Part shown: positions 1-64,000 of the stretch, piece after piece
Position numbering within the stretch: the stretch's first letter is position 1
Layout of the letters: each line of letters starts with the position of its first letter
Origin: Bradymonas sediminis
GTDB lineage: Bacteria; Myxococcota_A; Bradymonadia; Bradymonadales; Bradymonadaceae
NCBI RefSeq assembly: GCF_003258315.1
Contig: NZ_CP030032.1
Span: 2,829,804-2,893,803, forward strand
Direction of reading: 5' to 3'
DNA length: 64,000 nt
The notes under the pieces: generated by a model
Database searches by the model: none
Told to the model about the DNA's origin: nothing
The model's input: only the letters and a program-made list of their open reading frames with translations
Translations under genes and position numbers: made by a program

Positions 1-69
1 CCAAATGGCAGAAGCTCTAACCTGGCAAACCGTGGCTCCCTAGCCTCCCCATTTTAGCGACGCCGATTC

Positions 70-2499
70 ATGCCATCGACCGACGACACAGAGCTCGCGC
101 AGGCGAGCGACACGGGAGCTCCCAGCGACTTATCGCTGCTGCTGCACGATGCCCTGCTGGTCAGCCTCGCGGCGCTCTTCGCGCTCTTATTCGGCGGCGT
201 CGTCTACCAATTCTACGAGACCGACGCGGCCCTTTTTTGGAACCCCAACCTCCTCGCCGCGACCGGGTATATCTGGCTGCCGAGCATCGGCGCGACGCTA
301 TTTATCTGCGGGATGCGCCGCGCTCTCATCGGCGCGCGAAGCTTTAATAAGCGCGTCATGCTCGCCGTCTTGACGCTGGTCTACGGGCTCGGGTTTAGCG
401 GCGTTCTCTACTTTTTGGGGCGCGCCCTGGGCTTGCAGGATTTCTGGCTCTTCGCGGGTGTCGGCGCGCTCTTATTGGTCTACCCGATATTGCGCTTTGC
501 CTCGGAGCGGCCGGGGCTTTGCAGTGTTTTGATGCTCACGCTACCCGGGATGCTCCTGGGCGCGGCGGGCGTCTCCTGGCTTGAGCAGCGCTATCTTTTG
601 GTCGAGTCGCTGGGCGACCAATTTATGGACCCCAACGCTCAATTACTCACCGTATTAGCGCTACTGGTCGTGGCGTCGGGGGCCGCCTTAGTTCCCCATT
701 TTGCCGACCTTGCGATGCGCGAAATCCTGCGCACACACACCCGCCTGGCCGCCGCCACATCGGGCATCCTGCTCCTCGGCGCGCTCGCCCTGAGCTGGCT
801 AAATCGCGCTATTCTTGTTCCCCGCCTCTATTTGGAAACCCATCTGGTCCTGGGGTTTTTCGAGTGGCTCCTGGTCTTAGGAGCGCTCGGATGGCTCTCG
901 GTTTTAAGCCCCTCCTATACGCGACCAACGGGCAAAAACCTGCGCCCAAAACTCGCGATTCTTGGCTTCCTCATTTTGGGGAGTCACGGGCTTTTATTCT
1001 TCGCGCCGTCGAGCCCCGGACAGCCGATTCCGCGTCGAAGCGACTACCTCGCTGAACTCTTCGCCCAACCCTATTTGCTGGTCTTCGATAAGGATGAGGA
1101 CGGTTATCTGCCGGCCTACCTTGGCGGCGCGGACTGCGACAACGCCCGCGCCAGCGTGAACCCACTGGCTCGCGAAGTGCTCGCCGACGGCGTCGATGAT
1201 AATTGCCGAAATGGCGACGCCCCGGCCGAAGAGGTCGCCCCAGCGGCGGTGCTCCCGGGTGGTAATGCGCGCCTCGTTATCGTCATCAGCGTCGATATGC
1301 TGCGCCCCGACTTTATGCAGGTCTACGGCGCCGAACACGCCACCACGCCCTACCTGCACGCACACCGCGATGAGTGGACCCGTTTCGAGCGCGCGTACAC
1401 CTCCGGGGGCATCACCACCCTCGCCCTACCGAGCCTTTTGCGCGGGCGCATCCCGCTGGCGATCGACTTCGAGCCGGCCTACCGAACCCTCGATTTTCGC
1501 TATGTCTTCTCCGACAAAGACAACGATATCAACCGCGTCTTCGCCTCGCCGCGCGCCGACAAACACCCCACGATTGGCGATATCTTCCGGCAAGCCGGCC
1601 TCCCCACCCGGGCGATCGTCGACGACGGCCCGGCCGGTATTTTCCAAAAAGGCTTCGGCTTCGAGACCGGGTTTGACACCTTCCATTACCCTAACCTCCC
1701 CGAGGGCCCGGGCCCCGAGGCGTGGAACCTCGACGCCCTCACCGACACCGCCGTCTCGCTGATCGAAGACGGCAAAGCCGAGGGCTTCTGGTGGCTGCAT
1801 ATCTACGACCCACACGCCGCTGACCCGCCCTGTCGCGACTTCGACACGACCCCGGGGCTTGGGTGTTATCGCGACGCGATTCTCGACGCCGACCAGGCCA
1901 TCGGGCGCATCGCCGAGGCGCTGCGCGCCGCCGGCCAATGGGACGACACCGCCCTATTTATCACCTCGGATCACGGCGAGGCGCTCGGCGAGCACGGGCT
2001 GTCGCATCACGGGTTGGATTCCTACGAGGAATTTGTGCGGATTCCTCTGCTCGCGAAATACCCTGCCGGGACCCCGACGGGCGAAGTTGTCACGCGCCCG
2101 GTGTCGCTCATCGACGTGTCGACCACCGCCCTGGGCGTGGCGGGACTTCAGCCGCCGGCGAGCTTTCAGGGCGAGGATTTGCGACGCTTAACCGAGGGCG
2201 CGAAGCGTCGGTTTCCTGTTATTTCGCAGCTACTTATCACCAACACCATGGGCGCGCCGTATCGCCAACAGACGCTGCTTATCGACGGCAGCGCGCGGCT
2301 GATGCTCGACCGCGTCACCCACAAAACCTGGCTCTTTGATATCGCCGACGACCCCGGGCAAAAATCACCGCTGATCGTGAACGGCGTCGGCGCTCCCGAC
2401 GCCCAATCCAAGGCCGACGCGCTTCGCCAAGAACTCCTCGACGCGCTCAACGCGATGGAGGCCGTCGGCCCCGAATCGCGCGCGACGAAATTTCCCTGA
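70..2499 (+). CDS. Membrane-anchored sulfatase/phosphotransferase-superfamily enzyme with MopE-like metal-binding motif
   Basis: 809 residues. The first ~325 residues contain about nine hydrophobic segments, so the protein is polytopic. Residues ~338-386 form a Cys/Asp-rich segment (DKDEDGY, then GGADCDN, then DGVDDNC) that matches the MopE-type putative metal-binding motif. From ~398 a sulfatase fold follows: VISVDM with D408, the segment TTLALPSLLRG (449-459) and ITSDHGEALGEHG with D634/H635. When the 449-459 segment is aligned to the sulfatase signature ending in LLTG, Thr449 occupies the position of the formylglycine Cys. This is as in LtaS/EptA-type phosphotransferases, so hydrolysis of sulfate esters is less likely than phospho-group transfer or cleavage. 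The substrate is unknown. The catalytic domain is presumably periplasmic. ATG start; no strong ribosome binding site seen. Confidence 0.8.
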   Translation: MPSTDDTELAQASDTGAPSDLSLLLHDALLVSLAALFALLFGGVVYQFYETDAALFWNPNLLAATGYIWLPSIGATLFICGMRRALIGARSFNKRVMLAVLTLVYGLGFSGVLYFLGRALGLQDFWLFAGVGALLLVYPILRFASERPGLCSVLMLTLPGMLLGAAGVSWLEQRYLLVESLGDQFMDPNAQLLTVLALLVVASGAALVPHFADLAMREILRTHTRLAAATSGILLLGALALSWLNRAILVPRLYLETHLVLGFFEWLLVLGALGWLSVLSPSYTRPTGKNLRPKLAILGFLILGSHGLLFFAPSSPGQPIPRRSDYLAELFAQPYLLVFDKDEDGYLPAYLGGADCDNARASVNPLAREVLADGVDDNCRNGDAPAEEVAPAAVLPGGNARLVIVISVDMLRPDFMQVYGAEHATTPYLHAHRDEWTRFERAYTSGGITTLALPSLLRGRIPLAIDFEPAYRTLDFRYVFSDKDNDINRVFASPRADKHPTIGDIFRQAGLPTRAIVDDGPAGIFQKGFGFETGFDTFHYPNLPEGPGPEAWNLDALTDTAVSLIEDGKAEGFWWLHIYDPHAADPPCRDFDTTPGLGCYRDAILDADQAIGRIAEALRAAGQWDDTALFITSDHGEALGEHGLSHHGLDSYEEFVRIPLLAKYPAGTPTGEVVTRPVSLIDVSTTALGVAGLQPPASFQGEDLRRLTEGAKRRFPVISQLLITNTMGAPYRQQTLLIDGSARLMLDRVTHKTWLFDIADDPGQKSPLIVNGVGAPDAQSKADALRQELLDALNAMEAVGPESRATKFP

Positions 2500-2618
2500 C
2501 CCCCAATGAGACCAACATCCGCGCCGAGCCAAATTGCCCTGCCAAGCCTGGCGCGTTATGGTCCCCGCGCTGCGCGGTGTCTCTATTTCAGCGCATCTTC
2601 TAATCCGTTCGAAGGACG

Positions 2619-4196
2619 ATGGCTTTGCAGATAACTTCACCCAACCCCAAAGCGCTTTTGCGATGGTTAAAGACGCCGGTCTTCTGGCTATTTTTGGTCA
2701 TCACGATCAGCCTGAGCTATAGCTGGATGTCGCCGCAGATCAGCGCGCCCAACGAGCGCTCGCGCATCTATTTGACGATGGCGGTGGTGGACTCGGGCAC
2801 GCTCTCGCTAAACGAGCAGATCGACAAATACGGCACACCCTTTGATATCGCCAAACGCGACGGCCATTTCTACTCCGACAAGGCCCCGGGCTCGAGCTTT
2901 TTGGCGGTGCCGGCGTTCGCGCTGTACCGACTCCTTGGCGGGTCGGATTCCATCGAGAAGGCGCTGATTTTCATGCGCCTATTCGTCATGGTCCCCTTCA
3001 CGCTGCTCGGGCTTGTATTCCTGCGAAAAACACTGCTTGGCATCGGCATCCGCGAGAGCATCGCGAACCGCACCACCGTCGCGTACGCGCTGGGGACGAG
3101 CGTCTTTCACTACGGCGCGGCGTTTTACGGACATGCGCTGGTCGCCAGCGCTGCGCTCGGCGCAGCGCTGGGCATCCAACGCGGCTTGAGCAGCGAGAAC
3201 CCGCGCGCACGGTTTTGCTGGCGCGTCTTCGCGGGGTTTAGCGGCGGGATGGCGTTTGCCATCGAATACCAGGCGGCGCTGATCTGCGTGGGCATCGCCA
3301 TCGCCTATCTATCGGTGCGCGAACACCGCACCATCACCGCCGTCCTCGCCCCCGCGCTGGGCGCGTCGGTGTCGGTGGGCGCGACGCTTGTCTATAATAT
3401 CTTCGCCTTCGGCGGCCCCTTTAAGACCAGCTATAATTTCCTCTTCTATAATTACTCCGAAGAGGTGCATTCAAAGGGGCTCTACGGCATCACCTTGCCG
3501 AGCGCGGAGTCGGTCTACGGGCTTTTATTTAGCCCATCGCGCGGCATTATTTTATGCGCGCCGCTGGTCTTCGTGGGCATCCTCGCGCTCGGCGCGATGT
3601 GGCGCCACACCCGCTGGCTGGCGATCTATATCGGCTTTTGCGCGGCGACGTTCTTCTTGATGGCCGCCGGCTCATCGGTGTGGTTTGGGGGCTGGTCTTT
3701 TGGGCCGCGCCTGCTCGTTCCGATCTTCGGGCTCACCGCCATCGCCGCGGCCGCGGGGCTCGAAGAGCTCTCGGACCGCCCGCTCCTCTCGACCCTCGCG
3801 CACGCCTATATCGCCGCCGGCATCGCCTATAATACGCTGGTGACCACGGCGTTCCCGGAGCTGCCCCCGCGCATCACCAACCCGCTGCAGACCGTCGCCC
3901 TGCCCCTCTTCGAGCGCGGAAAGCCCTCGCCAAATCTAGGCATGGCCCTGCTCGGGCTCGAAGGGTCGGCGTCGGTGATTCCGCTGGCGCTCCTCATCGT
4001 CGCGGTGATCGGTTATTTTCTCTACCAACGCGCGACCCCCGACCGGCCGCCGCTGTGGCGCAGGAGCATCGTTGCCGTCTCGGCGGTGGCGGTCTTATTT
4101 GGCACCTTTGTCTATGAATATCCCGAGAGTGACTCGGCCAAGTCGAGCCAGAAATTCGTTAAATTCCTGAGCTCTAGGCGCATCGACCCGAAGTGA
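2619..4196 (+). CDS. Polytopic membrane protein, GT-C glycosyltransferase-like
   Basis: 525 residues with roughly 12-13 hydrophobic segments. The first periplasmic loop contains APNERSRIYLTMAVVDSGTL and then RDGHFYSDKAPGSS. A later loop has WFGGWSFGPRLLVPIFG. This pattern resembles multi-pass membrane glycosyltransferases of the GT-C/ArnT-like superfamily, which move a sugar from a polyprenyl-phosphate donor onto an envelope acceptor. No specific family can be named with certainty. GAAGGA lies eight bases before the ATG, which supports the start. It follows the sulfatase-like enzyme on the same strand after ~120 bp, so the two may act on the same envelope glycan or lipid (inference). Confidence 0.7.
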   Translation: MALQITSPNPKALLRWLKTPVFWLFLVITISLSYSWMSPQISAPNERSRIYLTMAVVDSGTLSLNEQIDKYGTPFDIAKRDGHFYSDKAPGSSFLAVPAFALYRLLGGSDSIEKALIFMRLFVMVPFTLLGLVFLRKTLLGIGIRESIANRTTVAYALGTSVFHYGAAFYGHALVASAALGAALGIQRGLSSENPRARFCWRVFAGFSGGMAFAIEYQAALICVGIAIAYLSVREHRTITAVLAPALGASVSVGATLVYNIFAFGGPFKTSYNFLFYNYSEEVHSKGLYGITLPSAESVYGLLFSPSRGIILCAPLVFVGILALGAMWRHTRWLAIYIGFCAATFFLMAAGSSVWFGGWSFGPRLLVPIFGLTAIAAAAGLEELSDRPLLSTLAHAYIAAGIAYNTLVTTAFPELPPRITNPLQTVALPLFERGKPSPNLGMALLGLEGSASVIPLALLIVAVIGYFLYQRATPDRPPLWRRSIVAVSAVAVLFGTFVYEYPESDSAKSSQKFVKFLSSRRIDPK

Positions 4197-4306
4197 TTCT
4201 GCGCGTGGCTGGGCCGGATTTTCGTCGATAATGCCGCTGGAGAATCGGCGCTAACTACGATACGCTTAATGCGTGAGAAATTCCCGACTGAACATCCCTG
4301 GTTTGC

Positions 4307-7300
4307 ATGTCTAAATACGAAGAAGGTTCAGCCATTGCGGGGCGGTTCGTCGTCCTTGAAAAGATCGGACAGGGCGGAATGGGAGCGGTTTATCGGGCTC
4401 TTCAGACCTCGCTCGACCGCGACGTTGCGCTCAAGGTTCTGCACTCCGACAAGGCCTTTACCGCGCGCGCGCGCCGCAGATTCGGCCGCGAAGCGCGCGC
4501 GATTGCGCGCCTAAATCACCCGCATATCGCTGGCGTCTACGACTTCGGCACCGACAACGACGACCAGACGCTGTGGTTGGCCATGGAGATGGTCGACGGC
4601 TACTCGATGAGCAAGCTGCGCCGCAAGGACGTCGATATCGTCCAGCTCGCCTCGCTGACCGACCAGATTTTAAGCGCGCTGTCGGCGGCCCACGCCCGCG
4701 GCATTATTCACCGAGACCTCAAGCCCTCCAATATCCTCGTCGGCCGCGACGACGCCGGCCGCGAGGTCATCAAGCTGGTGGACTTCGGCCTGGCCGCGAC
4801 GCAATCGGGCGACCTCGACCTCACCAACGCCCCGGGCGGCCTCGACGAAGACGACGGCGAACCCACCAACGAGCGCATCATCCTGGGCACCCCGCGTTAT
4901 ATGGCGCCCGAGATCTTCCGGCGAAAACCCGTCGACCCACGCGTCGACCTCTACGCCCTGGGCGTCATCCTCTTTGAGATCCTCTCGGGCCAACCGCCCT
5001 ACCCCGGCGACGACCCCAAGCTGGTGATGAACGCGCACCTGCACACCCCGATTCCTCAGCTCAAAGTGCGCGGCGGCCAGGACCTGCCGACCGAATTCGA
5101 GCGCTGCATCTACGCCCTGTTGACCAAAGATCCCGACGAGCGCATCCAAACCGCGGCCGAAGCGCGCGAGCGCATCCAGATGGTGATCAACCAATTCAGC
5201 TACGTGCCGTGGATGCTGCGCGGCCCGCAACTGCCGGGCGGAAACCCCTTAAGCCACCCCGGAAATATGACCGGCGGGGGCTTTCTGAGCGGCTACGGCG
5301 GCCAGACCGTGCCGCCGGCGGCGATCTTCGGGGGCACATCTGATTTCGCCATGCCCAGCACCCAGAAGGCCCCGCTGGTCGGGCGCCTCGACGAGCGGCG
5401 CAGCATCGAGCGGCGCGTGCGCCGCGCGGTCGAAGACGGCGCCGGCGGGTTGATTTTCGTGGAAGGCCCGCCCGGCGTCGGCAAGTCGCGACTGGTCGAG
5501 TGGATTCGCGTGCGCGTCGAGGAATCCGGCGTGATGCGCGTGGTCGAGGGGAGTTATTCGCGCAGCACCGGCGGCTTCAACGGGGTGCGCGCCATCCTCG
5601 AGGACGTGCTCGGCACTCGCGACGCCTCCTACGACCAACTGCCCTATTTGATCCGCACTCGCCTGGAGCATTGGGGCTTCGCCAAGGCCGAGATTGAACA
5701 GGCCATCAGCCTGATGCAGCCCGGCGGCGAAGACGCGGTCTTTGAGGCGCCCGACTTCGACGCCACCCGCGCGACCACCCGGCGCGAGCAGATCTTCTCG
5801 ACCCTGGAGAATATCCTGCGCCGCGCGGCCCGCGAGCGCCCGCTGTTGATCATGCTCGAAGACCTGCATTTCGCCGGCGAGCCGACCAGCGCCTTCTTGG
5901 AGCATCTGTCGGTGGGCCTGCAATTTGACCCCGCCCCGCTGATGGTGATGGGCACCGTGCGAAGCGGCGAGGTCCGCAGCGCGCCGCATCTCTTCGACGC
6001 CCTTGAGCGCCTCAAACGCGTCAAGGTCGACGACGTGCTCCACCTCGATTTGGGGCGCATGAAGACCGCCGAGATCGTCGAGCTTATCGAGCACCTGGTG
6101 CCCGTCGAGGACAGCGTCTCCAAAGAGATCGCCCGGCACGTCTCGGGCAACCCGCTGCACGCCACCGAGCTCTTGCGCTACCTGCACGAGAGCCAAAAGC
6201 TGCGCTACCATAACGGTAAATGGGCGCTGGCGCCCGGCGTCGATATCGAGTCCGAGATCCCGACCGAGATCGCCGATATGATGCGCTACCGCGCCCGTCA
6301 GGTGTGGGAGAATTACGAGGACCCGGCCGCCATGAAGGCCGTGCTCGAGCGCGCGGTCATCCTGGGGCGCCACTTCGACTTTCGCCTGCTGCAGTCGATG
6401 CTCGCCCGCGAGCCCGCCCAGCCGTTTAGCGATGTCCTCGACGCCACCCTCGAGGTGCTGGTGCGCGACTCCATCCTGCGCGAGGTCGGCCACAGCGGCG
6501 AGGATATCCTGGAGTTTGACCACGTGCTGATGCGCGAAGTCCTACTCCAAGACATGGAAGGCCGCCGCTCGCTGCGCAACCTGCACCGCCTGGCCGCCGA
6601 GGCAAAGATCGACTTCTTCAGCGAGCGTATCGACGCGCACGCCGAAGAGATCGTCGAGCATTATCGCCGCGCGCGCGAGCCCCAGGGCGTCTATATCTAT
6701 ACCCTCAAGGCCGCCCGCGCGGCGGCGAATTCCTCGGATTTGCCGCGCGCGATGGAGCTTTACCGCGAGGCCGAAGAGCTGTCGGCCGCCGCCAGCGGCA
6801 GCCCGCTCGACGGCCTGTTGGCCGAAGCCTCCTACGTGCTTCAAAGCGACGAGGTCGCCCTCGAGGTGGCGCATCTGGAGCGGCGCGTGGGCGAATACGA
6901 CGCGGCGCGGCTGCACTATCGAAAATTGCTCAGCGGCGACCACCTTCCGGTCACCCTCTGGGCGCGCTGGGGCCTGGGCAAGCTCGCCGAGCGCCGCGGT
7001 GATTTTAACGAGGCCAGCGGCTGGTACGAGGCCGCGCGCCGCGAAGCCATGGCATCAAGAAACCGCGGACTCGTCGACCTCGACACCCGACGCGTCGACG
7101 GCGTGTGCCTATTGGCCCTGGCGAGGATCGCCTGGATGCGCGCACAACTCGCGCTGGCCGACCAGCACCTGGCCGAAGCCCAGCGCATCGCCGAAGACAT
7201 CGGCGATATCGGGCTGCAGACCGACGTGTTGGAATGCCGAGCGAATGTTGAATCCAGCCGCGCCGACTTCCACAGAGCCGACGCCTATTGCCAACGCGCC

Positions 7301-8074
7301 GCCGGGCTGGCCGCGCGCATGGGCGACCCGGAGCGCAGCGGGCGCGTGCAACTGACCACCGCCGCCTTGCTGGCCGAGATCGGCGAACCCGAGCGCGCCT
7401 TGAAGCTGCTGACGGACGCCCTGGCGACCTTCCAACAGCTCGGCAAAGAACACCTCGAGGCCGAGTGCCTGCTGTTGATGGGTGTGATGCAATGGCAGCG
7501 CGCCGACTATAAACCGGCCGCCAGAAACCTGCGCACCGCGCATAAAGCCTTCAGCCGATTCGAGGACCGCCGCGGCCTCACCCGCTGCAAATACCACCTC
7601 TCCTGCCTGGCGCTGAGCATCGGCCGGCACAAAGAGACGCTCTCGCTGGGCCGCGACGCGCTGGCGGGTTTCCGCAAGCTCGAAGACCCCCGCCATATCG
7701 CCGCGACCCAACTTCTGCTCGCCCGACTCCAGCGCGACCTCGGCAAGCTTGAGTCCGCGCTCAAATTGGTCGAGCGCGCCGAGGCCGACTACCGCACCAT
7801 CGAAGACGAGCGCGGCTGCCTGGCCTGCCAATCGGTCCAGGCGTTGATCTTGGAGCAGATGGGCGAGCGCCTGCGCGTCGACCAACTGGTCAAAGAAAAG
7901 ATCATCAAGGGGCTCGCCCAGAACCCTGCCTTGCATCGCTTTTCTTCCGAAGACGCGGCCTGCGCACTTGACGAGCTTTCCCGATTGCTCAACCTTCGTG
8001 ACCCCAGCATGGCCATCGAGGTCGACGGTATCGCTGAGCAACTCTACCAACGCCTGGGGCGCGCCAACGCCTGA
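4307..8074 (+). CDS. Ser/Thr protein kinase fused to AAA-type ATPase and TPR domain
   Basis: 1255 residues. Residues ~12-290 are a complete Hanks-type kinase: glycine loop GQGGMGAV, Lys43 in VALKV, catalytic HRDLKPSN with Asp137, DFG with Asp159, and the GTPRYMAPE activation segment. A linker leads to an ATPase domain starting near 355 (LVGRLDERR), with Walker A GPPGVGKS at 387-394 and a Walker B-like LLIMLEDLHF. The C-terminal half (~780-1250) is helical TPR-like repeats. The architecture matches the large PknK/AAA-16 signalling proteins common in Myxococcota, where the repeats are thought to sense a partner and the ATPase to switch the kinase. There is no membrane segment, so it is cytoplasmic. 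It is monocistronic by spacing (110 bp before, 85 bp after). Confidence 0.92.
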   Translation: MSKYEEGSAIAGRFVVLEKIGQGGMGAVYRALQTSLDRDVALKVLHSDKAFTARARRRFGREARAIARLNHPHIAGVYDFGTDNDDQTLWLAMEMVDGYSMSKLRRKDVDIVQLASLTDQILSALSAAHARGIIHRDLKPSNILVGRDDAGREVIKLVDFGLAATQSGDLDLTNAPGGLDEDDGEPTNERIILGTPRYMAPEIFRRKPVDPRVDLYALGVILFEILSGQPPYPGDDPKLVMNAHLHTPIPQLKVRGGQDLPTEFERCIYALLTKDPDERIQTAAEARERIQMVINQFSYVPWMLRGPQLPGGNPLSHPGNMTGGGFLSGYGGQTVPPAAIFGGTSDFAMPSTQKAPLVGRLDERRSIERRVRRAVEDGAGGLIFVEGPPGVGKSRLVEWIRVRVEESGVMRVVEGSYSRSTGGFNGVRAILEDVLGTRDASYDQLPYLIRTRLEHWGFAKAEIEQAISLMQPGGEDAVFEAPDFDATRATTRREQIFSTLENILRRAARERPLLIMLEDLHFAGEPTSAFLEHLSVGLQFDPAPLMVMGTVRSGEVRSAPHLFDALERLKRVKVDDVLHLDLGRMKTAEIVELIEHLVPVEDSVSKEIARHVSGNPLHATELLRYLHESQKLRYHNGKWALAPGVDIESEIPTEIADMMRYRARQVWENYEDPAAMKAVLERAVILGRHFDFRLLQSMLAREPAQPFSDVLDATLEVLVRDSILREVGHSGEDILEFDHVLMREVLLQDMEGRRSLRNLHRLAAEAKIDFFSERIDAHAEEIVEHYRRAREPQGVYIYTLKAARAAANSSDLPRAMELYREAEELSAAASGSPLDGLLAEASYVLQSDEVALEVAHLERRVGEYDAARLHYRKLLSGDHLPVTLWARWGLGKLAERRGDFNEASGWYEAARREAMASRNRGLVDLDTRRVDGVCLLALARIAWMRAQLALADQHLAEAQRIAEDIGDIGLQTDVLECRANVESSRADFHRADAYCQRAAGLAARMGDPERSGRVQLTTAALLAEIGEPERALKLLTDALATFQQLGKEHLEAECLLLMGVMQWQRADYKPAARNLRTAHKAFSRFEDRRGLTRCKYHLSCLALSIGRHKETLSLGRDALAGFRKLEDPRHIAATQLLLARLQRDLGKLESALKLVERAEADYRTIEDERGCLACQSVQALILEQMGERLRVDQLVKEKIIKGLAQNPALHRFSSEDAACALDELSRLLNLRDPSMAIEVDGIAEQLYQRLGRANA

Positions 8075-8159
8075 ATAGTTCATCCAGATAGCTCTAGCGC
8101 TCGCGCTGAGCGATGATCATCTTCGCCTCTATCCTCTCTTCATCACGCACAGAGACCGC

Positions 8160-8978
8160 ATGAATTACCCCCAGCTCAAAGATCATTGGACCCCATATAT
8201 TTTAACGATGGGCGATAATTATAAGAGGCTGAATCTGGACCTTGATCTTGGCAAAGCACCGGTCCAACTGCGCGTTGAAGACGAAGAGAACGCGGAGTTT
8301 TGCTCCATCCTGAACCGGGGCAACCAGCTCGCGTTTGGCGGCCCCAAAGATATGGGGATGCCGCTGTGGGTGATGCTCGACTGCGCGATCCTGCCGTCAG
8401 CGATGGCCGGGTTTATGCTGCCGCGCGAGTACGTCCCGACGGAACTCTTGCAGGACCTGGGCGTCGACGATGATTACGACGGCTATGTGCCCATCTCGGA
8501 GTATTGCGCCTGCCCGACCCTGGAGCCCGGCACCTTCTCGGGCTTCTCCCTGCACAGCCATATCACCGGACACGGATTGGCCACGCGCACCAAGGCATTC
8601 GCCCTGGCGGTGCTCGGCGCCAAACGCCAGATCGGCGTGACCCAATTCGACAACCCCGCGATTCGCGTGCATGTGCGCTTTGGCGCGATGGAAATAAAGA
8701 TCCACCGCCCGATTATTCACACCCATTCCGAAGATAGCTTTGTCTATCAGCTCGACGTGCCGGAAATTGGGGAGCTCATGAAAATCGCGCGCGGCGAGGT
8801 CGAGTTTGGCCCCGTCGAGATCCCGAAAGGACAGCGTTGGTCCTTTTTGCACGACGACGAATTGGCCCACGGGCGCCTGCGCGAGCACCTCGCCAATGGC
8901 GGGCGCGCCTGGCTGATTCCGCCGGGTTGGCGCGCCACCGAGCGCGGCTTTAAGATCTATATGGTGCTGGGCGAATAA
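8160..8978 (+). CDS. Conserved-looking protein of unknown function
   Basis: 272 residues, no signal peptide and no membrane segment, so probably cytoplasmic. I do not recognise the family. It has a mixed alpha/beta look with a Cys pair (EYCACP), an SLHSHITGHG segment and a basic stretch KIHRPIIHTHSED. The His clusters could bind metal but nothing proves it. Codon usage is like that of its neighbours. The ATG follows the kinase gene by 85 bp on the same strand and the next gene is convergent, so it is either alone or a weakly linked second gene after the kinase. Confidence 0.7.
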   Translation: MNYPQLKDHWTPYILTMGDNYKRLNLDLDLGKAPVQLRVEDEENAEFCSILNRGNQLAFGGPKDMGMPLWVMLDCAILPSAMAGFMLPREYVPTELLQDLGVDDDYDGYVPISEYCACPTLEPGTFSGFSLHSHITGHGLATRTKAFALAVLGAKRQIGVTQFDNPAIRVHVRFGAMEIKIHRPIIHTHSEDSFVYQLDVPEIGELMKIARGEVEFGPVEIPKGQRWSFLHDDELAHGRLREHLANGGRAWLIPPGWRATERGFKIYMVLGE

Positions 8979-8981
8979 GCC

Positions 8982-10286
8982 TTATTCGACGGGGCGCTTG
9001 GCGTCCTCGATCAGGGCATCCAACCCGACCGACTCAGCCAACTTGGGGTTCTTCTTCTTCACGCTCTCCCATAATTTTATGGCGAGGGCGCGGTCCTGGG
9101 TGTCATAATAAACGAAGCGACCGAGGTCGAGCTCTTCGCGCGCCGATAGGTCGCTACGAGCGGCGAGCGCGCGCAGGTTTTTCTCAAGCTCGGGGCGCTG
9201 AGCCGGGTGCATCCAGCCGGCCCGAATCAGGCCAAATTGCGCGCCGAAATGCTCGGGCTCACGCGCCAAGACCTGCTTAAATAACTTCACGGCCTCCCCG
9301 GTTTGCTCCTGGGCCAGGGCCATATTTGCGAAGGCCATCAGATGGGGAATGCGCTGGGGTTTGGCGCTTTCGGCGGGCGCCGGCGCGGGCTCTTCTGCGG
9401 GCGCTTTGACCTCTGCGACGACCGCAGGCTCGGGGGCCTCTTCGACCTTCGGCGCTTCGACCTCCGGCTCCTCAACCGGCGCCTGCGCGACCGCGACAGG
9501 CTTCGCATCCGCGTCGCGCTTCTCAACCGCGTTCGGGTTCATCTTTCGATGCAATTCGGCCGTCGCCTCGGCGATCTTATCGGCGGGCGTGCGCTCGCGC
9601 AAAACCGCCAATTGCTCCCGAATCGAGGGCGCGTTCGCCTGGTCAAAGCCGACAAAATTGGGCTCAATCTCCAGGGTCTTTTGCCAATTGGCGACCACGC
9701 GCGCGGCGGCATCGGGCGAGTCGGCGGCCTCGGGCAGCCAATAGGCGGCGTTGAGGAACCAGGTCATCGGCGAGTCGGCGTTGTCCTGAATCATCTTATC
9801 GAGCATTTCGCGGGCCAGGCTCATCTGCCCCAGGCGCAAATACGCGCGCACCAGGCGCAGCTCGATGGGGCCCGTCGCGGTCGCCGCCCCATCGGCGCCG
9901 GCTGCCTGCACCGTATTTTTCTTGATCATATTCTGGTAGATGCCAACCAGATCGAGGTAGCGGCCGCGTTGAATAAACTCGGCCTCCAAATCGATCATAT
10001 TCGGCGGCGCCTGAGTACCATCTGCCATCATGCCCTGCTCGAAGTTGGCGACGATGGATTGAATCTCCTGAATGCCGTCCTTCCCAGGCGCATCGGGGTC
10101 TTCGACGACCGTCGGCGCGGCGCTCTGAGTGCGCAGCGGCGAGAATAAGACGCTCGAGTTTTCATTCGCAGCAAAGCCGTCATCCCCGCACCCTGCCAGC
10201 GCGACAAGCGCGGCGAGCGAGAGCAGCGAGACATCCCGGCGAACCGGACGCACCCATTCACCCGCACGTTTTAATATTTGAGTCAT
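8982..10286 (-). CDS. TPR lipoprotein with Pro/Glu/Ala-rich linker
   Basis: 434 residues from the ATG at 10286. Two further candidates lie upstream: an ATG at 10310 that overlaps the folK start, and a TTG at 10328. The chosen start gives a compact lipoprotein signal (SLLSLAALVALAGC) with lipobox LAGC. After an acidic stretch come TPR-like helices, an alternating Ala/Pro/Glu/Val linker (about residues 255-320) and another TPR pair near the C-terminus (FANMALAQEQTGEAVKLFKQVL). It is predicted to be attached to the outer or inner membrane by lipid, facing the periplasm, and to serve as a protein-protein scaffold. It is divergent from folK with only ~22 bp between starts. Specific function unknown. 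Confidence 0.75.
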   Translation of the reverse strand: MTQILKRAGEWVRPVRRDVSLLSLAALVALAGCGDDGFAANENSSVLFSPLRTQSAAPTVVEDPDAPGKDGIQEIQSIVANFEQGMMADGTQAPPNMIDLEAEFIQRGRYLDLVGIYQNMIKKNTVQAAGADGAATATGPIELRLVRAYLRLGQMSLAREMLDKMIQDNADSPMTWFLNAAYWLPEAADSPDAAARVVANWQKTLEIEPNFVGFDQANAPSIREQLAVLRERTPADKIAEATAELHRKMNPNAVEKRDADAKPVAVAQAPVEEPEVEAPKVEEAPEPAVVAEVKAPAEEPAPAPAESAKPQRIPHLMAFANMALAQEQTGEAVKLFKQVLAREPEHFGAQFGLIRAGWMHPAQRPELEKNLRALAARSDLSAREELDLGRFVYYDTQDRALAIKLWESVKKKNPKLAESVGLDALIEDAKRPVE

Positions 10287-10308
10287 CGTATTTAGCTTAA
10301 CGGAAGTC

Positions 10309-10857
10309 ATGGAAATTAATCTCGACAAGGTTTACCTCGGGCTCGGCACCAATCTCGGCGAGCGCCTGGATAACCTCGCCCAGGCCATCGCGGCGATTGA
10401 AGCGATACCCGAAACGCGGCTCACTGCCCAGAGCTCCATCTACGAAACTCAGCCGCGCTTCTATACCGCACAGCCGAATTTTTTAAACGCCTGCGTCGCG
10501 ATCGAAACGCGCCTGTCGCCGCTCGACCTGCTCAAAGAGCTTCAGGCCATCGAATATCGGTTGGGGCGCGCGCGCTCGATCCCAAACGGCCCGCGCACCA
10601 TCGACCTCGACATCTTGCTCTATGGGAAGCGCGTCCTCAATGAAGAGGACCTGGTGGTGCCCCACCCCGGGCTTCATACCCGCGCGTTTGTGCTGGTGCC
10701 GCTGGCCGAGGTCATGAGCGTCACGGCTGCCGAGTTGCGCCACCCGGTGCTCGAGCGCAGCATCCCGGACTTGCTTGCGCAGCTCCCCACCGATGCCCCC
10801 GACATCGGCTGGGTGCGCAAATTTGAGCAACAGCTTGAATCAAATCAAGCGGTCTAA
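10309..10857 (+). CDS. folK: 2-amino-4-hydroxy-6-hydroxymethyldihydropteridine diphosphokinase
   Basis: 182 residues, normal for HPPK. It transfers pyrophosphate from ATP to 6-hydroxymethyl-dihydropterin in folate biosynthesis. Visible landmarks are the N-terminal YLGLGTNLGERLDNL, the substrate loop SSIYETQP, QPNFLNACVAIET, and the family signature GPRTIDLDILLYG with its metal-binding Asp pair, followed by PHPGLHTRAFVLVPLAE. It is cytosolic. No other folate gene is adjacent. Its 3' end overlaps the convergent deoB by 18 bases, and its start shares a CATG with an alternative start of the divergent lipoprotein gene. Confidence 0.96.
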   Translation: MEINLDKVYLGLGTNLGERLDNLAQAIAAIEAIPETRLTAQSSIYETQPRFYTAQPNFLNACVAIETRLSPLDLLKELQAIEYRLGRARSIPNGPRTIDLDILLYGKRVLNEEDLVVPHPGLHTRAFVLVPLAEVMSVTAAELRHPVLERSIPDLLAQLPTDAPDIGWVRKFEQQLESNQAV

Positions 10858-12045
10858 GAAGCTCTCACCGACCTTCCACTCCACGCCGAAATAATCCGCG
10901 ACGGTCGCGCCGACGTCCGAGAAACACGGGCGCGTGCCCAGGTCATTCCCGTAGGTGGCGCCCTTAATAAAGGCGATAATCGGCACATATTCACGGGTGT
11001 GGTCGGTGCCGCGATAGGTCGGGTCATTGCCATGGTCGGCGGTGATCATCAGCAGGTCGCCGTCTTCGAGCGCGTCGATAATCTCGGGCAATTGCGAGTC
11101 GAATCGCTCCAGCGCCTCGGCGTAGCCTTTCGGGTCGCGCCGATGCCCGTATTTCGAGTCGAAATCAACGAGGTTCGTGAAGATAAAGCCATCGCGCTCG
11201 CGGATGCACTGCAGGGTGGTCTCGACGCCGTGGTCGTTGCTCTTGGTCTTGAGGGAGGAGGTGATCCCGTGGCCGGCGTAGATATCGCTGATCTTTCCAA
11301 CCCCGGTCACGTGAACGCCGGCGTCTTCGAGCGCCTCCATCATGGTGGCCGAGGGCGGCGGCACCGCGAAGTCGTGGCGATTCGCGGTGCGCTTATAATT
11401 CGGCCACTCGCCCACAAACGGGCGCGCGATGACGCGCGAGACGCCGCGCGGCGTCACGATCTCATAGGCCGCCTCGCACCACTCATATAATTGCTCGACG
11501 CTCACATGATCTTCGTGTGCGGCGATCTGGAAGACCGGATCTGCCGAGGTATAGACGATGGGTTTGCCGGTCTCGATATGCTCGCGCCCCAGACGCTCGA
11601 TGATCACCGTGCCGCTCTCGGGCACATTTCCGAGCACGCCGTCGACGCCGATTTTCTCGCAAAACTCGGTCAAGATGTCGTCGGGGAAGCCGTCCGGAAA
11701 GGTCAAAAACGGTTTATCCATCAGCACGCCGGCGAACTCCCAATGCCCGCTGGTCGTGTCTTTGCCCGGCGCGATTTCCTGCATGCGGCCGAAGTTCGCG
11801 CAAGGCTCATCGACGGCCTCAATCGCGCAGACACCTTCGATATTGCCCAACCCGAGGCTGCGCATATTGGGCATCGAAAAGCCCGCGTTACTCTCGGCGA
11901 TATGACCGAGCGTATTCGCCCCAACATCGTTGAAATCGGCGGCGTCCGGCGCCTCACCGATGCCCACCGAGTCGAGCACGATCAACACCGCGCGTTTCTT
12001 GGGATTTGCCGAATTGCTCACTGCGTTCTCGTTGCCGTCTGTCAC
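10840..12045 (-). CDS. deoB: Phosphopentomutase
   Basis: 401 residues, typical of DeoB. It interconverts ribose-1-phosphate (or deoxyribose-1-phosphate) and the 5-phosphate form in nucleoside salvage. It belongs to the alkaline-phosphatase superfamily. Landmarks are VLIVLDSVGIGEAPDAADF with the first metal-binding Asp, DTTSGHWEFAG containing the phosphorylated Thr region, and MITADHGNDPTYRGTDHTRE carrying Mn ligands. The start is GTG, preceded by AGGAG six bases upstream. It has no deo operon neighbours here. The convergent 3' overlap with folK leaves no room for a terminator between them. Confidence 0.96.
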   Translation of the reverse strand: MTDGNENAVSNSANPKKRAVLIVLDSVGIGEAPDAADFNDVGANTLGHIAESNAGFSMPNMRSLGLGNIEGVCAIEAVDEPCANFGRMQEIAPGKDTTSGHWEFAGVLMDKPFLTFPDGFPDDILTEFCEKIGVDGVLGNVPESGTVIIERLGREHIETGKPIVYTSADPVFQIAAHEDHVSVEQLYEWCEAAYEIVTPRGVSRVIARPFVGEWPNYKRTANRHDFAVPPPSATMMEALEDAGVHVTGVGKISDIYAGHGITSSLKTKSNDHGVETTLQCIRERDGFIFTNLVDFDSKYGHRRDPKGYAEALERFDSQLPEIIDALEDGDLLMITADHGNDPTYRGTDHTREYVPIIAFIKGATYGNDLGTRPCFSDVGATVADYFGVEWKVGESFLDRLI

Positions 12046-12143
12046 AAAAAGCTCCTGACTATGGAATCGACGCGGGCCCCATTGAGCCGGGCCGCGCGTC
12101 TATAAAACTGCTTATGCTTAAGAAGTTACGTGAAGGTAAAGGA

Positions 12144-13620
12144 TCAGGTTCTCTGCAATCCCTGCTTCCAACGCTCCATGAATTTCTCGCGCTCGCTGGC
12201 CTCGATCGCTGGTTCAAAAACCCGCTCCACGCGCCAATTATTGCGAATTTGCTCCAGGCTTTTGAACGTCCCGTGGCTTAAGCCGGCGAGCAAGGCCGCG
12301 CCGAGGGCGGTCGTCTCGGTGACGGCGGGCCGCACGATATTGCGGCCGAGGAAGTCCGCCTGCATCTGCATCAGCAGGTTATTCGAGGCGGCGCCGCCGT
12401 CCACCTTCAAATCAACCAACTTCTCGGTGCCGTCCTTCTCCATCGCCTGCAGAACATCGACGTTCTGCATCGCGATGCCCTCGAGCGCCGCGCGCGCGAT
12501 ATGCGCCGAGGTCGTGCCGCGCGTAAGCCCCCAGATAAGGCCGCGCGCGCCGGGTTTCCAATGCGGCGCGCCCAGCCCGGCGAGCGCGGGGATGACGACG
12601 ATCTCGCCGGAATCCTCCACCTGCATCGCGAGCTTCTCGACGTTCCCTGCGCAGTCGATAATCCCCAGCCCATCGCGCAACCATTGGATCATCGCCCCGG
12701 CGATAAACGCGCTGCCCTCCAGGGCGTAGGTCACCTCACCGTTGATCTGCCAACCCAGGGTTGCCAGCATCCGATGCTCGCTATGCACGCGTTGGGAGCC
12801 GGTATTCATCAGCAAAAACGCGCCGGTGCCGAGCGTACATTTCGCCTCACCGGGCTTAAAGCAACATTGCCCGAAGAGCGCCGCGTGCTGGTCGCCGGCC
12901 ATGCCGCAGATCGGGATGCCGTCGCGCAGGCCGTCCACGCCCTGGGTCACGCCGTAGAGCTCCGAGTTGCCCACGATCTCGGCGAGCAGCTCCCGGGGGA
13001 CATCGAAAAGCTCCAGAAGCTCCGGGTCCCACTCAAGGGTGTCGAGGTTCATCAGCAATGTGCGCGACGCGTTCGACGCGTCGGTCTTATGCACCTTCCC
13101 GTCGGTGAGTCGCCACAATAGAAAGCTGTCGATCGTGCCAAACGCCAGCTCGCCGCGCCCCGCTCGGGTGCGCGCGCCGTCGACGTGGTCGAGGATCCAC
13201 TTCACCTTGGTCGCCGAAAAATACGGGTCGAGCAAAAGCCCGGTGCGCTGCTGCACCCACGCCTCATGCCCACCGTCGGCCAGGGATTGAATCGTGTCGC
13301 GCGTGCGCCGGTCCTGCCACACGACGGCGTTATAAATCGGCGCCCCGGTGTCGCGCTCCCAAACAACCGTCGTCTCGCGCTGATTGGTAATGCCAATCAC
13401 CGAGATATCTTCGTCGGTGATTTGAGCCTGACGACAGGCCCCTTTAATGGCGACCAGGGTCGACTTCCAAATCGCCTCCGGATCATGTTCGACCCAGGAG
13501 GGCTGCGGAAAGATCTGCTCGAAATCCTGCGTAATTCGCGCGAATCCGCATCTCGTCGTCGACAATAATCGCGGTCGTACCCGTGGTTCCCTGGTCAATC
13601 GCACAAATAAATTCGGTCAT
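12144..13620 (-). pseudogene. glpK: Glycerol kinase, frameshifted near its N-terminus
   Basis: Most of the gene (12144 to ~13530) reads as a normal FGGY glycerol kinase: FEQIFPQPSWVEHDP, ITNQRETTVVWERDTG, VWQDRR, GTIDSFLLWRLTDG, and GAPHWKPGARGLIWGL. The expected N-terminus is present but in another frame: an ATG at 13620 opens MTEFICAIDQGTTGTTAIIV, which contains the phosphate-binding DQGTTGT, and continues through EMRIRANY. Removing one base near 13530 would join ANY to QDFEQ with no gap relative to the E. coli protein, giving ~490 residues. In the sequence as given, the in-frame product lacks the first ATP-binding loop. There is no homopolymer at the site. It is either a real inactivating mutation or an assembly error. 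No glpF or glpD is adjacent. Confidence 0.88.
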
Positions 13621-13954
13621 ATTTCATCCCAGGCATCGTATCTATTGTTGTTCTACGTGACATAGAGATTAACGATTGAGAGCGCATCATAAATTTCAAC
13701 TAAACCCGCGGCTCTCATCATTCCCAACCCATCTAAATTCTGGCGATAGAATCGCATAGTTCAAAAGAGAATCAAAACCCCAAAACGCCGCAATCTGTGC
13801 CGAAGGAGCGTCGGCTACTCTTATCGAATTTGACGTCCTCGCTCCCGCGCCGTATTCCAAGGAAGCTGCTTCGGATACGCCAACCCCGGCGCGGCGAGTG
13901 TGCCCTTTGGGGCTCGCTATGCCTTCTAATAAAACTGAACCGAATTATACACTT
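13621..13954. other. Gene-free intergenic region upstream of the 622-residue lipoprotein gene
   Basis: About 330 bp between the divergent glpK and lipoprotein genes. It is AT-richer on the glpK side. Apart from the candidate promoter at 13830-13858 I see no RNA gene, strong hairpin or coding frame. Confidence 0.5.
13830..13858 (+). promoter_or_regulatory. Candidate sigma-70-type promoter
   Basis: TTGACG and TATTCC separated by 17 bp. They lie ~97 bp before the ATG at 13955. The -10 match is only partial (TAT conserved). Confidence 0.35.
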
Positions 13955-15823
13955 ATGAGAACTCGATACTTCACAGCAGCTTTGAGCGCGTTGGTATTGT
14001 TGACGAGCGGGTGTGAGACCTCAAAGCCGGTCGATAAATCAGCGCCAACTTCAGAATCACCGAAGACAATCTCGCTGACTGAGGCGAAGCTATCGAAGCT
14101 CATCGCGCGCGCAGAACGCGCGCGCGACCGCAAATTACAGACGCCACCGACTTTCCGGGCGGTCCAAAGCCTGGCGGATGCGCCGGCGTCCCAGACGAAG
14201 CAACCCGCCGATCGGGGGTTACTCGCCGAGCGACTCTTTGGCGTCGCGGATATGGGCGAAGGCGCGCCCGCGCCCTATGCGTCGATTGCCCGCTATGAAC
14301 GGGCTGAAAACCGAGTGGACTACACGCCCAACAAACAGCAAGGCGAAGACCTCGAGGTCGCCCTGCTTGCGGCCATCGTCGCCGCGATTGACGCGCAGAA
14401 TTTCGAACCGCAGGCGTCGGCCACGACCTGGGATGCGGCGCTCACCCAGGCGGTCGCGCGCGAGGCGACCGTGTTGCTCGCGCTGGGAGTCGATCGATTG
14501 GCCAAAGACTATCCGGACGCCACCATCGATCTTCTGGCCAGCCGGCCCGAGTTGGCGACCGACTTGCCGCATTTGGGGGATTGGATTGCCTTTCATCAAG
14601 CGCAAAATACGGGCGCTGCGGCCAACGTCATTGGCAGTCGGGAGCAGAGCTTCGTGACCCGTGAGGCATGGCGTCTGGCGACAGCGCTCTACCGAAGCAG
14701 CGGGTGGTCCGGTGTCGAGCTTGTCGGAGCGATGCCGCCGACGCGAAGCGCCGACGTCGTGCGCCCGGACCAATGGATGCGCGGCGCGCCCGTGGGGAAA
14801 TGGACCTGGCCGGAGGAAAGCCGCGAAAGTCTTGGCACGGTGGGCCCCGCGATTATCGCCATCTGGTTGGAAGACGTGGTCGACGCGCGCCTCACCCAGT
14901 CACTCTACGCGGGCTACCTATCGGATGCCTATCGCTATGACGCGGCGTCCAAGACATTTGAATGGCTCACGCTTTGGGACTCGCCGAGCAGCGCCTCGCA
15001 GGTCGCCGCGGCCTTTGAGCAGCGCCTGCGCGAACGATTCAAGCCCGGCGATGGCGCCGCCGAGGCGTCCGGACGCTTCAGCGTATTCGCCGAGGGGCTC
15101 ACCGTTGGGGTGATTATCGAAAGCGGCGACGATAGCGACGAGACGCGCAGCGCCCGGCGCGCGCGGGCCGAGCATTTGCTCAAAGCCCACACCGTCGAGC
15201 TGATGCCGCGCGCCCCGCTTCCCACAAAATTTGTGCCCACTCGCCGCGATGAGTTCGTGGCGCGCGCCGCCGAGTCGACCCTCGAAGAGCGTGTCTGGAA
15301 AGCCTCGGACGTGAATCTTCGCCTAGACCTCAACCCACTCGGTGATGACTGGCGCGTTCAGCGACCCGACGCCGGCACCTTGCGCTGGTTTGCGAGCCAC
15401 CAGGACGGCGCGCTCCTGCAACTCACGGTCGAGCTCGATAATCCCCTCGGCCCCGCGTTTGGGTCGGAGCACTATCAGAAGAAGACCGCCGAGGCGCTGC
15501 GCAACTCGTTCCAAGACGCGTCTGTCGAAGTCCTAGCTAAGAAAAACCAGGACACAACCGGAGCGTTTGGGGATTCTGGGCTGATGCTTCGCCTTCGCGG
15601 TCGGCTCAATCAGCAGAAGCGTGTGCTTCAATTATGGCAATTTCGCCGCGGCGATATGCTCATCAGCTATAGTCTCCAGTCGCCTCCGGAGTCCTTCGAC
15701 GCGCGCCTTGCCGAGGCAAATGCGATCGTGTCGGCGAGCCGGCGGTTGCGGGATGAGGACGAGGTTACGAATGAGGAGCCTAGCGCCGCCGACGGACAGA
15801 TCGACTATAAAATCGAGGACTAA
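13955..15823 (+). CDS. Large lipoprotein of unknown function
   Basis: 622 residues from the ATG at 13955. In-frame GTG and ATG codons lie upstream (13898, 13922), but this start gives a clean lipoprotein signal: MRTRYFTAALSALVLLTSGC, lipobox LTSGC. The mature part is soluble and rich in Ala/Arg/Glu, with an alpha-helical middle region and a C-terminal beta-rich part (VQRPDAGTLRWFASHQDGAL, then LWQFRRGDMLISYSLQSPP). I do not recognise the family. It is probably periplasmic or outer-membrane attached. Its stop codon overlaps the stop of the convergent penicillin-binding protein gene in the sequence CTAA, with no terminator visible. Confidence 0.72.
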   Translation: MRTRYFTAALSALVLLTSGCETSKPVDKSAPTSESPKTISLTEAKLSKLIARAERARDRKLQTPPTFRAVQSLADAPASQTKQPADRGLLAERLFGVADMGEGAPAPYASIARYERAENRVDYTPNKQQGEDLEVALLAAIVAAIDAQNFEPQASATTWDAALTQAVAREATVLLALGVDRLAKDYPDATIDLLASRPELATDLPHLGDWIAFHQAQNTGAAANVIGSREQSFVTREAWRLATALYRSSGWSGVELVGAMPPTRSADVVRPDQWMRGAPVGKWTWPEESRESLGTVGPAIIAIWLEDVVDARLTQSLYAGYLSDAYRYDAASKTFEWLTLWDSPSSASQVAAAFEQRLRERFKPGDGAAEASGRFSVFAEGLTVGVIIESGDDSDETRSARRARAEHLLKAHTVELMPRAPLPTKFVPTRRDEFVARAAESTLEERVWKASDVNLRLDLNPLGDDWRVQRPDAGTLRWFASHQDGALLQLTVELDNPLGPAFGSEHYQKKTAEALRNSFQDASVEVLAKKNQDTTGAFGDSGLMLRLRGRLNQQKRVLQLWQFRRGDMLISYSLQSPPESFDARLAEANAIVSASRRLRDEDEVTNEEPSAADGQIDYKIED

Positions 15824-18291
15824 AATTCCTGGCTAAGCATATCGATATTCTCGGCCTGGCGCGTCCCACGGGTGGGGGCAAATTCGGTGGGCGCGCTGCC
15901 CTCGATAAAGGGGAAGTCGACGCCCGCCTCGCCCTCATGCGCGCGCAAACCGGTCTTCGGATCGATGCGATGCCACACCACGCGCGCCGGCGCATCTTGC
16001 GCCCAAATCGTCGGCTCCGGGGTGAAATAATGCGTATAAAAGCCCTCAAATACCGGCATGGCCACCGTCGCGCCGTGCTCGCCGGCGCCCAGCGCGCGCG
16101 TATTCGCGTCGCTCCCCACCCAGGCGACCGCCGTTAATTCCCCGTCGAAGCCCACGAACCACCCGTCGTATTTATTCGTGGTGCCGGTCTTTGCTCCAAC
16201 CTGCCAATCGGCCGGCAGCTTATATGCGGTCCCGGCGGTCGCGACGCGGCGAAGCATATGGGTCACGATATAGGCGATCTGCGCCGAGATGCCGTATTGC
16301 GGCGAGGGGTTGGGCGTCGCCATGCGCGCGAGGCGAGCGGCGCTCGACCAATCGGCTGTCGCGAAGTCATCGCGGTCGATTACTGGATACCCATCGGCGT
16401 CATAAATGGTCGCGACCGCCGAGGTCTTGGTGGTGCGCCCGCGGCGCTGAAAAGCCGCGTAGACCTCGGCCAATTCTACCGGCCGCAGGCAACTCGCCCC
16501 GAGAGCGGCGCTGACGGTGGGCTCAATTGGGGAGGTGACGCCCAATTGCTTCGCCCGCGCGATGACACGCCCGATGCCCAGGTGATTCATCAGATGAACT
16601 GTGGGGATATTGCGGCTCTGGGCTAGCGCGTCGGCGAGCAGGATATAGCCGCGAAAGTCGCGGTCGGCGTTAGTGGGCTGCCAGATCTTCTCGCCGGCCG
16701 CCCCGCCCCGCCCCGACGGGCTCGCGCCGGGCAAATCGGAGAGCATCGTCGCCGGGGTCAGCCCCTGATTGATCGCCTCCGCGTACACGATCGGCTTAAA
16801 GACGCTGCCGGGTTGGCGACATGCCTGCTCGGCGCGCTGGAAAATACTGCGGTCCGCGTCCATCCCGCCGACCGACGCGATGAGGCCGCCGGTGCGCGAG
16901 TCGAGCGCGATAAACGCGCCCTCTTTTTCGGGCTCCTGCACCAGCAGCCACTTCGGAGGCGTGTCGGCGTTGACCTGCTGGCGCCGCACGAAGATCAGAT
17001 CATCGACCGTCAAGATCGTGCGCAAATCGCGCAGCCGCGCGGGGCGTTTATAATGGCGAGGAAGTTCTGCGGGCGCCGCCCACCGAGCGTCTTCGAGCTT
17101 GAGGATTTGCTCGCCCCCGGCGGTCATCACGGCCGCGGAAGTCGCGTTGACCGAGGCGACACGTCCGAGAAGGAAGTCACCGCCGGGCGGCTGCGCCGCC
17201 AGTAACGGGTCGACCATCTCGGGCGCCGTGACGCGCCCCAGCGCGCTTCGATAACCTTGGCGACGGTCATGGGCCTGAAGCGCCTCGCGAAGCGACCGCC
17301 GGGCGTGGGCCTGCGCGCGGGGTTGATGCGCGACCACGACGCGATAGCCGCCCGATGCCCATGCGCTGTCGTCCGCATCGCTCGGCTTGGGCACAAGCTC
17401 ATCGAGCGCGCGCACGCCTGTCTCGGCGGCATAGGGCATGCGCTGGGGCTGAATATTTTGGTAGCCTGCAAGCTCGATGGGGCGCGCGATCTCGGCGGCA
17501 TGACGAGCGTCTGAGAGCAGCCCAAGCCTGTGCATTTTACCCAAAACCTGGTCTCGATTGTGGCGCGCGCGCTCAGGGTCCGTCACCGGGTTCATAAGAC
17601 TCGGCGCGGGCAGCACACCCGCCAGGAGCGCCGCTTCTGCGACCTCAAGCTGTGAGGCCGGCTTGTCGAAATAGGTCCAGCTTGCCTGTGAGATGCCCAC
17701 CGCGCCCTGCCCAAAAAAGACGCTATTGAGATAGACCTCGAGGATCTCGGATTTGCGGTAGGTCGCCTCGATACGCCGCGCCAGCAGCAGTTCATTAAAC
17801 TTTCGCCGAAGCGTCTTCTCCGGCGACAAAAAGCGCTTGGCGACCTGCTGGGTAATCGTACTCGCGCCCTGCGTCGCCTGCCCCGTACGAAGATCGACGA
17901 GGGCCGCGCGAAGGATGGCGCTCAGGTTAAACGCCCGGTGCTCGAAGAACTCGGCGTCTTCGGCGGCGATAAATGCCGCGACCACTTCGGGGGGCAGATC
18001 GACGACTTCCACCGGCTTAGTGGAGGGCGACCCGGCGAGGCGCCACCCGTCGCGCGCGACGACCTGACTGGGCCGCGGCGGATGGAGCGTGGCTAAATCA
18101 GGGGAATCCGGGAGCCCGTCGGCGAGGGTCGCGAGCGCGAAAATCGCCACAAGCCAGGCGACCAGCGGCACCCAAATAAGCAAGACAAGGAGCAAGCGCA
18201 GCGGCATCAACCAATGGCCGCCCCACCTTTTTGAGACCCGAATTTTAGCGGTGACTTGGGAGACCGAATATTTGGGGCTTTGCTGTCGCAT
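15820..18291 (-). CDS. Class A penicillin-binding protein (bifunctional glycosyltransferase/transpeptidase)
   Basis: 823 residues from the ATG at 18291 (a TTG three codons upstream is possible). A single N-terminal membrane anchor (LLLVLLIWVPLVAWLVAIFA) precedes a GT51 domain with AAEDAEFFEH (catalytic Glu111), GASTITQQVAKRFL, RRKFNELLLARRIE and KSEILEVYLN. The transpeptidase domain has PGSVFKP with nucleophile Ser496, the SRN triad in AQSRNIPTVHL and KTGTTNKYDG at Lys701. It polymerises and cross-links peptidoglycan in the periplasm. All catalytic motifs are intact. It starts ~15 bp after the end of the exported beta-rich protein gene on the same strand, so the two are probably co-transcribed. 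Confidence 0.95.
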   Translation of the reverse strand: MRQQSPKYSVSQVTAKIRVSKRWGGHWLMPLRLLLVLLIWVPLVAWLVAIFALATLADGLPDSPDLATLHPPRPSQVVARDGWRLAGSPSTKPVEVVDLPPEVVAAFIAAEDAEFFEHRAFNLSAILRAALVDLRTGQATQGASTITQQVAKRFLSPEKTLRRKFNELLLARRIEATYRKSEILEVYLNSVFFGQGAVGISQASWTYFDKPASQLEVAEAALLAGVLPAPSLMNPVTDPERARHNRDQVLGKMHRLGLLSDARHAAEIARPIELAGYQNIQPQRMPYAAETGVRALDELVPKPSDADDSAWASGGYRVVVAHQPRAQAHARRSLREALQAHDRRQGYRSALGRVTAPEMVDPLLAAQPPGGDFLLGRVASVNATSAAVMTAGGEQILKLEDARWAAPAELPRHYKRPARLRDLRTILTVDDLIFVRRQQVNADTPPKWLLVQEPEKEGAFIALDSRTGGLIASVGGMDADRSIFQRAEQACRQPGSVFKPIVYAEAINQGLTPATMLSDLPGASPSGRGGAAGEKIWQPTNADRDFRGYILLADALAQSRNIPTVHLMNHLGIGRVIARAKQLGVTSPIEPTVSAALGASCLRPVELAEVYAAFQRRGRTTKTSAVATIYDADGYPVIDRDDFATADWSSAARLARMATPNPSPQYGISAQIAYIVTHMLRRVATAGTAYKLPADWQVGAKTGTTNKYDGWFVGFDGELTAVAWVGSDANTRALGAGEHGATVAMPVFEGFYTHYFTPEPTIWAQDAPARVVWHRIDPKTGLRAHEGEAGVDFPFIEGSAPTEFAPTRGTRQAENIDMLSQEF

Positions 18292-18306
18292 GGGAAACAA
18301 AGCCTA

Positions 18307-19752
18307 TCAAAAGCCCATGGAGGCGCCGGCGCCGAGGCTCCAATCGTTGACCGATTCGTAAAGACCGTCCGGGGCGATCTGCCACATCCGACCGTAGCGC
18401 CCGAGCGCGTAAAATGGGCCCCACACCGACACCCGCGACTCGGCGGCGACCAGCGCGCCATCCAGGTCAAAGACGTCGCTAAACGCGTCGAAATATTGCT
18501 TATGAAAATACAGGCCGACTTGAATCTTCTCGGTCGGCCGAGCCGTTGCGCGCAGATGAAAGAGCTGATTCATCGGCCCCTCGTGGTCGGCCCACGCCGC
18601 GCTCAGGGTCAACTTATCCCGCACCCGAAGCCCAAGCGACCCATAAAAGCCCTGCGCTGCCTCGCCGGAAAGACTCGCGGCGACGCGAACCTTCGGCGCG
18701 GGCAATTGCTGGCCCCAACCGGCGAATTGAAGGCGCTCGATCTCGTAGACTGGGCCGATATAGGTCGGCAAAAAGCGCTCGCCGATGCGCCGGTACTCAA
18801 GCTTCGAGAAAACCTCGTAGGAATCGCTGAGCTTCGCGCTCAAAAACGCCCCCGCGAACACCCCGCTGCCGAGGCTCGTATGCTTAGCGAAGTCGGCGTA
18901 GGGGATGAGGCTAAATTGCTCACTGTCGACCAGCGCGACCTCCAGGTCGACGCCAATCAACGTGGTCGACTGCTCCCGCAGCACCACCGGATTTCGAGCA
19001 TCATCGACGATAAGCGCATCATCCGCATCACTCGCCAATTCGGTCGGCGCCTGGATATCGGCGGCGACGCAAAAACCCACGCCGACGCGCGATAAGGCGC
19101 TGTCGGCGGCGACAAAAGCCCAGGGGTAGACGTAGGCGCGAGCGCCCATCACGCCGGGGTCGATGATGTTGTCGAGCAGCACCTCCGCGCCGCCGTAGAG
19201 CGTATTGAGCTCGCCGGCCGCGCCCATCTGGTAGTGGTCGGTGGTGATGACGTTGTGATAATCGCCGACGATCGTTCCGTGCCCCAGCGAGATGGGCCCT
19301 AATTCGCCGGCGTGCAGGTGCAGCGCGCCGCCCTTCTCCCCGTATTCAAGCGTCTTAAGCACCCGCAGAAAGTCACTGACTTCGTCCCAATCCTCGTCGC
19401 GAAAAACACTATCTTGCCTGGGTTCCGCGTCATAAACGCGCAAGCGAAGCGGGGCCTGCAGGCCGAGGCGAAGATCGGTTCGACAGGTGGGGTCGACGCC
19501 TTCATCACAGCCAAACTGCGGCATCTCGAAGGCGTATTCCAACTTTAGACGGAGCCCGAGAAAACCGTCGCCCCCGATGGAGTCGTAGCTCACCTCGGCG
19601 GCGACGCCACGCTGAACCCCGCGGTCGCCCCCCTCGGGCTCATCGCCGGCAAAAGCCGGCGCTTGGGCAACCAGGGTCGACGCGACCATCGCGCCCGCGA
19701 TAATCGCGGGGCGAGGCCCCAAAGCGCTGAAGATTTGTCGAAATCCGCTCAC
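18307..19752 (-). CDS. Exported beta-rich protein, probable outer-membrane barrel
   Basis: 481 residues from a GTG start at 19752. The signal peptide ends around TLVAQAPAFAG. The mature protein alternates hydrophobic and polar residues in short beta strands (GDGFLGLRLKLEYAFEMP, YEVFSKLEYRRIGERFLP, GFYGSLGLRVRDKLTLSAAW) and ends in a hydrophobic residue after GAGASMGF. That is typical of an outer-membrane beta-barrel ending in Phe. I do not recognise the family. It lies directly upstream of the PBP gene in the same operon, so a role linked to cell-wall or envelope assembly is possible but unproven. Confidence 0.7.
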   Translation of the reverse strand: MSGFRQIFSALGPRPAIIAGAMVASTLVAQAPAFAGDEPEGGDRGVQRGVAAEVSYDSIGGDGFLGLRLKLEYAFEMPQFGCDEGVDPTCRTDLRLGLQAPLRLRVYDAEPRQDSVFRDEDWDEVSDFLRVLKTLEYGEKGGALHLHAGELGPISLGHGTIVGDYHNVITTDHYQMGAAGELNTLYGGAEVLLDNIIDPGVMGARAYVYPWAFVAADSALSRVGVGFCVAADIQAPTELASDADDALIVDDARNPVVLREQSTTLIGVDLEVALVDSEQFSLIPYADFAKHTSLGSGVFAGAFLSAKLSDSYEVFSKLEYRRIGERFLPTYIGPVYEIERLQFAGWGQQLPAPKVRVAASLSGEAAQGFYGSLGLRVRDKLTLSAAWADHEGPMNQLFHLRATARPTEKIQVGLYFHKQYFDAFSDVFDLDGALVAAESRVSVWGPFYALGRYGRMWQIAPDGLYESVNDWSLGAGASMGF

Positions 19753-19779
19753 AATAACAACTCGCTAGGCACTTCCCGA

Positions 19780-21096
19780 TTACGGACGACCAATACTAAA
19801 ATACTCGAAGCCAGCGTCCTTCATCGCCTTGGGCGCGTAGAGGTTTCGACCGTCGAAGATAACGGGCGCGTTCATCAGCGACTTCATACGCTTGAAGTCA
19901 GGGCTGCGGAACTGCGACCATTCGGTGAAAATGAAGAGAATATCGGCCCCCTCGAGCGCGACGTAATCATCCTCGAAGAACTCGATCGCATCCATATTGG
20001 TGTCGGTCGCTTTGAGATCGCGCTTGGCGTTCGCGATGGACTCCGGGTCGGTGGCTGCCACGGTCGCGCCCTCGGCGATAAAGCGGCGGATATTGATCAG
20101 CGCCGCGGACTCACGAACATCATCGGTCTTGGGCTTGAAGCTCAATCCCCACACGGCGATCTTTTTGCCTTCAAAGGAGCCGAGTTTCGCCTTTGCCGCG
20201 TGGTATAGGACAAGCTTCTGCTCACGGTTCACGTCACGCACCGCGTCGAGCAGCAAGGTCTGCGCCCCGCTGTCGCGCCCGAGGCTGGCGAGCGCGCGCA
20301 CGTCTTTGGGGAAGCAACTTCCGCCGTAGCCCACGCCGGGATAAATGAAGTGCGGGCCGATGCGCTCATCCAGGCTCATACCGGTGCGCACATGCTCGAT
20401 ATCGGCGCCGACCTGGTCGCAGATATTAGCGATCTCGTTGATAAACGAGATCTTGGTGGCGAGCATGGCGTTGGATGCGTATTTCGTCATCTCGGAGCTA
20501 CGCACGTCCATATAGACGATGCGCTCGCTGCGCCGGAAAAACGGTTTATAGAGCGAGCCGACCTTCTCGGCGGCCTCGCGATTTGCGCAGCCGATGACGA
20601 CGCGGTCAGGCGATTGGAAGTCCTGAATCGCGCTGCCCTCTTTGAGGAACTCGGGGTTCGAGGCGACGTCGAAGTCTTCGTCGGACAGCTCACGGATGGT
20701 CGCCGCGACACGCTCACAGGTACCGACCGGCACGGTCGACTTGCACACGACGACCTTATAGCCGTTGAGGTTCGCGCCGATCTCTTTGGCGACGGCGATG
20801 ACGTGCTGAAGGTCGGCCGAGCCGTCTTCATCGGGAGGCGTGCCGACCGCGATAAAGATCACGTCGGCTTCGCGCACCGCGTGCGCGGTGTCGGTGGTGA
20901 AGTGGATACGCCCGTCGGAAAGGTTACGAGCGACGATTTCGTCGAGCCCAGGCTCATAAATCGGAATGCCGCCATTATTGAGCAACTCCACCTTCGCGGC
21001 GTCGTTATCGGCGCAGATGACATCATTGCCCACATTTGCCAGACAGGCCCCCGTAACAAGCCCAACATACCCCGTACCAATTACCGCGACCTTCAT
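19780..21096 (-). CDS. ugd: UDP-glucose 6-dehydrogenase
   Basis: 438 residues. It oxidises UDP-glucose to UDP-glucuronate with NAD+ in two steps, supplying precursors for exopolysaccharide or LPS. The N-terminus is a Rossmann fold (MKVAVIGTGYVGLVTGACLA). Also visible are KSTVPVGT, SNPEFLKEGSAIQDF, and GYGGSCFPKD with catalytic Cys261. The C-terminal UDP-binding domain contains VWGLSFKPKTDDVRESAA. UDP-N-acetyl-mannosamine dehydrogenase is a less likely alternative. AGGAGG lies just upstream of the ATG. It stands next to polysaccharide-export-like genes (22346-24296), which fits a role in envelope polysaccharide. Confidence 0.93.
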   Translation of the reverse strand: MKVAVIGTGYVGLVTGACLANVGNDVICADNDAAKVELLNNGGIPIYEPGLDEIVARNLSDGRIHFTTDTAHAVREADVIFIAVGTPPDEDGSADLQHVIAVAKEIGANLNGYKVVVCKSTVPVGTCERVAATIRELSDEDFDVASNPEFLKEGSAIQDFQSPDRVVIGCANREAAEKVGSLYKPFFRRSERIVYMDVRSSEMTKYASNAMLATKISFINEIANICDQVGADIEHVRTGMSLDERIGPHFIYPGVGYGGSCFPKDVRALASLGRDSGAQTLLLDAVRDVNREQKLVLYHAAKAKLGSFEGKKIAVWGLSFKPKTDDVRESAALINIRRFIAEGATVAATDPESIANAKRDLKATDTNMDAIEFFEDDYVALEGADILFIFTEWSQFRSPDFKRMKSLMNAPVIFDGRNLYAPKAMKDAGFEYFSIGRP

Positions 21097-21170
21097 TCAT
21101 AACCTCCTAAAAATATGCTAGCAAATGAGCGACAGCACCTGCGCTGCCTGACTCCCTTCTTCGGGGCGAA

Positions 21171-21199
21171 AGGCTACGCGGAACCCGCCCAAGTATCAA
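21171..21199 (-). promoter_or_regulatory. Candidate promoter of ugd
   Basis: On the minus strand TTGATA and TAGCCT are separated by 17 bp. Transcription would start near 21164, about 68 bases before the ugd ATG. The form matches other candidates in this window (TTGAnn-17-TAGnnT). Confidence 0.45.
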
Positions 21200-21266
21200 G
21201 TCGTGCCCGGGGCAGAATCAAAAGCAAATATACCGGGCGACGCGCGCAAAATCGGGAACAAATTCG

Positions 21267-22229
21267 ATGACTCAAATTCAGATATTTAAGAACCTTGTCG
21301 ACGCCTCGGCCCATCTGAAGGCGCCGGTGGTCACCATCGGTAATTTCGACGGGGCCCACCGTGGACACCAGGCAGTATTTGAGCGGGTGCGCGCGCTCGC
21401 CGACGCGCGTGAGACCGAGGCGGTTGCGCTCACATTCACGCCACACCCGGTGCGCTTTTTTCGCCCGGAGATGCCGCCCTTCCGCCTGACGACAGACACC
21501 CAGAAGGCCCAGCTAATGGGACGCTACGGCCTCGACGCGGTGGTGCTGCTTCCCTTTGATCAAGCACTCGCCGGCCTGACCCCCAAAGAATTCGTTCAGA
21601 CGGTGCTCCGAGACGGCCTCCACGCATGCCGTGTCGTGGTAGGCGAGGGTTTCGCGTTCGGAAAAGGTCGGGCGGGGCGAACCGACGACCTGATAAAATT
21701 ATGCGCGCTCGAGAATATCGAGGTCGAGATTGCCACCGATATTGAACTCGGCGACGCCGAGATAAGTTCGACGCGCGTCCGCAAGGCCCTCGCCGCGGCC
21801 GATATCGCCGACGTGACCCGCATGCTCGGGCGTCCCTATCAGATCGAGGGGACCGTGGTTACCGGCGACCAGCGCGGCAGAGACCTTGGCTTCCCGACGG
21901 CAAATATTGACTCTCCAAACCCCCTGCTGCCGGCCAACGGCATCTATATTACAGAGCTCACCGTTGAGCGACTCGGGAAGCTGCGCTCGCTGACGAGCAT
22001 CGGCACCCGACCTACTTTCAACGGCGAAGACGTACGCGTGGAGACTTTCGTGCTCGCCGGCCAGGCCGACCCGACCGACCTTGATCTCTACGGGGAGTTG
22101 GTCCAACTCGACTTTATCAAGCACCTGCGTAGCGAGGCGAAATTCGACTCCGCGGAGGCATTGGTAGAGCAGATGAACGATGATGTCATCCAGGCGCTCG
22201 CCTATTATCGGGATAAGGTGACGGACTGA
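21267..22229 (+). CDS. ribF: Bifunctional riboflavin kinase / FAD synthetase
   Basis: 320 residues, the normal size of RibF. The N-terminal FAD synthetase half shows VVTIGNFDGAHRGHQAVF (nucleotidyltransferase GxFDGxHxGH), LTFTPHPVRFF and VVGEGFAFGKGRAG. The STRVRKALAAADI segment follows. The C-terminal riboflavin kinase half shows GTVVTGDQRGRDLGFPTAN with the conserved Pro-Thr-Ala-Asn and PANGIYITE. It converts riboflavin to FMN and FAD in the cytosol. It is monocistronic: divergent from ugd and followed by a clear terminator. No good ribosome binding site is visible before the ATG. Confidence 0.96.
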   Translation: MTQIQIFKNLVDASAHLKAPVVTIGNFDGAHRGHQAVFERVRALADARETEAVALTFTPHPVRFFRPEMPPFRLTTDTQKAQLMGRYGLDAVVLLPFDQALAGLTPKEFVQTVLRDGLHACRVVVGEGFAFGKGRAGRTDDLIKLCALENIEVEIATDIELGDAEISSTRVRKALAAADIADVTRMLGRPYQIEGTVVTGDQRGRDLGFPTANIDSPNPLLPANGIYITELTVERLGKLRSLTSIGTRPTFNGEDVRVETFVLAGQADPTDLDLYGELVQLDFIKHLRSEAKFDSAEALVEQMNDDVIQALAYYRDKVTD

Positions 22230-22262
22230 GCGAGAACCTCAAACCGCTGCATCTAAAATGAC

Positions 22263-22302
22263 AAAAGCACCGCCTCCCCTCTCGGGTCGTCGCGGTGCTT
22301 TT
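22263..22302 (+). terminator. Intrinsic terminator after ribF
   Basis: A perfect 11-bp stem AAAAGCACCGC / GCGGTGCTTTT (22263-22273 with 22292-22302) ends in a T run. It lies 34 bases after the ribF stop. The A run on the left side means it could also work for the converging minus-strand transcript. Confidence 0.85.
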
Positions 22303-22345
22303 CTCTGGGTGCAACTAAGGCTTAAGGCACGGAGCCTCCCTCGGT

Positions 22346-22981
22346 TTAGAAAGCCGACTCGGGCACGAAGATGATGTCACCGGGGAGCAACCTCACGTTC
22401 GCGCGACGCCCCTCGACCACCTCCTGCATGGGGACACGAACCTGCACGTCGGCATCCTGCACCCGACGCGTAAGCTTCGTGCTGTTGGCGTTGGCGCGCG
22501 CTGTGACTCCGCCGGCGAGGGCGAAGGCGTCCACCAGCGTCAGATTCGAGCTATAGGGATAGCTCCCCGGCTTCTTAACCTCACCGAAGACGAAGACCTT
22601 CTTCGAGTTATACTCGACGACCGAGCAGGAGACGCTCGGATTGAGCAAATATCCGTTTGCCAATCCCTCGGTGACGGTGCGCTCAATCTCTCCGCAGGTC
22701 ATCCCGCTGACGTAAATACGCCCGACGAATGGATAATTAACGGTCCCATCGGAGGAGACCGTAAAATCACCCGACAACTCTTTTTCATCATGGACGCGCA
22801 GGGAGAATTTATCACCAGGACCAAGCGAACCGGCAACAGGAGTGTTGCCGGTCGTCTGTTGCGCTACGAGGGCCTCGTAAGCCGGGTCAACGCGGTCCCC
22901 CGCGCAACCCATGAGTCCCCCGATAATAGCGACTATTAAAACGGCGAGCGATGCGGCCGAAACATATCTTTGATTCTTCAA
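22346..22981 (-). CDS. Wza-like polysaccharide export lipoprotein (poly-export/SLBB), short form
   Basis: 211 residues. Lipoprotein signal LIVAIIGGLMGC with Cys27. Then a polysaccharide export domain (LGPGDKFSLRVHDEKELSGD, FTVSSDGTVNYPFVGRIYV) and one SLBB domain (KKVFVFGEVKKPGSYPYSS, LVDAFALAGGVTARAN), ending with LLPGDIIFVPESAF. Wza-type proteins form an outer-membrane channel for capsule or exopolysaccharide; this one is much shorter than the 379-residue E. coli Wza and has only one SLBB. The only possible start is TTG at 22981, one base after the stop of the beta-barrel gene, which implies translational coupling. No Wzc, Wzx or Wzy partner is nearby. Confidence 0.85.
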   Translation of the reverse strand: MKNQRYVSAASLAVLIVAIIGGLMGCAGDRVDPAYEALVAQQTTGNTPVAGSLGPGDKFSLRVHDEKELSGDFTVSSDGTVNYPFVGRIYVSGMTCGEIERTVTEGLANGYLLNPSVSCSVVEYNSKKVFVFGEVKKPGSYPYSSNLTLVDAFALAGGVTARANANSTKLTRRVQDADVQVRVPMQEVVEGRRANVRLLPGDIIFVPESAF

Positions 22982-22982
22982 C

Positions 22983-24296
22983 TTAATATTTGGCCGTCAT
23001 GCTAAAGGTGCCGAGGTGCTGGGTATAGCCGCGCAAGACCGAGATGGAGGGGTCTGAGGGGTCAACCGCCGCGATTGAATACTCGTTATCGGTCAGGTTC
23101 GTTGTGAGCGTATAATCAAGACCGAACTTCAACCAATTGGTCGCGTAGAAACCCGCGCCGGCGGTGCCGACGAGCAGAAGGTCATACAGGTCCGAGCCAA
23201 AGGTGGTCGTCGGCGCGGAGTAGTCGCGCGCCTCGAAGCGCCCGTTGAGATTAAAGGACAGGCGCTTGTCGAGGACGTTCTGCACGTACTCAGCGTAAAC
23301 CTGGTGCGATGTATAATAGTTACCGATCGAGGCTTCGCCGAAGTCACGACGATAACCGGCGCCCACTTTATTGTTCAGGTCAAGCCGGCCGAAAGCATAT
23401 GCCAGGGCAAAGGAGCCGATGACGCCGCTGAAGGTTTCGCCCGCGTCGTGGAACGACGCGCCGTAACCTGCCAAGGCCTGAACCGACAACCGTTCGGTCA
23501 ACAGCCCCGACAACCCACCCTGCACGCGCAGCGGGTTATTATTATTGTTATTCAGCGTCGGATAGCCAACATCATCACGTGCGGGCACTCGTGCGGTTTC
23601 TGCCCAACGTACCAGGCGGAAATCAGCCATCGCCAACAAGGACGTCTTAGGCAGGAATTTCCAGTTGATGTCGAGATCAAAATTGTGAATGTCGCGGTCC
23701 AGCGTCTCAAGCGCCGGGGTATCGAAATCGTAGAGCTTCCAATGATAACCAAGGTCAAAGGAGAGCACGTCCCCGCCGGGACGAATCCCAATGACGCCAC
23801 CCAGTTCGTTAGTGATCCAATTATAGGAATTCTCGCCGGTATAGGGCGACGGCTCGTTGCTGCGAACGATCGCCTCGTCGAGTTTGAGGCTCACGGTCCC
23901 CTTCGGGTTGATGATCGCGCTCAGATTACCATAAGCGCTTAACCCGCTCTGGCCGCCCACGTCGAAAGAGGCATCATCACCAACATCAAAGTATTGGTCC
24001 CAGCGCAGCCCGCCGTCCAAATCAAGCAGGAAGTTACGCTCACGCGGACTGGCGATCGCGACGGCCGGCTGAATCCCCATGACCGGCGCACCGGCGACGG
24101 TGGACGCCGTTTCGTCCTCGGCGGCGCGAAAGACGTTGGAGTTATAAGTCCCGGACAACCGCAACGAGGGGCTTAGTGTCCACCCCTGGTCTGAGTGTAA
24201 GGAGTCTCCAGCTTCGGCAAACGCCACCGAGCCGAAAGCTACCTGCGTCAAAAGAACGCCGGCAGCAAAAATGAACGGAGTTTTGGGGGAAATCAT
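22983..24296 (-). CDS. Outer-membrane beta-barrel protein, BBP2-like
   Basis: 437 residues from the ATG at 24296 (an in-frame TTG lies four codons upstream). The signal peptide is PFIFAAGVLLTQVAFGSVAFA. The mature protein begins GWTLSPSLRLSGTYNSNVFR, the opening seen in putative beta-barrel porins that accompany exopolysaccharide clusters. Repeated amphipathic beta strands follow, and the end is an aromatic strand (GTFSMTAKY). It is predicted in the outer membrane. It lies between a small periplasmic protein gene and the Wza-like lipoprotein gene in one direction, so a role in polysaccharide export or secretion is a reasonable inference. Confidence 0.75.
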   Translation of the reverse strand: MISPKTPFIFAAGVLLTQVAFGSVAFAEAGDSLHSDQGWTLSPSLRLSGTYNSNVFRAAEDETASTVAGAPVMGIQPAVAIASPRERNFLLDLDGGLRWDQYFDVGDDASFDVGGQSGLSAYGNLSAIINPKGTVSLKLDEAIVRSNEPSPYTGENSYNWITNELGGVIGIRPGGDVLSFDLGYHWKLYDFDTPALETLDRDIHNFDLDINWKFLPKTSLLAMADFRLVRWAETARVPARDDVGYPTLNNNNNNPLRVQGGLSGLLTERLSVQALAGYGASFHDAGETFSGVIGSFALAYAFGRLDLNNKVGAGYRRDFGEASIGNYYTSHQVYAEYVQNVLDKRLSFNLNGRFEARDYSAPTTTFGSDLYDLLLVGTAGAGFYATNWLKFGLDYTLTTNLTDNEYSIAAVDPSDPSISVLRGYTQHLGTFSMTAKY

Positions 24297-24390
24297 ACTT
24301 AATTCCAAATCAGCGAAAGCTGCACATCAATATATAATTCAACAACAATCCCGCAGGGCGACACCCCTCCTAATTTAGGGGAGGGATCGC

Positions 24391-24975
24391 TTATTGGTAC
24401 GGGGTCAGCTCTGGCAGGTCGGTGACGAGGAAAACGTCCGCCGGCTCGTCAAAGAAGTCGTCAACGGTGTCAGGGGTTTCCACGTTAATCTCGGTAGTAC
24501 CGGTAAATCGCATCTCCTCACCGGTGCACAGAGCGGCTTCGCTCGCCAAGGTGCGAACCTTTTCACCGCCGACCGAGATAAGGGTGTAGTGATGCTTGGC
24601 CGCGCCGTCGTCCTTCGCGCTGACCGCACCGTTCAAACTGGTATAGCTTTGTTCCGCGACTTTCACGAAGCCCTTCATGGACGCAACCTTCTCGTTCACG
24701 CAGTTCACCCGAATGATATCCTCATCCTGGCTTCGCACGTTCTCGAGCATTTTATTGGTCTGCGCCAAGGTGCCACGCATTTGCTTGATCTTATCGGCCC
24801 CACGACTGAGCTTCTCCGCGTTAGACATCGCATCGATATTCTCATCCACCAACGAGACGTCGCCTGCGGCGATACCCTCGGAGGCGGCCGTATCTTGAGC
24901 CCAGACAGCTGTCGCGCCGACAAACTGCAGGGCCAGAACGAGCGAGGTATATTTGATCATTTTAGAAAATCGCAT
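24391..24975 (-). CDS. Small exported protein of unknown function
   Basis: 194 residues from the ATG at 24975, preceded by GGTGGAG. The signal peptide is YTSLVLALQFVGATAVWAQD. The mature part contains a helical, probably coiled-coil segment (MSNAEKLSRGADKIKQMRG to about TNKMLENVRSQDE), then two Cys residues (VNCVNEK, AALCTGEE) that could form a disulfide, and an acidic tail (DDFFDEPADVFLVTD). I do not recognise the family. It is the first gene of a likely three-gene unit with the beta-barrel and the Wza-like lipoprotein, following the motor operon after a hairpin and a candidate promoter. Confidence 0.72.
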   Translation of the reverse strand: MRFSKMIKYTSLVLALQFVGATAVWAQDTAASEGIAAGDVSLVDENIDAMSNAEKLSRGADKIKQMRGTLAQTNKMLENVRSQDEDIIRVNCVNEKVASMKGFVKVAEQSYTSLNGAVSAKDDGAAKHHYTLISVGGEKVRTLASEAALCTGEEMRFTGTTEINVETPDTVDDFFDEPADVFLVTDLPELTPYQ

Positions 24976-25054
24976 TTTATCTCCACCTTCGCGGGTCGCC
25001 AAAGTAACTAGAAACGATAGAGCCGACCCAAAAAATACTACTATTGCACCGCCC

Positions 25055-25083
25055 ACCCTAGCCAATGATGCAGCGAACATCAA
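25055..25083 (-). promoter_or_regulatory. Candidate promoter of the small exported protein/barrel/export-lipoprotein unit
   Basis: Minus-strand TTGATG and TAGGGT with a 17-bp spacer, about 80 bp before the ATG at 24975 and downstream of a strong hairpin at 25123-25158. It suggests that this unit is transcribed separately from the motor operon. Confidence 0.45.
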
Positions 25084-25122
25084 GAAGCTAGACGGCCGTG
25101 TTGGTAAAAACAGAGATTAAGT

Positions 25123-25158
25123 AAGGGGTATTCCACAAACCTTCGTGGAATACCCCTT
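25123..25158 (-). terminator. Strong hairpin at the end of the motor operon
   Basis: A perfect 14-bp stem (AAGGGGTATTCCAC with GTGGAATACCCCTT) with an 8-base loop, 11 bp after the AgmX/TonB-like stop. There is only a short T end, so it may be an imperfect intrinsic terminator or an mRNA-protecting hairpin. Confidence 0.6.
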
Positions 25159-25168
25159 CGGGAGGTGC

Positions 25169-26629
25169 TTATTTGGAACCCTGTAGGACGAATGTCTTGT
25201 TAAACATTACGTCGCCACCTTTGGGACGATCGAATCTCCAGGACTTAACCGCCCTTTCCGTACAGCTCTTAAAGCCGCCGCCGATCGACGTATTCGCTTT
25301 AACGCTGGTGGGTCGACCCGCTCGCCCGATCGTAACGGTGATGACGAGTCTGCCACCGGCGTTCGGGTTCGTCTTAAGGACACGCTCGAAGCAACTCTGA
25401 ATCGCTTTGGCGTTTCGCTGAACGACCTTCGAGATACTATTGGCATCCAGGGTACCGGTACCAACGACGGGGTTCCCGTCTTTGATATCCATCTTCGCGG
25501 TAACCTTCTCTTCTTTCTTCGAACCGGTGTCCACGCCCTTCTCGGCCTTCTTGGTACCGCTACTTGCGCCCAGGTCACCGATGCTCGCGGTGGAACCAGA
25601 ACCGTCAGCGTCCGAGGAACCGCCGCTGCGAAGACCACTCTTTTCATAGCCCGCGACGCCTTCTTTAACGCCTTTGGTGTCGGCGAAAGCTTCGTCCATG
25701 CCAACGTTTGCTGCACCGTCGACGAGGCTGTCTACGATCGAGGGTCCGTCTCCGTTCACCGATCCGAGCTTGCCGAGCATCGTGGAGTTACGAACTTCGT
25801 CCTCCATCCGTTTCTTCTCGGCCGCCTTCGCCGCCGCGATCTCTTCTGCGGTGGGCGCCGGCTTCTCTTCAGTCGAAGGCTTGGGATCCGCCTCGGTCTT
25901 CTTCGGCTCCGACTTCACGGGTGGCTTCGGGTCCGGTTTCTTCGCCTCTTTCGAGTCGTCGGGCTCTCCGTCGCCGTCCTCGGGCGTCTCGACCGCATCG
26001 GGCACGATTGGCTCTTCAGGCTCCGGCGCTTTCATCAATTCGACAAAGCGGTCGGGAATATTATGATTGAGCCCGTCGATCTGCTCGGGCCACTCATGCA
26101 ACTGAAGGTAGGTAACGAACCCGATCTGCAATAACGCCGACAAGGCGATCATTGCGACCAGGTAATAATCCATCCCCCTGAACCAGCCACCACGCATCGA
26201 TGCGGGCAACACGGGTCGTGCGATGGGAGGCGGAGGGGTCACGAACTGAAATAGGATCGTGACTTCGCCAATCTGGATTTTTCCGCGAGCGCGAGGCGTC
26301 AGCGCGACGCTATAACCCGTCGCGGTCTTAGTCGCCTTCCCCTGGCTGATCAACTCCTTAAGGGTGCGAACACCGTTACCGGTCGACACTCGACCGGTCA
26401 TCTTGGAGTCAAAGCACAGGGTATAGGCGCCCGAAGCGGCTTCGAAAACCTGAAAGGATTTCGGCAAATTGGAGGCAGGTACGACAAGCTCGTTTTTCGA
26501 GATATCCGTACCAACGCGCACATTACTGGCTGCGCGAAATACCCGCTCTTCGAGGATCTTACCATTCTGAATAAGACCGATACGAAGCACTTTTTTGCCG
26601 GACTTATTGCTGCCGGATTTACTGGACAT
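25169..26629 (-). CDS. TonB/AgmX-like protein with N-terminal FHA-like domain (GltG/GltJ type)
   Basis: 486 residues. The N-terminal ~130 residues are beta-rich and contain VRVGTDISKNELVVPASNL, which resembles a degenerate FHA fold. A transmembrane segment (YYLVAMIALSALLQIGFVTY) sits near 155-175. A long periplasmic Pro/Glu/Lys linker follows, then a Gly/Ser-rich part. The C-terminal ~95 residues (NSISKVVQRNAKAIQSCFER, NAGGRLVITVTIGRAGRPTS, CTERAVKSWRF) are an AgmX/PglI-type TonB-like domain with two Cys. Such proteins link an inner-membrane ExbB/ExbD motor to the outer membrane. It is the last gene of the operon, after two exbD-like genes. AAGGAA precedes the ATG. Confidence 0.87.
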   Translation of the reverse strand: MSSKSGSNKSGKKVLRIGLIQNGKILEERVFRAASNVRVGTDISKNELVVPASNLPKSFQVFEAASGAYTLCFDSKMTGRVSTGNGVRTLKELISQGKATKTATGYSVALTPRARGKIQIGEVTILFQFVTPPPPIARPVLPASMRGGWFRGMDYYLVAMIALSALLQIGFVTYLQLHEWPEQIDGLNHNIPDRFVELMKAPEPEEPIVPDAVETPEDGDGEPDDSKEAKKPDPKPPVKSEPKKTEADPKPSTEEKPAPTAEEIAAAKAAEKKRMEDEVRNSTMLGKLGSVNGDGPSIVDSLVDGAANVGMDEAFADTKGVKEGVAGYEKSGLRSGGSSDADGSGSTASIGDLGASSGTKKAEKGVDTGSKKEEKVTAKMDIKDGNPVVGTGTLDANSISKVVQRNAKAIQSCFERVLKTNPNAGGRLVITVTIGRAGRPTSVKANTSIGGGFKSCTERAVKSWRFDRPKGGDVMFNKTFVLQGSK

Positions 26630-26662
26630 GAAGATTCCTTGCGCTTCGCCAGTACGTCAGAA

Positions 26663-26723
26663 CGGGACAAAAAGAACCAAAGAGGCGCGATACTGGTCGA
26701 CTCTTTGTGTCCCCTTTGTCCCG
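26663..26723 (-). other. Nested inverted repeat between exbD-like gene and TonB-like gene
   Basis: CGGGACAAA pairs with TTTGTCCCG (9 bp, 26663-26671 with 26715-26723), and inside it CAAAGAG pairs with CTCTTTG. It lies in the 134-bp gap inside the operon and lacks a T run. It may protect or process the mRNA so that the genes are expressed in different amounts. Confidence 0.5.
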
Positions 26724-26763
26724 TAAATTCTCGATGGGTCTGTGGCGACACGTCCCAAGTATA

Positions 26764-27357
26764 TTAAAAACCAAGTCCAAGTTCTGCTGCCTGGCCTTTG
26801 ATTACCGCAAACTTAAACTTACTCAATTCAGCCTGACCCGCCGTATACATGACTTCGGTGATCAAGCGATAGGGCGTCGTCTCGTCAGCGACGATGGTCA
26901 CGACGGGCTCGTGCTTCTTACCCAGAAGTTCGGCCAATCGTTTCGCCTTCTTATTCTCTTCGACAATTTTATCAAAGAGCGGTTGGATATGCAGACTCGC
27001 CTCGCCGCCCTTCTTCTGACTCTTGTCGACGTCTCCGTCTTTAATGTCGACGGCCTGGTCGCTATTCACGAGAATCGCTTTACGCGAAATCGTGATCGTC
27101 GTCATATCCTCGGCGCCCAACTGGGTGATACTGGTCGGGACCTGGAGGTCCGGGCCAGCGACCTTAATCGGAAGGTCACCGAAGTTCTTCATAAGGAACA
27201 CGAGCATGATGACAAGAATATCCATGAAGGAGTTCATGCCCAGCGTCGCGCCACCTTCTTCAGAACGACCTTTTTTGTTCGCCTTGCGCTTGCGCTGCTC
27301 CTGAATCCACTTCTCTTCGTCTTGGTCGAAGCCTGTGATACCTGCCTTATCCACCAT
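26764..27357 (-). CDS. ExbD/TolR-family motor protein with canonical transmembrane Asp
   Basis: 197 residues. A short charged cytoplasmic N-terminus (WIQEQRKRKANKKGRSEEGG) leads to one transmembrane helix MNSFMDILVIMLVFLMKNFG with Asp46 at the position of the proton-carrying Asp of ExbD/TolR. The periplasmic domain follows, with ISRKAILVNSDQAVDI and a C-terminal VTIVADETTPYRLITEVMYTAG typical of ExbD. With ExbB it would form a proton-driven motor in the inner membrane. It is similar to AglQ/AglS of Myxococcus gliding machinery. It sits between the other exbD-like gene and the TonB-like gene. Confidence 0.92.
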   Translation of the reverse strand: MVDKAGITGFDQDEEKWIQEQRKRKANKKGRSEEGGATLGMNSFMDILVIMLVFLMKNFGDLPIKVAGPDLQVPTSITQLGAEDMTTITISRKAILVNSDQAVDIKDGDVDKSQKKGGEASLHIQPLFDKIVEENKKAKRLAELLGKKHEPVVTIVADETTPYRLITEVMYTAGQAELSKFKFAVIKGQAAELGLGF

Positions 27358-27407
27358 CTCTTATCTCCCATGCGCCGAGGCGCAATTACACTGCGAAAGC
27401 GCTTATT

Positions 27408-28073
27408 TTACTGAACAACCGAAAGGACCGGGTCGCTAAACAACGCAACCGGAGCGTTAGCTTCGACCTTAGCATCTGCGTCGAAGAACTCGGCGGTATC
27501 GGAATAGGAGTCTTTCTCACGAACGTAGCGAACTGCGTCCATCACCTGAACCAGCACCACATAAGGAATGCTAGCGTCGGCGGTGAGGTTAACAACCGTT
27601 TCCTTCGGATATTGCTTTTTGACTTTCACAAGCGTGTTATAAAGCTCACGGAAGTTATACGCAGACCAACCTTCGGCAAGCGCCTTCTCTCCGCCTTCTA
27701 CATCGCCCTTGGCAAGCTGTGCGCGAGCCGTGTCAAACTTGGCAGCGACGTTGACTTCAGGGTTGGCCAGACAAATGGTCGGTCCAGGTTGCGGACAGCC
27801 TTCCATCGGGTCGAGTTGTGCCGAGCGTGCGGCAATCCGGAAGCCCTTCGCGTTAATCGCGATAGTAAGGTTAAGCGGCTCCTCTTCCTGCTCCGGGGGT
27901 GGCTCCGTCGAGGAACCAACCGAAAGCTTTGGAGCGGTGATATTAATTACGCCGACCTGGATGAAGACAACCGATAGCAGAAGCATCGGAATCAGAATAA
28001 CAACCATATTCATGAAAGACAGAAGGTTGAGCTCTGGTACTTCGTCAGACGACTCGCGTTTGGAACGCGCCAT
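27408..28073 (-). CDS. ExbD/TolR-family protein lacking the transmembrane Asp
   Basis: 221 residues from the ATG at 28073, preceded by AAGGAGAG; an upstream GTG at 28100 is less likely. The transmembrane part LNLLSFMNMVVILIPMLLLS aligns without gaps to E. coli ExbD INVTPFIDVMLVLLIIFMV, but Asn22 (codon AAT) replaces the essential Asp. The periplasmic part is ExbD-like (NLTIAINAKGFRIAARSAQL, then LTADASIPYVVLVQVMDAVR) with an inserted Cys-containing loop (EGCPQPGPTICLANPE). It probably forms a mixed complex with the second, Asp-bearing ExbD rather than acting as a proton carrier itself (inference). It follows exbB after ~135 bp. Confidence 0.9.
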   Translation of the reverse strand: MARSKRESSDEVPELNLLSFMNMVVILIPMLLLSVVFIQVGVINITAPKLSVGSSTEPPPEQEEEPLNLTIAINAKGFRIAARSAQLDPMEGCPQPGPTICLANPEVNVAAKFDTARAQLAKGDVEGGEKALAEGWSAYNFRELYNTLVKVKKQYPKETVVNLTADASIPYVVLVQVMDAVRYVREKDSYSDTAEFFDADAKVEANAPVALFSDPVLSVVQ

Positions 28074-28133
28074 AATTGCTCTCCTTGAATCGAACGGCAC
28101 GGATACACGGTGCCCGTCGGTTTGCGAGGTGCC

Positions 28134-28158
28134 CCGCGGCTCTCTTGAGGAGCCGCGG
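28134..28158 (-). other. Intergenic hairpin between exbB-like and exbD-like genes
   Basis: A perfect 9-bp GC-rich stem CCGCGGCTC / GAGCCGCGG with a 7-base loop and no T run. Likely an mRNA stability or attenuation element within the operon. Confidence 0.5.
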
Positions 28159-28208
28159 AGCTGCCCATTTAGTCGCCCACTCTCACGGGCAATTCATGCG
28201 TGCTAGAA

Positions 28209-28847
28209 TTACTGCGCACCTTTGCCGCGCGTGACCAGCATATTCTCAAGTTTGACGCTATAAAGGTCAATCTCGTCGAGAATTTTCTTGGTCATACCCG
28301 TGAGGATAAGGTGAGCGGTAAGCGTCGGGATTGCCACGATAAGACCGAAAGCGGTCGTACTCATAGCAAGCGCGATACCAGCCGAGAGCATCTGCTGCTG
28401 CATCGACGGGTCAGCCGACTCGAGAGCCTTGAAAGCGTCGATCAGACCGATAACGGTACCGAGAAGACCGAGGAGGGTCGCGATATTAGCGACCGCGGCC
28501 AGGGCCGGCGTACGCTTTTGAACCATCGGAACGACTTCAAGCGAAATCTCTTCCATAGCGTTCTGAATCTCGACCTCGCCTTTGTCGGCGCGGGTCAGGC
28601 CAGCTTTGATGACGCGCGGCAGGGCGCGGGTCGGAGCGGCGTTGCACAGCTTGATGGCGCGGTCGATATTGTCGGCCATGACAAGCTTTTGAATCTGCGC
28701 CATGAACGCTTGCGCGTTGATGTTGTACTTAAAGAAAAGAAAGATGAAGCGTTCAATCGCAATGCCGATCGCGATGATACTCGTTGCAAGGATGAGATAC
28801 ATCCAGATAGCACCATCGGCGCGGAATGCATTAGCAATGTCGTTCAT
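28209..28847 (-). CDS. ExbB/TolQ/MotA-family proton channel protein (AglR-like)
   Basis: 212 residues with three transmembrane helices: MYLILATSIIAIGIAIERFI near the N-terminus, ALAAVANIATLLGLLGTVIG, and GIALAMSTTAFGLIVAIPTL. The central cytoplasmic loop contains the family's ALPRVIKAGLTRADKGEVEI and QNAMEEISLEVVPMVQKRTP. It forms the stator-like channel with the two downstream ExbD-type proteins and would use the proton gradient to move or energise the TonB-like protein. It begins the core motor section of the operon, after the small exported protein gene. Confidence 0.94.
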   Translation of the reverse strand: MNDIANAFRADGAIWMYLILATSIIAIGIAIERFIFLFFKYNINAQAFMAQIQKLVMADNIDRAIKLCNAAPTRALPRVIKAGLTRADKGEVEIQNAMEEISLEVVPMVQKRTPALAAVANIATLLGLLGTVIGLIDAFKALESADPSMQQQMLSAGIALAMSTTAFGLIVAIPTLTAHLILTGMTKKILDEIDLYSVKLENMLVTRGKGAQ

Positions 28848-28892
28848 GTCCTGTTACCTCTCCATGGGTAATTTGTGTCTAAAAACTCTGTG

Positions 28893-28910
28893 GGGCTTCG
28901 CTCGAAGCCC
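28893..28910 (-). other. Short hairpin upstream of exbB-like gene
   Basis: GGGCTTC / GAAGCCC with a 4-base loop (7-bp perfect stem), followed on the minus strand after six bases by GTTTTTA. It could be a weak terminator or attenuator in the 226-bp gap between the 87-residue protein gene and the exbB-like gene. Confidence 0.45.
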
Positions 28911-29074
28911 GAACATCTCCAATTGTCTTCTGCCGTTGCCTCGTGTGCTAAACGCTCTTTGAAATCCGCTCCCGAATCAGTCCAGGATTAAAGTTCCAAA
29001 ACGAGGAGACGTTTCTATAGCACAAGGAATCAGACCGAGCAATGCGGCGTTCCTTTGGCGAGGCAACAACTGCC

Positions 29075-29338
29075 TCAGAACTCTTTCTCATCCACCGTCT
29101 TAATCAGCTCGGGGATGAAGGAAGGCTTCTCTTTAAAGGGTTCGTAATCAAGATTGGCCGGCTGCAAAATATAGAATGCCTCCGGCTTCTGGATGCGTCC
29201 CTTGATTACGGTCTCTTCCAGGTCGATGACGCCCTGCTGGGCGAACGCGGTCGAGGCAAATACCATGGAGCCAACCAAGAATATCCCGGTCAGTGCTGCA
29301 CGCATTATAGTTGCCACGATTTTTCGATCTGGTCGCAT
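29075..29338 (-). CDS. Small exported protein of the motor operon
   Basis: 87 residues from the ATG at 29338, with GGAGAAT just upstream. The signal peptide is IMRAALTGIFLVGSMVFAST followed by AFAQQ. The mature ~55 residues contain VIDLEETVIKGRIQKPEAFY, then ILQPANLDYEPFKEKPSF and an acidic end (VDEKEF). No known domain is recognised. The phrase VIKGRIQKPE resembles small periplasmic proteins encoded beside TolQ/TolR-like genes in Myxococcota (recalled from general knowledge, not checked). Its place between the TPR lipoprotein and the exbB-like gene suggests a periplasmic accessory part. Confidence 0.7.
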   Translation of the reverse strand: MRPDRKIVATIMRAALTGIFLVGSMVFASTAFAQQGVIDLEETVIKGRIQKPEAFYILQPANLDYEPFKEKPSFIPELIKTVDEKEF

Positions 29339-29453
29339 ATGATTCTCCAACGCAATCCTGTTGATTCTTGGCCATCTTAAGCGAGCGTATTGCCGAAGTA
29401 CAGCAGTTTCTCGATTTGAATCGAAACACGCCGTATATCGGTGGTCGCGCTGC

Positions 29454-30803
29454 TTACTCCTCGAATGACTCACCGTCATCCTCAACGTCCGCGCCCTCAT
29501 CATCGACCTGCATCTGCGCCTGACGCATCATCTCCTGGCGCGCCTTCTCATCTTCGATCGACTTACGGGCTTCCCTTACATATTTGTCCGAAGGGTCATC
29601 CTTTGCGATCTTACTGGCGGCCGCGGCCTTATATTGGTCGAAATACTCGATCGACTTATTTAGCCGCGCGATCTTATCGACCCCCTCGATATCACTATCA
29701 AGGTAGATGACCCCAAGATTAAACAGGGCTTTATCGTATTTCGGGTCGATCTTGAGGGCTTTATTAAAACTCGAAACGGCCTGGGTAAATTCGCCCTGCC
29801 CTTTCAATGAGTTTCCAAGGTTAAGATAGGCTTCTTTATAATCCGGGAAGCTGGCGATCGCGGCGCTGAACTCATCCGAGGCGGACTGATAATCCCCCGC
29901 GCGATGATAGAGAATCCCGAGGTTATTGTGGGCTTCGGGATAGTCCGCGTTCAGCTCGATCGCGCGGCGCAATAGTACCATCGCGTCGTCCATCTCCTCC
30001 TGCTTAATCCGAATCTGGCCGAGCTTATAGTAGATCTCGGCGCGGTTCGGGCGAAGCTCGCGGGCGCGCGACAGAATCGCGGCGCCAAGCTCCAGTCGAT
30101 CGAGCTCGATATTTGCCTGGGCCATCACCATCATAGCCTCGACGTTGGTCTCGGCGCGACGAAGAATTTGCTTCGCCTTGCGGATGACTTCCTCGTATTT
30201 GCCCTCGGTGAGGTCAACTTCGAGCGCCACCGCGCGGTGGGTCATATTCTCGGGACGCAACTCCGAATAGCGCTGCGCGATCTTGCGCGCGTCGGCGGGC
30301 TGGTCCAGGCGAATATAAAGGCGCACCAGATTCAGCAGCGCGGGCGAAAAGTCAGGATTCTTGCTAAGCGCCTGGGAGTAGCGCTTCGCCGCGTTGGCGT
30401 AGTCGCCCTCGTTCTCGTAGAGCGCGCCGAGGTTATACGCGGCGAGGAAGCCGCCGTCCGCGTCCGACACCAGGTTTTGAAGCCGATCGACCGCCCCATT
30501 GCGGTCGCCGCTGCGCGCCGAGCGAAGCGCCGACTCGAGGTCGGAGATAAATCCACGGCTTAGCTTTGACTCTGCGCTCGGCGAGACCGCCGCGTCGCCG
30601 GAAGCCCCATCGGGCTCTGGCATGTCTTGGGTCAACTCATCCGAGCTCGCGATCTTCTGCTCACTCGCCGGTGTGACGTCGGTCTCAAGCGCGCTCTTCG
30701 CGTCCGGCTTGGGGGCCGCGGTCGAGCACGCCCCGACGCTGGCCGACAGCGCGGCGAGCAGGGCAAATCGGGCGATTCGTGATCCGTTAATAAGGTCAAT
30801 CAT
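29454..30803 (-). CDS. TPR lipoprotein of the motor operon (GltE/AglT-like)
   Basis: 449 residues. Lipoprotein signal IARFALLAALSASVGAC, lipobox SVGAC. After an acidic linker come eight or more TPR units, for example AAYNLGALYENEGDYANAAK, EIYYKLGQIRIKQEEMDDAM and AHNNLGILYHRAGDYQSASD, then an acidic C-terminus. It is probably anchored to the outer membrane facing the periplasm and acts as a scaffold. Its ATG overlaps the stop of the 1205-residue TPR gene by four bases (ATGA), so the two are translationally coupled. In Myxococcus, TPR lipoproteins accompany the Agl/Glt motor; the resemblance is architectural only. Confidence 0.87.
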   Translation of the reverse strand: MIDLINGSRIARFALLAALSASVGACSTAAPKPDAKSALETDVTPASEQKIASSDELTQDMPEPDGASGDAAVSPSAESKLSRGFISDLESALRSARSGDRNGAVDRLQNLVSDADGGFLAAYNLGALYENEGDYANAAKRYSQALSKNPDFSPALLNLVRLYIRLDQPADARKIAQRYSELRPENMTHRAVALEVDLTEGKYEEVIRKAKQILRRAETNVEAMMVMAQANIELDRLELGAAILSRARELRPNRAEIYYKLGQIRIKQEEMDDAMVLLRRAIELNADYPEAHNNLGILYHRAGDYQSASDEFSAAIASFPDYKEAYLNLGNSLKGQGEFTQAVSSFNKALKIDPKYDKALFNLGVIYLDSDIEGVDKIARLNKSIEYFDQYKAAAASKIAKDDPSDKYVREARKSIEDEKARQEMMRQAQMQVDDEGADVEDDGESFEE

Positions 30804-33800
30804 AGCTGCTCTCCCTGCGGATCTTCCGCGGACTCGCTCGCGTCGGGCGAAGCCGGCACGGGAGCCACGAGGCTCTCCTGATACGTTTCGGCGCCCATAT
30901 ACGAGCCGCCGGTGCGCGTGCGCTGTGCGACCTCGCGGCGCTCCTCCTTATAGAGAGGATATTTTGCGGGCATATACTCGTTGAGGTGCTCGAGCGTGCG
31001 CTTGGTCCACTCGTTGACGACCTTCTCTTCGCGCGCTTTTTGAACGGCGCCCTCGTAGAATTCGATCGCCTTATCCTCGAGCGGGACGACCATATCGTCG
31101 AGCTGGGTGCGGTAGATATCCCACTGTTCGGTGCCCTCCTCGAAGGGAATCGGCACATTGTACAGAGCTTTGGCGAACTCCTCATAGATGCTGCCGGTAC
31201 GGAAGTACGCGGCGAGGGTCCACTCAAGGCTGCCGTAGTTGAAGACATCCTGGAACGAGGCCGCGACGATCTTCTGGTCGGCGACCTTTTTCTCCAGCAA
31301 CTTACCCTGCTGCTTCATGCTGCCTTTGATCTGGATCTTCTTCCACTGCTGGAATTCATCCTCGGCGAGCTCGAAGCGAGCCTTGGCCCCGAAATACGAG
31401 CCGGGCTGTCCCCTCTCGATGCCGCGCGTGCGGTATTCTTTGACGATATTATTATATTCGGCCAACGCCCGGGTGCGGTTGCCGGCCTGCGCGTAATTGT
31501 CGGCGATCATCGTCATGCCTTCGAGGACACGCACGGTCTCCTCCGAGCGGCTGCCGAATTTGCGACGGTGCACGCCGATCGCGTTGGTCATCGCGCGCTG
31601 GTTGCCGGCCTTCTTCCAATTCTGGACGGCCTGCCATTGCGCGCCAGCTGCGTCCTCGGCGCCCGGATAGTTGTCGACATACTTCTCGAACAATCTCGCG
31701 GCCTTGGTATAGCGCTGCAAATTCTCGGTAAGAACCGCCGCGCTCCGAAGCGCGGTCTGACGGCGCTCGGGCACATCAAAGCCCATGGCGCTCAGGGTCT
31801 CCGAGTTGTCGCCCTTATATTTCTCGTAGAAGAGCTCGTAGGACTGGATCGCCTTGTCGAAGTCGAAGAAGCGATCGGAGTTCACCGCCACACGGTAGAG
31901 CGCGTAGCCGGCGAGCGGATCGTTCGGGTAGTCCCGATTCACTCGCTCAAAGAGGTTCATCGCCGATTCATATTTACCGACATTCTCGTAGGCAACCGCG
32001 GCGTTATTAAGCGCTTTGGAGGCAAAGGGATGGTCGGGGGCGTTGTTGACCAGGCGCAGGTACTCAGCGGCCGCCTCGTCATATTTCTTCGCCTGAAAGA
32101 GCTGCTCGGCGGACTTAAACATCGCGCCCAGCTGGAACTGACGGACCTCGTCTTTGATGGCCTGCGCCTGGTCACCTTTGATGACCGTGCTCAACTTCTC
32201 AGCCCACATCGACAGATTCGCGTAGTCTTTTTCCTGGCGGTAGGTCTCAAGAATCAAACTTCCCGACAGATACGCGAGCTCGTTCTCCGGATAATTGTCG
32301 ACAACCCACGCGAAGCGCTCACGCGCGGTGTTATAGTCCTTATAATCGTAGAAGAGTTTGCCGGCTTGGAACGCGAATTTAAGGTCGAGTTCGGGGTCGC
32401 CGTCATTCTCAAGGCCCAGGACCACGTAGCGATCCATCGCCGTCACGTATTGGTAAACGCGCTCGGGGATCGGGTCGGGTTGGATGGTCACGATCTGACC
32501 ATCATTATCGGCAGCCTGCGGAGTGTCGTCGGCCTGCTTTTGAGCGGCCTCGCGCGCGTCGTCGGCGGCGCCACCGGTGAGCGCTCGCCCGCCAATTTCG
32601 CCGCGCGCAACGCGCTCTTGAATGTCGAACTCAAGCGCTTTAATGGCGTTGAAGGCAGCTTTTTCTTGGTACGTATTCTTCACGAGATCGAGCTCGCGAA
32701 CGACCTTATACTGTTCGTAGGCGGGGTCGTATTGCGCCGAATAGAATAGACATTCGGCGTAATAGAAATTCCACTGATAAACATCTTTGTCGTTCGGGTA
32801 GCGCGCGAGGAAATCAGCGTACCCCGAAGCAGCGGCCTTATAGCGCTCCCGCGCCAAGGCCAGCATGTCTTCGTCCTGGCGGACGATGGCCTCGTCTTTG
32901 AGGTTCTGCGCCTGCTCGTGGAACCAGGTCGCCGACTGAATCAGGTTGTCTTTAACCAGGTTATTCGCGTAGCGCAGCGGCGTCTCACGCCCGACACGCT
33001 TTTGATACGCGTACCAGTCGCTCTCGGGGCCGTAATAGGCGAGCAGCTTGCTGCGCTCCTGGAACGCGGCGTCCTGTCGACCGTCGCGCACCATTGAGAG
33101 GATCAACTTCTCGTGGAGCTGCGGATTCTCTGCGTCGCGCGGATATTTCTCGAGCGTATAGGTGATGACATCGCCCGCGATATCGTAGCGGGTATTGTCG
33201 AACATATACTCGACCAGCTGCACCAGAACTTCGCGCTCGTAGGGCTCATCGCCGCCAAGATAGGAGCGCACTCGCGGCATCCCGAACTGGTCGTCCACGG
33301 CGCCATCGAGATCCCAATCCTGCTCGGCGAGGCTGACCGCGATATATTGGATCGACTCGGCGCGAAGCACCGAACCGGAGCGGCCGGTGATGCGTTTTTG
33401 CTCGTCACTATACTCGACGAGGCGCTTGAATTCCGAGATCGCCTTATCGAATTGGTCGAGACGATAATACGTCCACGCCAACTTATAGAGCGCCTTATCG
33501 AAGAAGTCGCTGTCGCTATATTGCATCGCCTGTTCGTAGGCGTAGCGGGCTTTTTCGAGGTCTTCGGCGCCATCAGAGGCCGAGAACCAATACTCACCGA
33601 TGCGCACCCATGATTCGGGAACGAAGCGGCTCTCCGGGTATTTGTCGACCAACGTCATCAACAGGTCACGCGCGGCCTCTTCCTCGTTACTCTGCAACTT
33701 GGTGTAGGCGAGCAAATACAGGGCGCCGTCGACTTGCTCATAGTCGGGCCAGTCATCGACAAGACGCTGAAAGAGCATGGCCGTCTGCGTAAAATCACGC

Positions 33801-34417
33801 GAGGGCAACGCCGGTGGGTCGGCACGCTCGCCGTCCTCATACGCCTGCATCTCGGACTGATAAGCCTCGTCGGCGCTCAGGTAGTCGGCGTTGGCCTTCT
33901 CGAAATGCAACTCGGCGAGTCGAAAGAGGGCATCCGGCGTGTACCCGGGGGTGCGAGGATAGCGACGAATATACTCTTCGAAGGCCGCGATGGCCTCATT
34001 TCGTCGCCGCTGCTCGACCGCATCAAGCGTGCTGATCTTCGAGCTATAGCCGGCGTTCACCTGTGCGACGCGCCGGTTATATTCAGCCTCGACGATCGAG
34101 TCGACGGTCGCCTTATAGCCATCCATTTCAGCGGAATAGTGCTTATAGGCTTCCTGGTACTCGCGCAGCGCCTCCGCACGCGCGACCGCGGCCGGGTCGG
34201 CGTCATCGGCCACCTCTGGCGCGTCGACATCCGTGGCGGCCGACTCCGTGGCGGCGGGCTCGTTTGCGGCTTCGCCGGTGGCCTCGACCTGATTCTCATC
34301 GGGCGGAGGGGCGTCCTGGGCGACCACGGGGGATGCAAACCCCACACAGAGACAGAGGACGCATCCCGCGGCGCGCAGCGGAGAGGAAGTGCTACGTTGA
34401 AATTTCCAAGAGAGCAT
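30800..34417 (-). CDS. Very large periplasmic TPR protein of the motor operon
   Basis: 1205 residues from the ATG at 34417 (an upstream in-frame start at 34459 would add 14 residues). The signal peptide is SPLRAAGCVLCLCVGFASPV followed by VAQD. An acidic Ala/Glu/Asp-rich region is followed by a long array of TPR-like units over most of the protein (TPDALFRLAELHFEKANADY, ALYKLAWTYYRLDQFDKAIS, LNNAAVAYENVGKYESAMNL, ALYRVAVNSDRFFDFDKAIQ). It has no membrane segment after the signal. It would be a large periplasmic scaffold. It resembles the oversized TPR proteins of the Myxococcus gliding operons in architecture. Confidence 0.88.
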   Translation of the reverse strand: MLSWKFQRSTSSPLRAAGCVLCLCVGFASPVVAQDAPPPDENQVEATGEAANEPAATESAATDVDAPEVADDADPAAVARAEALREYQEAYKHYSAEMDGYKATVDSIVEAEYNRRVAQVNAGYSSKISTLDAVEQRRRNEAIAAFEEYIRRYPRTPGYTPDALFRLAELHFEKANADYLSADEAYQSEMQAYEDGERADPPALPSRDFTQTAMLFQRLVDDWPDYEQVDGALYLLAYTKLQSNEEEAARDLLMTLVDKYPESRFVPESWVRIGEYWFSASDGAEDLEKARYAYEQAMQYSDSDFFDKALYKLAWTYYRLDQFDKAISEFKRLVEYSDEQKRITGRSGSVLRAESIQYIAVSLAEQDWDLDGAVDDQFGMPRVRSYLGGDEPYEREVLVQLVEYMFDNTRYDIAGDVITYTLEKYPRDAENPQLHEKLILSMVRDGRQDAAFQERSKLLAYYGPESDWYAYQKRVGRETPLRYANNLVKDNLIQSATWFHEQAQNLKDEAIVRQDEDMLALARERYKAAASGYADFLARYPNDKDVYQWNFYYAECLFYSAQYDPAYEQYKVVRELDLVKNTYQEKAAFNAIKALEFDIQERVARGEIGGRALTGGAADDAREAAQKQADDTPQAADNDGQIVTIQPDPIPERVYQYVTAMDRYVVLGLENDGDPELDLKFAFQAGKLFYDYKDYNTARERFAWVVDNYPENELAYLSGSLILETYRQEKDYANLSMWAEKLSTVIKGDQAQAIKDEVRQFQLGAMFKSAEQLFQAKKYDEAAAEYLRLVNNAPDHPFASKALNNAAVAYENVGKYESAMNLFERVNRDYPNDPLAGYALYRVAVNSDRFFDFDKAIQSYELFYEKYKGDNSETLSAMGFDVPERRQTALRSAAVLTENLQRYTKAARLFEKYVDNYPGAEDAAGAQWQAVQNWKKAGNQRAMTNAIGVHRRKFGSRSEETVRVLEGMTMIADNYAQAGNRTRALAEYNNIVKEYRTRGIERGQPGSYFGAKARFELAEDEFQQWKKIQIKGSMKQQGKLLEKKVADQKIVAASFQDVFNYGSLEWTLAAYFRTGSIYEEFAKALYNVPIPFEEGTEQWDIYRTQLDDMVVPLEDKAIEFYEGAVQKAREEKVVNEWTKRTLEHLNEYMPAKYPLYKEERREVAQRTRTGGSYMGAETYQESLVAPVPASPDASESAEDPQGEQL

Positions 34418-34491
34418 GTTCAGCCTGGTGCTTCGAACGTCCGGATCAGGCCCGCGCAAGCGTCTGCGCCGGCGGCCCGATCACTCGAGTG

Positions 34492-36834
34492 TCATCGAAC
34501 TTCTTCAAATGCATCTTGCAATGTCTTAAGTTCTGCGGTTCGATCTTCGAAAAGTTGATTAATCTGACGGGTGGCGTCTTCTTTCTTCTGCCACGCGACA
34601 TCGATCAAGCCGATGTCTCCGCGCATGATGATCTGATTGAAATCGTGCTGGGCCGCCAAAAAGCTGTGATGGGCGACGTTTGCGGTCAGATCTTTGGAGT
34701 TAGTAAGCAACTCCTGGGCGGTCTGGTCGAGCTGTGCCAGCAGCTGCATTTCGCGGGCGAGGTCTTCGAGAAGCTCCTCACTACGCTCGCTGACGAAGCG
34801 GTCCATTTGCGCAGAAAACCCAGCCAATCGGGATTCAGCCTCGGCGAGATTCTCGCGGGCGACGCGCATATCGGAGCTGTCCGCCCCACCGCCGGCCTGC
34901 GAGATAAGTCTGCGCTGCCGGGCGAGCACGTCGCTATAGCTGGCGCGAACCTGGCTCTCCTTCGAGGTCACCTGGTCCCCCACGCCGAGGCGCTGGCGCT
35001 CCACGCTAATGCGCGAGCGAAGCGCCGCCTGCAAGTCACGCAGGTTCTGAATATCGGCGCGCGCGGCGGTCTGAAGCTCGGCAATTTTCTGAGCGCGATC
35101 TTCGCTCATCGGCTGACCTGCGTTTTGCGCAAGGTACGTCTCGATGGCTTGCAGCTGCTCCTTCTGGCTGTCGAGTTCGAAGGTAATGGTGTCGAGTTCG
35201 CGGCGCATCGACGCGAAGCGCGAGTCGATGCGCGCGATGCGTGCCTCGACCTCCGACTTCGTGCTGGGCGCCGCCTTATATTGCGCGCGCAGCAGCTCGG
35301 CTTCGCGCTCAAGCTCCTGCCACTCCGCCTTCTGAGCCGGCGACATCTTCGAGACCGCCTGTTTATACTCGGCCTTCACCATTTCCTGGCGCAGATTCAC
35401 GATCCGGGTCTCGAGCGTGGCGGCGAGCACCATGCCCTCGGCCAACTGAGGGAAGGACTGAATGCGGGCGCCCGATGCAAGGCGAGCGTCCATTTCGTCG
35501 AGGGCGTGTTCCGCCTCGGCGATTTGCTCGCGAATCTCGCCCAGGTCGGCGCCGGTGCGCTTGGCCTTCGACAGAACCGGGCTCCCCTGGACCCACTCAG
35601 CCACCAGTGTCGGCATATACTCGGATTCTTCGCCGCGCATCTGCGACTCAACCAGGTCGCTAAAGAAGACCTCAAGATCGCGACTGCCGTCGACGAACTC
35701 ATCGAGCTCACGCTTTAGCGGCATGAAGGTCTCGACGACGTCGTTATAGCTCTGGGCGGCGGCGTCGTAGTTGCCAAGGCGCAGCTGAAGGTCCGCGCGC
35801 AGAAGGCGCACCTTCGGCACAAAGGCCGGGTCGGGGTTCGACAGGAACATGAAGATATCGGTGACCCGACTCGCCGCCTCGTATTTTTCCTGCGCGACCA
35901 GGGTCCAGGTCAACTCGTAGAGCATCTGGTCGAAATAGGGACTATTTCGGTCCAGGTGCTGATAGAAGTCGATGGCGCTGGGGTAGTCCTTCGTCTCGTA
36001 GGCCACACGACCCGCGCCCAGATAGGCGAGGTCCAAAATGCGCTTTTGGGCCGGGGTCTCGGGCTTATAATTCGCGATAATCTCTTCGAAGACCTGGCGA
36101 CCGTTTTCGAGCTGTTCGTCTGCGACGAAGGCGACGCCGCGATAGTAGGCGGCGCGCATGCTAAGATCGGGGTCTTCTTCGGCCTTTTGAAACAGGCGGC
36201 GCGCGTCGGCGAAGCGCCCCTGGCGGTATAGAACCTTGGCGCGAACATAGTTCACGGCGGGGTTAAGCTTCGCCTTGGCGTCCAGCGTAGCGTAGAGCTC
36301 GTCGACCCCCTCGTAATTGCCGGTTCTTGCCGAAAGCTCCAGCAATTTCACCACCGCGACCTGGTAGTAGGGACCGTCGCCGAGGTTGATCAATTGCTCG
36401 AAATAATTGCGCGCGGCGACCAGATTCCGCTGCAGATACAGGCTATCCGCGAGCAGGTAGAGCGCCTCGGGGTATGTATTCTCGGTCTGAAATTTCGGGT
36501 CCTCTACGAGACCCACAAACAATAGCGAGGAGCGCGAGTAATCCTCGAGGAGATACGCGACCTTGGCATCGTTAAAGCGGGTCTCAACCTTGTAGCGCGA
36601 GCGAAGAATCGCCGGCTTGAGGTATTTCCGCTCCAGATCAACGACCTGCTCTTGGAGGACGGTCGACTCGGAGGTGAATGCGCGAGAGCCCTGAGCATTT
36701 GCCACGCCCATCCCCACGGTCGTCGTCAGCAAGAGAGCCATCCCAACCCCGGCAAACTGGGCGCGCACGCCTGCGGAGGCGCGCTGGGAGAGGAGCCGTT
36801 GATAAACGGATTTTAATTTAATTGGGTCTTTCAT
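34492..36834 (-). CDS. Periplasmic TPR and coiled-coil protein of the motor operon
   Basis: 780 residues. The signal peptide is FAGVGMALLLTTTVGMGVAN followed by AQGS. The N-terminal half (to ~370) is TPR-like (YPEALYLLADSLYLQRNLVA, LDLAYLGAGRVAYETKDYPS). The C-terminal half is long helices rich in Glu, Arg, Gln and Leu (LEREAELLRAQYKAAPSTKS, ARIDSRFASMRRELDTITFE, ENLAEAESRLAGFSAQMDRF), very likely coiled coil. This combination fits a filamentous or spacer scaffold in the periplasm. It is the second gene of the operon, 74 bp upstream of the 1205-residue TPR protein gene. Confidence 0.87.
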   Translation of the reverse strand: MKDPIKLKSVYQRLLSQRASAGVRAQFAGVGMALLLTTTVGMGVANAQGSRAFTSESTVLQEQVVDLERKYLKPAILRSRYKVETRFNDAKVAYLLEDYSRSSLLFVGLVEDPKFQTENTYPEALYLLADSLYLQRNLVAARNYFEQLINLGDGPYYQVAVVKLLELSARTGNYEGVDELYATLDAKAKLNPAVNYVRAKVLYRQGRFADARRLFQKAEEDPDLSMRAAYYRGVAFVADEQLENGRQVFEEIIANYKPETPAQKRILDLAYLGAGRVAYETKDYPSAIDFYQHLDRNSPYFDQMLYELTWTLVAQEKYEAASRVTDIFMFLSNPDPAFVPKVRLLRADLQLRLGNYDAAAQSYNDVVETFMPLKRELDEFVDGSRDLEVFFSDLVESQMRGEESEYMPTLVAEWVQGSPVLSKAKRTGADLGEIREQIAEAEHALDEMDARLASGARIQSFPQLAEGMVLAATLETRIVNLRQEMVKAEYKQAVSKMSPAQKAEWQELEREAELLRAQYKAAPSTKSEVEARIARIDSRFASMRRELDTITFELDSQKEQLQAIETYLAQNAGQPMSEDRAQKIAELQTAARADIQNLRDLQAALRSRISVERQRLGVGDQVTSKESQVRASYSDVLARQRRLISQAGGGADSSDMRVARENLAEAESRLAGFSAQMDRFVSERSEELLEDLAREMQLLAQLDQTAQELLTNSKDLTANVAHHSFLAAQHDFNQIIMRGDIGLIDVAWQKKEDATRQINQLFEDRTAELKTLQDAFEEVR

Positions 36835-36944
36835 ACGTCAGACGTCACTCGGGGCGAGTTTCACATTCGCGGGCCTTATTCGGCCCGTCGAATGAAATAG
36901 TCGATTCGCTTCAACGCGTCTCATCATCAGCCGACACGCGGCGT

Positions 36945-37925
36945 TCAGGGCGCATCAGGCGCCGACTCAACGGCAGCAGCGGCCGGGTCGGTGGAAACCT
37001 CCGCCTTCGCGTCAACGACCTCTGCCTCGGAGAGCGCGACCAGGTTAACCGTGCAGTCCACGCCCAGTCGGTCTTCGTAGGAAGTCAGCGCGCCGCCCTT
37101 CTCATAGAGGCGAACCTTAACCGTAACGCCGCGGCCTTCCTGCGCGGTGAACTCACAGGAGTCCTGCACGCGGAATTTGTAGCCGTCCATATAGTTGAAG
37201 AGCTTATAGCCGCTGCCCTTGAGCTCCATCATCACCGATATTCGGTGGGTGCCCGGGGCGATCGCGCCTTTAAAGACGTCAAATTGCCCCCGATCGCTCA
37301 GGGTGCCGTCTTTGTCTTTCTCGTTAAAGATCCGCGCGCCGTCCAGCGAGTAGAGGGCGTGCTCTAGCACATAGGTGTTGCCCAACTCGTTCTGGTGACT
37401 CACGATGGCGCGGCTGCCGGAAATGGTGCTGTTAAGCACGGTCTCCTTGAGCAAAACGATCCGAGTCTTGGAGCGGAAGACGGTCTCTTTCAGGTCGTCA
37501 ACCTTGGTCTCCAATTCGCGAATGCGCAGGTCGTAGACATCCTCGGCGGTCTCGCCTTCGTTGAAGGTGAGGCCTTCGATTCGCTCGGTGTCCATGCGTG
37601 CCCGCTTGGACTCCTCGGTGCCGGGGTAGTCCTCGCGCAGCGGTTTGCCGCCGGGGCCAGTGAGCGGCTCGGCCGCGGGGGCCTCGCCGACAGCTGCCGC
37701 GCTTGGTGCAGCCTCAGCGCTCTGCGCGTCCTCAGCCGGCGCGTCTTGCTCAGCGTCGTCGGAAGCCGGGGCTTCGTCTTGCGCCTGAGCGACCGCGGTT
37801 TCTTCAGATGATGCAGGAGCAGCTTGCTCCGCCTGCGCGTCAGGGGTTTCCTGGGCAGATGCGGATTGGCTCACCGTCAGAACCAGCAGGGAGGCTGCCA
37901 GCAATGAAATGGATCGCTTTTTCAT
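36945..37925 (-). CDS. Exported coiled-coil protein, first gene of the motor operon
   Basis: 326 residues from the ATG at 37925 (an upstream start at 37952 is less likely). The signal peptide is ISLLAASLLVLTVSQSASAQ. An Ala/Asp/Glu-rich low-complexity region (~residues 25-100) is followed by a coiled-coil stretch (YDLRIRELETKVDDLKETVF) and then a beta-rich domain (NTYVLEHALYSLDGARIFNE to VTVKVRLYEKG) that looks like a sandwich fold. The C-terminus is again Ala/Asp-rich. I do not recognise a named family. It is first in the ~13-kb operon with TPR, ExbB, ExbD and TonB-like genes, so a periplasmic structural or regulatory part of that complex is likely. Confidence 0.78.
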   Translation of the reverse strand: MKKRSISLLAASLLVLTVSQSASAQETPDAQAEQAAPASSEETAVAQAQDEAPASDDAEQDAPAEDAQSAEAAPSAAAVGEAPAAEPLTGPGGKPLREDYPGTEESKRARMDTERIEGLTFNEGETAEDVYDLRIRELETKVDDLKETVFRSKTRIVLLKETVLNSTISGSRAIVSHQNELGNTYVLEHALYSLDGARIFNEKDKDGTLSDRGQFDVFKGAIAPGTHRISVMMELKGSGYKLFNYMDGYKFRVQDSCEFTAQEGRGVTVKVRLYEKGGALTSYEDRLGVDCTVNLVALSEAEVVDAKAEVSTDPAAAAVESAPDAP

Positions 37926-38336
37926 ACAGTGAATCCCTTCGAGATTGACCAAAAAATGAATGACTTGGCCGGTAATAGCTGTGTCACTTCATGTTGTTTG
38001 TTTCGCTTTCGGGGGCAGCATTAGGGCTTAAAAACCCGAAAAAACGGACTCCAAAGCCACTCTACCCCGATTCCTATCGTTCGCATCCAATTTTATTCTG
38101 ATACAAATACACTAGGAATTTAGCCATCATGAGCATACGCCCCAAAAGAACAGAATACGGGCGCAGAATGATGCATTCGCCATCGTGAGTCAAGTAACGC
38201 ATTCACGGCGCACACGCTAGCCGCCGCGCCAATCCGGCTACGGGGCGGAGCAATGCCGGGTCACGGTCGCTGTCCGCTCTCTTTTCTGGTATCGCTTCGC
38301 GCCGGAATGCTCAATATTTCTACCCCAGAGGCGACC
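37926..38336. other. Divergent gene-free region between the motor operon and polX
   Basis: About 410 bp and AT-richer than the surroundings. It must hold the promoters of both directions. On the minus strand a weak candidate is TTGACT-17-CATTCT (38165-38193), which would give a ~230-base leader. No hairpin, RNA gene or coding frame is convincing. Confidence 0.4.
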
Positions 38337-40061
38337 ATGAATAACGACCATTATATAAGAATCCTGAGTGAGATTGCGAAATTGGCCCAGATTGCGGGCG
38401 AGAACAAGTTCAAGGTCCGCGCTTTCGAGAACGCGGCGCGTGCGCTTGAAAACCTGACCGATCCCATCGCAACGCACCTCGAAGCCGGCACCATCACCAA
38501 TATTTCGGGGGTCGGCAAGAGCCTCGCCGAGGATATCCAGCAAATACACGACACGGGCACCTGCGATTATCACACCCACCTGTTGGAGACGCTCGACCCG
38601 GGACTGCTCGACATCCTGAATATCCAGGGGCTCGGGCCGAAGCGGGTCAAGGTGATCTATGACGCGCTGGGGGTCTCAAACCTCGACGCGATGGAAGAGG
38701 CGGCCAAGGCCCATAGGATCCAGGAATTGCCCGGATTGGGCAAGAAAACCGAGGAGCGGATCCTCAGCGAGATTGAGCGCCTTCGCTCGCACGCCGGGCG
38801 CACTCCCCTGCCGCAAGCGCGCCGGGTGGCCGAGGGCATTCGCGACAAACTCGCCGCCTTGGACTGCGTGGACCGCATCGAAATCGCCGGCTCGATCCGG
38901 CGCGAGCGTGAGACCATCGGCGATATCGACCTCCTGGTCACGACCACCGAGCCCGCCAAGGTTACCCAGGCGCTGGTCGAGTTGACCGAGGTCGCCGAAG
39001 TCCTGGCGAGCGGCGACACCAAGACATCGGTGCGCCTGCATAATGGGATTCAGCTCGACCTGCGCGTGGTCCAGGCGCAGGTCTTCGGCTCCGCGCTGCA
39101 TTATTTCACCGGCAGCAAGGACCATCATATCGCGCTGCGCACGCGCGCGAAGCGCCAGGGCCTAAAGATCAGCGAGTACGGCGTCTTCGCGATTGACTCG
39201 GACACCGCCATCGCCTCGCAGACCGAGGCAGCCCTCTACAAGGCCCTCGACCTTCCGTTCATCCCGCCGGAGCTTCGCCAGGGATTCACCGAGATCGAGC
39301 TGGCCGCCGAGAATCGCCTCCCCGAGCTTATCACGGCCGAGGATATCCGCGGCGACCTGCATATGCACACCACCGAGACCGACGGGCGGGCGAGCATCCT
39401 GGAGATGGCCGAGGCCGCCAAGGAGCTCGGCTATTCCTATATCGCCATCACCGACCACTCCCAGGCGGTCACGGTCGCCAATGGCATGACCGCCGAGCGA
39501 TTCGAGGCGCATATCCAGAAAATTCGCGCCGCCAACAAAGAGATCGATAACTTTGAGATCTTATCCGGCATCGAAGTGGACATCCTCAAGGACGGCAGCC
39601 TGGACATGGACCACGACCTCTTGCGGGAGTGCGATTGGGTCGTGGCCAGCGTGCATAGCCATTTCCGCATGGAGACAAAGGCGATGACCGAGCGTCTCTT
39701 AAGCGCCATGGAGACCGGGCTGGTCAGCGAAATGGGCCACCCCACCGGGCGCATCCTCGGCGGGCGCGACGGCTACACCTATGATTTCAACGCGATTGTC
39801 GAAGCCGCGGTCGAATATGGAATCGCCCTGGAGATCAACGGCTCCACCGGCCGCCTCGACCTCAACGCCGAGCTCGCCCGAAAGGCGCACACCCTGGGGG
39901 CGAAGTTGGTCCTGGGCTCGGACGCCCACTCCACCCGCGGGCTCCACGCGCTGCGCTACGCCCTGGGCCAGGCCAGACGCGCTGGCCTCACCGCCAACGA
40001 CGTCCTCAACACCCTCGACGCCCCGGCCCTGCTGGCCAGCGTGCGCCCGAAGCTAGGCTAA
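38337..40061 (+). CDS. polX: DNA polymerase/3'-5' exonuclease PolX
   Basis: 574 residues from the ATG at 38337, preceded by AGAGG; this matches the ~570-residue B. subtilis PolX and avoids the longer frame from 38253. The N-terminal X-family polymerase part has helix-hairpin-helix elements (NISGVGKSLAEDIQ, IQGLGPKRVKVIYD) and the catalytic Asp triad: Asp196 and Asp198 in GDIDLLV, and Asp241 in LDLRVV. The PHP domain has DLHMHTTETDG (His342, His344), ITDHS, GIEVDIL, VASVHSHF, MGHPTGR and GSDAHST. All metal ligands are present. It fills short gaps in base-excision repair, and the PHP part gives exonuclease activity. Monocistronic. Confidence 0.95.
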   Translation: MNNDHYIRILSEIAKLAQIAGENKFKVRAFENAARALENLTDPIATHLEAGTITNISGVGKSLAEDIQQIHDTGTCDYHTHLLETLDPGLLDILNIQGLGPKRVKVIYDALGVSNLDAMEEAAKAHRIQELPGLGKKTEERILSEIERLRSHAGRTPLPQARRVAEGIRDKLAALDCVDRIEIAGSIRRERETIGDIDLLVTTTEPAKVTQALVELTEVAEVLASGDTKTSVRLHNGIQLDLRVVQAQVFGSALHYFTGSKDHHIALRTRAKRQGLKISEYGVFAIDSDTAIASQTEAALYKALDLPFIPPELRQGFTEIELAAENRLPELITAEDIRGDLHMHTTETDGRASILEMAEAAKELGYSYIAITDHSQAVTVANGMTAERFEAHIQKIRAANKEIDNFEILSGIEVDILKDGSLDMDHDLLRECDWVVASVHSHFRMETKAMTERLLSAMETGLVSEMGHPTGRILGGRDGYTYDFNAIVEAAVEYGIALEINGSTGRLDLNAELARKAHTLGAKLVLGSDAHSTRGLHALRYALGQARRAGLTANDVLNTLDAPALLASVRPKLG

Positions 40062-40131
40062 ACGGGGCTCTCCAAACGCTGCCGGCCGCCGCCCAATCGA
40101 GGCTCTCGAAGCCGCCAGCAGCGATTTAATT

Positions 40132-40180
40132 TGCCCTAAATGCGCGTTCTGCGTGCAAATATTGAAACAGTGCCCTAAAT
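40132..40180 (+). promoter_or_regulatory. Direct repeat upstream of the OmpA-like gene
   Basis: TGCCCTAAAT occurs twice, at 40132-40141 and 40171-40180, 39 bp apart, each followed by a CGCG within a few bases. It lies 85-135 bp before the ATG. The spacing of nearly four helical turns suggests a regulator binding site, but no regulator is identified. Confidence 0.4.
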
Positions 40181-40265
40181 AGACGCGCTGGAAACGATGT
40201 GCTAATGGCAAGGCCGTCAGTGGTTGTTTATTTTTATCAAGCTTGTAAAACTGGAGTGGATCAAC

Positions 40266-41999
40266 ATGACATTACGCGACCTGCGTCTATACCCTTTTAT
40301 ACTCGCCTCGCTGCTTGCGATGGCCCCGGCAACCGTACTCGCACAGGACGGCGAAGAAGAAGAAAGCGCCGCCGCGCAGACCGAAGATGCCGCCGACTCC
40401 TCCGAGACCTCCACGGATATGTACGAGTGGAAGCCCTCCTGGGGCGCGGGCGTCGAGGCCGGCGTGTTCTTCAACGGTCTTGAGCGTTGGAACGCGAACC
40501 TGCTCGACGGGCAGCGCGAGTTCGACACGAACGCGCTCTACCACTTCGACGCGGCCGTCGAGGCCTCGCTGCTCGAAGGAACCCGCCTGTCGGTCTTCGG
40601 CGGGTATACCACGCCTTTCGTCGACAACCCGAGCTTCGGCGCCTGGTATATCGGCGTGGAGCCGGCTTTCGCGTTCCGCCGCGATATGTGGGAAATGGCG
40701 ATCGGCATGGGCGTGGCCATGGGCCAGGCCGGCGTGTCGGTTGACCCGGACATGAGCGCGGACACCTCGCTCGTCCTGTTGCGCCCCTTCCTCGAAGTGC
40801 GCCGCTACCTGGGAACCAACGCGGCCGTCTATCTGCGCGGTGGGTTCAACCAATTCCTGCCCTACGATGTTGAGACCGACGGGCTGACCTTCGGCACCAA
40901 TATCCAGTCCAACACCAGCAGCGATGAGCTCAACGAGGGCGGCCCCTACCTGGCGCTTGGTCTCCGATTTGGCTCGTACCCCGAGCACACCAAATCGGAC
41001 CGCGACGGCGACGGCGTGGCCGATGAGGACGACAAATGCCCCGACGTCGCTGGCGTCCCCGAAAATGACGGCTGCCCCGCAGACCGCGACGGCGACGGCG
41101 TCTATGACACCGACGACAAATGCCCCGACGTCGCTGGCGTCCCCGAAAATGACGGCTGCCCCGCAGACCGCGACGGCGACGGCGTCTATGACACCGACGA
41201 CAAATGCCCCGACGTCGCTGGCGTCCCCGAAAATGACGGCTGCCCCGCGGACACCGACGGCGACGGCATCTACGATGTCGACGATAAGTGCCCCGAATTG
41301 GCTGGCATCCCCGAGAACGACGGCTGCCCCGCTGATAGCGACGGCGACGGCGTCTATGACACCGACGACAAATGCCCCGACGTCAAAGGCCCGGCCGAAA
41401 ATAACGGCTGCCCGCTCGACTCCGACGGTGACGGCGTCCTCGATAACGTCGACGAATGCCCCTATGAAGCCGGCCCGGCCACCAACAACGGCTGCCCGAT
41501 CAAACGCGTCGTCGTGACCGTCAAGAGCATCAAGATCAGCGAGAAGGTCTTCTTCGCGCTGGCCAAGGCCGACATCAAGCGTGAGTCCTACGACCTGCTC
41601 GATGAGATCGCACAAGTCATGAACGACAACCCGCGCATCAAGAAGGTCGAGATTCAGGGTCACACCGACAGCTCGGGCCGCGCTGCCTTCAACCAGAAGC
41701 TCTCCGAGGACCGCGCGAAATCGGTCTACGATTACCTCGTCAAAAAGGGTGTCGCAGAAGAGCGCCTGACCTCCAAGGGCTACGGCTCGACCAAGCCGTT
41801 GGTTGAGACCCCCGAGGGCAAAAAAGAGAGCAAAGAGGACGCCGCGAAGAACCGTCGCGTTGAGTTCATCATCCTGGAGCAGGATGAGCTCAAGCGCGTC
41901 GTCCCGGCAAATAAGATCCCCGCGGATGCCGAGAAACTCGACGCCACGGACAAGCTCAACATGCCGCAGGACGCCAAGTCCGATGACTCGGCTGAGTAA
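40266..41999 (+). CDS. OmpA-family outer-membrane protein with calcium-binding TSP3-type repeats
   Basis: 577 residues from the ATG at 40266 (an in-frame TTG at 40224 is possible). The signal peptide is FILASLLAMAPATVLAQDGE. An N-terminal beta-barrel (~residues 45-240, e.g. ETDGLTFGTNIQ and LALGLRFGSYPE) is followed by six thrombospondin type 3-like repeats at 245-412 (DRDGDGVADEDDKCPDVAGV and variants). The C-terminal OmpA peptidoglycan-binding domain has VEIQGHTDSSGRAAFNQKLS, DRAKSVYDYLVKKGV and KNRRVEFIILE. It anchors the outer membrane to peptidoglycan, with a Ca2+-stiffened linker. It has its own terminator at 42052-42100. Confidence 0.93.
   Translation: MTLRDLRLYPFILASLLAMAPATVLAQDGEEEESAAAQTEDAADSSETSTDMYEWKPSWGAGVEAGVFFNGLERWNANLLDGQREFDTNALYHFDAAVEASLLEGTRLSVFGGYTTPFVDNPSFGAWYIGVEPAFAFRRDMWEMAIGMGVAMGQAGVSVDPDMSADTSLVLLRPFLEVRRYLGTNAAVYLRGGFNQFLPYDVETDGLTFGTNIQSNTSSDELNEGGPYLALGLRFGSYPEHTKSDRDGDGVADEDDKCPDVAGVPENDGCPADRDGDGVYDTDDKCPDVAGVPENDGCPADRDGDGVYDTDDKCPDVAGVPENDGCPADTDGDGIYDVDDKCPELAGIPENDGCPADSDGDGVYDTDDKCPDVKGPAENNGCPLDSDGDGVLDNVDECPYEAGPATNNGCPIKRVVVTVKSIKISEKVFFALAKADIKRESYDLLDEIAQVMNDNPRIKKVEIQGHTDSSGRAAFNQKLSEDRAKSVYDYLVKKGVAEERLTSKGYGSTKPLVETPEGKKESKEDAAKNRRVEFIILEQDELKRVVPANKIPADAEKLDATDKLNMPQDAKSDDSAE
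40998..41501 (+). repeat. Six tandem 84-bp coding repeats
   Basis: Units start at 40998, 41082, 41166, 41250, 41334 and 41418. Each encodes 28 residues of a calcium-binding repeat (DxDGDGxxDxxDxCP). Units 2 and 3 are almost identical at the DNA level and unit 1 differs from them in few bases, while units 4-6 have drifted. This suggests recent duplication or copy-number slippage. Confidence 0.9.
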
Positions 42000-42051
42000 T
42001 CGCGCTGCGCAGGGCTCCTATCCTCACCGATAAGAGCCCCGCAATGGCGTT

Positions 42052-42100
42052 AAAGAGGCCACGAGGTGAAGCGTTATTGCTTCCTTCGTGGCCTCTCTTT
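42052..42100 (+). terminator. Intrinsic terminator after the OmpA-like gene
   Basis: AAAGAGGCCACGAGGTGAAGC pairs with GCTTCCTTCGTGGCCTCTCTTT apart from a few mismatches, loop GTTATT. It ends in CTTTAT and lies 53 bp after the stop. Confidence 0.75.
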
Positions 42101-42142
42101 ATGTTAGCCCCCCTGCCCTCACTCATTCCCCGAGACTCCCAA

Positions 42143-43342
42143 ATGACCGAGCCCACACGCCCCGATATCGCGACGACGCCGAAGGCCCGCGCCCACGCCG
42201 CGCGCCGCCCAAACCCTCTCTTGCGCCTTATACTGCTGCTCGGCCTTTGCGCGAGCCTCAGCGCATGCAAAGCGTCGAAAGACGCGCCCACGCCCGAGAG
42301 CACGGACCCGGTCGAGGCGCCCCAGACGGCGCCGGCCGAGGCGGTCGAGAAAGAAGCCCCGCGCGCGCCGTCCGAGCGCATGGAGCCCACCGGAAAGATC
42401 AAAGAGGTGCAGCTGCGCCGCAAACCAGGTTCGATCGTCGACGGGGACACCCTTCGCGTCGTTGAATTCAACAAGAGCCTGCGCCTGATCAATATCGATA
42501 CCGAGGAGGTCTTTCGCGACCGCGACCAGAAGGCCAAGGCAGCCCAGAGCTGGAAGGCTTACCTCGCCGAGCAAACGGGCCAGGGCGGGCACCGAACCTT
42601 CGCCACCCCCATGGGAGAGAAGGCGTTGAGCTTCGCGCGCGACTTCTTTCGCGACGTCGACACGCTCACCGTCGAATACCAATCCCCCGCCCACACCCGC
42701 GGCTTCTTTGACCGCCACCTGGTGATGGTCTGGGTGAAGTCGGATCGCGTCCCCAAAAAGCTCGTGCCGGGCGCCCCCGAGGGCGAATGGCTCAATTATA
42801 ATGTGGAGGCCGTGCGCGCGGGCATGTCGCCCTATTTTACCAAATACGGCTATAGCCGCCGGCTGCACGAGACCTTCTCCCAGGCCCAGCGCGAGGCGAA
42901 GCAGAACCAGCGCGGCATCTGGGCAAAAGACGCCCAGGCGTACCCAGACTACGACGGTCGCATCGCCTGGTGGAAGGGCATGGCCGACCAGATTCAGCAA
43001 TTTCGCGCCTACGCAAAGACCCACCCCGAGACCATCGATCTGGCCGCAGACGCCGCCTTCGACACCCTCAACGCGAAGATCGGCGAGCGCGTCGTTGTCT
43101 TTGGGGAAGCGCGCTCATTTAATCGGAACTCGAAGCCCCAGCGCCTCTACCTCAACCACCGCGACCAGAAGGACCTCAAGGTCGTCGCCTTTGCGCCGGT
43201 CGACATGAGCAAGGCTGGCATCAACCCCAGGCGCGAGCATTATATCTATGTCGAGGGCGAAGTCGGGACCCATCGCGGCGACCTCGAGATCAAATACGAC
43301 GCGAAGAGTTGGATGCGCGCCGGCAGAAACCCGCCCGAATAA
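42143..43342 (+). CDS. Lipoprotein with staphylococcal-nuclease (SNase) domain
   Basis: 399 residues from the ATG at 42143, since the longer frame from 42044 would begin inside the terminator. Lipoprotein signal LLRLILLLGLCASLSAC. A Pro/Glu/Ala linker is followed by an SNase fold at about 100-280: SIVDGDTLRVVEFNKSLRLI, the Arg/Glu segment RLINIDTEEVF, GFFDRHLVMVWV, and LNYNVEAVRAGMSPYF. Arg in RLINID and in DRHL and Glu in DTEEV are plausible equivalents of the catalytic Arg/Glu/Arg set. It probably degrades extracellular or periplasmic nucleic acid. The C-terminal ~110 residues are a separate small beta-rich domain. Monocistronic. Confidence 0.87.
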   Translation: MTEPTRPDIATTPKARAHAARRPNPLLRLILLLGLCASLSACKASKDAPTPESTDPVEAPQTAPAEAVEKEAPRAPSERMEPTGKIKEVQLRRKPGSIVDGDTLRVVEFNKSLRLINIDTEEVFRDRDQKAKAAQSWKAYLAEQTGQGGHRTFATPMGEKALSFARDFFRDVDTLTVEYQSPAHTRGFFDRHLVMVWVKSDRVPKKLVPGAPEGEWLNYNVEAVRAGMSPYFTKYGYSRRLHETFSQAQREAKQNQRGIWAKDAQAYPDYDGRIAWWKGMADQIQQFRAYAKTHPETIDLAADAAFDTLNAKIGERVVVFGEARSFNRNSKPQRLYLNHRDQKDLKVVAFAPVDMSKAGINPRREHYIYVEGEVGTHRGDLEIKYDAKSWMRAGRNPPE

Positions 43343-43384
43343 CCCAACGCGCACCCTCGATGGGGCGCCGGGCAATACTTCGAC

Positions 43385-43413
43385 TTGACGCAGACAGCCG
43401 AAGCGCCTAGCTT
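43385..43413 (+). promoter_or_regulatory. Candidate rpoZ promoter
   Basis: TTGACG and TAGCTT with a 17-bp spacer, ~75 bp before the rpoZ ATG. The form matches the other TTGAnn-17-TAGnnT candidates in this window. Confidence 0.45.
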
Positions 43414-43487
43414 CCGGTGCCGCATTGATTGCGCGGGTTCATTGACTGCGCAATATTTACGCTTCTGCACTACAAAAAGAGAGTTCT

Positions 43488-43727
43488 ATGGCACGCGTTA
43501 CAGTCGAAGATTGCCTTGAAAAGGTAGAGAATCGTTTTGCACTGGTCATCCTCGCAACCAAGCGTGGACGTGACCTGCGAAATGGCGCGCCGCGTCTTTT
43601 CCCCTCGGGCAACAAAGAGACCGTCCAGGCCCTGCGTGAGATCGGCGCGGGCTTCGTCGAGTTTGACGAGCGCACCAAAAAGAAATTGGCTGCCGTTCTG
43701 ATCCGCGAGAACAAAGAAGACAAATAA
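43488..43727 (+). CDS. rpoZ: RNA polymerase omega subunit
   Basis: 79 residues, the usual size of omega. The N-terminal [20 protein letters not shown] and [10 protein letters not shown] motif with the conserved Arg/Phe/Leu positions identify it, followed by [15 protein letters not shown] and a charged tail. Omega helps fold and protect the beta' subunit and contributes to the ppGpp site in Proteobacteria. The gene stands alone; gmk and spoT, its frequent neighbours, are absent. AGAGAGTT lies before the ATG. Confidence 0.94.
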
Positions 43728-43847
43728 TCGCCCCCCGGGTCGATTAAGCTTCTCGCCGACAAATCTGTGCAGAAACGACTTCGCGTCGCGGTGTTTTTAC
43801 CCCGGCGCGTTTTCGTGTTTCTTGAAATATCTCGCGGTGCGCGGGAG

Positions 43848-44495
43848 CTAATTTTTCTTATGGTCCGCGCCGACGATCCACCCCGCCCGCTTCAAATCCT
43901 CAAAGTTCAGGTGCTCTCCGCGGCGCAGCTTCTCCAGCGGGTCCAGCACATCCTGCTCGGACTCAAAGGGCGCAGGCCCCGGCTTGTCGAACTCGCGCCC
44001 CGCCGGCTTCGACTCGCGCCCTAACCATTGCAGCGCGTCGACAAAGCGGTCGAATTTGGCCGACAATTCCTCGTAGATCTGATGGAATATCTCGCCGGAG
44101 CGCTTCACGAGCAGAAGATCGCTGAGTTGCCCGTAGGCAATCCGCCCGATATTGCGATAGTATTGCGACGTCACGGCGCCGCGGCGCGTTAGATGGGCGT
44201 CAAAGAAGCCACAATTAAACAGGCTCGCGTCGCCCAGACGGCGGTATGCCTCGATTTTGAGCTCCCCCGGTTGATTCATCGCGTCGCCCAGCATGAGGCC
44301 TGCGGCGCGCTGAAACCCGAGGTCCTCGCGCAACACAGGGTCGATGCGCACAAAACTCTGGAGCAAATAGACCAGATACGCCTCGGTATTCTCGGAGCTC
44401 TGCAAACCGACCCGGTCGAGCGCGACCTTAAGCTCCTCGCGAAAATAATGAAGTAGATTCGTCGTGCACTGAATGGATGCCTTTGGTGATTTCAT
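43848..44495 (-). CDS. Cytoplasmic protein of unknown function
   Basis: 215 residues, no signal peptide and no membrane segment. It is mostly helical (LLHYFREELKVALDRVGLQS, EAYLVYLLQSFVRIDPVLRE, GEIFHQIYEELSAKFDRFVD). Its C-terminus is rich in Glu and Pro and ends near GWIVGADHKKN. I do not recognise the family. The ATG at 44495 is preceded by GGAGATGAGCG. It is divergent from the PEGA-protein operon with only 26 bp between the start codons, so the two probably share control elements that must overlap the coding starts. Confidence 0.7.
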   Translation of the reverse strand: MKSPKASIQCTTNLLHYFREELKVALDRVGLQSSENTEAYLVYLLQSFVRIDPVLREDLGFQRAAGLMLGDAMNQPGELKIEAYRRLGDASLFNCGFFDAHLTRRGAVTSQYYRNIGRIAYGQLSDLLLVKRSGEIFHQIYEELSAKFDRFVDALQWLGRESKPAGREFDKPGPAPFESEQDVLDPLEKLRRGEHLNFEDLKRAGWIVGADHKKN

Positions 44496-44521
44496 CGCTC
44501 ATCTCCTGCCCAACTGCGTGA

Positions 44522-46162
44522 ATGAAGCATAATCAGTATAGCAATATGAATAACTGGATGCCAAACCGACTCGCCTTCCGCATATATTTCGCGCACTTAG
44601 CGCTCATCGCGGGCCTCTGCGCCCCCGCATCGGTGGCCCAGGCGGCCGACCCACCGCGGGTCGAGGTCGAGCGCCCACAGGTTATTTTGTGGACCTTTAA
44701 GGCCCCGACGACCCCAGCCAACACGCTCGCAAAGCTCCACGCGGGGCTGGGTGAAGCGCTCCCAAATAAAGGTGCGCGCCATCTTTTTGGGGAGAAGGCA
44801 TTGCAGGAGTACGTCGGCGCCAAAACAGCCGCGCCTGCCGAGTGCCTCATTGGCCTGGAATCCTGCGTCTCGCCGCAGACCCTGGCCTTTGACGCGCTGG
44901 ACCTCGCGCTGGTGATCCACGTCGAGCTCTCGCGCTCGGGCGACCAGTGGGTGGCCGATTGTCGCTGGGTGGACCGGCGCGGCGAGGTCGCCGGGCGCGC
45001 CTCACTGCAGGCGCAGACCGAGCGCGACCTGGCCTTCGAGCTGGCCGGCGAGATCTTCAACGCCACCGCCAGCGTCTCGGTCACCAGCGAACCCGCCGGG
45101 GCGCGGGTCGAGATCGACGGCGACCCCGTGGGCACCACGCCGCTCAATTACCGACTCTCACTCGGCGATCACGAATACCGGCTGGAATTGGATAGGTATC
45201 AGACGGTCAGCGGCACCTTTACGCTGCTCGCCGACGCGTCCGAGCGCATCGAGCATCAATTGGAGGCCCAGTCCGGCGCGCTTGTGCTCCTGAACACCCC
45301 GCCCGACGCCCAGATCATCGTGGACGGCGAGCCGCGCGGCCCGGCGAATCACCGCCTCGAATTGCCCGAGGGGAGCTACGAAATCGAAGTGCGCGCCCCG
45401 GGCTATGACACCCACCGCGAGACCCTCGAACTCACCCCGGGCCAGTCGGTGCAGCGCCGCGTGCAGATGGATGAGACCCACCCGCTGCTGCGCGATGTCG
45501 CCGCCGACGCCATCATGCAAAATCGCTATATCGCCCGGCTGACCTACGACCATAGTTTTCAAAGCACCACCTTTGAGGACTACCGAGCATCGCTCGGGGA
45601 GACGCGCTTCTCCTTTCTTTCCTTTCGCCAGGATGGCGAGGCACGCCACGACGTGCGCCGCCTGGTTTCCCCCAACGGCCTGCGTTTAGATTTTAGCTAT
45701 AGCTGGGATAATTTCGGACTGGTGCTGCTCTCGGCGTCCTATCTGTCGACCGCGCTCGACCTCGAGGCGTACGTAAGCTCCTCGGCGGTCGACGACCCGA
45801 TCGAAGTGCGCATCGAGAAGTTGCAGCGCCTCCAGCTTCGCCCGCTGCAACTTCGCTACCGCCACTTCTTCAAAAATGTCGCGGTCTTCGCCGAACTGGG
45901 AAGTGGCATCAATATGGACTGGGTCCGGGCGAGCGGAGATTTACTCGACCCGCCGGTGACCCTGTCGAACTCGGAGGCGTTCTGGAATCTCGGACTCGGC
46001 GCGTCGTATTATTTCACCCATAATTTCTTCGCGACGCTTCGCTATAGCGCGCAATCTTATATCGATGACGGCCCGGGCAGCGAACATATCATCAGCCTTG
46101 GCGTGGGACTCACCGTGCCGAATATTCTTGGCTTTGAACCCGAACCGCCGGAGACCCTATAA
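44522..46162 (+). CDS. PEGA-domain outer-membrane protein
   Basis: 546 residues (a later ATG at 44546 is possible). The signal peptide is FAHLALIAGLCAPASVAQA. An N-terminal domain with a Cys pair (PAECLIGLESCVS) is followed by two PEGA domains, ~182-252 (VTSEPAGARVEIDGDPVGTT) and ~255-325 (LNTPPDAQIIVDGEPRGPAN). Residues ~335-546 are amphipathic beta strands (YIARLTYDHSFQSTTFEDYR, LRLDFSYSWDNFGLVLLSAS, FFATLRYSAQSYIDDG), consistent with an outer-membrane barrel. PEGA domains are surface or periplasmic beta modules. It is the first gene of a tight three-gene operon; its TAA overlaps the next ATG. Confidence 0.82.
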   Translation: MKHNQYSNMNNWMPNRLAFRIYFAHLALIAGLCAPASVAQAADPPRVEVERPQVILWTFKAPTTPANTLAKLHAGLGEALPNKGARHLFGEKALQEYVGAKTAAPAECLIGLESCVSPQTLAFDALDLALVIHVELSRSGDQWVADCRWVDRRGEVAGRASLQAQTERDLAFELAGEIFNATASVSVTSEPAGARVEIDGDPVGTTPLNYRLSLGDHEYRLELDRYQTVSGTFTLLADASERIEHQLEAQSGALVLLNTPPDAQIIVDGEPRGPANHRLELPEGSYEIEVRAPGYDTHRETLELTPGQSVQRRVQMDETHPLLRDVAADAIMQNRYIARLTYDHSFQSTTFEDYRASLGETRFSFLSFRQDGEARHDVRRLVSPNGLRLDFSYSWDNFGLVLLSASYLSTALDLEAYVSSSAVDDPIEVRIEKLQRLQLRPLQLRYRHFFKNVAVFAELGSGINMDWVRASGDLLDPPVTLSNSEAFWNLGLGASYYFTHNFFATLRYSAQSYIDDGPGSEHIISLGVGLTVPNILGFEPEPPETL

Positions 46163-47238
46163 TGATGAAATTACGTCTTTTAGAATCGGGTAAATTTCGC
46201 ACAAAGACGCGCCGTTTCGGGGCGGCCCTGAGCCTGGCGACCGCCTGTGTTTTCCTCGCGTCGCCGGCCTTTGGCGCGCAGAATACCCAGAAATCGGACG
46301 CCACCGCTCAAATCGTGCAGGCCGCGAACGCCTCGTATAATAAGGGTGATTATGCGGACGCGGCCGAGAAATACCGCGCGGTCATTCAGGCCGATCCCGA
46401 GCAGGCGATCGCGTATCGAAACCTCGCCCGCAGCTATTTTTGGCAGGGGATCTACCCGGACGCCGTGGCCTATTATGACTTCTATTTGCGCCTGGCCCCC
46501 GACGCCGACGACCGCGGCCAGGTGCAGTCGGAGCGCCGGCTGTCGGCCTCGCGCGCAGGGGAGCAAATCTGGCGCACGCCGACCTCCCAGGCCGAAGCCC
46601 GCGATGCGCTGAGCGAGGCCATCGAGGACGGGCACGCGTACCGCGCGGGCGCAGGCGGCGCCTGGGGCATCTATCAGACGCTTTTGCGCACCGGCTACGC
46701 CCAACCGGAGCTCGCGGGGCTCAAGCGCCGGCTGGTTCGAAAACTGCTCAATGAGTACGAGGGCCTGCTCGTCCCCGACGCCAATCAACCCGCGCCGCGC
46801 ATGGAACTCGACGATTGGAACCTGCAGCTCGACCGCCTGGCCGCCGCCCGAAGCCTCGCCGATGACCCGGCGTTCCTGAGCGTCATCGACCGCCGGGCTC
46901 CGCTGGCCGAGGCCGCCATCGCGCTGCTCAACGGACGCTTTGACCAGGCCGACTCACTGAGCCGCGCGGCGATCAAAGCCAACCCGGATATGCCCTTTAT
47001 TCGCTGGTTTCAGGTCCGCGCGCTTATCGAATCGACGCGTTATGAAGATGCGCTCAGCGCGCTGGACGAGCTCGAAGCACATCTTCGAACGAGCAACCCA
47101 AAGCTGCTCGATTATTCGGCGACTTTGCGCGCGTCGATCCTTCAACGCGTCGGCCGCGGCGAGGACTCCAGCGATATCTATCTCGACCTCTTGAACCGCC
47201 GGGCCTCGGCCACTCGCAGCGGGGGCAGCGCGCAATGA
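46162..47238 (+). CDS. Exported TPR protein
   Basis: 358 residues. The start overlaps the upstream stop (TAATG); a second ATG follows immediately at 46165. The signal peptide is FGAALSLATACVFLASPAFG. TPR units are clear near the N-terminus (ANASYNKGDYADAAEKYRAV, AYRNLARSYFWQGIYPDAVA) and less regular helices follow. It is probably periplasmic and likely binds the PEGA protein or the lipoprotein encoded on either side. Its 3' end overlaps the next start by four bases (ATGA). Confidence 0.82.
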   Translation: MMKLRLLESGKFRTKTRRFGAALSLATACVFLASPAFGAQNTQKSDATAQIVQAANASYNKGDYADAAEKYRAVIQADPEQAIAYRNLARSYFWQGIYPDAVAYYDFYLRLAPDADDRGQVQSERRLSASRAGEQIWRTPTSQAEARDALSEAIEDGHAYRAGAGGAWGIYQTLLRTGYAQPELAGLKRRLVRKLLNEYEGLLVPDANQPAPRMELDDWNLQLDRLAAARSLADDPAFLSVIDRRAPLAEAAIALLNGRFDQADSLSRAAIKANPDMPFIRWFQVRALIESTRYEDALSALDELEAHLRTSNPKLLDYSATLRASILQRVGRGEDSSDIYLDLLNRRASATRSGGSAQ

Positions 47239-47783
47239 GCCCGACCTCGCCAATATCGAATCGCCCCCTCCGACGCGTCGTGAGCCTTGCCGCCGTCGTC
47301 CTCATGGGCGCTGTATTTGGCGCCTGCGATGAGCACAAGACACCGCCGGCCAGCGGCGAGGCTCAACGCGAGCCGCAGGCGCAGGCCGACGCCCAGGCCC
47401 AGCGCTCGCGCGCGCTAAAGACGCTCACAGATGAAGACGCGACCGATGATGCGCGCCTCGCGAGCATCCACAGCGCCCGGGATCTTCAGATCACCGAGGC
47501 CACGCCGGAACTTCGGAAATTACTCGCCCACGAGAACCCAGACATCGTCGTCGCCGCGGCCGCAGCCCTCGACGGGCTCAACGCCAAAGACGCCGATCTC
47601 GCGCTGATGGAGGCCGCCGGCCACCTCGGCCGAGCCCGCGAATTCGAGCACCTGCGCCAGCTACTCTATATCATCGGAAGCGTCGGCGGGCCGCGCGCGC
47701 GCACCTATTTAGAGACCGTCGCCGAGGGCCACGAATTGAGCGCCATTCAAAATACCGCCCGACAAATCCTCAAGGAAATGTAG
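47235..47783 (+). CDS. HEAT-repeat-like lipoprotein
   Basis: 182 residues. Lipoprotein signal VVSLAAVVLMGAVFGAC, lipobox VFGAC. After a Gln/Ala linker there are helical pairs with HEAT-like spacing (ATPELRKLLAHENPDIVVAA, AAAALDGLNAKDADLALMEA). It is the third gene of the PEGA/TPR operon, translationally coupled by ATGA. It probably forms an envelope scaffold with the two upstream products. No enzymatic motif. Confidence 0.78.
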   Translation: MSPTSPISNRPLRRVVSLAAVVLMGAVFGACDEHKTPPASGEAQREPQAQADAQAQRSRALKTLTDEDATDDARLASIHSARDLQITEATPELRKLLAHENPDIVVAAAAALDGLNAKDADLALMEAAGHLGRAREFEHLRQLLYIIGSVGGPRARTYLETVAEGHELSAIQNTARQILKEM

Positions 47784-47868
47784 GCGCCAGCGAACCGAAC
47801 TTACCGACCGTATTTTTGTTTATTAGAGAAGATACCGGGCGACACCCTCGCCCCTGAAGGAAAGCAAT

Positions 47869-48510
47869 ATGCCCACAAATAGGACTACGCCGCCGTTTAT
47901 CGTCATCGAAGGAATCGACGGCGCTGGCACCACCACCCAGAGCACCTTGCTCCACGACTACTTTCAGGCGCAGGGTCAACCCGCGCTGCTCACCAACGAG
48001 CCGTCCACCGGCGCCATCGGCACGCTGATCCGAAAGATGATCGCGATGCGCCGCGACGAAGACGCGCGCCCGGTTGACCGCGAAACCCTCGCCCTGCTCT
48101 TCGCCGCCGACCGCCTCGACCACCTCAAAGCCGAGGTCGAACCCGCGCTCGCCGCCGGCCAGGTCGTCATCAGCGACCGCTATTATCACTCCAGCTTCGC
48201 CTACCAGGGCGACAGCGTCGCGGGCTCGGATGCCCTCGACCTGCGCTGGATCCGCACCCTCAACGAGCGCGCCCGCACCCCCGACCTCACCGTCTTTTTG
48301 CACGCGCCGGTCGACCTATGCCTGGAGCGCCTCGGCGAGCGCGACGCCCACGACGTCTTCGAAACCCGCGAGCACCTGACCCTCATGGAGCAACGCTACG
48401 ACCAGATCATGGCGCTTCTGCAGGCCGAAGGCGAGCATATCATCCGCCTCGACGCCTCACTTCCCCGCCAAACCCTGGCCGAAATGATCCGCGAAAAAGT
48501 CGCACGCTAA
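47869..48510 (+). CDS. tmk: Thymidylate kinase with variant P-loop
   Basis: 213 residues, normal for Tmk, which phosphorylates dTMP to dTDP. Landmarks are the P-loop region EGIDGAGTTTQ, the NEPSTGAIG segment after strand 2, the catalytic-lid neighbourhood VVISDRYYHSSFAYQG (DRY motif) and ERLGERDAHDVFETRE. The Walker A lysine is replaced: residue 21 is Thr (GAGTTT rather than GAGKTT). The rest of the fold is intact, so it is probably functional with a variant nucleotide site, but this should be tested. It is 85 bp after the HEAT lipoprotein gene. Confidence 0.9.
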   Translation: MPTNRTTPPFIVIEGIDGAGTTTQSTLLHDYFQAQGQPALLTNEPSTGAIGTLIRKMIAMRRDEDARPVDRETLALLFAADRLDHLKAEVEPALAAGQVVISDRYYHSSFAYQGDSVAGSDALDLRWIRTLNERARTPDLTVFLHAPVDLCLERLGERDAHDVFETREHLTLMEQRYDQIMALLQAEGEHIIRLDASLPRQTLAEMIREKVAR

Positions 48511-48540
48511 GAAAGATTACAGCCCACCGCCAACCCAAAC

Positions 48541-49377
48541 TCAGCGCCACTCACCCGCGATCACTTCCGCATGCCCACGCGCCTCCGGCGTGTCAACGTC
48601 CTGCCACAGGTGCTCGCCGAGGTCCCAGAACGCCATCGCGCCGCGCGCGTCCAGGCGGCGCACCGCGTCCGAGGTGCAGCAGTCGCCGCGCGCATCGCGC
48701 TCGGCGCGCAACGCCTGCGCAAAGCCGGCGCCACACCAGAAGAGACCGGCGTCGACCAGCTCGAATTCGGGCAGGTCTTTGCCGATGGCGCCGAGCGGCG
48801 CATCCTGGGGCGCCACGCCCCTGGCCAGCGCCGCCTTGTCGAAGGCCAATTTATTGGCGTCGGGCATATCGAAGATGCTGTCGAGCTTCTGGTCGACGAC
48901 CAACATGCCCTGGACGCCGTCGCTGCGGTCGCCGTAGGCCGGCGCGAAGGTCTCGCGCAGCTTCAAAAACATCGCCGGGTCGAAGAGGTGGTCGCTCATC
49001 GTCAGCCAGAACGGCACGGCCGCCTCGCCGATATTTGCCAGCGCGTCGTCGACACCGGCCAGCACGGAGATGCCGTTGGAGGTCTTGAAATCGGGGTTAT
49101 GCGCGCAGCGAACCGTGATGGACTCGCGCTTTTCGCCCTCGGCGATCGCCCGGGCCAGCACTTCGTTTTCGTAGCCGGTGACCACCGTCACGTGGCTCAC
49201 GCCGAGGCGATGAAAATTCTCAAGATGGCGCGATAGCATCGTGCGCCCGCCGATCTTCACGAGCAATTTATGCCCCTCATCGGCCTGCAAACGACTGCCA
49301 AATCCGGCCGCCAAGATCACGGCGTGGGAAGTGGGCATGGGTGAACTTTCGGTCGATTCGCGGGAGGATTGGATCAT
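48541..49377 (-). CDS. Nucleotidyltransferase of the inositol/choline-phosphate cytidylyltransferase type
   Basis: 278 residues from the ATG at 49377; a later ATG at 49338 (MPTSHAVILAAG) is a good alternative. The N-terminal nucleotide-binding motif is HAVILAAGFGSRL. HKLLVKIGGRTMLSRHLENF and VTVVTGYENEV follow. FKTSNGISVLAG and LTMSDHLFDP resemble IPCT-type enzymes, which make CDP-inositol or CDP-choline from CTP. It carries no transferase domain for the second step (DIPP synthase), so if it is an IPCT, its partner must lie elsewhere. It could instead act on another sugar- or alcohol-phosphate. Cytoplasmic. Confidence 0.8.
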   Translation of the reverse strand: MIQSSRESTESSPMPTSHAVILAAGFGSRLQADEGHKLLVKIGGRTMLSRHLENFHRLGVSHVTVVTGYENEVLARAIAEGEKRESITVRCAHNPDFKTSNGISVLAGVDDALANIGEAAVPFWLTMSDHLFDPAMFLKLRETFAPAYGDRSDGVQGMLVVDQKLDSIFDMPDANKLAFDKAALARGVAPQDAPLGAIGKDLPEFELVDAGLFWCGAGFAQALRAERDARGDCCTSDAVRRLDARGAMAFWDLGEHLWQDVDTPEARGHAEVIAGEWR

Positions 49378-49562
49378 GAGGTTACTTCGTTTCGGCACAA
49401 AAATTAGGGCGGCTATTCTAAATCGGCGCGTCTGCGCCGACCCATCGAGGAAACCTTCGCAAAAGTCGGCGAGCAAATCTAGCAGCGAATTTCGCGCACG
49501 CGCGCGTTTTAAGCCCGAAGATCGCTGCTGAATGCGGCTTGGATGGAATAATTTGGCTTGAT

Positions 49563-49591
49563 TTGAGTGTTTTCGAGTGTGTGGTTATACT
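49563..49591 (+). promoter_or_regulatory. Strong candidate sigma-70 promoter
   Basis: TTGAGT and TATACT separated by exactly 17 bp. Transcription would start near 49598, which favours the ATG at 49637 over earlier starts of the membrane protein. Confidence 0.65.
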
Positions 49592-49636
49592 CTAATGAGT
49601 AGCCAACACAGAACTTCCCACGCCCGAGAGTCCATT

Positions 49637-50281
49637 ATGCAACCAGCAAGGTCGATGAAGAATTTCATGCGCGAGTCCGCCCTATGGACGGTGGCCAACG
49701 CGTTGGGCGTCTTGATTCCAACGACGCTCGCCTATGTCCTGATGCACGGGTTCCTCGGGCTGCCGATGTTTAAGGTGTCCGTGGTGATCTCGGCGACCGC
49801 CTTGCTGACGCTGACCTGGGGAAGTTGGTCGGGGCTGGTGTGGGCGCAAAACCGCCTGCTGCGCGCCTCAATGCAGATGATGACGGTACTGCCGGGGCTG
49901 CTGCTGTTGGGGATGGCCGCCGCCGGCTTCTATGTCGGCCAGGGCGCGTTTATCCTGTGGGTCGGCCTCGCCGCCACCGGCGTGGGCACCGTCGCCGCGA
50001 GTTTTATGCTCGCCCGCAATGTCGCGATGACCGCCGTCTGCACCTCGCCGCGCCGATTCTTCAGCGGCCTGGCCCTCTTCCCGCTCTTCGCGACCTCGGG
50101 CAGCGGCCTCGTCTACCTCCTCTGGTATAGCTTCGTGAGCAAGCCTTTTTCGAGCGATTGGCGCGCCATCTTTAGCCTCTCGTTCTTCTTTATCACCACC
50201 ATGGCCATCGTCCTGGTGTCGACGATTATCCCGGCCATCGCGACGGTGGTCTGCCGCCGCATCGCCGCCCAGCGCGACTAA
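49637..50281 (+). CDS. Multi-pass membrane protein of unknown function
   Basis: 214 residues from the ATG at 49637; frames open further upstream (49577 GTG, 49595 ATG), but those starts lie at or before the predicted transcription start. About six hydrophobic segments are visible, among them LWTVANALGVLIPTTLAYVL, FKVSVVISATALLTLTWG, MMTVLPGLLLLGMAAAGFYV, ALFPLFATSGSGLVYLLWYS and IFSLSFFFITTMAIVLVST. No signature identifies a transporter or enzyme. It is probably in the inner membrane. A hairpin at 50309-50331 follows the stop. Confidence 0.7.
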   Translation: MQPARSMKNFMRESALWTVANALGVLIPTTLAYVLMHGFLGLPMFKVSVVISATALLTLTWGSWSGLVWAQNRLLRASMQMMTVLPGLLLLGMAAAGFYVGQGAFILWVGLAATGVGTVAASFMLARNVAMTAVCTSPRRFFSGLALFPLFATSGSGLVYLLWYSFVSKPFSSDWRAIFSLSFFFITTMAIVLVSTIIPAIATVVCRRIAAQRD

Positions 50282-50308
50282 TCGCAGCCGCGCTGAGCAA
50301 CCGATCAC

Positions 50309-50331
50309 CGACGGGGCGCCCTGCCCCGTCG
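50309..50331 (+). terminator. GC-rich hairpin after the membrane protein gene
   Basis: A perfect 9-bp stem CGACGGGGC / GCCCCGTCG with loop GCCCT, 28 bp after the stop. There is no T run, so its role as a terminator is uncertain. Confidence 0.45.
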
Positions 50332-50424
50332 CGCCTTGCCCGCCTTCCATTATATTAAAATCACCGCCATTCATGTTATGCTCGACGCTCGATTCACCCG
50401 CCCGCCCATCGCGAAGGCATATCG

Positions 50425-50829
50425 ATGGATCTGACCTATAAAATTGTTCGACGCCTGCTGCGAGACCACGAAGTTGGTTTTAGCCGCAACCAGAATTTCG
50501 AGGCCTACGAGGACCCGCGGGTCCAACGGGCGCGGCGTATCTTTCGCCACCTTCGCAGCGTCGAAAATGACTTGCTCCAGATCGCCCCGGGTGACCCTGA
50601 GGCGCGGGTCGAACTCGACACGGTCGAGCGCGATGAGGAGCGCGTCGTGATCCGCCTCGTCTTCGCGAACGCCGGCGGGCGACGGGTCAGCATTTTATCC
50701 GCCAAGCATTGGGAATTATTGCTCGAAAACGACCGCGTCACCGACATCTTGCGGGAGTTGCTTGAGCGCGCTACCACTGAAACCCGTGAATCCATTCAGG
50801 CAATAATGCCAGCTAATTGGCCAGATTAA
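50425..50829 (+). CDS. Small cytoplasmic protein of unknown function
   Basis: 134 residues, highly charged, no signal or membrane segment. It has a helical N-terminus (TYKIVRRLLRDHEVGFSRNQ), a beta-rich middle (ARVELDTVERDEERVVIRLV) and a helical C-terminus (VTDILRELLERATTETRESI). I do not recognise the family. GAAGG lies ahead of the ATG. The next gene starts 20 bp after its stop, so they could be co-transcribed. Confidence 0.68.
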   Translation: MDLTYKIVRRLLRDHEVGFSRNQNFEAYEDPRVQRARRIFRHLRSVENDLLQIAPGDPEARVELDTVERDEERVVIRLVFANAGGRRVSILSAKHWELLLENDRVTDILRELLERATTETRESIQAIMPANWPD

Positions 50830-50849
50830 TTTCTAATAGGGTCTTTAAA

Positions 50850-51344
50850 ATGACTGCAATGACTATGTCGAAACGCCTCGCCTTCTCTCTTCTTTCGATG
50901 CTCTTTGTCGGCCTGGTGCTCAGCGCCTGCTCGACCGCCCCGCCGATGCCCGAAGCCCAGCCCATGCCGGCTGACCGCGACTTCACCGGTGTTTGGTACT
51001 CCCCGCAATTCGAGCATATGAACCTGCGCCAGACCGGTGGCCGCGTCGCCGGTGTGTACACCTACCGCGAAGGCGGACGCATCGAGGGAACAGTCAACGG
51101 AAATACCCTCACCTTCACCTGGATTGAGCCGGGCGACAAACAACGCGCCCGCCGCACGCTCCAAGGCGCCGCCTACCTGCAGTTGGTCGAGAGCAGCGAC
51201 CCGAACCACGACTACGAGCTCGTGGGCGAGTGGGGCTATAATGAGGACTCCCAGGGCGCCGGGCCCTGGACCGCGACCTGGGTGCGAAAGCTACTCCCCG
51301 ATGACCCGCTGACCCTGGAGAACCTGAAGAAATCACGCAACTAA
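50850..51344 (+). CDS. Lipoprotein of unknown function
   Basis: 164 residues from the ATG at 50850 (an in-frame TTG at 50817 is unlikely). The lipoprotein signal is LAFSLLSMLFVGLVLSAC. The mature part contains DFTGVWYSPQFEHMNLRQTG, GVYTYREGGRIEGTVNGNTL and ATWVRKLLPDDPLTLENLK, a pattern of Gly/Trp-rich beta strands like small calycin-type or lipid-binding-like domains. The exact family is not recognised. It precedes the TldD-like gene by 42 bp on the same strand. Confidence 0.72.
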   Translation: MTAMTMSKRLAFSLLSMLFVGLVLSACSTAPPMPEAQPMPADRDFTGVWYSPQFEHMNLRQTGGRVAGVYTYREGGRIEGTVNGNTLTFTWIEPGDKQRARRTLQGAAYLQLVESSDPNHDYELVGEWGYNEDSQGAGPWTATWVRKLLPDDPLTLENLKKSRN

Positions 51345-51386
51345 ACCCCCTGGGCTGCTGCAAATCATCGACTCGGAACGCCGTTC

Positions 51387-53189
51387 ATGAATACTTCTTC
51401 GCCCGCTACCCAATCGCCCCGCTCCCTCTGGCTTATCTTCACGCTCATCGCGGCCATGGGCGGGTGCGCCGCGACGCCCACGCGCGCCGAGGGCGACCCG
51501 ACCCAGAGCGTCGAGGCCTCCCAGACCCTTATGGGCGCGATGCAAGCCGAGCTTAACCGCTCCATGACTAAGCTGCGCATCGACGATTACGAGGCCCCGT
51601 ATTTTATCGCCTATCGCGTGCGCGACCACGAGTCGCGCGGCTTCAGCGGGCGCTACGGGGCCATCGTCGAGGACCAGTCCGACATCAGCCGCCTGGCCTA
51701 TGTCGAGGTGCGCGTCGGCGACTATCAATTCGACAACTACGCCAACGTCGCCAGCGAGAATTACCGCTACTCGGAGTACTCGGCCGAGCGCACCATGCCG
51801 ATTGAGCCCGACACCAACTCCATCCGCGGCACCCTCTGGCTGCTGAGCGACGAGGTCTATAAAAACGCGCTCAGCGATTATCTGTCCAAGCGCGGCGGCG
51901 CGGTTTTTGAGACCGCTGAGAAGATGAAGACCCCGAGCTTCTCCAAAGAGGAGCCGCTTCAATATTGGGGCGAGGTCGCCAGCATTGAGCTCGATGAGGC
52001 GAAGTGGACCCAGGCGATTCGGGACGTCACCAAATCCCTGATGGACGTGCCGGGCATCCTCGACGTGAAGATGACCGTGAGCGCCAACCGCACGCGCTCG
52101 CATTTTGTCGACACCGAGGGCACCCAGATCGTCGAGGAGCAGGTGATCTACTCGATCCAATTGCAGGGTTGGGCGCGCGCCGACGACGGCATGATGGTCG
52201 ACAACGCGCGCTCCTTTTACGCGCGGACCCCCGAAACACTGCCGGACGTGGCCACCGTCAAACGCCAAGCCAATCAGATGATCACCGAGCTGAGCGCGCT
52301 GACCCAGGCCCCGGTGCTTGACCCCTATACCGGCCCGGCGATCCTGATGCCCGAGGCCAGCGGCGTGCTCTTCCACGAGGCCGTCGGCCACCGCCTCGAG
52401 GGCGAGCGCCAGCGAAACCCGGAAGAAGGCCGCACATTTAAGGGGCGGGTCGGAAGGCGCATCATCCCCACATTTCTGTCGATCTACGACGACCCCACGC
52501 TCACGAATTGGGGCGACAAGGACCTCAACGGCTACTACGAATTCGACGACGAAGGTGTCCCCTCACAGCGCGTGCAATTGGTCGAAGACGGCGTGTTGCG
52601 CAACTTCCTGAAGAGCCGCACGCCCATCGAGGGCTCCCTTCAGTCCAACGGCCACGGCCGCGCCAGCGGCCTGCAAAAACCGATGGCCCGCATGGGCAAC
52701 CTGCTCGTGGTCGCCAGCCCCGAGCAGACGCTCCCCTACAAAGAGCTCAAGGCGCGCCTGCTCGACGAGGTTCGCAAAGCCGGCAAGCCCTTCGGCCTCG
52801 TCATTCGCGACATCAGCGGCGGCTCGACCAACACCTCCGGCTACGGCTACCAGGCGTTCAAGGGCTCGACGCGCATGGTCTATAAGGTCGACCCCGCGAC
52901 CGGCGAAGAGACCCTGGTGCGCGGCGTCGAGGTCGTCGGCACGCCGCTGACTTCGATCAATAAGATCGTGGCCGCCAGCCAGGAAACCAACGTCTTCAAC
53001 GGCTATTGTGGCGCCGAGAGCGGCTACGTCCCGGTCTCCGCCATCGCCCCCGCCCTGCTCACCACCGAGATCGAGCTGCAGCGCACGCAGCAGTCCGAGG
53101 AGCGCCCGCCCATCCTGCCAGCTCCGTGGGAGACCGCCCGGCGCAAGAAGGCGAAGGCGCCCATCAAGACCGCCCCGCCCACGCCCTGA
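51387..53189 (+). CDS. TldD/PmbA-family metallopeptidase with lipoprotein signal
   Basis: 600 residues. Lipoprotein signal LWLIFTLIAAMGGC (Cys27). The TldD fold follows: N-terminal domain to ~300, then the zinc motif HEAVGHRLEGE with His330, Glu331 and His335 (HExxxH). Conserved C-terminal segments include GYYEFDDEGVPSQRVQLVED, GASG-like NGHGRASGLQKPMARMGNL, and NTSGYGYQAFKGSTRMVYKV. TldD and its partner TldE normally work in the cytosol to degrade or mature small proteins and peptide natural products. This copy is exported and has no TldE partner beside it, so it is a distinct lipoprotein-type branch acting in the periplasm. A terminator follows. Confidence 0.9.
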   Translation: MNTSSPATQSPRSLWLIFTLIAAMGGCAATPTRAEGDPTQSVEASQTLMGAMQAELNRSMTKLRIDDYEAPYFIAYRVRDHESRGFSGRYGAIVEDQSDISRLAYVEVRVGDYQFDNYANVASENYRYSEYSAERTMPIEPDTNSIRGTLWLLSDEVYKNALSDYLSKRGGAVFETAEKMKTPSFSKEEPLQYWGEVASIELDEAKWTQAIRDVTKSLMDVPGILDVKMTVSANRTRSHFVDTEGTQIVEEQVIYSIQLQGWARADDGMMVDNARSFYARTPETLPDVATVKRQANQMITELSALTQAPVLDPYTGPAILMPEASGVLFHEAVGHRLEGERQRNPEEGRTFKGRVGRRIIPTFLSIYDDPTLTNWGDKDLNGYYEFDDEGVPSQRVQLVEDGVLRNFLKSRTPIEGSLQSNGHGRASGLQKPMARMGNLLVVASPEQTLPYKELKARLLDEVRKAGKPFGLVIRDISGGSTNTSGYGYQAFKGSTRMVYKVDPATGEETLVRGVEVVGTPLTSINKIVAASQETNVFNGYCGAESGYVPVSAIAPALLTTEIELQRTQQSEERPPILPAPWETARRKKAKAPIKTAPPTP

Positions 53190-53210
53190 TTCAGCAGCAC
53201 ACGCCCACAA

Positions 53211-53249
53211 AAAAAAGCCCCCGCCAACCGAAGTTGGCGGGGGCTTTTT
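53211..53249 (+). terminator. Bidirectional intrinsic terminator
   Basis: A perfect 17-bp stem (AAAAGCCCCCGCCAAC plus flanking A) with a CGAA tetraloop and a T run on both strands. It separates the TldD-like gene from the convergent cupredoxin gene and should serve both. Confidence 0.92.
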
Positions 53250-53291
53250 CGTGAGCATCGCCCCTTTCGAAGCGGCGATACTCAGCAGGAC

Positions 53292-53669
53292 TTACTCGAC
53301 GATGATGGTCATCTTCATCGGGTTGGTCGCGAAGCGGTTGTCCACTGCGAACTCACCGGCGGTGTCGAATTTGTACTCGAAGGACTCGCCAGCAGCCAGG
53401 GTCTGGTCGATATTCAGAGCAGCGATGTTGACGTTGTGCTGGTCCGGGTCTTTGTTCGAGAATTTCACGATGGTTCCGGCCGAGACCGTCAACGTGGCGG
53501 GGTTGAACTTATATTTGTACAGAGCAACCGTTTTGGTTTGAGCGGCGGCGGGCTGCTCAGCGACGGTATCGTCTTTGGCGACGGCGTCGTCACCGGAGCT
53601 ACAAGCCGTCAGGCCAGCGCTGAGGAACATCACAAGGAGACCGAAAACAATAAATTTTGAGTTGCGCAT
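53292..53669 (-). CDS. Cupredoxin-like lipoprotein with degenerate copper site
   Basis: 125 residues. Lipoprotein signal FIVFGLLVMFLSAGLTAC. The mature protein is a plastocyanin/azurin-like beta sandwich: YKYKFNPATLTVSAGTIVKF, then NKDPDQHNVNI with the first His ligand, and FEYKFDTAGEFAVDNRFATN-PMKMTIIVE at the C-terminus. The usual YxCxxH...M ligand loop is altered: the expected Cys and second His are missing, while a Met remains. It probably does not hold a normal type 1 copper and may be structural, a metal carrier or a redox-inactive relative. Its gene converges on the TldD-like gene across a shared terminator. Confidence 0.83.
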   Translation of the reverse strand: MRNSKFIVFGLLVMFLSAGLTACSSGDDAVAKDDTVAEQPAAAQTKTVALYKYKFNPATLTVSAGTIVKFSNKDPDQHNVNIAALNIDQTLAAGESFEYKFDTAGEFAVDNRFATNPMKMTIIVE

Positions 53670-53830
53670 TTGAATTCCTTATAAATAAAGGTTGATTAAA
53701 TCACTTTACCACTTCACCGACACAGCGTGGGCTGGCGGCGAGGGTAACATGGGCGGCACTCTAATGCAGATCTCATCGATTGTAAAAGCGCATCGCTTCA
53801 ACCCCTCGCCCGAACCCTAAATCCCGACCT

Positions 53831-55390
53831 CTAGGCCGCGTTTGCCTCCCCCAAACCCCGGTCCATCGAGCGATATTGTATCGCCTCGGCGATATGCGAC
53901 GCCTCGATATTCGCCTTCCCCTCCAGGTCAGCCACGGTCCGCGCGACCTTTAAGATGCGGTCATAGGCCCGCGCGCTCATCCCGAGCCGGTCGACCACCA
54001 TCTCCATGAGGTCGTGGCCCGCCGCGTCGATCTTGCAATGCGCGCGCAGCTCGCTCGGGCGCATCTGGCTATTGGCATAGGTGCTGCCGCCGGCGAAGCG
54101 GGCGCGCTGCACCTCGCGCGCCCGCTGCACTCGTGCCTGGATCGCGGCCGAGGTCTCCCCCTGCCCGGCGGCCTTCAACTTGCGATAGGGCACGGCCGGG
54201 ACCTCGACGTGAATATCAATGCGGTCGAGCAGCGGCCCGGAGATGCGATTGCGATAATCACGCACCTTCTCTTGCCCGCAGTCGCATTTCTTTTTGCTGC
54301 CCCCAAAATACCCGCAGGGACACGGATTCATCGCGGCGATGAGCATAATATTGGCGGGATAATTCAGCGTCATCAGGCTGCGGCTGATGGTGACGCAGCC
54401 GTCTTCGAGGGGTTGGCGCATCACCTCGAGAGCGTTTCGGCGAAACTCCGGCACCTCGTCCAAAAAGAGCACCCCATTATGCGCCAGGCTCACCTCGCCG
54501 GGGCGCGGCATCCCGCTGCCGCCGCCGACCAACCCCACGTCGCTGATCGTATGGTGCGGCCCGCGAAACGGGCGCCGCAGAATCAGCCCTTCGTCCGAGC
54601 CAAGTTGCCCGGTGACGCTATAGATTTTCGTGGTCTCGAGAGCCTCCTCAAAGGTCATCCCGGGAAGAATCGTCGGGATGCGCTTGGCGAGCATCGACTT
54701 GCCCGAGCCAGGCGGCCCGATCAGCAGCACATTATGCCCGCCGGCCGCCGCGACCTCCAACGCGCGCTTGACCGACTCCTGGCCGGCGACCTCCGAGAAG
54801 TCCACCCGGTAGCCCGGGGCGAGGTCATCGGCGGGGCGAAGCTCGGCGACCGCCGGCTCAAGGGCGAGCTCGCCGCGAATATAGGCGGTGACCTCCTTTA
54901 GGTGGCGCACGCCGATCACCTCGATATCGCTGACCACCGCCGCCTCGGCGGCGTTCTCCTGGGGCAAGATGATCCCGCGCAACCCCTCGTCGCGCGCCAT
55001 CACCGCCAACGACAGCGCCCCGCGAATCGAGCGCACCTCGCCGTTGAGATTGAGCTCGCCGACGAGCAAATACTCCTCCAACTTAAAGCTCTGGCACTCC
55101 TGGGGAATCGCCCCATAGGCCGCCAGCACCCCGACCGCCATCGGCAGGTCGAAGGCCGTGCCGTCCTTGCGGATATCGGCCGGCGCCAGGTTCACCGTGA
55201 TCTTCTTCTGGGGCATCTCGTGGCCTGCGTTCTCCAGCGCCGACGGGATCCGCAGCCGCGACTCCCGCACCGCCCCATCCGGCAGCCCGACGATGCGAAA
55301 CGCCGTCAACCCAAACGAGATATCCACCTCCACTTCGACCAGATACGCCTCGATCCCAAGCACCGCTCCCGACATGATTCTTGCCAACAT
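53831..55390 (-). CDS. comM: ComM/YifB-type Mg-chelatase-family ATPase
   Basis: 519 residues, the standard length for YifB/ComM. The N-terminal domain starts MLARIMSGAVLGIEAYLVEV and contains VGLPDGAVRESRLRIPSALE and NLAPADIRKDGTAFDLPMAV. The AAA domain has Walker A GPPGSGKSML and Walker B VLFLDEVPEF. The C-terminus carries a Cys4 cluster (NPCPCGYFGGSKKKCDCGQE) and the RARVQRAREVQ segment. ComM is a hexameric helicase that promotes branch migration of incoming DNA during natural transformation. AAGGAG precedes the ATG. It is divergent from the gamma-glutamyltransferase gene. Confidence 0.93.
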   Translation of the reverse strand: MLARIMSGAVLGIEAYLVEVEVDISFGLTAFRIVGLPDGAVRESRLRIPSALENAGHEMPQKKITVNLAPADIRKDGTAFDLPMAVGVLAAYGAIPQECQSFKLEEYLLVGELNLNGEVRSIRGALSLAVMARDEGLRGIILPQENAAEAAVVSDIEVIGVRHLKEVTAYIRGELALEPAVAELRPADDLAPGYRVDFSEVAGQESVKRALEVAAAGGHNVLLIGPPGSGKSMLAKRIPTILPGMTFEEALETTKIYSVTGQLGSDEGLILRRPFRGPHHTISDVGLVGGGSGMPRPGEVSLAHNGVLFLDEVPEFRRNALEVMRQPLEDGCVTISRSLMTLNYPANIMLIAAMNPCPCGYFGGSKKKCDCGQEKVRDYRNRISGPLLDRIDIHVEVPAVPYRKLKAAGQGETSAAIQARVQRAREVQRARFAGGSTYANSQMRPSELRAHCKIDAAGHDLMEMVVDRLGMSARAYDRILKVARTVADLEGKANIEASHIAEAIQYRSMDRGLGEANAA

Positions 55391-55806
55391 TTTCGCTCCT
55401 TATATTTGGTTCGCCGCCGAGAAGACCGCAGCCGGCCCCGGTGGCGTTATCGTCATTGCGCATGAGGGTTTTCGACAAAGCGGGGCGAAATGTTTCCTAA
55501 AAACTCCAAATGAAGCCGGATGCTCAACCCGAGAGCAAATTTAGCGCTTAATATTCAGATACTTAGCAGAGGCCGACATTTCGCAACCTCTCTGCCTCCC
55601 TGTTTTTGGGAAGCTCGAGCACGCCTTCGAGCACGCCACCGCGCGCTGAGCGGCGCTTGCCAGAATGGGGCTCTGCTCATTACAAGATAATGGCTCTTCA
55701 GATCAGTGTGTTTGGGGTGCGTCGATTCTTGCAAAGATGCGGCGTATCGCCCCAACACCGCACAAAAATTTTGCTCGTTCACCACCCTCCAAGACCACCA
55801 AAGCCT
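55391..55806. other. Gene-free divergent region between comM and ggt
   Basis: About 415 bp. It contains a short direct repeat TCGAGCACGCC at about 55615-55640 (two copies, 13 bp apart) but no clear promoter, hairpin or gene. An open frame entering from 55606 merely extends the gamma-glutamyltransferase frame without signal-like features. Confidence 0.4.
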
Positions 55807-57567
55807 ATGACCTGCTCAACTCTTCCGCGGCGTGCGCTTCTATCGATCCTCTGCGCGATTCTCATCGCCTGTCCGGCGACCGTCTTCTCTCAGGACGCCG
55901 AGCGCGGGCCGGCCCAGAGCGTCACCTCAAGAAGCGGGGTGGTCGCGGCCGATAATGTCGAGGCGTCCCGGGTGGGCGCGGCGATTCTGGCGGCCGGCGG
56001 GAACGCGGCGGACGCAGGCGCGGCGACGCTTCTGGCCAACGGCATCCTGAACCCCTTCGCCTCGGGTTTTGGCGGCGGCGGATTCTGCCTATATCGCCCC
56101 GAGGAAACGGGCAAAACGCATGTGATTGATTTTCGCGAGCGCGCCCCGCTAAACGCCACCGCCGATATGTTCCTGGTCGACGGCGAGCCCAGCCGCGAGC
56201 TGCAACTGCGCGGCGGACTCGCCGTGGGCATCCCCGGAGAACCGGCCGGCCTGTGGGCGCTGCAACAAAAATTTGGCGCGCTGGAATGGGAGAAGGTCGT
56301 CGACCCGGCGGTCGACATCGCGCGCGACTATAAAGTCGGCCCGCTGCTGGCAAAACGCCTGCGCGGGCGCGCCGAAGAATCGCTTAAAAAGCACCCCACC
56401 CTCGCCGCGCTCTTCCAAAAAGAAGACGGGCAATGGGTCGAAGAAGGCGACTCGGTCCAGCGCAGCGCCCTGGCCGACACCCTGGCGCTGTACCGCGACG
56501 AAGGCCCGATCGCGTTTTACCACGGCCCCACCGGCCAATCGGTGGTGGAGGCGGTCAACGCCGCGGGAGGCATCTTTCAGGCCGAGGATCTGAGCAGCTA
56601 TAGCATCGCCACCCGCGAGGCCATCAGCGGCACCTACCATGACTTCACAATCTTAAGCATGCCGCCGCCCTCCTCTGGCGGCCTGGTTATGGTCGAAACC
56701 CTGAATATCCTCGAGCATTTCAAGCTCGACGAGCGCCCGCGCGACGCGCACTCGATTCACCTGATCATCGAGGCCCTTAAGCACGGCTTCGCCGACCGCG
56801 CCCGGTGGATGGGCGACGCTGATTTCGTCGAGATCCCCGGCGACCGCTTTACCTCGAAAGAATACGCCAAGACCCTGGCCGCAAAGATCAAGGCCAAAGC
56901 CGTGCTGCCGCTGGAGCAATACGGCAGCCCCATCGAGAACCCCACGGCCCCGCCGCCCGACGACAGCGGCACCAGCCACCTGAGCATCATCGACGCCCAG
57001 GGCAATATGCTGGCGTGCACCTCGAGCGTGAACACGGGCTTTGGCTCGATGGTCTACGACCCGAAGTCGGGTATTTTGCTCAATAACCATATGGGCGACT
57101 TCACCGCGCAGGCCGGCAAGGCCAATAATTACGGGCTTATCGGCAGTAAACAGAATGAAGTGGCGCCCCAGAAGCGCCCGCTGAGCTCGATGACGCCGAC
57201 GCTGGTGCTTCGCGGCGGCCAGCCGTATCTGGCCGTCGGCGGCAGCGGCGGGCCGACCATCATCTCGGGCACCCTGTTGACGATGCTCAACCTGATGGAC
57301 TTCAAGATGTCGCCCGCCGAGGCGATCGCCGCGGGTCGCGTGCACGCCCAATGGCGCCCCGAGGTGCTCTTCACCGAGCCCGATATCCCGGGCATAAAAT
57401 CGCTGGAGAAATGGGGCCATCGCTTTAAGGTCGGCCCCTCCTATAGTAGCGTGCAGATCGTGATTCGAAACGCCGACGGCACCCAGACCGGCGTGAGCGA
57501 TCCGCGCAAGTTAGGCGGCCCGGCGGCGGCAGATGCGACGGCCGAGGCCGACGCGCCGAGCAACTAA
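55807..57567 (+). CDS. ggt: Gamma-glutamyltransferase
   Basis: 586 residues from the ATG at 55807; the open frame upstream to 55606 is not needed, because this start gives a signal peptide (RALLSILCAILIACPATVFS). The family fold is clear: GVVAADNVEASRVGAAILAA, GFGGGGFCLYRPE, IDFRERAP, GLAVGIPGEPAGL and MPPPSSGGLVMVETLNIL. The autoprocessing site is SGTSHLSIID with nucleophile Thr389. SSVNTGFGSMVYDPKSGILL, RPLSSMTPTLV and GGSGGPTIISG follow. It cleaves gamma-glutamyl bonds such as in glutathione, in the periplasm. Monocistronic or cotranscribed with the pseudokinase gene 58 bp downstream. Confidence 0.93.
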   Translation: MTCSTLPRRALLSILCAILIACPATVFSQDAERGPAQSVTSRSGVVAADNVEASRVGAAILAAGGNAADAGAATLLANGILNPFASGFGGGGFCLYRPEETGKTHVIDFRERAPLNATADMFLVDGEPSRELQLRGGLAVGIPGEPAGLWALQQKFGALEWEKVVDPAVDIARDYKVGPLLAKRLRGRAEESLKKHPTLAALFQKEDGQWVEEGDSVQRSALADTLALYRDEGPIAFYHGPTGQSVVEAVNAAGGIFQAEDLSSYSIATREAISGTYHDFTILSMPPPSSGGLVMVETLNILEHFKLDERPRDAHSIHLIIEALKHGFADRARWMGDADFVEIPGDRFTSKEYAKTLAAKIKAKAVLPLEQYGSPIENPTAPPPDDSGTSHLSIIDAQGNMLACTSSVNTGFGSMVYDPKSGILLNNHMGDFTAQAGKANNYGLIGSKQNEVAPQKRPLSSMTPTLVLRGGQPYLAVGGSGGPTIISGTLLTMLNLMDFKMSPAEAIAAGRVHAQWRPEVLFTEPDIPGIKSLEKWGHRFKVGPSYSSVQIVIRNADGTQTGVSDPRKLGGPAAADATAEADAPSN

Positions 57568-57625
57568 TCGTTGAGTCATCTCAGGACCAAAAGACACGCC
57601 CCATTGGATTGATAAGGAAGTTGGA

Positions 57626-58810
57626 ATGGAAGACCTTCAGGGAGGCACCCTCGCGCTTGAGCATCGATACGATATCCTCGATCTTTGCGATCGTCGCGGA
57701 CTGATCAGCGCCTACCACGGTAGCCAGGACCCCTTTAGCCGCCCGGTTTGGGTCAAGGTTTATGACGGATTGGGGGCCGCAGACGTCGAGATTTCGGCGG
57801 TCGACCCGCTGGTGGACCGCCTCAAGGAGAGCGCGCGGCTGATCAGCGATCTTCAGGAGCCGGGGATCTTGCGGATCATCGACTATGGGGAGCTCGAGGA
57901 GCGCGTGCCCTTCGTCATTTCGGAGCGAAGCCCCCACCCCACCCTCGACGACCTGTTGGACGCCGAGGGGACCTTCTCGGTCGACAAGGTCTGCGATCTG
58001 ATCGGACAGATCGCCAAGATCCTCGCCCCGGTGCATCGCCAGCGACGCGCGCACGGGGCGCTGTCCCCGCAGTGGATCTACATGGCCCAATCGGCGGGCG
58101 ACGCGCTCGCCGTTGACACGATGAGCATCGGCCACTTCCAGATGGAGTTCACCCCCGCCGAGCGCCTCGATTTGGCGATGGCGAGCTTTGGCTCTGAAGA
58201 TATCGCGGTGTTTGCGCCCGAGTTCTTCCCCCAAGACGACGCGGCAGCGAGCGACGACGCCCAGGTAGAAGATGCCTACCGCATCAAAGACGACCTTGGC
58301 CCGGGCACCACGAGTCCTGCCGGCGACGTGTGGGCGCTCGGGGTGCTGGCCTACACCGCCCTGGTCGGCGTGCACCCGTTCCTCGACCCGGGCCAGCCCC
58401 TCGACGAGGCGATCGACCGGATTCAGAGCGCCGCGCCGCGCCCGCTGTCCCAGCTGGGGATCGACGCCAAGATCAGCGACGTGATCCTGCGCGCGCTCTC
58501 GAAGGATCCTCGCGCGCGCTTCCCGCACGCGACCGCCCTGGCCGACGCCCTCTTCGCCGCCAATGGACGGCCAAAGACGGGCGCGGTGGCACCGGAGCGC
58601 GCTGCGCTCGCCCCAACCCCTGCAGCGCCGCCGGCAGCCGCCGAAGAGATTGCGCCCCGGGCCAAGCCGCCGAGCCGCCCGAACGCCGCAGCCCAGAACG
58701 CAGAACTCCTGGAGCGTGAACCCGGCCCCTCCGATCGCCTCCTGAGCGTGGCGCTGTTTTTCTTGCTTATCAGTAACCTGGCCTGGCTATTTTACGTTGT
58801 CATTAAATAA
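57626..58810 (+). CDS. Membrane-anchored protein pseudokinase
   Basis: 394 residues. A kinase-like N-terminal lobe keeps the VAIK-like lysine (RPVWVKVYDG), but the catalytic loop is HGALSPQW at 143-150 instead of HRDLKPxN: Asp, Lys and Asn are all replaced. The DFG region is also unrecognisable (near DTMSIGHF). The C-lobe is well kept (DVWALGVLAYTALVGVHPFL, ILRALSKDPRARFPHATALA). A Pro/Ala linker follows, and one C-terminal transmembrane helix (LSVALFFLLISNLAWLFYVV). It is probably a scaffold or regulator that binds partners rather than phosphorylating them. A hairpin follows at 58837. Confidence 0.87.
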   Translation: MEDLQGGTLALEHRYDILDLCDRRGLISAYHGSQDPFSRPVWVKVYDGLGAADVEISAVDPLVDRLKESARLISDLQEPGILRIIDYGELEERVPFVISERSPHPTLDDLLDAEGTFSVDKVCDLIGQIAKILAPVHRQRRAHGALSPQWIYMAQSAGDALAVDTMSIGHFQMEFTPAERLDLAMASFGSEDIAVFAPEFFPQDDAAASDDAQVEDAYRIKDDLGPGTTSPAGDVWALGVLAYTALVGVHPFLDPGQPLDEAIDRIQSAAPRPLSQLGIDAKISDVILRALSKDPRARFPHATALADALFAANGRPKTGAVAPERAALAPTPAAPPAAAEEIAPRAKPPSRPNAAAQNAELLEREPGPSDRLLSVALFFLLISNLAWLFYVVIK

Positions 58811-59334
58811 TTACACTTTTTTCGCAATAATCCCCGATGGCGTTTCGGCCCGATAAATGGGGCCGAAACGCCATTCTTGAAAGCTCGCGCAACGTGAAAA
58901 ATTAACTTTTAGCCATAAATCTGGGCTTTTGCAGAATAAACCGCGGCGACGCCGCGTTGTAATATTCGAACCGGCCAAGCTGCCCTGACAGGCGGAGGGA
59001 ATGGAACCAAGAAGCCAGTGAATCCTGATTTGAAAATAATCGGATTTAGTTTTGACCAGGCACTTGATTTCGGAGTAAGAGGCCCTAAGATTGTCCCTGC
59101 TAGAGAGAAAACGGCAGCGTTAGGGTCTCAAGAGTGCTGATAAGTTTAAGTTCCTTGCATTTATCAGCTGCACGCAACTAGTTTTTGACTCAATCGAAAG
59201 AAAGTTGAATACAATAGTTGCATCGCTCAACGGTTCATGATAAGGCTTATAGCCATAAGATGTGGTTCCGTTAGAGAGTACCTGAAGCCACGTTCTTTTT
59301 TAATTTCCTAATTTTCAGGATTTTTACAGTACGG
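58811..59334. other. AT-richer gene-free region before the small RNA
   Basis: About 450 bp after the pseudokinase terminator show no coding frame and lower GC than the flanks. I see an 8-bp inverted repeat (GCTGATAA at 59136-59143 with TTATCAGC at 59161-59168) and a weak promoter-like pair TTGATT-16-TAAGAT (59064-59091). No function is assigned; it could hold a second transcript. Confidence 0.4.
58837..58874 (+). terminator. Hairpin after the pseudokinase gene
   Basis: A perfect 15-bp stem (ATGGCGTTTCGGCCC with GGGCCGAAACGCCAT) with an 8-base loop, 26 bp after the stop. There is only TTCTT after it rather than a long T run. Confidence 0.65.
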
Positions 59335-59363
59335 TTGACAAATTACAGTAACGGTGGAATAAC
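59335..59363 (+). promoter_or_regulatory. Promoter of the small RNA with overlapping direct repeat
   Basis: TTGACA (consensus -35) and AATAAC with a 17-bp spacer. A direct repeat TTACAGT-ACGGT (59324-59335) and TTACAGTAACGGT (59343-59355), 19 bp apart, flanks and overlaps the -35 region; it may be a regulator site. Transcription is expected near 59370. Confidence 0.6.
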
Positions 59364-59369
59364 TAGGCT

Positions 59370-59568
59370 GTAATGAGCGTTGAACAAATAGAGCATCTAG
59401 CCCCTGCGGGTTTTCGTGTGCGAGGTAGGTTGCATCATTTCAAGACTCTTTCCACAACTCACTCCATCTTTTCTTCGAAGTATCCTCCTTAAAATCCTCT
59501 GACTTACCTTGCACACGAAAGTCCACAGGGACAAAAGACCGGCGCCCCCCGCGCCGGTCTTTTTTTGT
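59370..59568 (+). ncRNA. Candidate novel small RNA, ~200 nt, with anti-Shine-Dalgarno arm
   Basis: The transcript would start near 59370 and end at the terminator at 59533-59567. Its body is an 18-bp helix: TTTCGTGTGCGAGGTAGG (59412-59429) pairs with CTTACCTTGCACACGAAA (59503-59520), with two G-T wobbles. Inside, TTTCAAGA (59438-59445) can pair with TCTTCGAAG (59472-59480). The remaining unpaired arm is pyrimidine-rich and contains CCTCCTT at 59484-59490, which is complementary to Shine-Dalgarno sequences, plus further CTCC/TCCT steps. A 5' hairpin GGCT...AGCC (near 59366-59400) is possible. It does not show the hallmarks of 6S, tmRNA, SRP RNA or RNase P RNA. No protein of 60 residues or more on either strand explains this conservation-like structure. 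Function unproven; it could regulate translation by base pairing. Confidence 0.6.
59533..59567 (+). terminator. Intrinsic terminator of the small RNA
   Basis: AAAAGACCGGCGC pairs perfectly with GCGCCGGTCTTTT (13 bp, loop CCCCC), followed by T residues to 59566. Confidence 0.9.
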
Positions 59569-59663
59569 CCGCAATTTGTCGGGCCGCACCTATATCCCAT
59601 CGATCGCGGCGAAGCCCTCCCCCGCCTGCCTGCAAAATCCATGACCCGGCGCGAATCGACGAC

Positions 59664-59694
59664 AAAAAAGACCGACACTTTTCGTGCCGGTCTT
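59664..59694 (-). terminator. Intrinsic terminator of the aspartate kinase operon
   Basis: On the minus strand AAGACCGGCAC pairs with GTGTCGGTCTT (one mismatch) and is followed by a T run. It is 32 bp after the aspartate kinase stop. Its sequence resembles the small RNA terminator (AAAGACCGG). Confidence 0.8.
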
Positions 59695-59725
59695 GTGGTG
59701 CCATCTGATTATGCGACCTGGCGTA

Positions 59726-60925
59726 TCAATCCACCTGAATAAAGATGGCGTGAAGCGCGTTGGCGCCCTTGGAGACGACCTCTTCGTCGACGACCCAGGA
59801 GAGGCGCGACAGACTCAGGTTCGTCGCCAGGGGGGCGATATCGGCGGCGTGCAGGGCCTTTTGCCCGGCGCACATCCACCGGGCCTGGGCGCCGATGCCG
59901 CTGCCGACGACGCTGACCAGACCGGCGCTGCGCGACTGCACGTCCGGGCCGAGCGTGGCGAGTTCCTTTTCCAGGGCGTCGCCATCATGGAGGTTTTCGG
60001 TGCCGAGGTAGACCTCGCAGCTCTTCCCGGGCGCCCAGGTGCAGACGATGCACTCACGCTCGGCGAGCAGCTCGATGACCCGGTCCGCCGACTCACCGGC
60101 CCGCACCCACAGGCCGCGGTTCAGGTGCGAGACCGCCACGGCCGGCTGGCCGCGCTCGGCGCGCGCGCGCTTGGCTTCGAAATCTCCCACCCGAACAACC
60201 GTACCGACCGACTCCGGCGAGTCGGTCTTTCGCGCGTAGAGCGCGATCTTGGAGAGCATCGCAAATTTGACCGCCTGCTCATTGAGCACCTTCGCCCCGG
60301 AGCGGGCCATCTCGATCATCTCTTCGTGGTCGAGCTCAATGAGTTGGCGCGCCGAAAACACGACGCGTGGGTCGGCGCTATAGACGCCGTCGACGTCGCT
60401 ATAGATTTCGCAGGCCTCGGCCCCGAGCGCCGCCGCCAGCGCCACCGCCGTCGTGTCGCTGCCGCCTCGCCCGAGGGTCGTGACCTCGCGGCGATAGCTG
60501 CTGCCCTGGTACCCGGCGACGATCACGATTCGCCCACGCGCGAGCTCATCTTGGACCCGGAAGGGACGCACATCCATAATCCGCGCGTTCGAATGCGTGT
60601 CGGTGGTGATGATGCCGCATTGCGACCCGGTCAGACTCACGGCCTCGTGGCCGCGCTCCTGGATCGCGATCGACAGAAGCGCCATCGAGATACGCTCCCC
60701 CACCGACAGCAACATATCGAGTTCACGGCGCGATGGATTGGCCGCCAACTCGCGGGCCATATCCAACAATTCATCCGTGGAATCTCCCATCGCCGACACC
60801 ACGACCACGACGTCGTGGCCGGCGTTTCGGGTGCGCACGACCTTGTCGGCCACCGCGCGCACGCGCTCGAGATCACTAAGCGAAGAACCCCCAAATTTCT
60901 GTACGAGTATGCTCACGATATCCAT
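59726..60925 (-). CDS. lysC: Aspartate kinase
   Basis: 399 residues from the ATG at 60925; the frame open to 61093 lies inside the upstream gene and is not used. Landmarks are the N-terminal [20 protein letters not shown] (Lys in KFGGSS binds ATP), [35 protein letters not shown] and [17 protein letters not shown]. Two C-terminal ACT-like domains ([20 protein letters not shown] and VSVVGSGIG) suggest feedback control by amino acids. It makes aspartyl phosphate for the Lys, Met and Thr pathways and for diaminopimelate. Its start overlaps the upstream zinc-ribbon gene by 13 bases, so the two are co-transcribed and end at 59664. Confidence 0.94.
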
Positions 60926-62745
60926 CGAAGTGCGAGTAGAAAAAGGCCCGCGCACACCATCAGTATGCAGCCGGCGACCAGACTTATCGTGGCAATCGTC
61001 GCCGAGATAGGCAACCCTAATCCCTCTCCACCGAGAAGAACCGCGCCGCCCAGCCCCGCGAGGATCAGCCCCAGCACCCCCAAGAGAGCGCAAACCATCC
61101 GAATCATCTTCATCGCCGCGGCCTTCGGCTTCTTGTCGGCCGGCTGCTGCGGCGTTTGCCCTGCGGGCGTCGGCGCCGCGATCTCCTGGGGAGCCATCGG
61201 CTGCGCGCCAGGCACCTGGGCGCCAAAGTCGAGCGCGGGTGCCTGGGGCGAAGGCGCCACGGGCACGCCTTGCTGCGCCATCAGTGGCGCCTCAACAGGC
61301 ACCTGGGGCTCCGGAACTAAGCCCGGCGGAAAACCCTCAAGCGAGTCGAAGACGCCGCGCCCATCGAGCCCCGACGCGCGCAGATCCCGCTCGAGCTGAT
61401 TCATCTCGGCAGCAGGCAACTCGCCCGCAGCCTCGCTGTGGGCAGGCTGCTGAGCGGGAGGCGCGGAGATAAAACTCTCCTGAATAAAGTCATCGACCTC
61501 ATCAAGGTCGTCCTCGCCAAAGGCGAGCTCATCAAGGTCGTCCTCGCCAAAGTGATGCTGCACCTTGGGCGCTGCCGGCGCCTTCGCGGGCTCGGGGATC
61601 GAGAAGCGCGGGCCGCGCCCCCAGGTGTCCACCGGCTCCGGCTCGACCTCAACCAACGGCTCGACCTCAATGTCGGCGACCGGTTCAACCTCAATGTCGG
61701 CGACCGGTTCAACCTCAATGTCGGCGACCGGCTCGAGGTCGAGCGAGGCGATCGACTCAATCTCAACCTCGACCGCGGCGACCTGCGAGTCCTCGATCGC
61801 CGCGACTCTTAGGTCTTCGCCCAGGTCCTCCATATGCGGCTTGGCCAGCCGCGATGTCGACACGATCGCGTGTTGCGGCGCAGGTGTCGGAACCGAATGC
61901 TTTTTCACCGAGTCGGTATTCGCCCGCAATCGGTCGAGAAGGCTCTTGCGACGGTCGGTTGATGCGTCTTTCGTTGCGTCGCCAAGCTCCAAGGCGGCGA
62001 TCGCGTCGGGCGTCAGCGCCTGAGTCGCGGGTCCGTCATCGTCTTCCTCGGACCAGGAGTCCGTCGACAAAACGCCCTGCCCGGACAGAATGCCCGAGGG
62101 CGACACGCCGGATCTCAGAAGATCGAGGCGCTCCGACTCGACCGGGCGCGTGGTGTCTTCCTGCTCCGGCGGGGCCTCGGTATCGTCATGAAAATCGTTG
62201 AAGTTCAGCCCCATCATCGTTTGCTTCGGCGCGCTCTTGGGTCGCTGCGGCGCGGGGCGAGGCTCAACGGCGGGCAGGTCAAATCGGCTATCGCGAATCG
62301 CGGCCATCATGGCGGCGCCGGCGACCTGCGTCGAGCCGCGGGTCGCCTCCTCGCTCTCCTCTTCAAGCCCCCAGGCCTGCGAAAACGAGGCCGGCTCCTC
62401 GGGCTCCCGGTCGCCAACCGCGGGGAGTCCATAGCTGGTCTCAAAGGACCCCGACAGCGCGGCCTCGACCACGCTGGCCGGCGCGATCTGCGTGGACCCT
62501 TCGGGCTCACCCGGCGCGCCCCCAGCGTCGCTGGGGACCGCGGGGGTTCCGTATAATGTGTTTCGGTCGATCGGAGCGGCGGGTTTCGCGCTTTTGCTGC
62601 TGGAGTTGGTATTGCCGGTCGGCAAAATGGCGGGCAGGCCCATCATCGTTTTCTTGGGAGATTTCCCAGCTTCACCGCTGTGACCGCAATGCGGACACAC
62701 GGTCGTATCCACCCCTTTATAGGCATGACATGCGGCACATTTCAT
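60913..62745 (-). CDS. Zinc-ribbon membrane protein with repeated TMMG-type motifs
   Basis: 610 residues from the ATG at 62745, preceded by GGAGC. An N-terminal zinc ribbon, [20 protein letters not shown] (four Cys), is followed by a long unstructured part with repeated Thr-Gln/Met motifs: [60 protein letters not shown] stretch is repeated three to four times, and FGEDDLDE occurs twice. Two C-terminal transmembrane helices follow ([20 protein letters not shown] and [20 protein letters not shown]). The Thr motifs look like kinase or FHA-binding sites. Its own promoter is at 62788-62816, and it is co-transcribed with lysC. Confidence 0.75.
61665..61736 (-). repeat. Three tandem 24-bp coding repeats
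   Basis: A 24-bp unit (CCTCAATGTCGGCGACCGGT plus TCAA) is repeated three times with almost no change, encoding VADIEVEP repeats in the zinc-ribbon protein. It is a likely site of length variation. Confidence 0.8.
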
Positions 62746-62787
62746 AATTTTAGCTCCGAATTCAGGACGACGGCCCTTAACTATACG

Positions 62788-62816
62788 AAAGTATGCAGCC
62801 CGTTCTTCCATGTCAA
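62788..62816 (-). promoter_or_regulatory. Promoter of the zinc-ribbon/lysC operon
   Basis: Minus-strand TTGACA (consensus) and TACTTT with a 17-bp spacer, ~43 bp before the ATG at 62745. It lies just after the stop of the TPR gene, so this pair of genes need not depend on it. Confidence 0.6.
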
Positions 62817-62834
62817 CTGGCCGAGATTGCTGAG

Positions 62835-64000
62835 TTAATCAGATATCGCCCCGGAGGCCATCAACGCTTCGATCCTCTCCAACTCCGAGCGCAAAGCCCC
62901 CGAGGTCTCCGGGGCGCTCAACGCGATGCGCGTCTCGTATAGGGCCCGAAGCGGCACCCAACGCTCGGCGTCTTCATAGAGCTGGCTGAGGCTGTGAAAC
63001 GCGACTTCATGGCGGGGGAATCGCGCCAGGACCCGCTCGTAATACTCCATCGCAAGCCCCACCTCGCCCATATCGGCGTGGTGGCGCGCGGCGCGCAGCG
63101 CCATCGACTCAAAGGTCTCGTCGGGCAAGGCGTGAGCGAGCAAATCGGCGTAGATATCGCCCAACTCTTCTTTGCCCACGTCCTCGGCCAAGCGCTCCAA
63201 CTCGTCGAAGGCGTGCTCGTCGAGTTGGTCCGGGCGCGCATCCGCCAGGAACGCGGTATAGGTATAAAACGCGCGCTGCTGCGAGCCGAGCGAATGCAGC
63301 ACCAGCGCGAGGTGGCGCTGAAGCTCAGCGCGGGCCGCCGCCGGCAACGCTTCGCTGCTGAGCTCCGCCTCCAAGAACTCCGCCCAGCGCGACTGCACCG
63401 CGCTCTGGCGGCCAAGGCGTTGCATACCCTCGAACGCCTTCGCGCGCCCGGCGGGATCGCCGCCCACCACATAAGCCCGCTCGAATTGCTCGAAGGCCGC
63501 CGGCGAGCGCTTCAACTTCACCTCAAATAGGAGCGCCAGGGTCAAAAAGACGCGCTGGCGGTCGACCGGGTCGACGAAGAGGTCAAGGCCGTCCTCATAC
63601 AGCGCCACCAACTCCTCCCAGCGCTGCTCGGCGAGGTAGATTTCGCGCAATTGGTTCAGCCGGTCGGTGCGCGCCTTGAGGTCGTGTAGATCGTCCTCTT
63701 TTGTGTCCTCGGCGACCTCGACCGGCGCATCCTCGGCGCTCTTCTGGACCACCGCGTCCAACTCAAGGATCTCCTCGGACTCTTCAACAAGCTCCGCGCC
63801 CCCGGCCACCTCATCCTCAAAGACCTCACTCGCCTCGAAAACATCCGGGTCTCGCAGCGCCTCGTCGAAGATATCCTCCAACCCGCTGAGGCTCTCATCC
63901 TCCTCCTCATCGCCCTGCGAAGGCTCGTCCTTCAGCGGCTCGACGAACATCTCGCGGGTCAACCGCGGAGCATCGGGGTCTTTCTGCGCCTGGGCTTCGG
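62835..64000 (-). CDS. TPR-like protein, 5' part cut by the window edge
   Basis: At least 387 residues; the frame stays open to the end of the window, so the N-terminus lies outside. The visible part begins with a very acidic region (QGDEEEDESLSGLEDIFDEA, EESEEILELDAVVQKSAEDA) and then TPR-like helices (REIYLAEQRWEELVALYEDG, LAMEYYERVLARFPRHEVAF, LSQLYEDAERWVPLRALYET). There is no membrane segment in the visible part. It is probably cytoplasmic and a protein-binding scaffold. A TTG at 63962 could be called as a start, but nothing supports it over continuation upstream. Confidence 0.75.
   Translation of the reverse strand, partial: EAQAQKDPDAPRLTREMFVEPLKDEPSQGDEEEDESLSGLEDIFDEALRDPDVFEASEVFEDEVAGGAELVEESEEILELDAVVQKSAEDAPVEVAEDTKEDDLHDLKARTDRLNQLREIYLAEQRWEELVALYEDGLDLFVDPVDRQRVFLTLALLFEVKLKRSPAAFEQFERAYVVGGDPAGRAKAFEGMQRLGRQSAVQSRWAEFLEAELSSEALPAAARAELQRHLALVLHSLGSQQRAFYTYTAFLADARPDQLDEHAFDELERLAEDVGKEELGDIYADLLAHALPDETFESMALRAARHHADMGEVGLAMEYYERVLARFPRHEVAFHSLSQLYEDAERWVPLRALYETRIALSAPETSGALRSELERIEALMASGAISD

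Follow-up and report, generated by a model that had tools for sequence, protein, structure and literature searches.

The stretch of Bradymonas sediminis DNA analysed here (64,000 nt, hereafter the window) contains a real, new and conserved small RNA gene, whose RNA carries an unusual six-fold loop. The RNA is predicted to be a stand-alone molecule of about 200 nt. The leading explanation, to which we give a little less than even credence, is that this sRNA binds and sequesters Rho. The original prediction of a small RNA outside the known families is borne out by a conserved promoter, a covarying stem of 28 pairs, a terminator and, with a covariance model, occurrence in 20 of the 21 genomes of the family. 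The anatomy that it gave for the locus was also right overall, except that the helix had been given too short and the -10 element is imperfect.

The gene occupies a gene-free gap of 0.9 kb, as had been claimed, which holds the promoter, the long hairpin and an intrinsic terminator, and is bordered by a kinase-like ORF on one side and a convergent aspartokinase gene on the other (Table 1). No tRNA or tmRNA was found in the window. The proposed consensus promoter is exact in its TTGACA, whereas the accompanying -10 element departs from consensus; since AATAAC lacks a T at position 6, the promoter was not listed by the consensus promoter scanner. Judging from the promoter position, transcription probably starts near 59370. 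The second of the two TTACAG boxes is kept in the aligned relatives (alignment of 11 loci), and the exact box arrangement of the sRNA promoter occurs once in the whole genome; these boxes are possible regulator sites. A related promoter element, TACAG-N7-TGGAT, is present in the candidate from genome G023, described below. Most relatives (L010-L018) carry a second conserved element, TTACAG-N5-TTGACA...CTGTAATTT, which precedes the sRNA promoter by about 90-100 bases. This element, absent from the B. sediminis window, could be a second promoter or a regulator site.

The strong intrinsic terminator that had been described is indeed present, and a GC-rich hairpin with a T-rich tail follows the stem in most relatives. 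The terminator scanner missed it, probably because its stem can extend into the T run. Compared with its reverse complement, the hairpin of this terminator matches at 84% over 31 bases, and the terminator of the aspartokinase gene on the opposite strand resembles it.

Table 1. Features of the sRNA locus and its surroundings, in window coordinates
Feature	Position	Strand	Basis or remark
Kinase-like ORF	57626-58810	+	One border of the gap
Gene-free gap	58811-59725		0.9 kb
Inverted repeat TGGCGTTTCGGCCC...GGGCCGAAACGCCA	58837-58873		Strong; 3' of the kinase-like ORF and likely its terminator
TTACAG boxes (two)	59324-59329 and 59343-59348 (span 59324-59348)	+	Flank and overlap the -35 region
-35 element TTGACA	59335-59340	+	Sequence; TTGAYA in most aligned relatives
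-10 element AATAAC	59358-59363	+	17-nt spacer; conserved TGGAATAA context in alignment
RNA 5' leader, unconserved	59370-59402	+	Alignment shows no sequence conservation
Stem 5' arm	59403-59430	+	RNAalifold, 28 pairs, and covariation; AGGUAGGU near-invariant in the family
Loop, C-rich and G-poor	59431-59501	+	71 nt; six motifs at a 12-nt step; register, spacing control, anchor-free phase analysis
Six loop motifs	59435 TCATTT, 59447 TCTTTC, 59459 TCACTC, 59471 TTCTTC, 59483 TCCTCC, 59496 CCTCTG	+	
CCTCCTT, proposed anti-Shine-Dalgarno (anti-SD) motif	59484-59490	+	Unpaired in predicted fold; coincides with the fifth repeat
Stem 3' arm	59502-59529	+	RNAalifold, 28 pairs, and covariation
Intrinsic terminator GACCGGCGC-CCCCC-GCGCCGGTC-TTTTTTT	59537-59566	+	Read from sequence; fold
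Aspartokinase terminator	59663-59694	-	Resembles the sRNA terminator
Aspartokinase gene, convergent	stop near 59726	-	Other border of the gap

The helix of 18 bp proposed originally is real but longer, comprising 28 consensus pairs. The region folds at -77.6 kcal/mol (z = -6.07), and none of 200 shuffles was as stable. Among 21 copies, 95.7% of the stem cells are paired and 19 of the 28 pairs show changes on both sides, thus providing the compensatory changes expected of a genuine stem, though the 21-copy alignment was fitted to the model structure and these covariation counts therefore lean toward it. None of 500 shuffles reached any of five covariation measures, pairing dropped to 34-47% when the structure was slid as a control, and 10 pairs with compensatory changes were already apparent in an independent MAFFT alignment of 11 sequences. 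The stem cells also contain 58 G·U against 9 A·C on the plus strand, indicating that the plus strand is the RNA, in agreement with the strand of the promoter and of the terminator T-run. In the closer relatives, the segment 59420-59435 (AGGUAGGUUGCAUC), which spans part of the 5' arm and the start of the loop, is conserved far beyond the needs of pairing.

Searches with all families of Rfam 15 gave no match reaching the gathering score; the nearest models, Leu_leader and ar14, score about 25-26 bits, well below cut-off (24.9 bits against 58.8 for ar14). A DNA search revealed homologues in 11 other genomes from this family of predatory bacteria. A pattern search among named genomes matched Lujinxingia vulgaris TMQ2, a Lujinxingiaceae MAG and MAGs labelled Myxococcales, suggesting that the sRNA group belongs to Bradymonadales. 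In most members the RNA lies between the kinase-like gene and the aspartokinase gene. In two of them (L039 and L043) it is inverted between these same neighbours, which argues for an independent gene rather than a UTR. Two genomes of one genus carry tandem pairs (L041 and L047 in G003, L040 and L048 in G015), with the copies 146-164 nt apart and no obvious terminator between them.

Beyond the family, a candidate was found in one genome of a sister family (G023, E = 6e-8), with another stem sequence and a similar loop, and a weaker one in another family of the class (G027, E = 0.0016). Both, G027 less clearly, keep the stem, the loop length and the array on stems that differ in sequence, and both were found with a model that includes the loop. 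A second weak match in G027 (L074, G027:C54) was rejected as a coding repeat, which illustrates that low-scoring matches can be false: its lipoprotein-like ORF encodes SEQP/SGQP repeats, and the underlying DNA mimics the 12-nt array. Weak matches in G010 (at 312106) and G294 were inspected and left out of the counts.

What the family conserves here is a C-rich, G-poor loop of about 72 nt in which six UCCUUCC-like motifs recur every 12 nt, in a phase fixed relative to the start of the loop. Loops range from 66 to 77 nt, with 32-46% C and 5-14% G, and each motif (consensus UCCUUCC; array pattern YCYNCC) is followed by an A-rich spacer. Six in-register sites can be placed in nearly every member. 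The autocorrelation of CC gives z values of 4.6 at lag 4, 7.2 at lag 12 and 4.1 at lag 24, and the chain score for YC-NN-YC sites is maximal at a spacing of 12 (z = 15.8); these z values treat related sequences as independent and are thus overstated. When nine loops of 71-72 nt were read modulo 12 without any anchor, the repeat U-C-C-U-U-C-C-A-A-R-A-W emerged, and the variance of C by phase was 0.073, a value that in 2000 shuffles never exceeded 0.011. The periodicity holds in divergent members taken alone (p = 0.001 for L038, L042, L043 and G023; p = 0.008 for G027). The B. sediminis loop is among the more degenerate, with p = 0.29 by chain score and 0.044 by CC lag, and tops the three C-rich, G-poor clusters of 72 nt in the window by 12-nt C periodicity. 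Loops are mostly unpaired (mean 0.55-0.85), besides mini-hairpins: in many of them a small hairpin can arise around motif 4, with folding better than that of shuffles (mean z of -2.1). Spacing shifts by single bases between members, so that the loop has no conserved reading frame that could encode a small protein.

No partner bearing several complementary sites was found in the genome, where GGWAGG pairs number 6, against 7 for the reversed control pattern. Likewise, 101 stretches of viral contigs were scanned, and those inspected lay in open frames or were clamped differently; one contig (L103, IMGVR_UViG_3300048929_000261) has repeated ATTCCTTCCG units beside a terminator-like hairpin, unlike the clamp of the sRNA.

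A mostly open loop that is rich in C, poor in G and furnished with a motif every 12 nt, six in all, suggests a partner that binds six-fold. Rho, which binds RNA as a hexamer through six primary sites, is encoded once in the genome (one Rho_RNA_bind match). All 18 of the primary-site residues checked, core and extended, equal those of E. coli; the E. coli row of this comparison agrees with the solved-structure alignment. By the present numbering, positions 102 and 105 are R and K in both Rho proteins, whereas the text of PMC11018626 prints K102 and R105. The primary site of each Rho subunit combines a core pocket for a dinucleotide with an extended part, and a cryo-EM reconstruction agrees with an occupancy of six nucleotides per site, of which the last two on the 3' side lie in the core pocket (PMC11018626); this fits a motif of six to seven letters ending in CC. 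According to a published predictor, rut sites span 78 nt, contain more C than G and have cytosines spaced by 11-13 nt (PMC6407284). The loops contain more C than G over a length close to 70-80 nt, and their spacing peak at 12, with the phase lock, places a C every 11-13 nt.

The loop would thus be a complete, hairpin-clamped copy of a rut site, offering one motif to each primary site of the Rho hexamer. As the primary sites would use up the loop, and a stable stem directly followed by an intrinsic terminator closes it, Rho would be held with no RNA on which to translocate. Making the sRNA would lower free Rho and so relieve Rho-dependent termination, and the sRNA itself would be regulated through the TTACAG boxes. 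We infer the binding of Rho, its stoichiometry and sequestration as the outcome. Slightly more guardedly still, the RNA could be a natural Rho antagonist, a hairpin-clamped six-fold rut mimic of the size of one hexamer, kept family-wide, while two neighbouring families each offer a weaker candidate.

Several features do not sit easily with Rho. The CCUWCC motif is more specific than the YC dimers that Rho is usually said to bind, the mini-hairpin at motif 4 and the folding of the loops contrast with the unstructured state expected of rut sites, and resemblance to rut is weakly specific, since Rho binds many C-rich RNAs. The B. sediminis loop is degenerate, and the near-invariant AGGUAGGU finds no explanation from Rho. 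Because Rho accounts for neither the preference for CCUWCC nor the mini-hairpin nor this near-invariant segment, titration of another protein is a serious rival, and indeed the main one, although we regard it as rather unlikely. The sRNA would then titrate or scaffold another pyrimidine-binding protein (KH, cold-shock, S1-type or unknown) through six CCUWCC sites, in the mode of CsrB/RsmZ for CsrA but with a different motif. This would account for a repeated degenerate motif at loop and mini-hairpin positions, for its specificity beyond YC and for the display of UUCC by the mini-hairpins, and the tandem gene copies in two genomes are also consistent with it. However, an unspecified protein explains neither the fixed count of six nor the strict 12-nt step, and no candidate protein was identified. 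CsrA itself is found in the genome, and on the minus strand the mini-hairpins, reverse-complemented, would present AGGA loops, so an opposite-strand RNA sequestering CsrA through GGA motifs in loops and linkers was considered. It was rejected on the G·U and A·C counts in the stem, and we give it hardly any weight: promoter and terminator T-run are on the plus strand, some members (L043) have mostly GGU rather than GGA on the minus strand, and the transcribed strand carries UCC/CC motifs in place of repeated GGA, with GGA at most near motif 4.

Blocking of the ribosome binding sites of many mRNAs by C/U-rich loop motifs, as in the alphaR14/cuckoo RNAs, was the function originally proposed, and we consider it improbable. 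The B. sediminis loop does contain CCTCCTT in its unpaired, pyrimidine-rich arm, as had been pointed out, the loop is C-rich and accessible, and in alphaR14 sRNAs anti-SD motifs are displayed by stems whose sequence varies (PMC10746234). Yet a k-mer test showed that CCTCCTT is not conserved across the family. In 21 non-redundant loops, the anti-SD words fall slightly below the expectation from shuffles (CCTCC, 8 against 12.8; CTCCT, 4 against 8.2), whereas CCTTCC (26 against 4.8) and CCTACC (17 against 1.4) are enriched about 5-fold and 12-fold, respectively. At family level, an anti-SD arm as the conserved function thus fails. Base 4 of the motif is usually U or A and not C, single loops mix different motifs, and pairing needs no strict 12-nt phase. 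By these counts, the selected feature of the loop is the six-fold, 12-nt-periodic YCYNCC array and not a complement of AAGGAGG. A divergent 6S RNA missed by Rfam would agree with the length of about 200 nt, the long hairpin and the failure of the Rfam 6S model to find anything in the genome. It is very improbable: a central bubble between two stems, with its apical stem, is missing, and a continuous 28-pair stem encloses an open repeat loop of about 72 nt. Less probable still is a drifting 12-nt minisatellite within a terminator-like hairpin, its loop being devoid of function. Near-identical tandem units do occur in some members (L038), but the motif phase is kept across divergent genera although the spacers change, and the stem covaries.

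A natural RNA that sequesters Rho was not found in the open-access papers searched, which offer protein inhibitors of Rho and sRNAs that pair to block rut sites. If Rho is bound, the sRNA would be, as far as these open-access searches show, the first natural RNA of this kind and would join Rof, YihE and Psu, which are protein inhibitors. The array would, moreover, spell out in natural form the binding preference of one Rho hexamer, namely six motifs of six letters each that repeat every 12 nt. Should another protein be the partner, the architecture remains unusual for an sRNA, with six motifs in fixed phase inside a clamped loop.

Compared with known systems, the sRNA resembles alphaR14/cuckoo (alphaproteobacteria, Rfam ar14) in its unpaired pyrimidine-rich motifs on stems of variable sequence, in being trans-encoded and in its intrinsic terminator. 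The alphaR14 sRNAs, which are the closest anti-SD RNAs found in the literature, however, repeat an exact CCUCCUCCC anti-SD across all three of their hairpins (PMC10746234), whereas here six periodic motifs share one loop in which anti-SD words are not enriched, and the ar14 model places the sRNA below its cut-off. CsrB/RsmZ similarly carry many copies of a short protein-binding motif per small RNA, sometimes from tandem genes, but they display GGA on many hairpins, whereas the array presents CCUWCC with a strict 12-nt period in one clamped loop. With Rof, YihE and Psu, the sRNA would share the outcome of lowering Rho activity by direct action, these being proteins and the proposed inhibitor an RNA. 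Finally, like rut sites, the array is C-rich and G-poor over 70-80 nt, with a C every 11-13 nt by the published criteria (PMC6407284). Rut sites lie in nascent mRNAs with downstream RNA on which to translocate, whereas the array is predicted to lie in an RNA of its own, where a long stem clamps it and an intrinsic terminator comes next.
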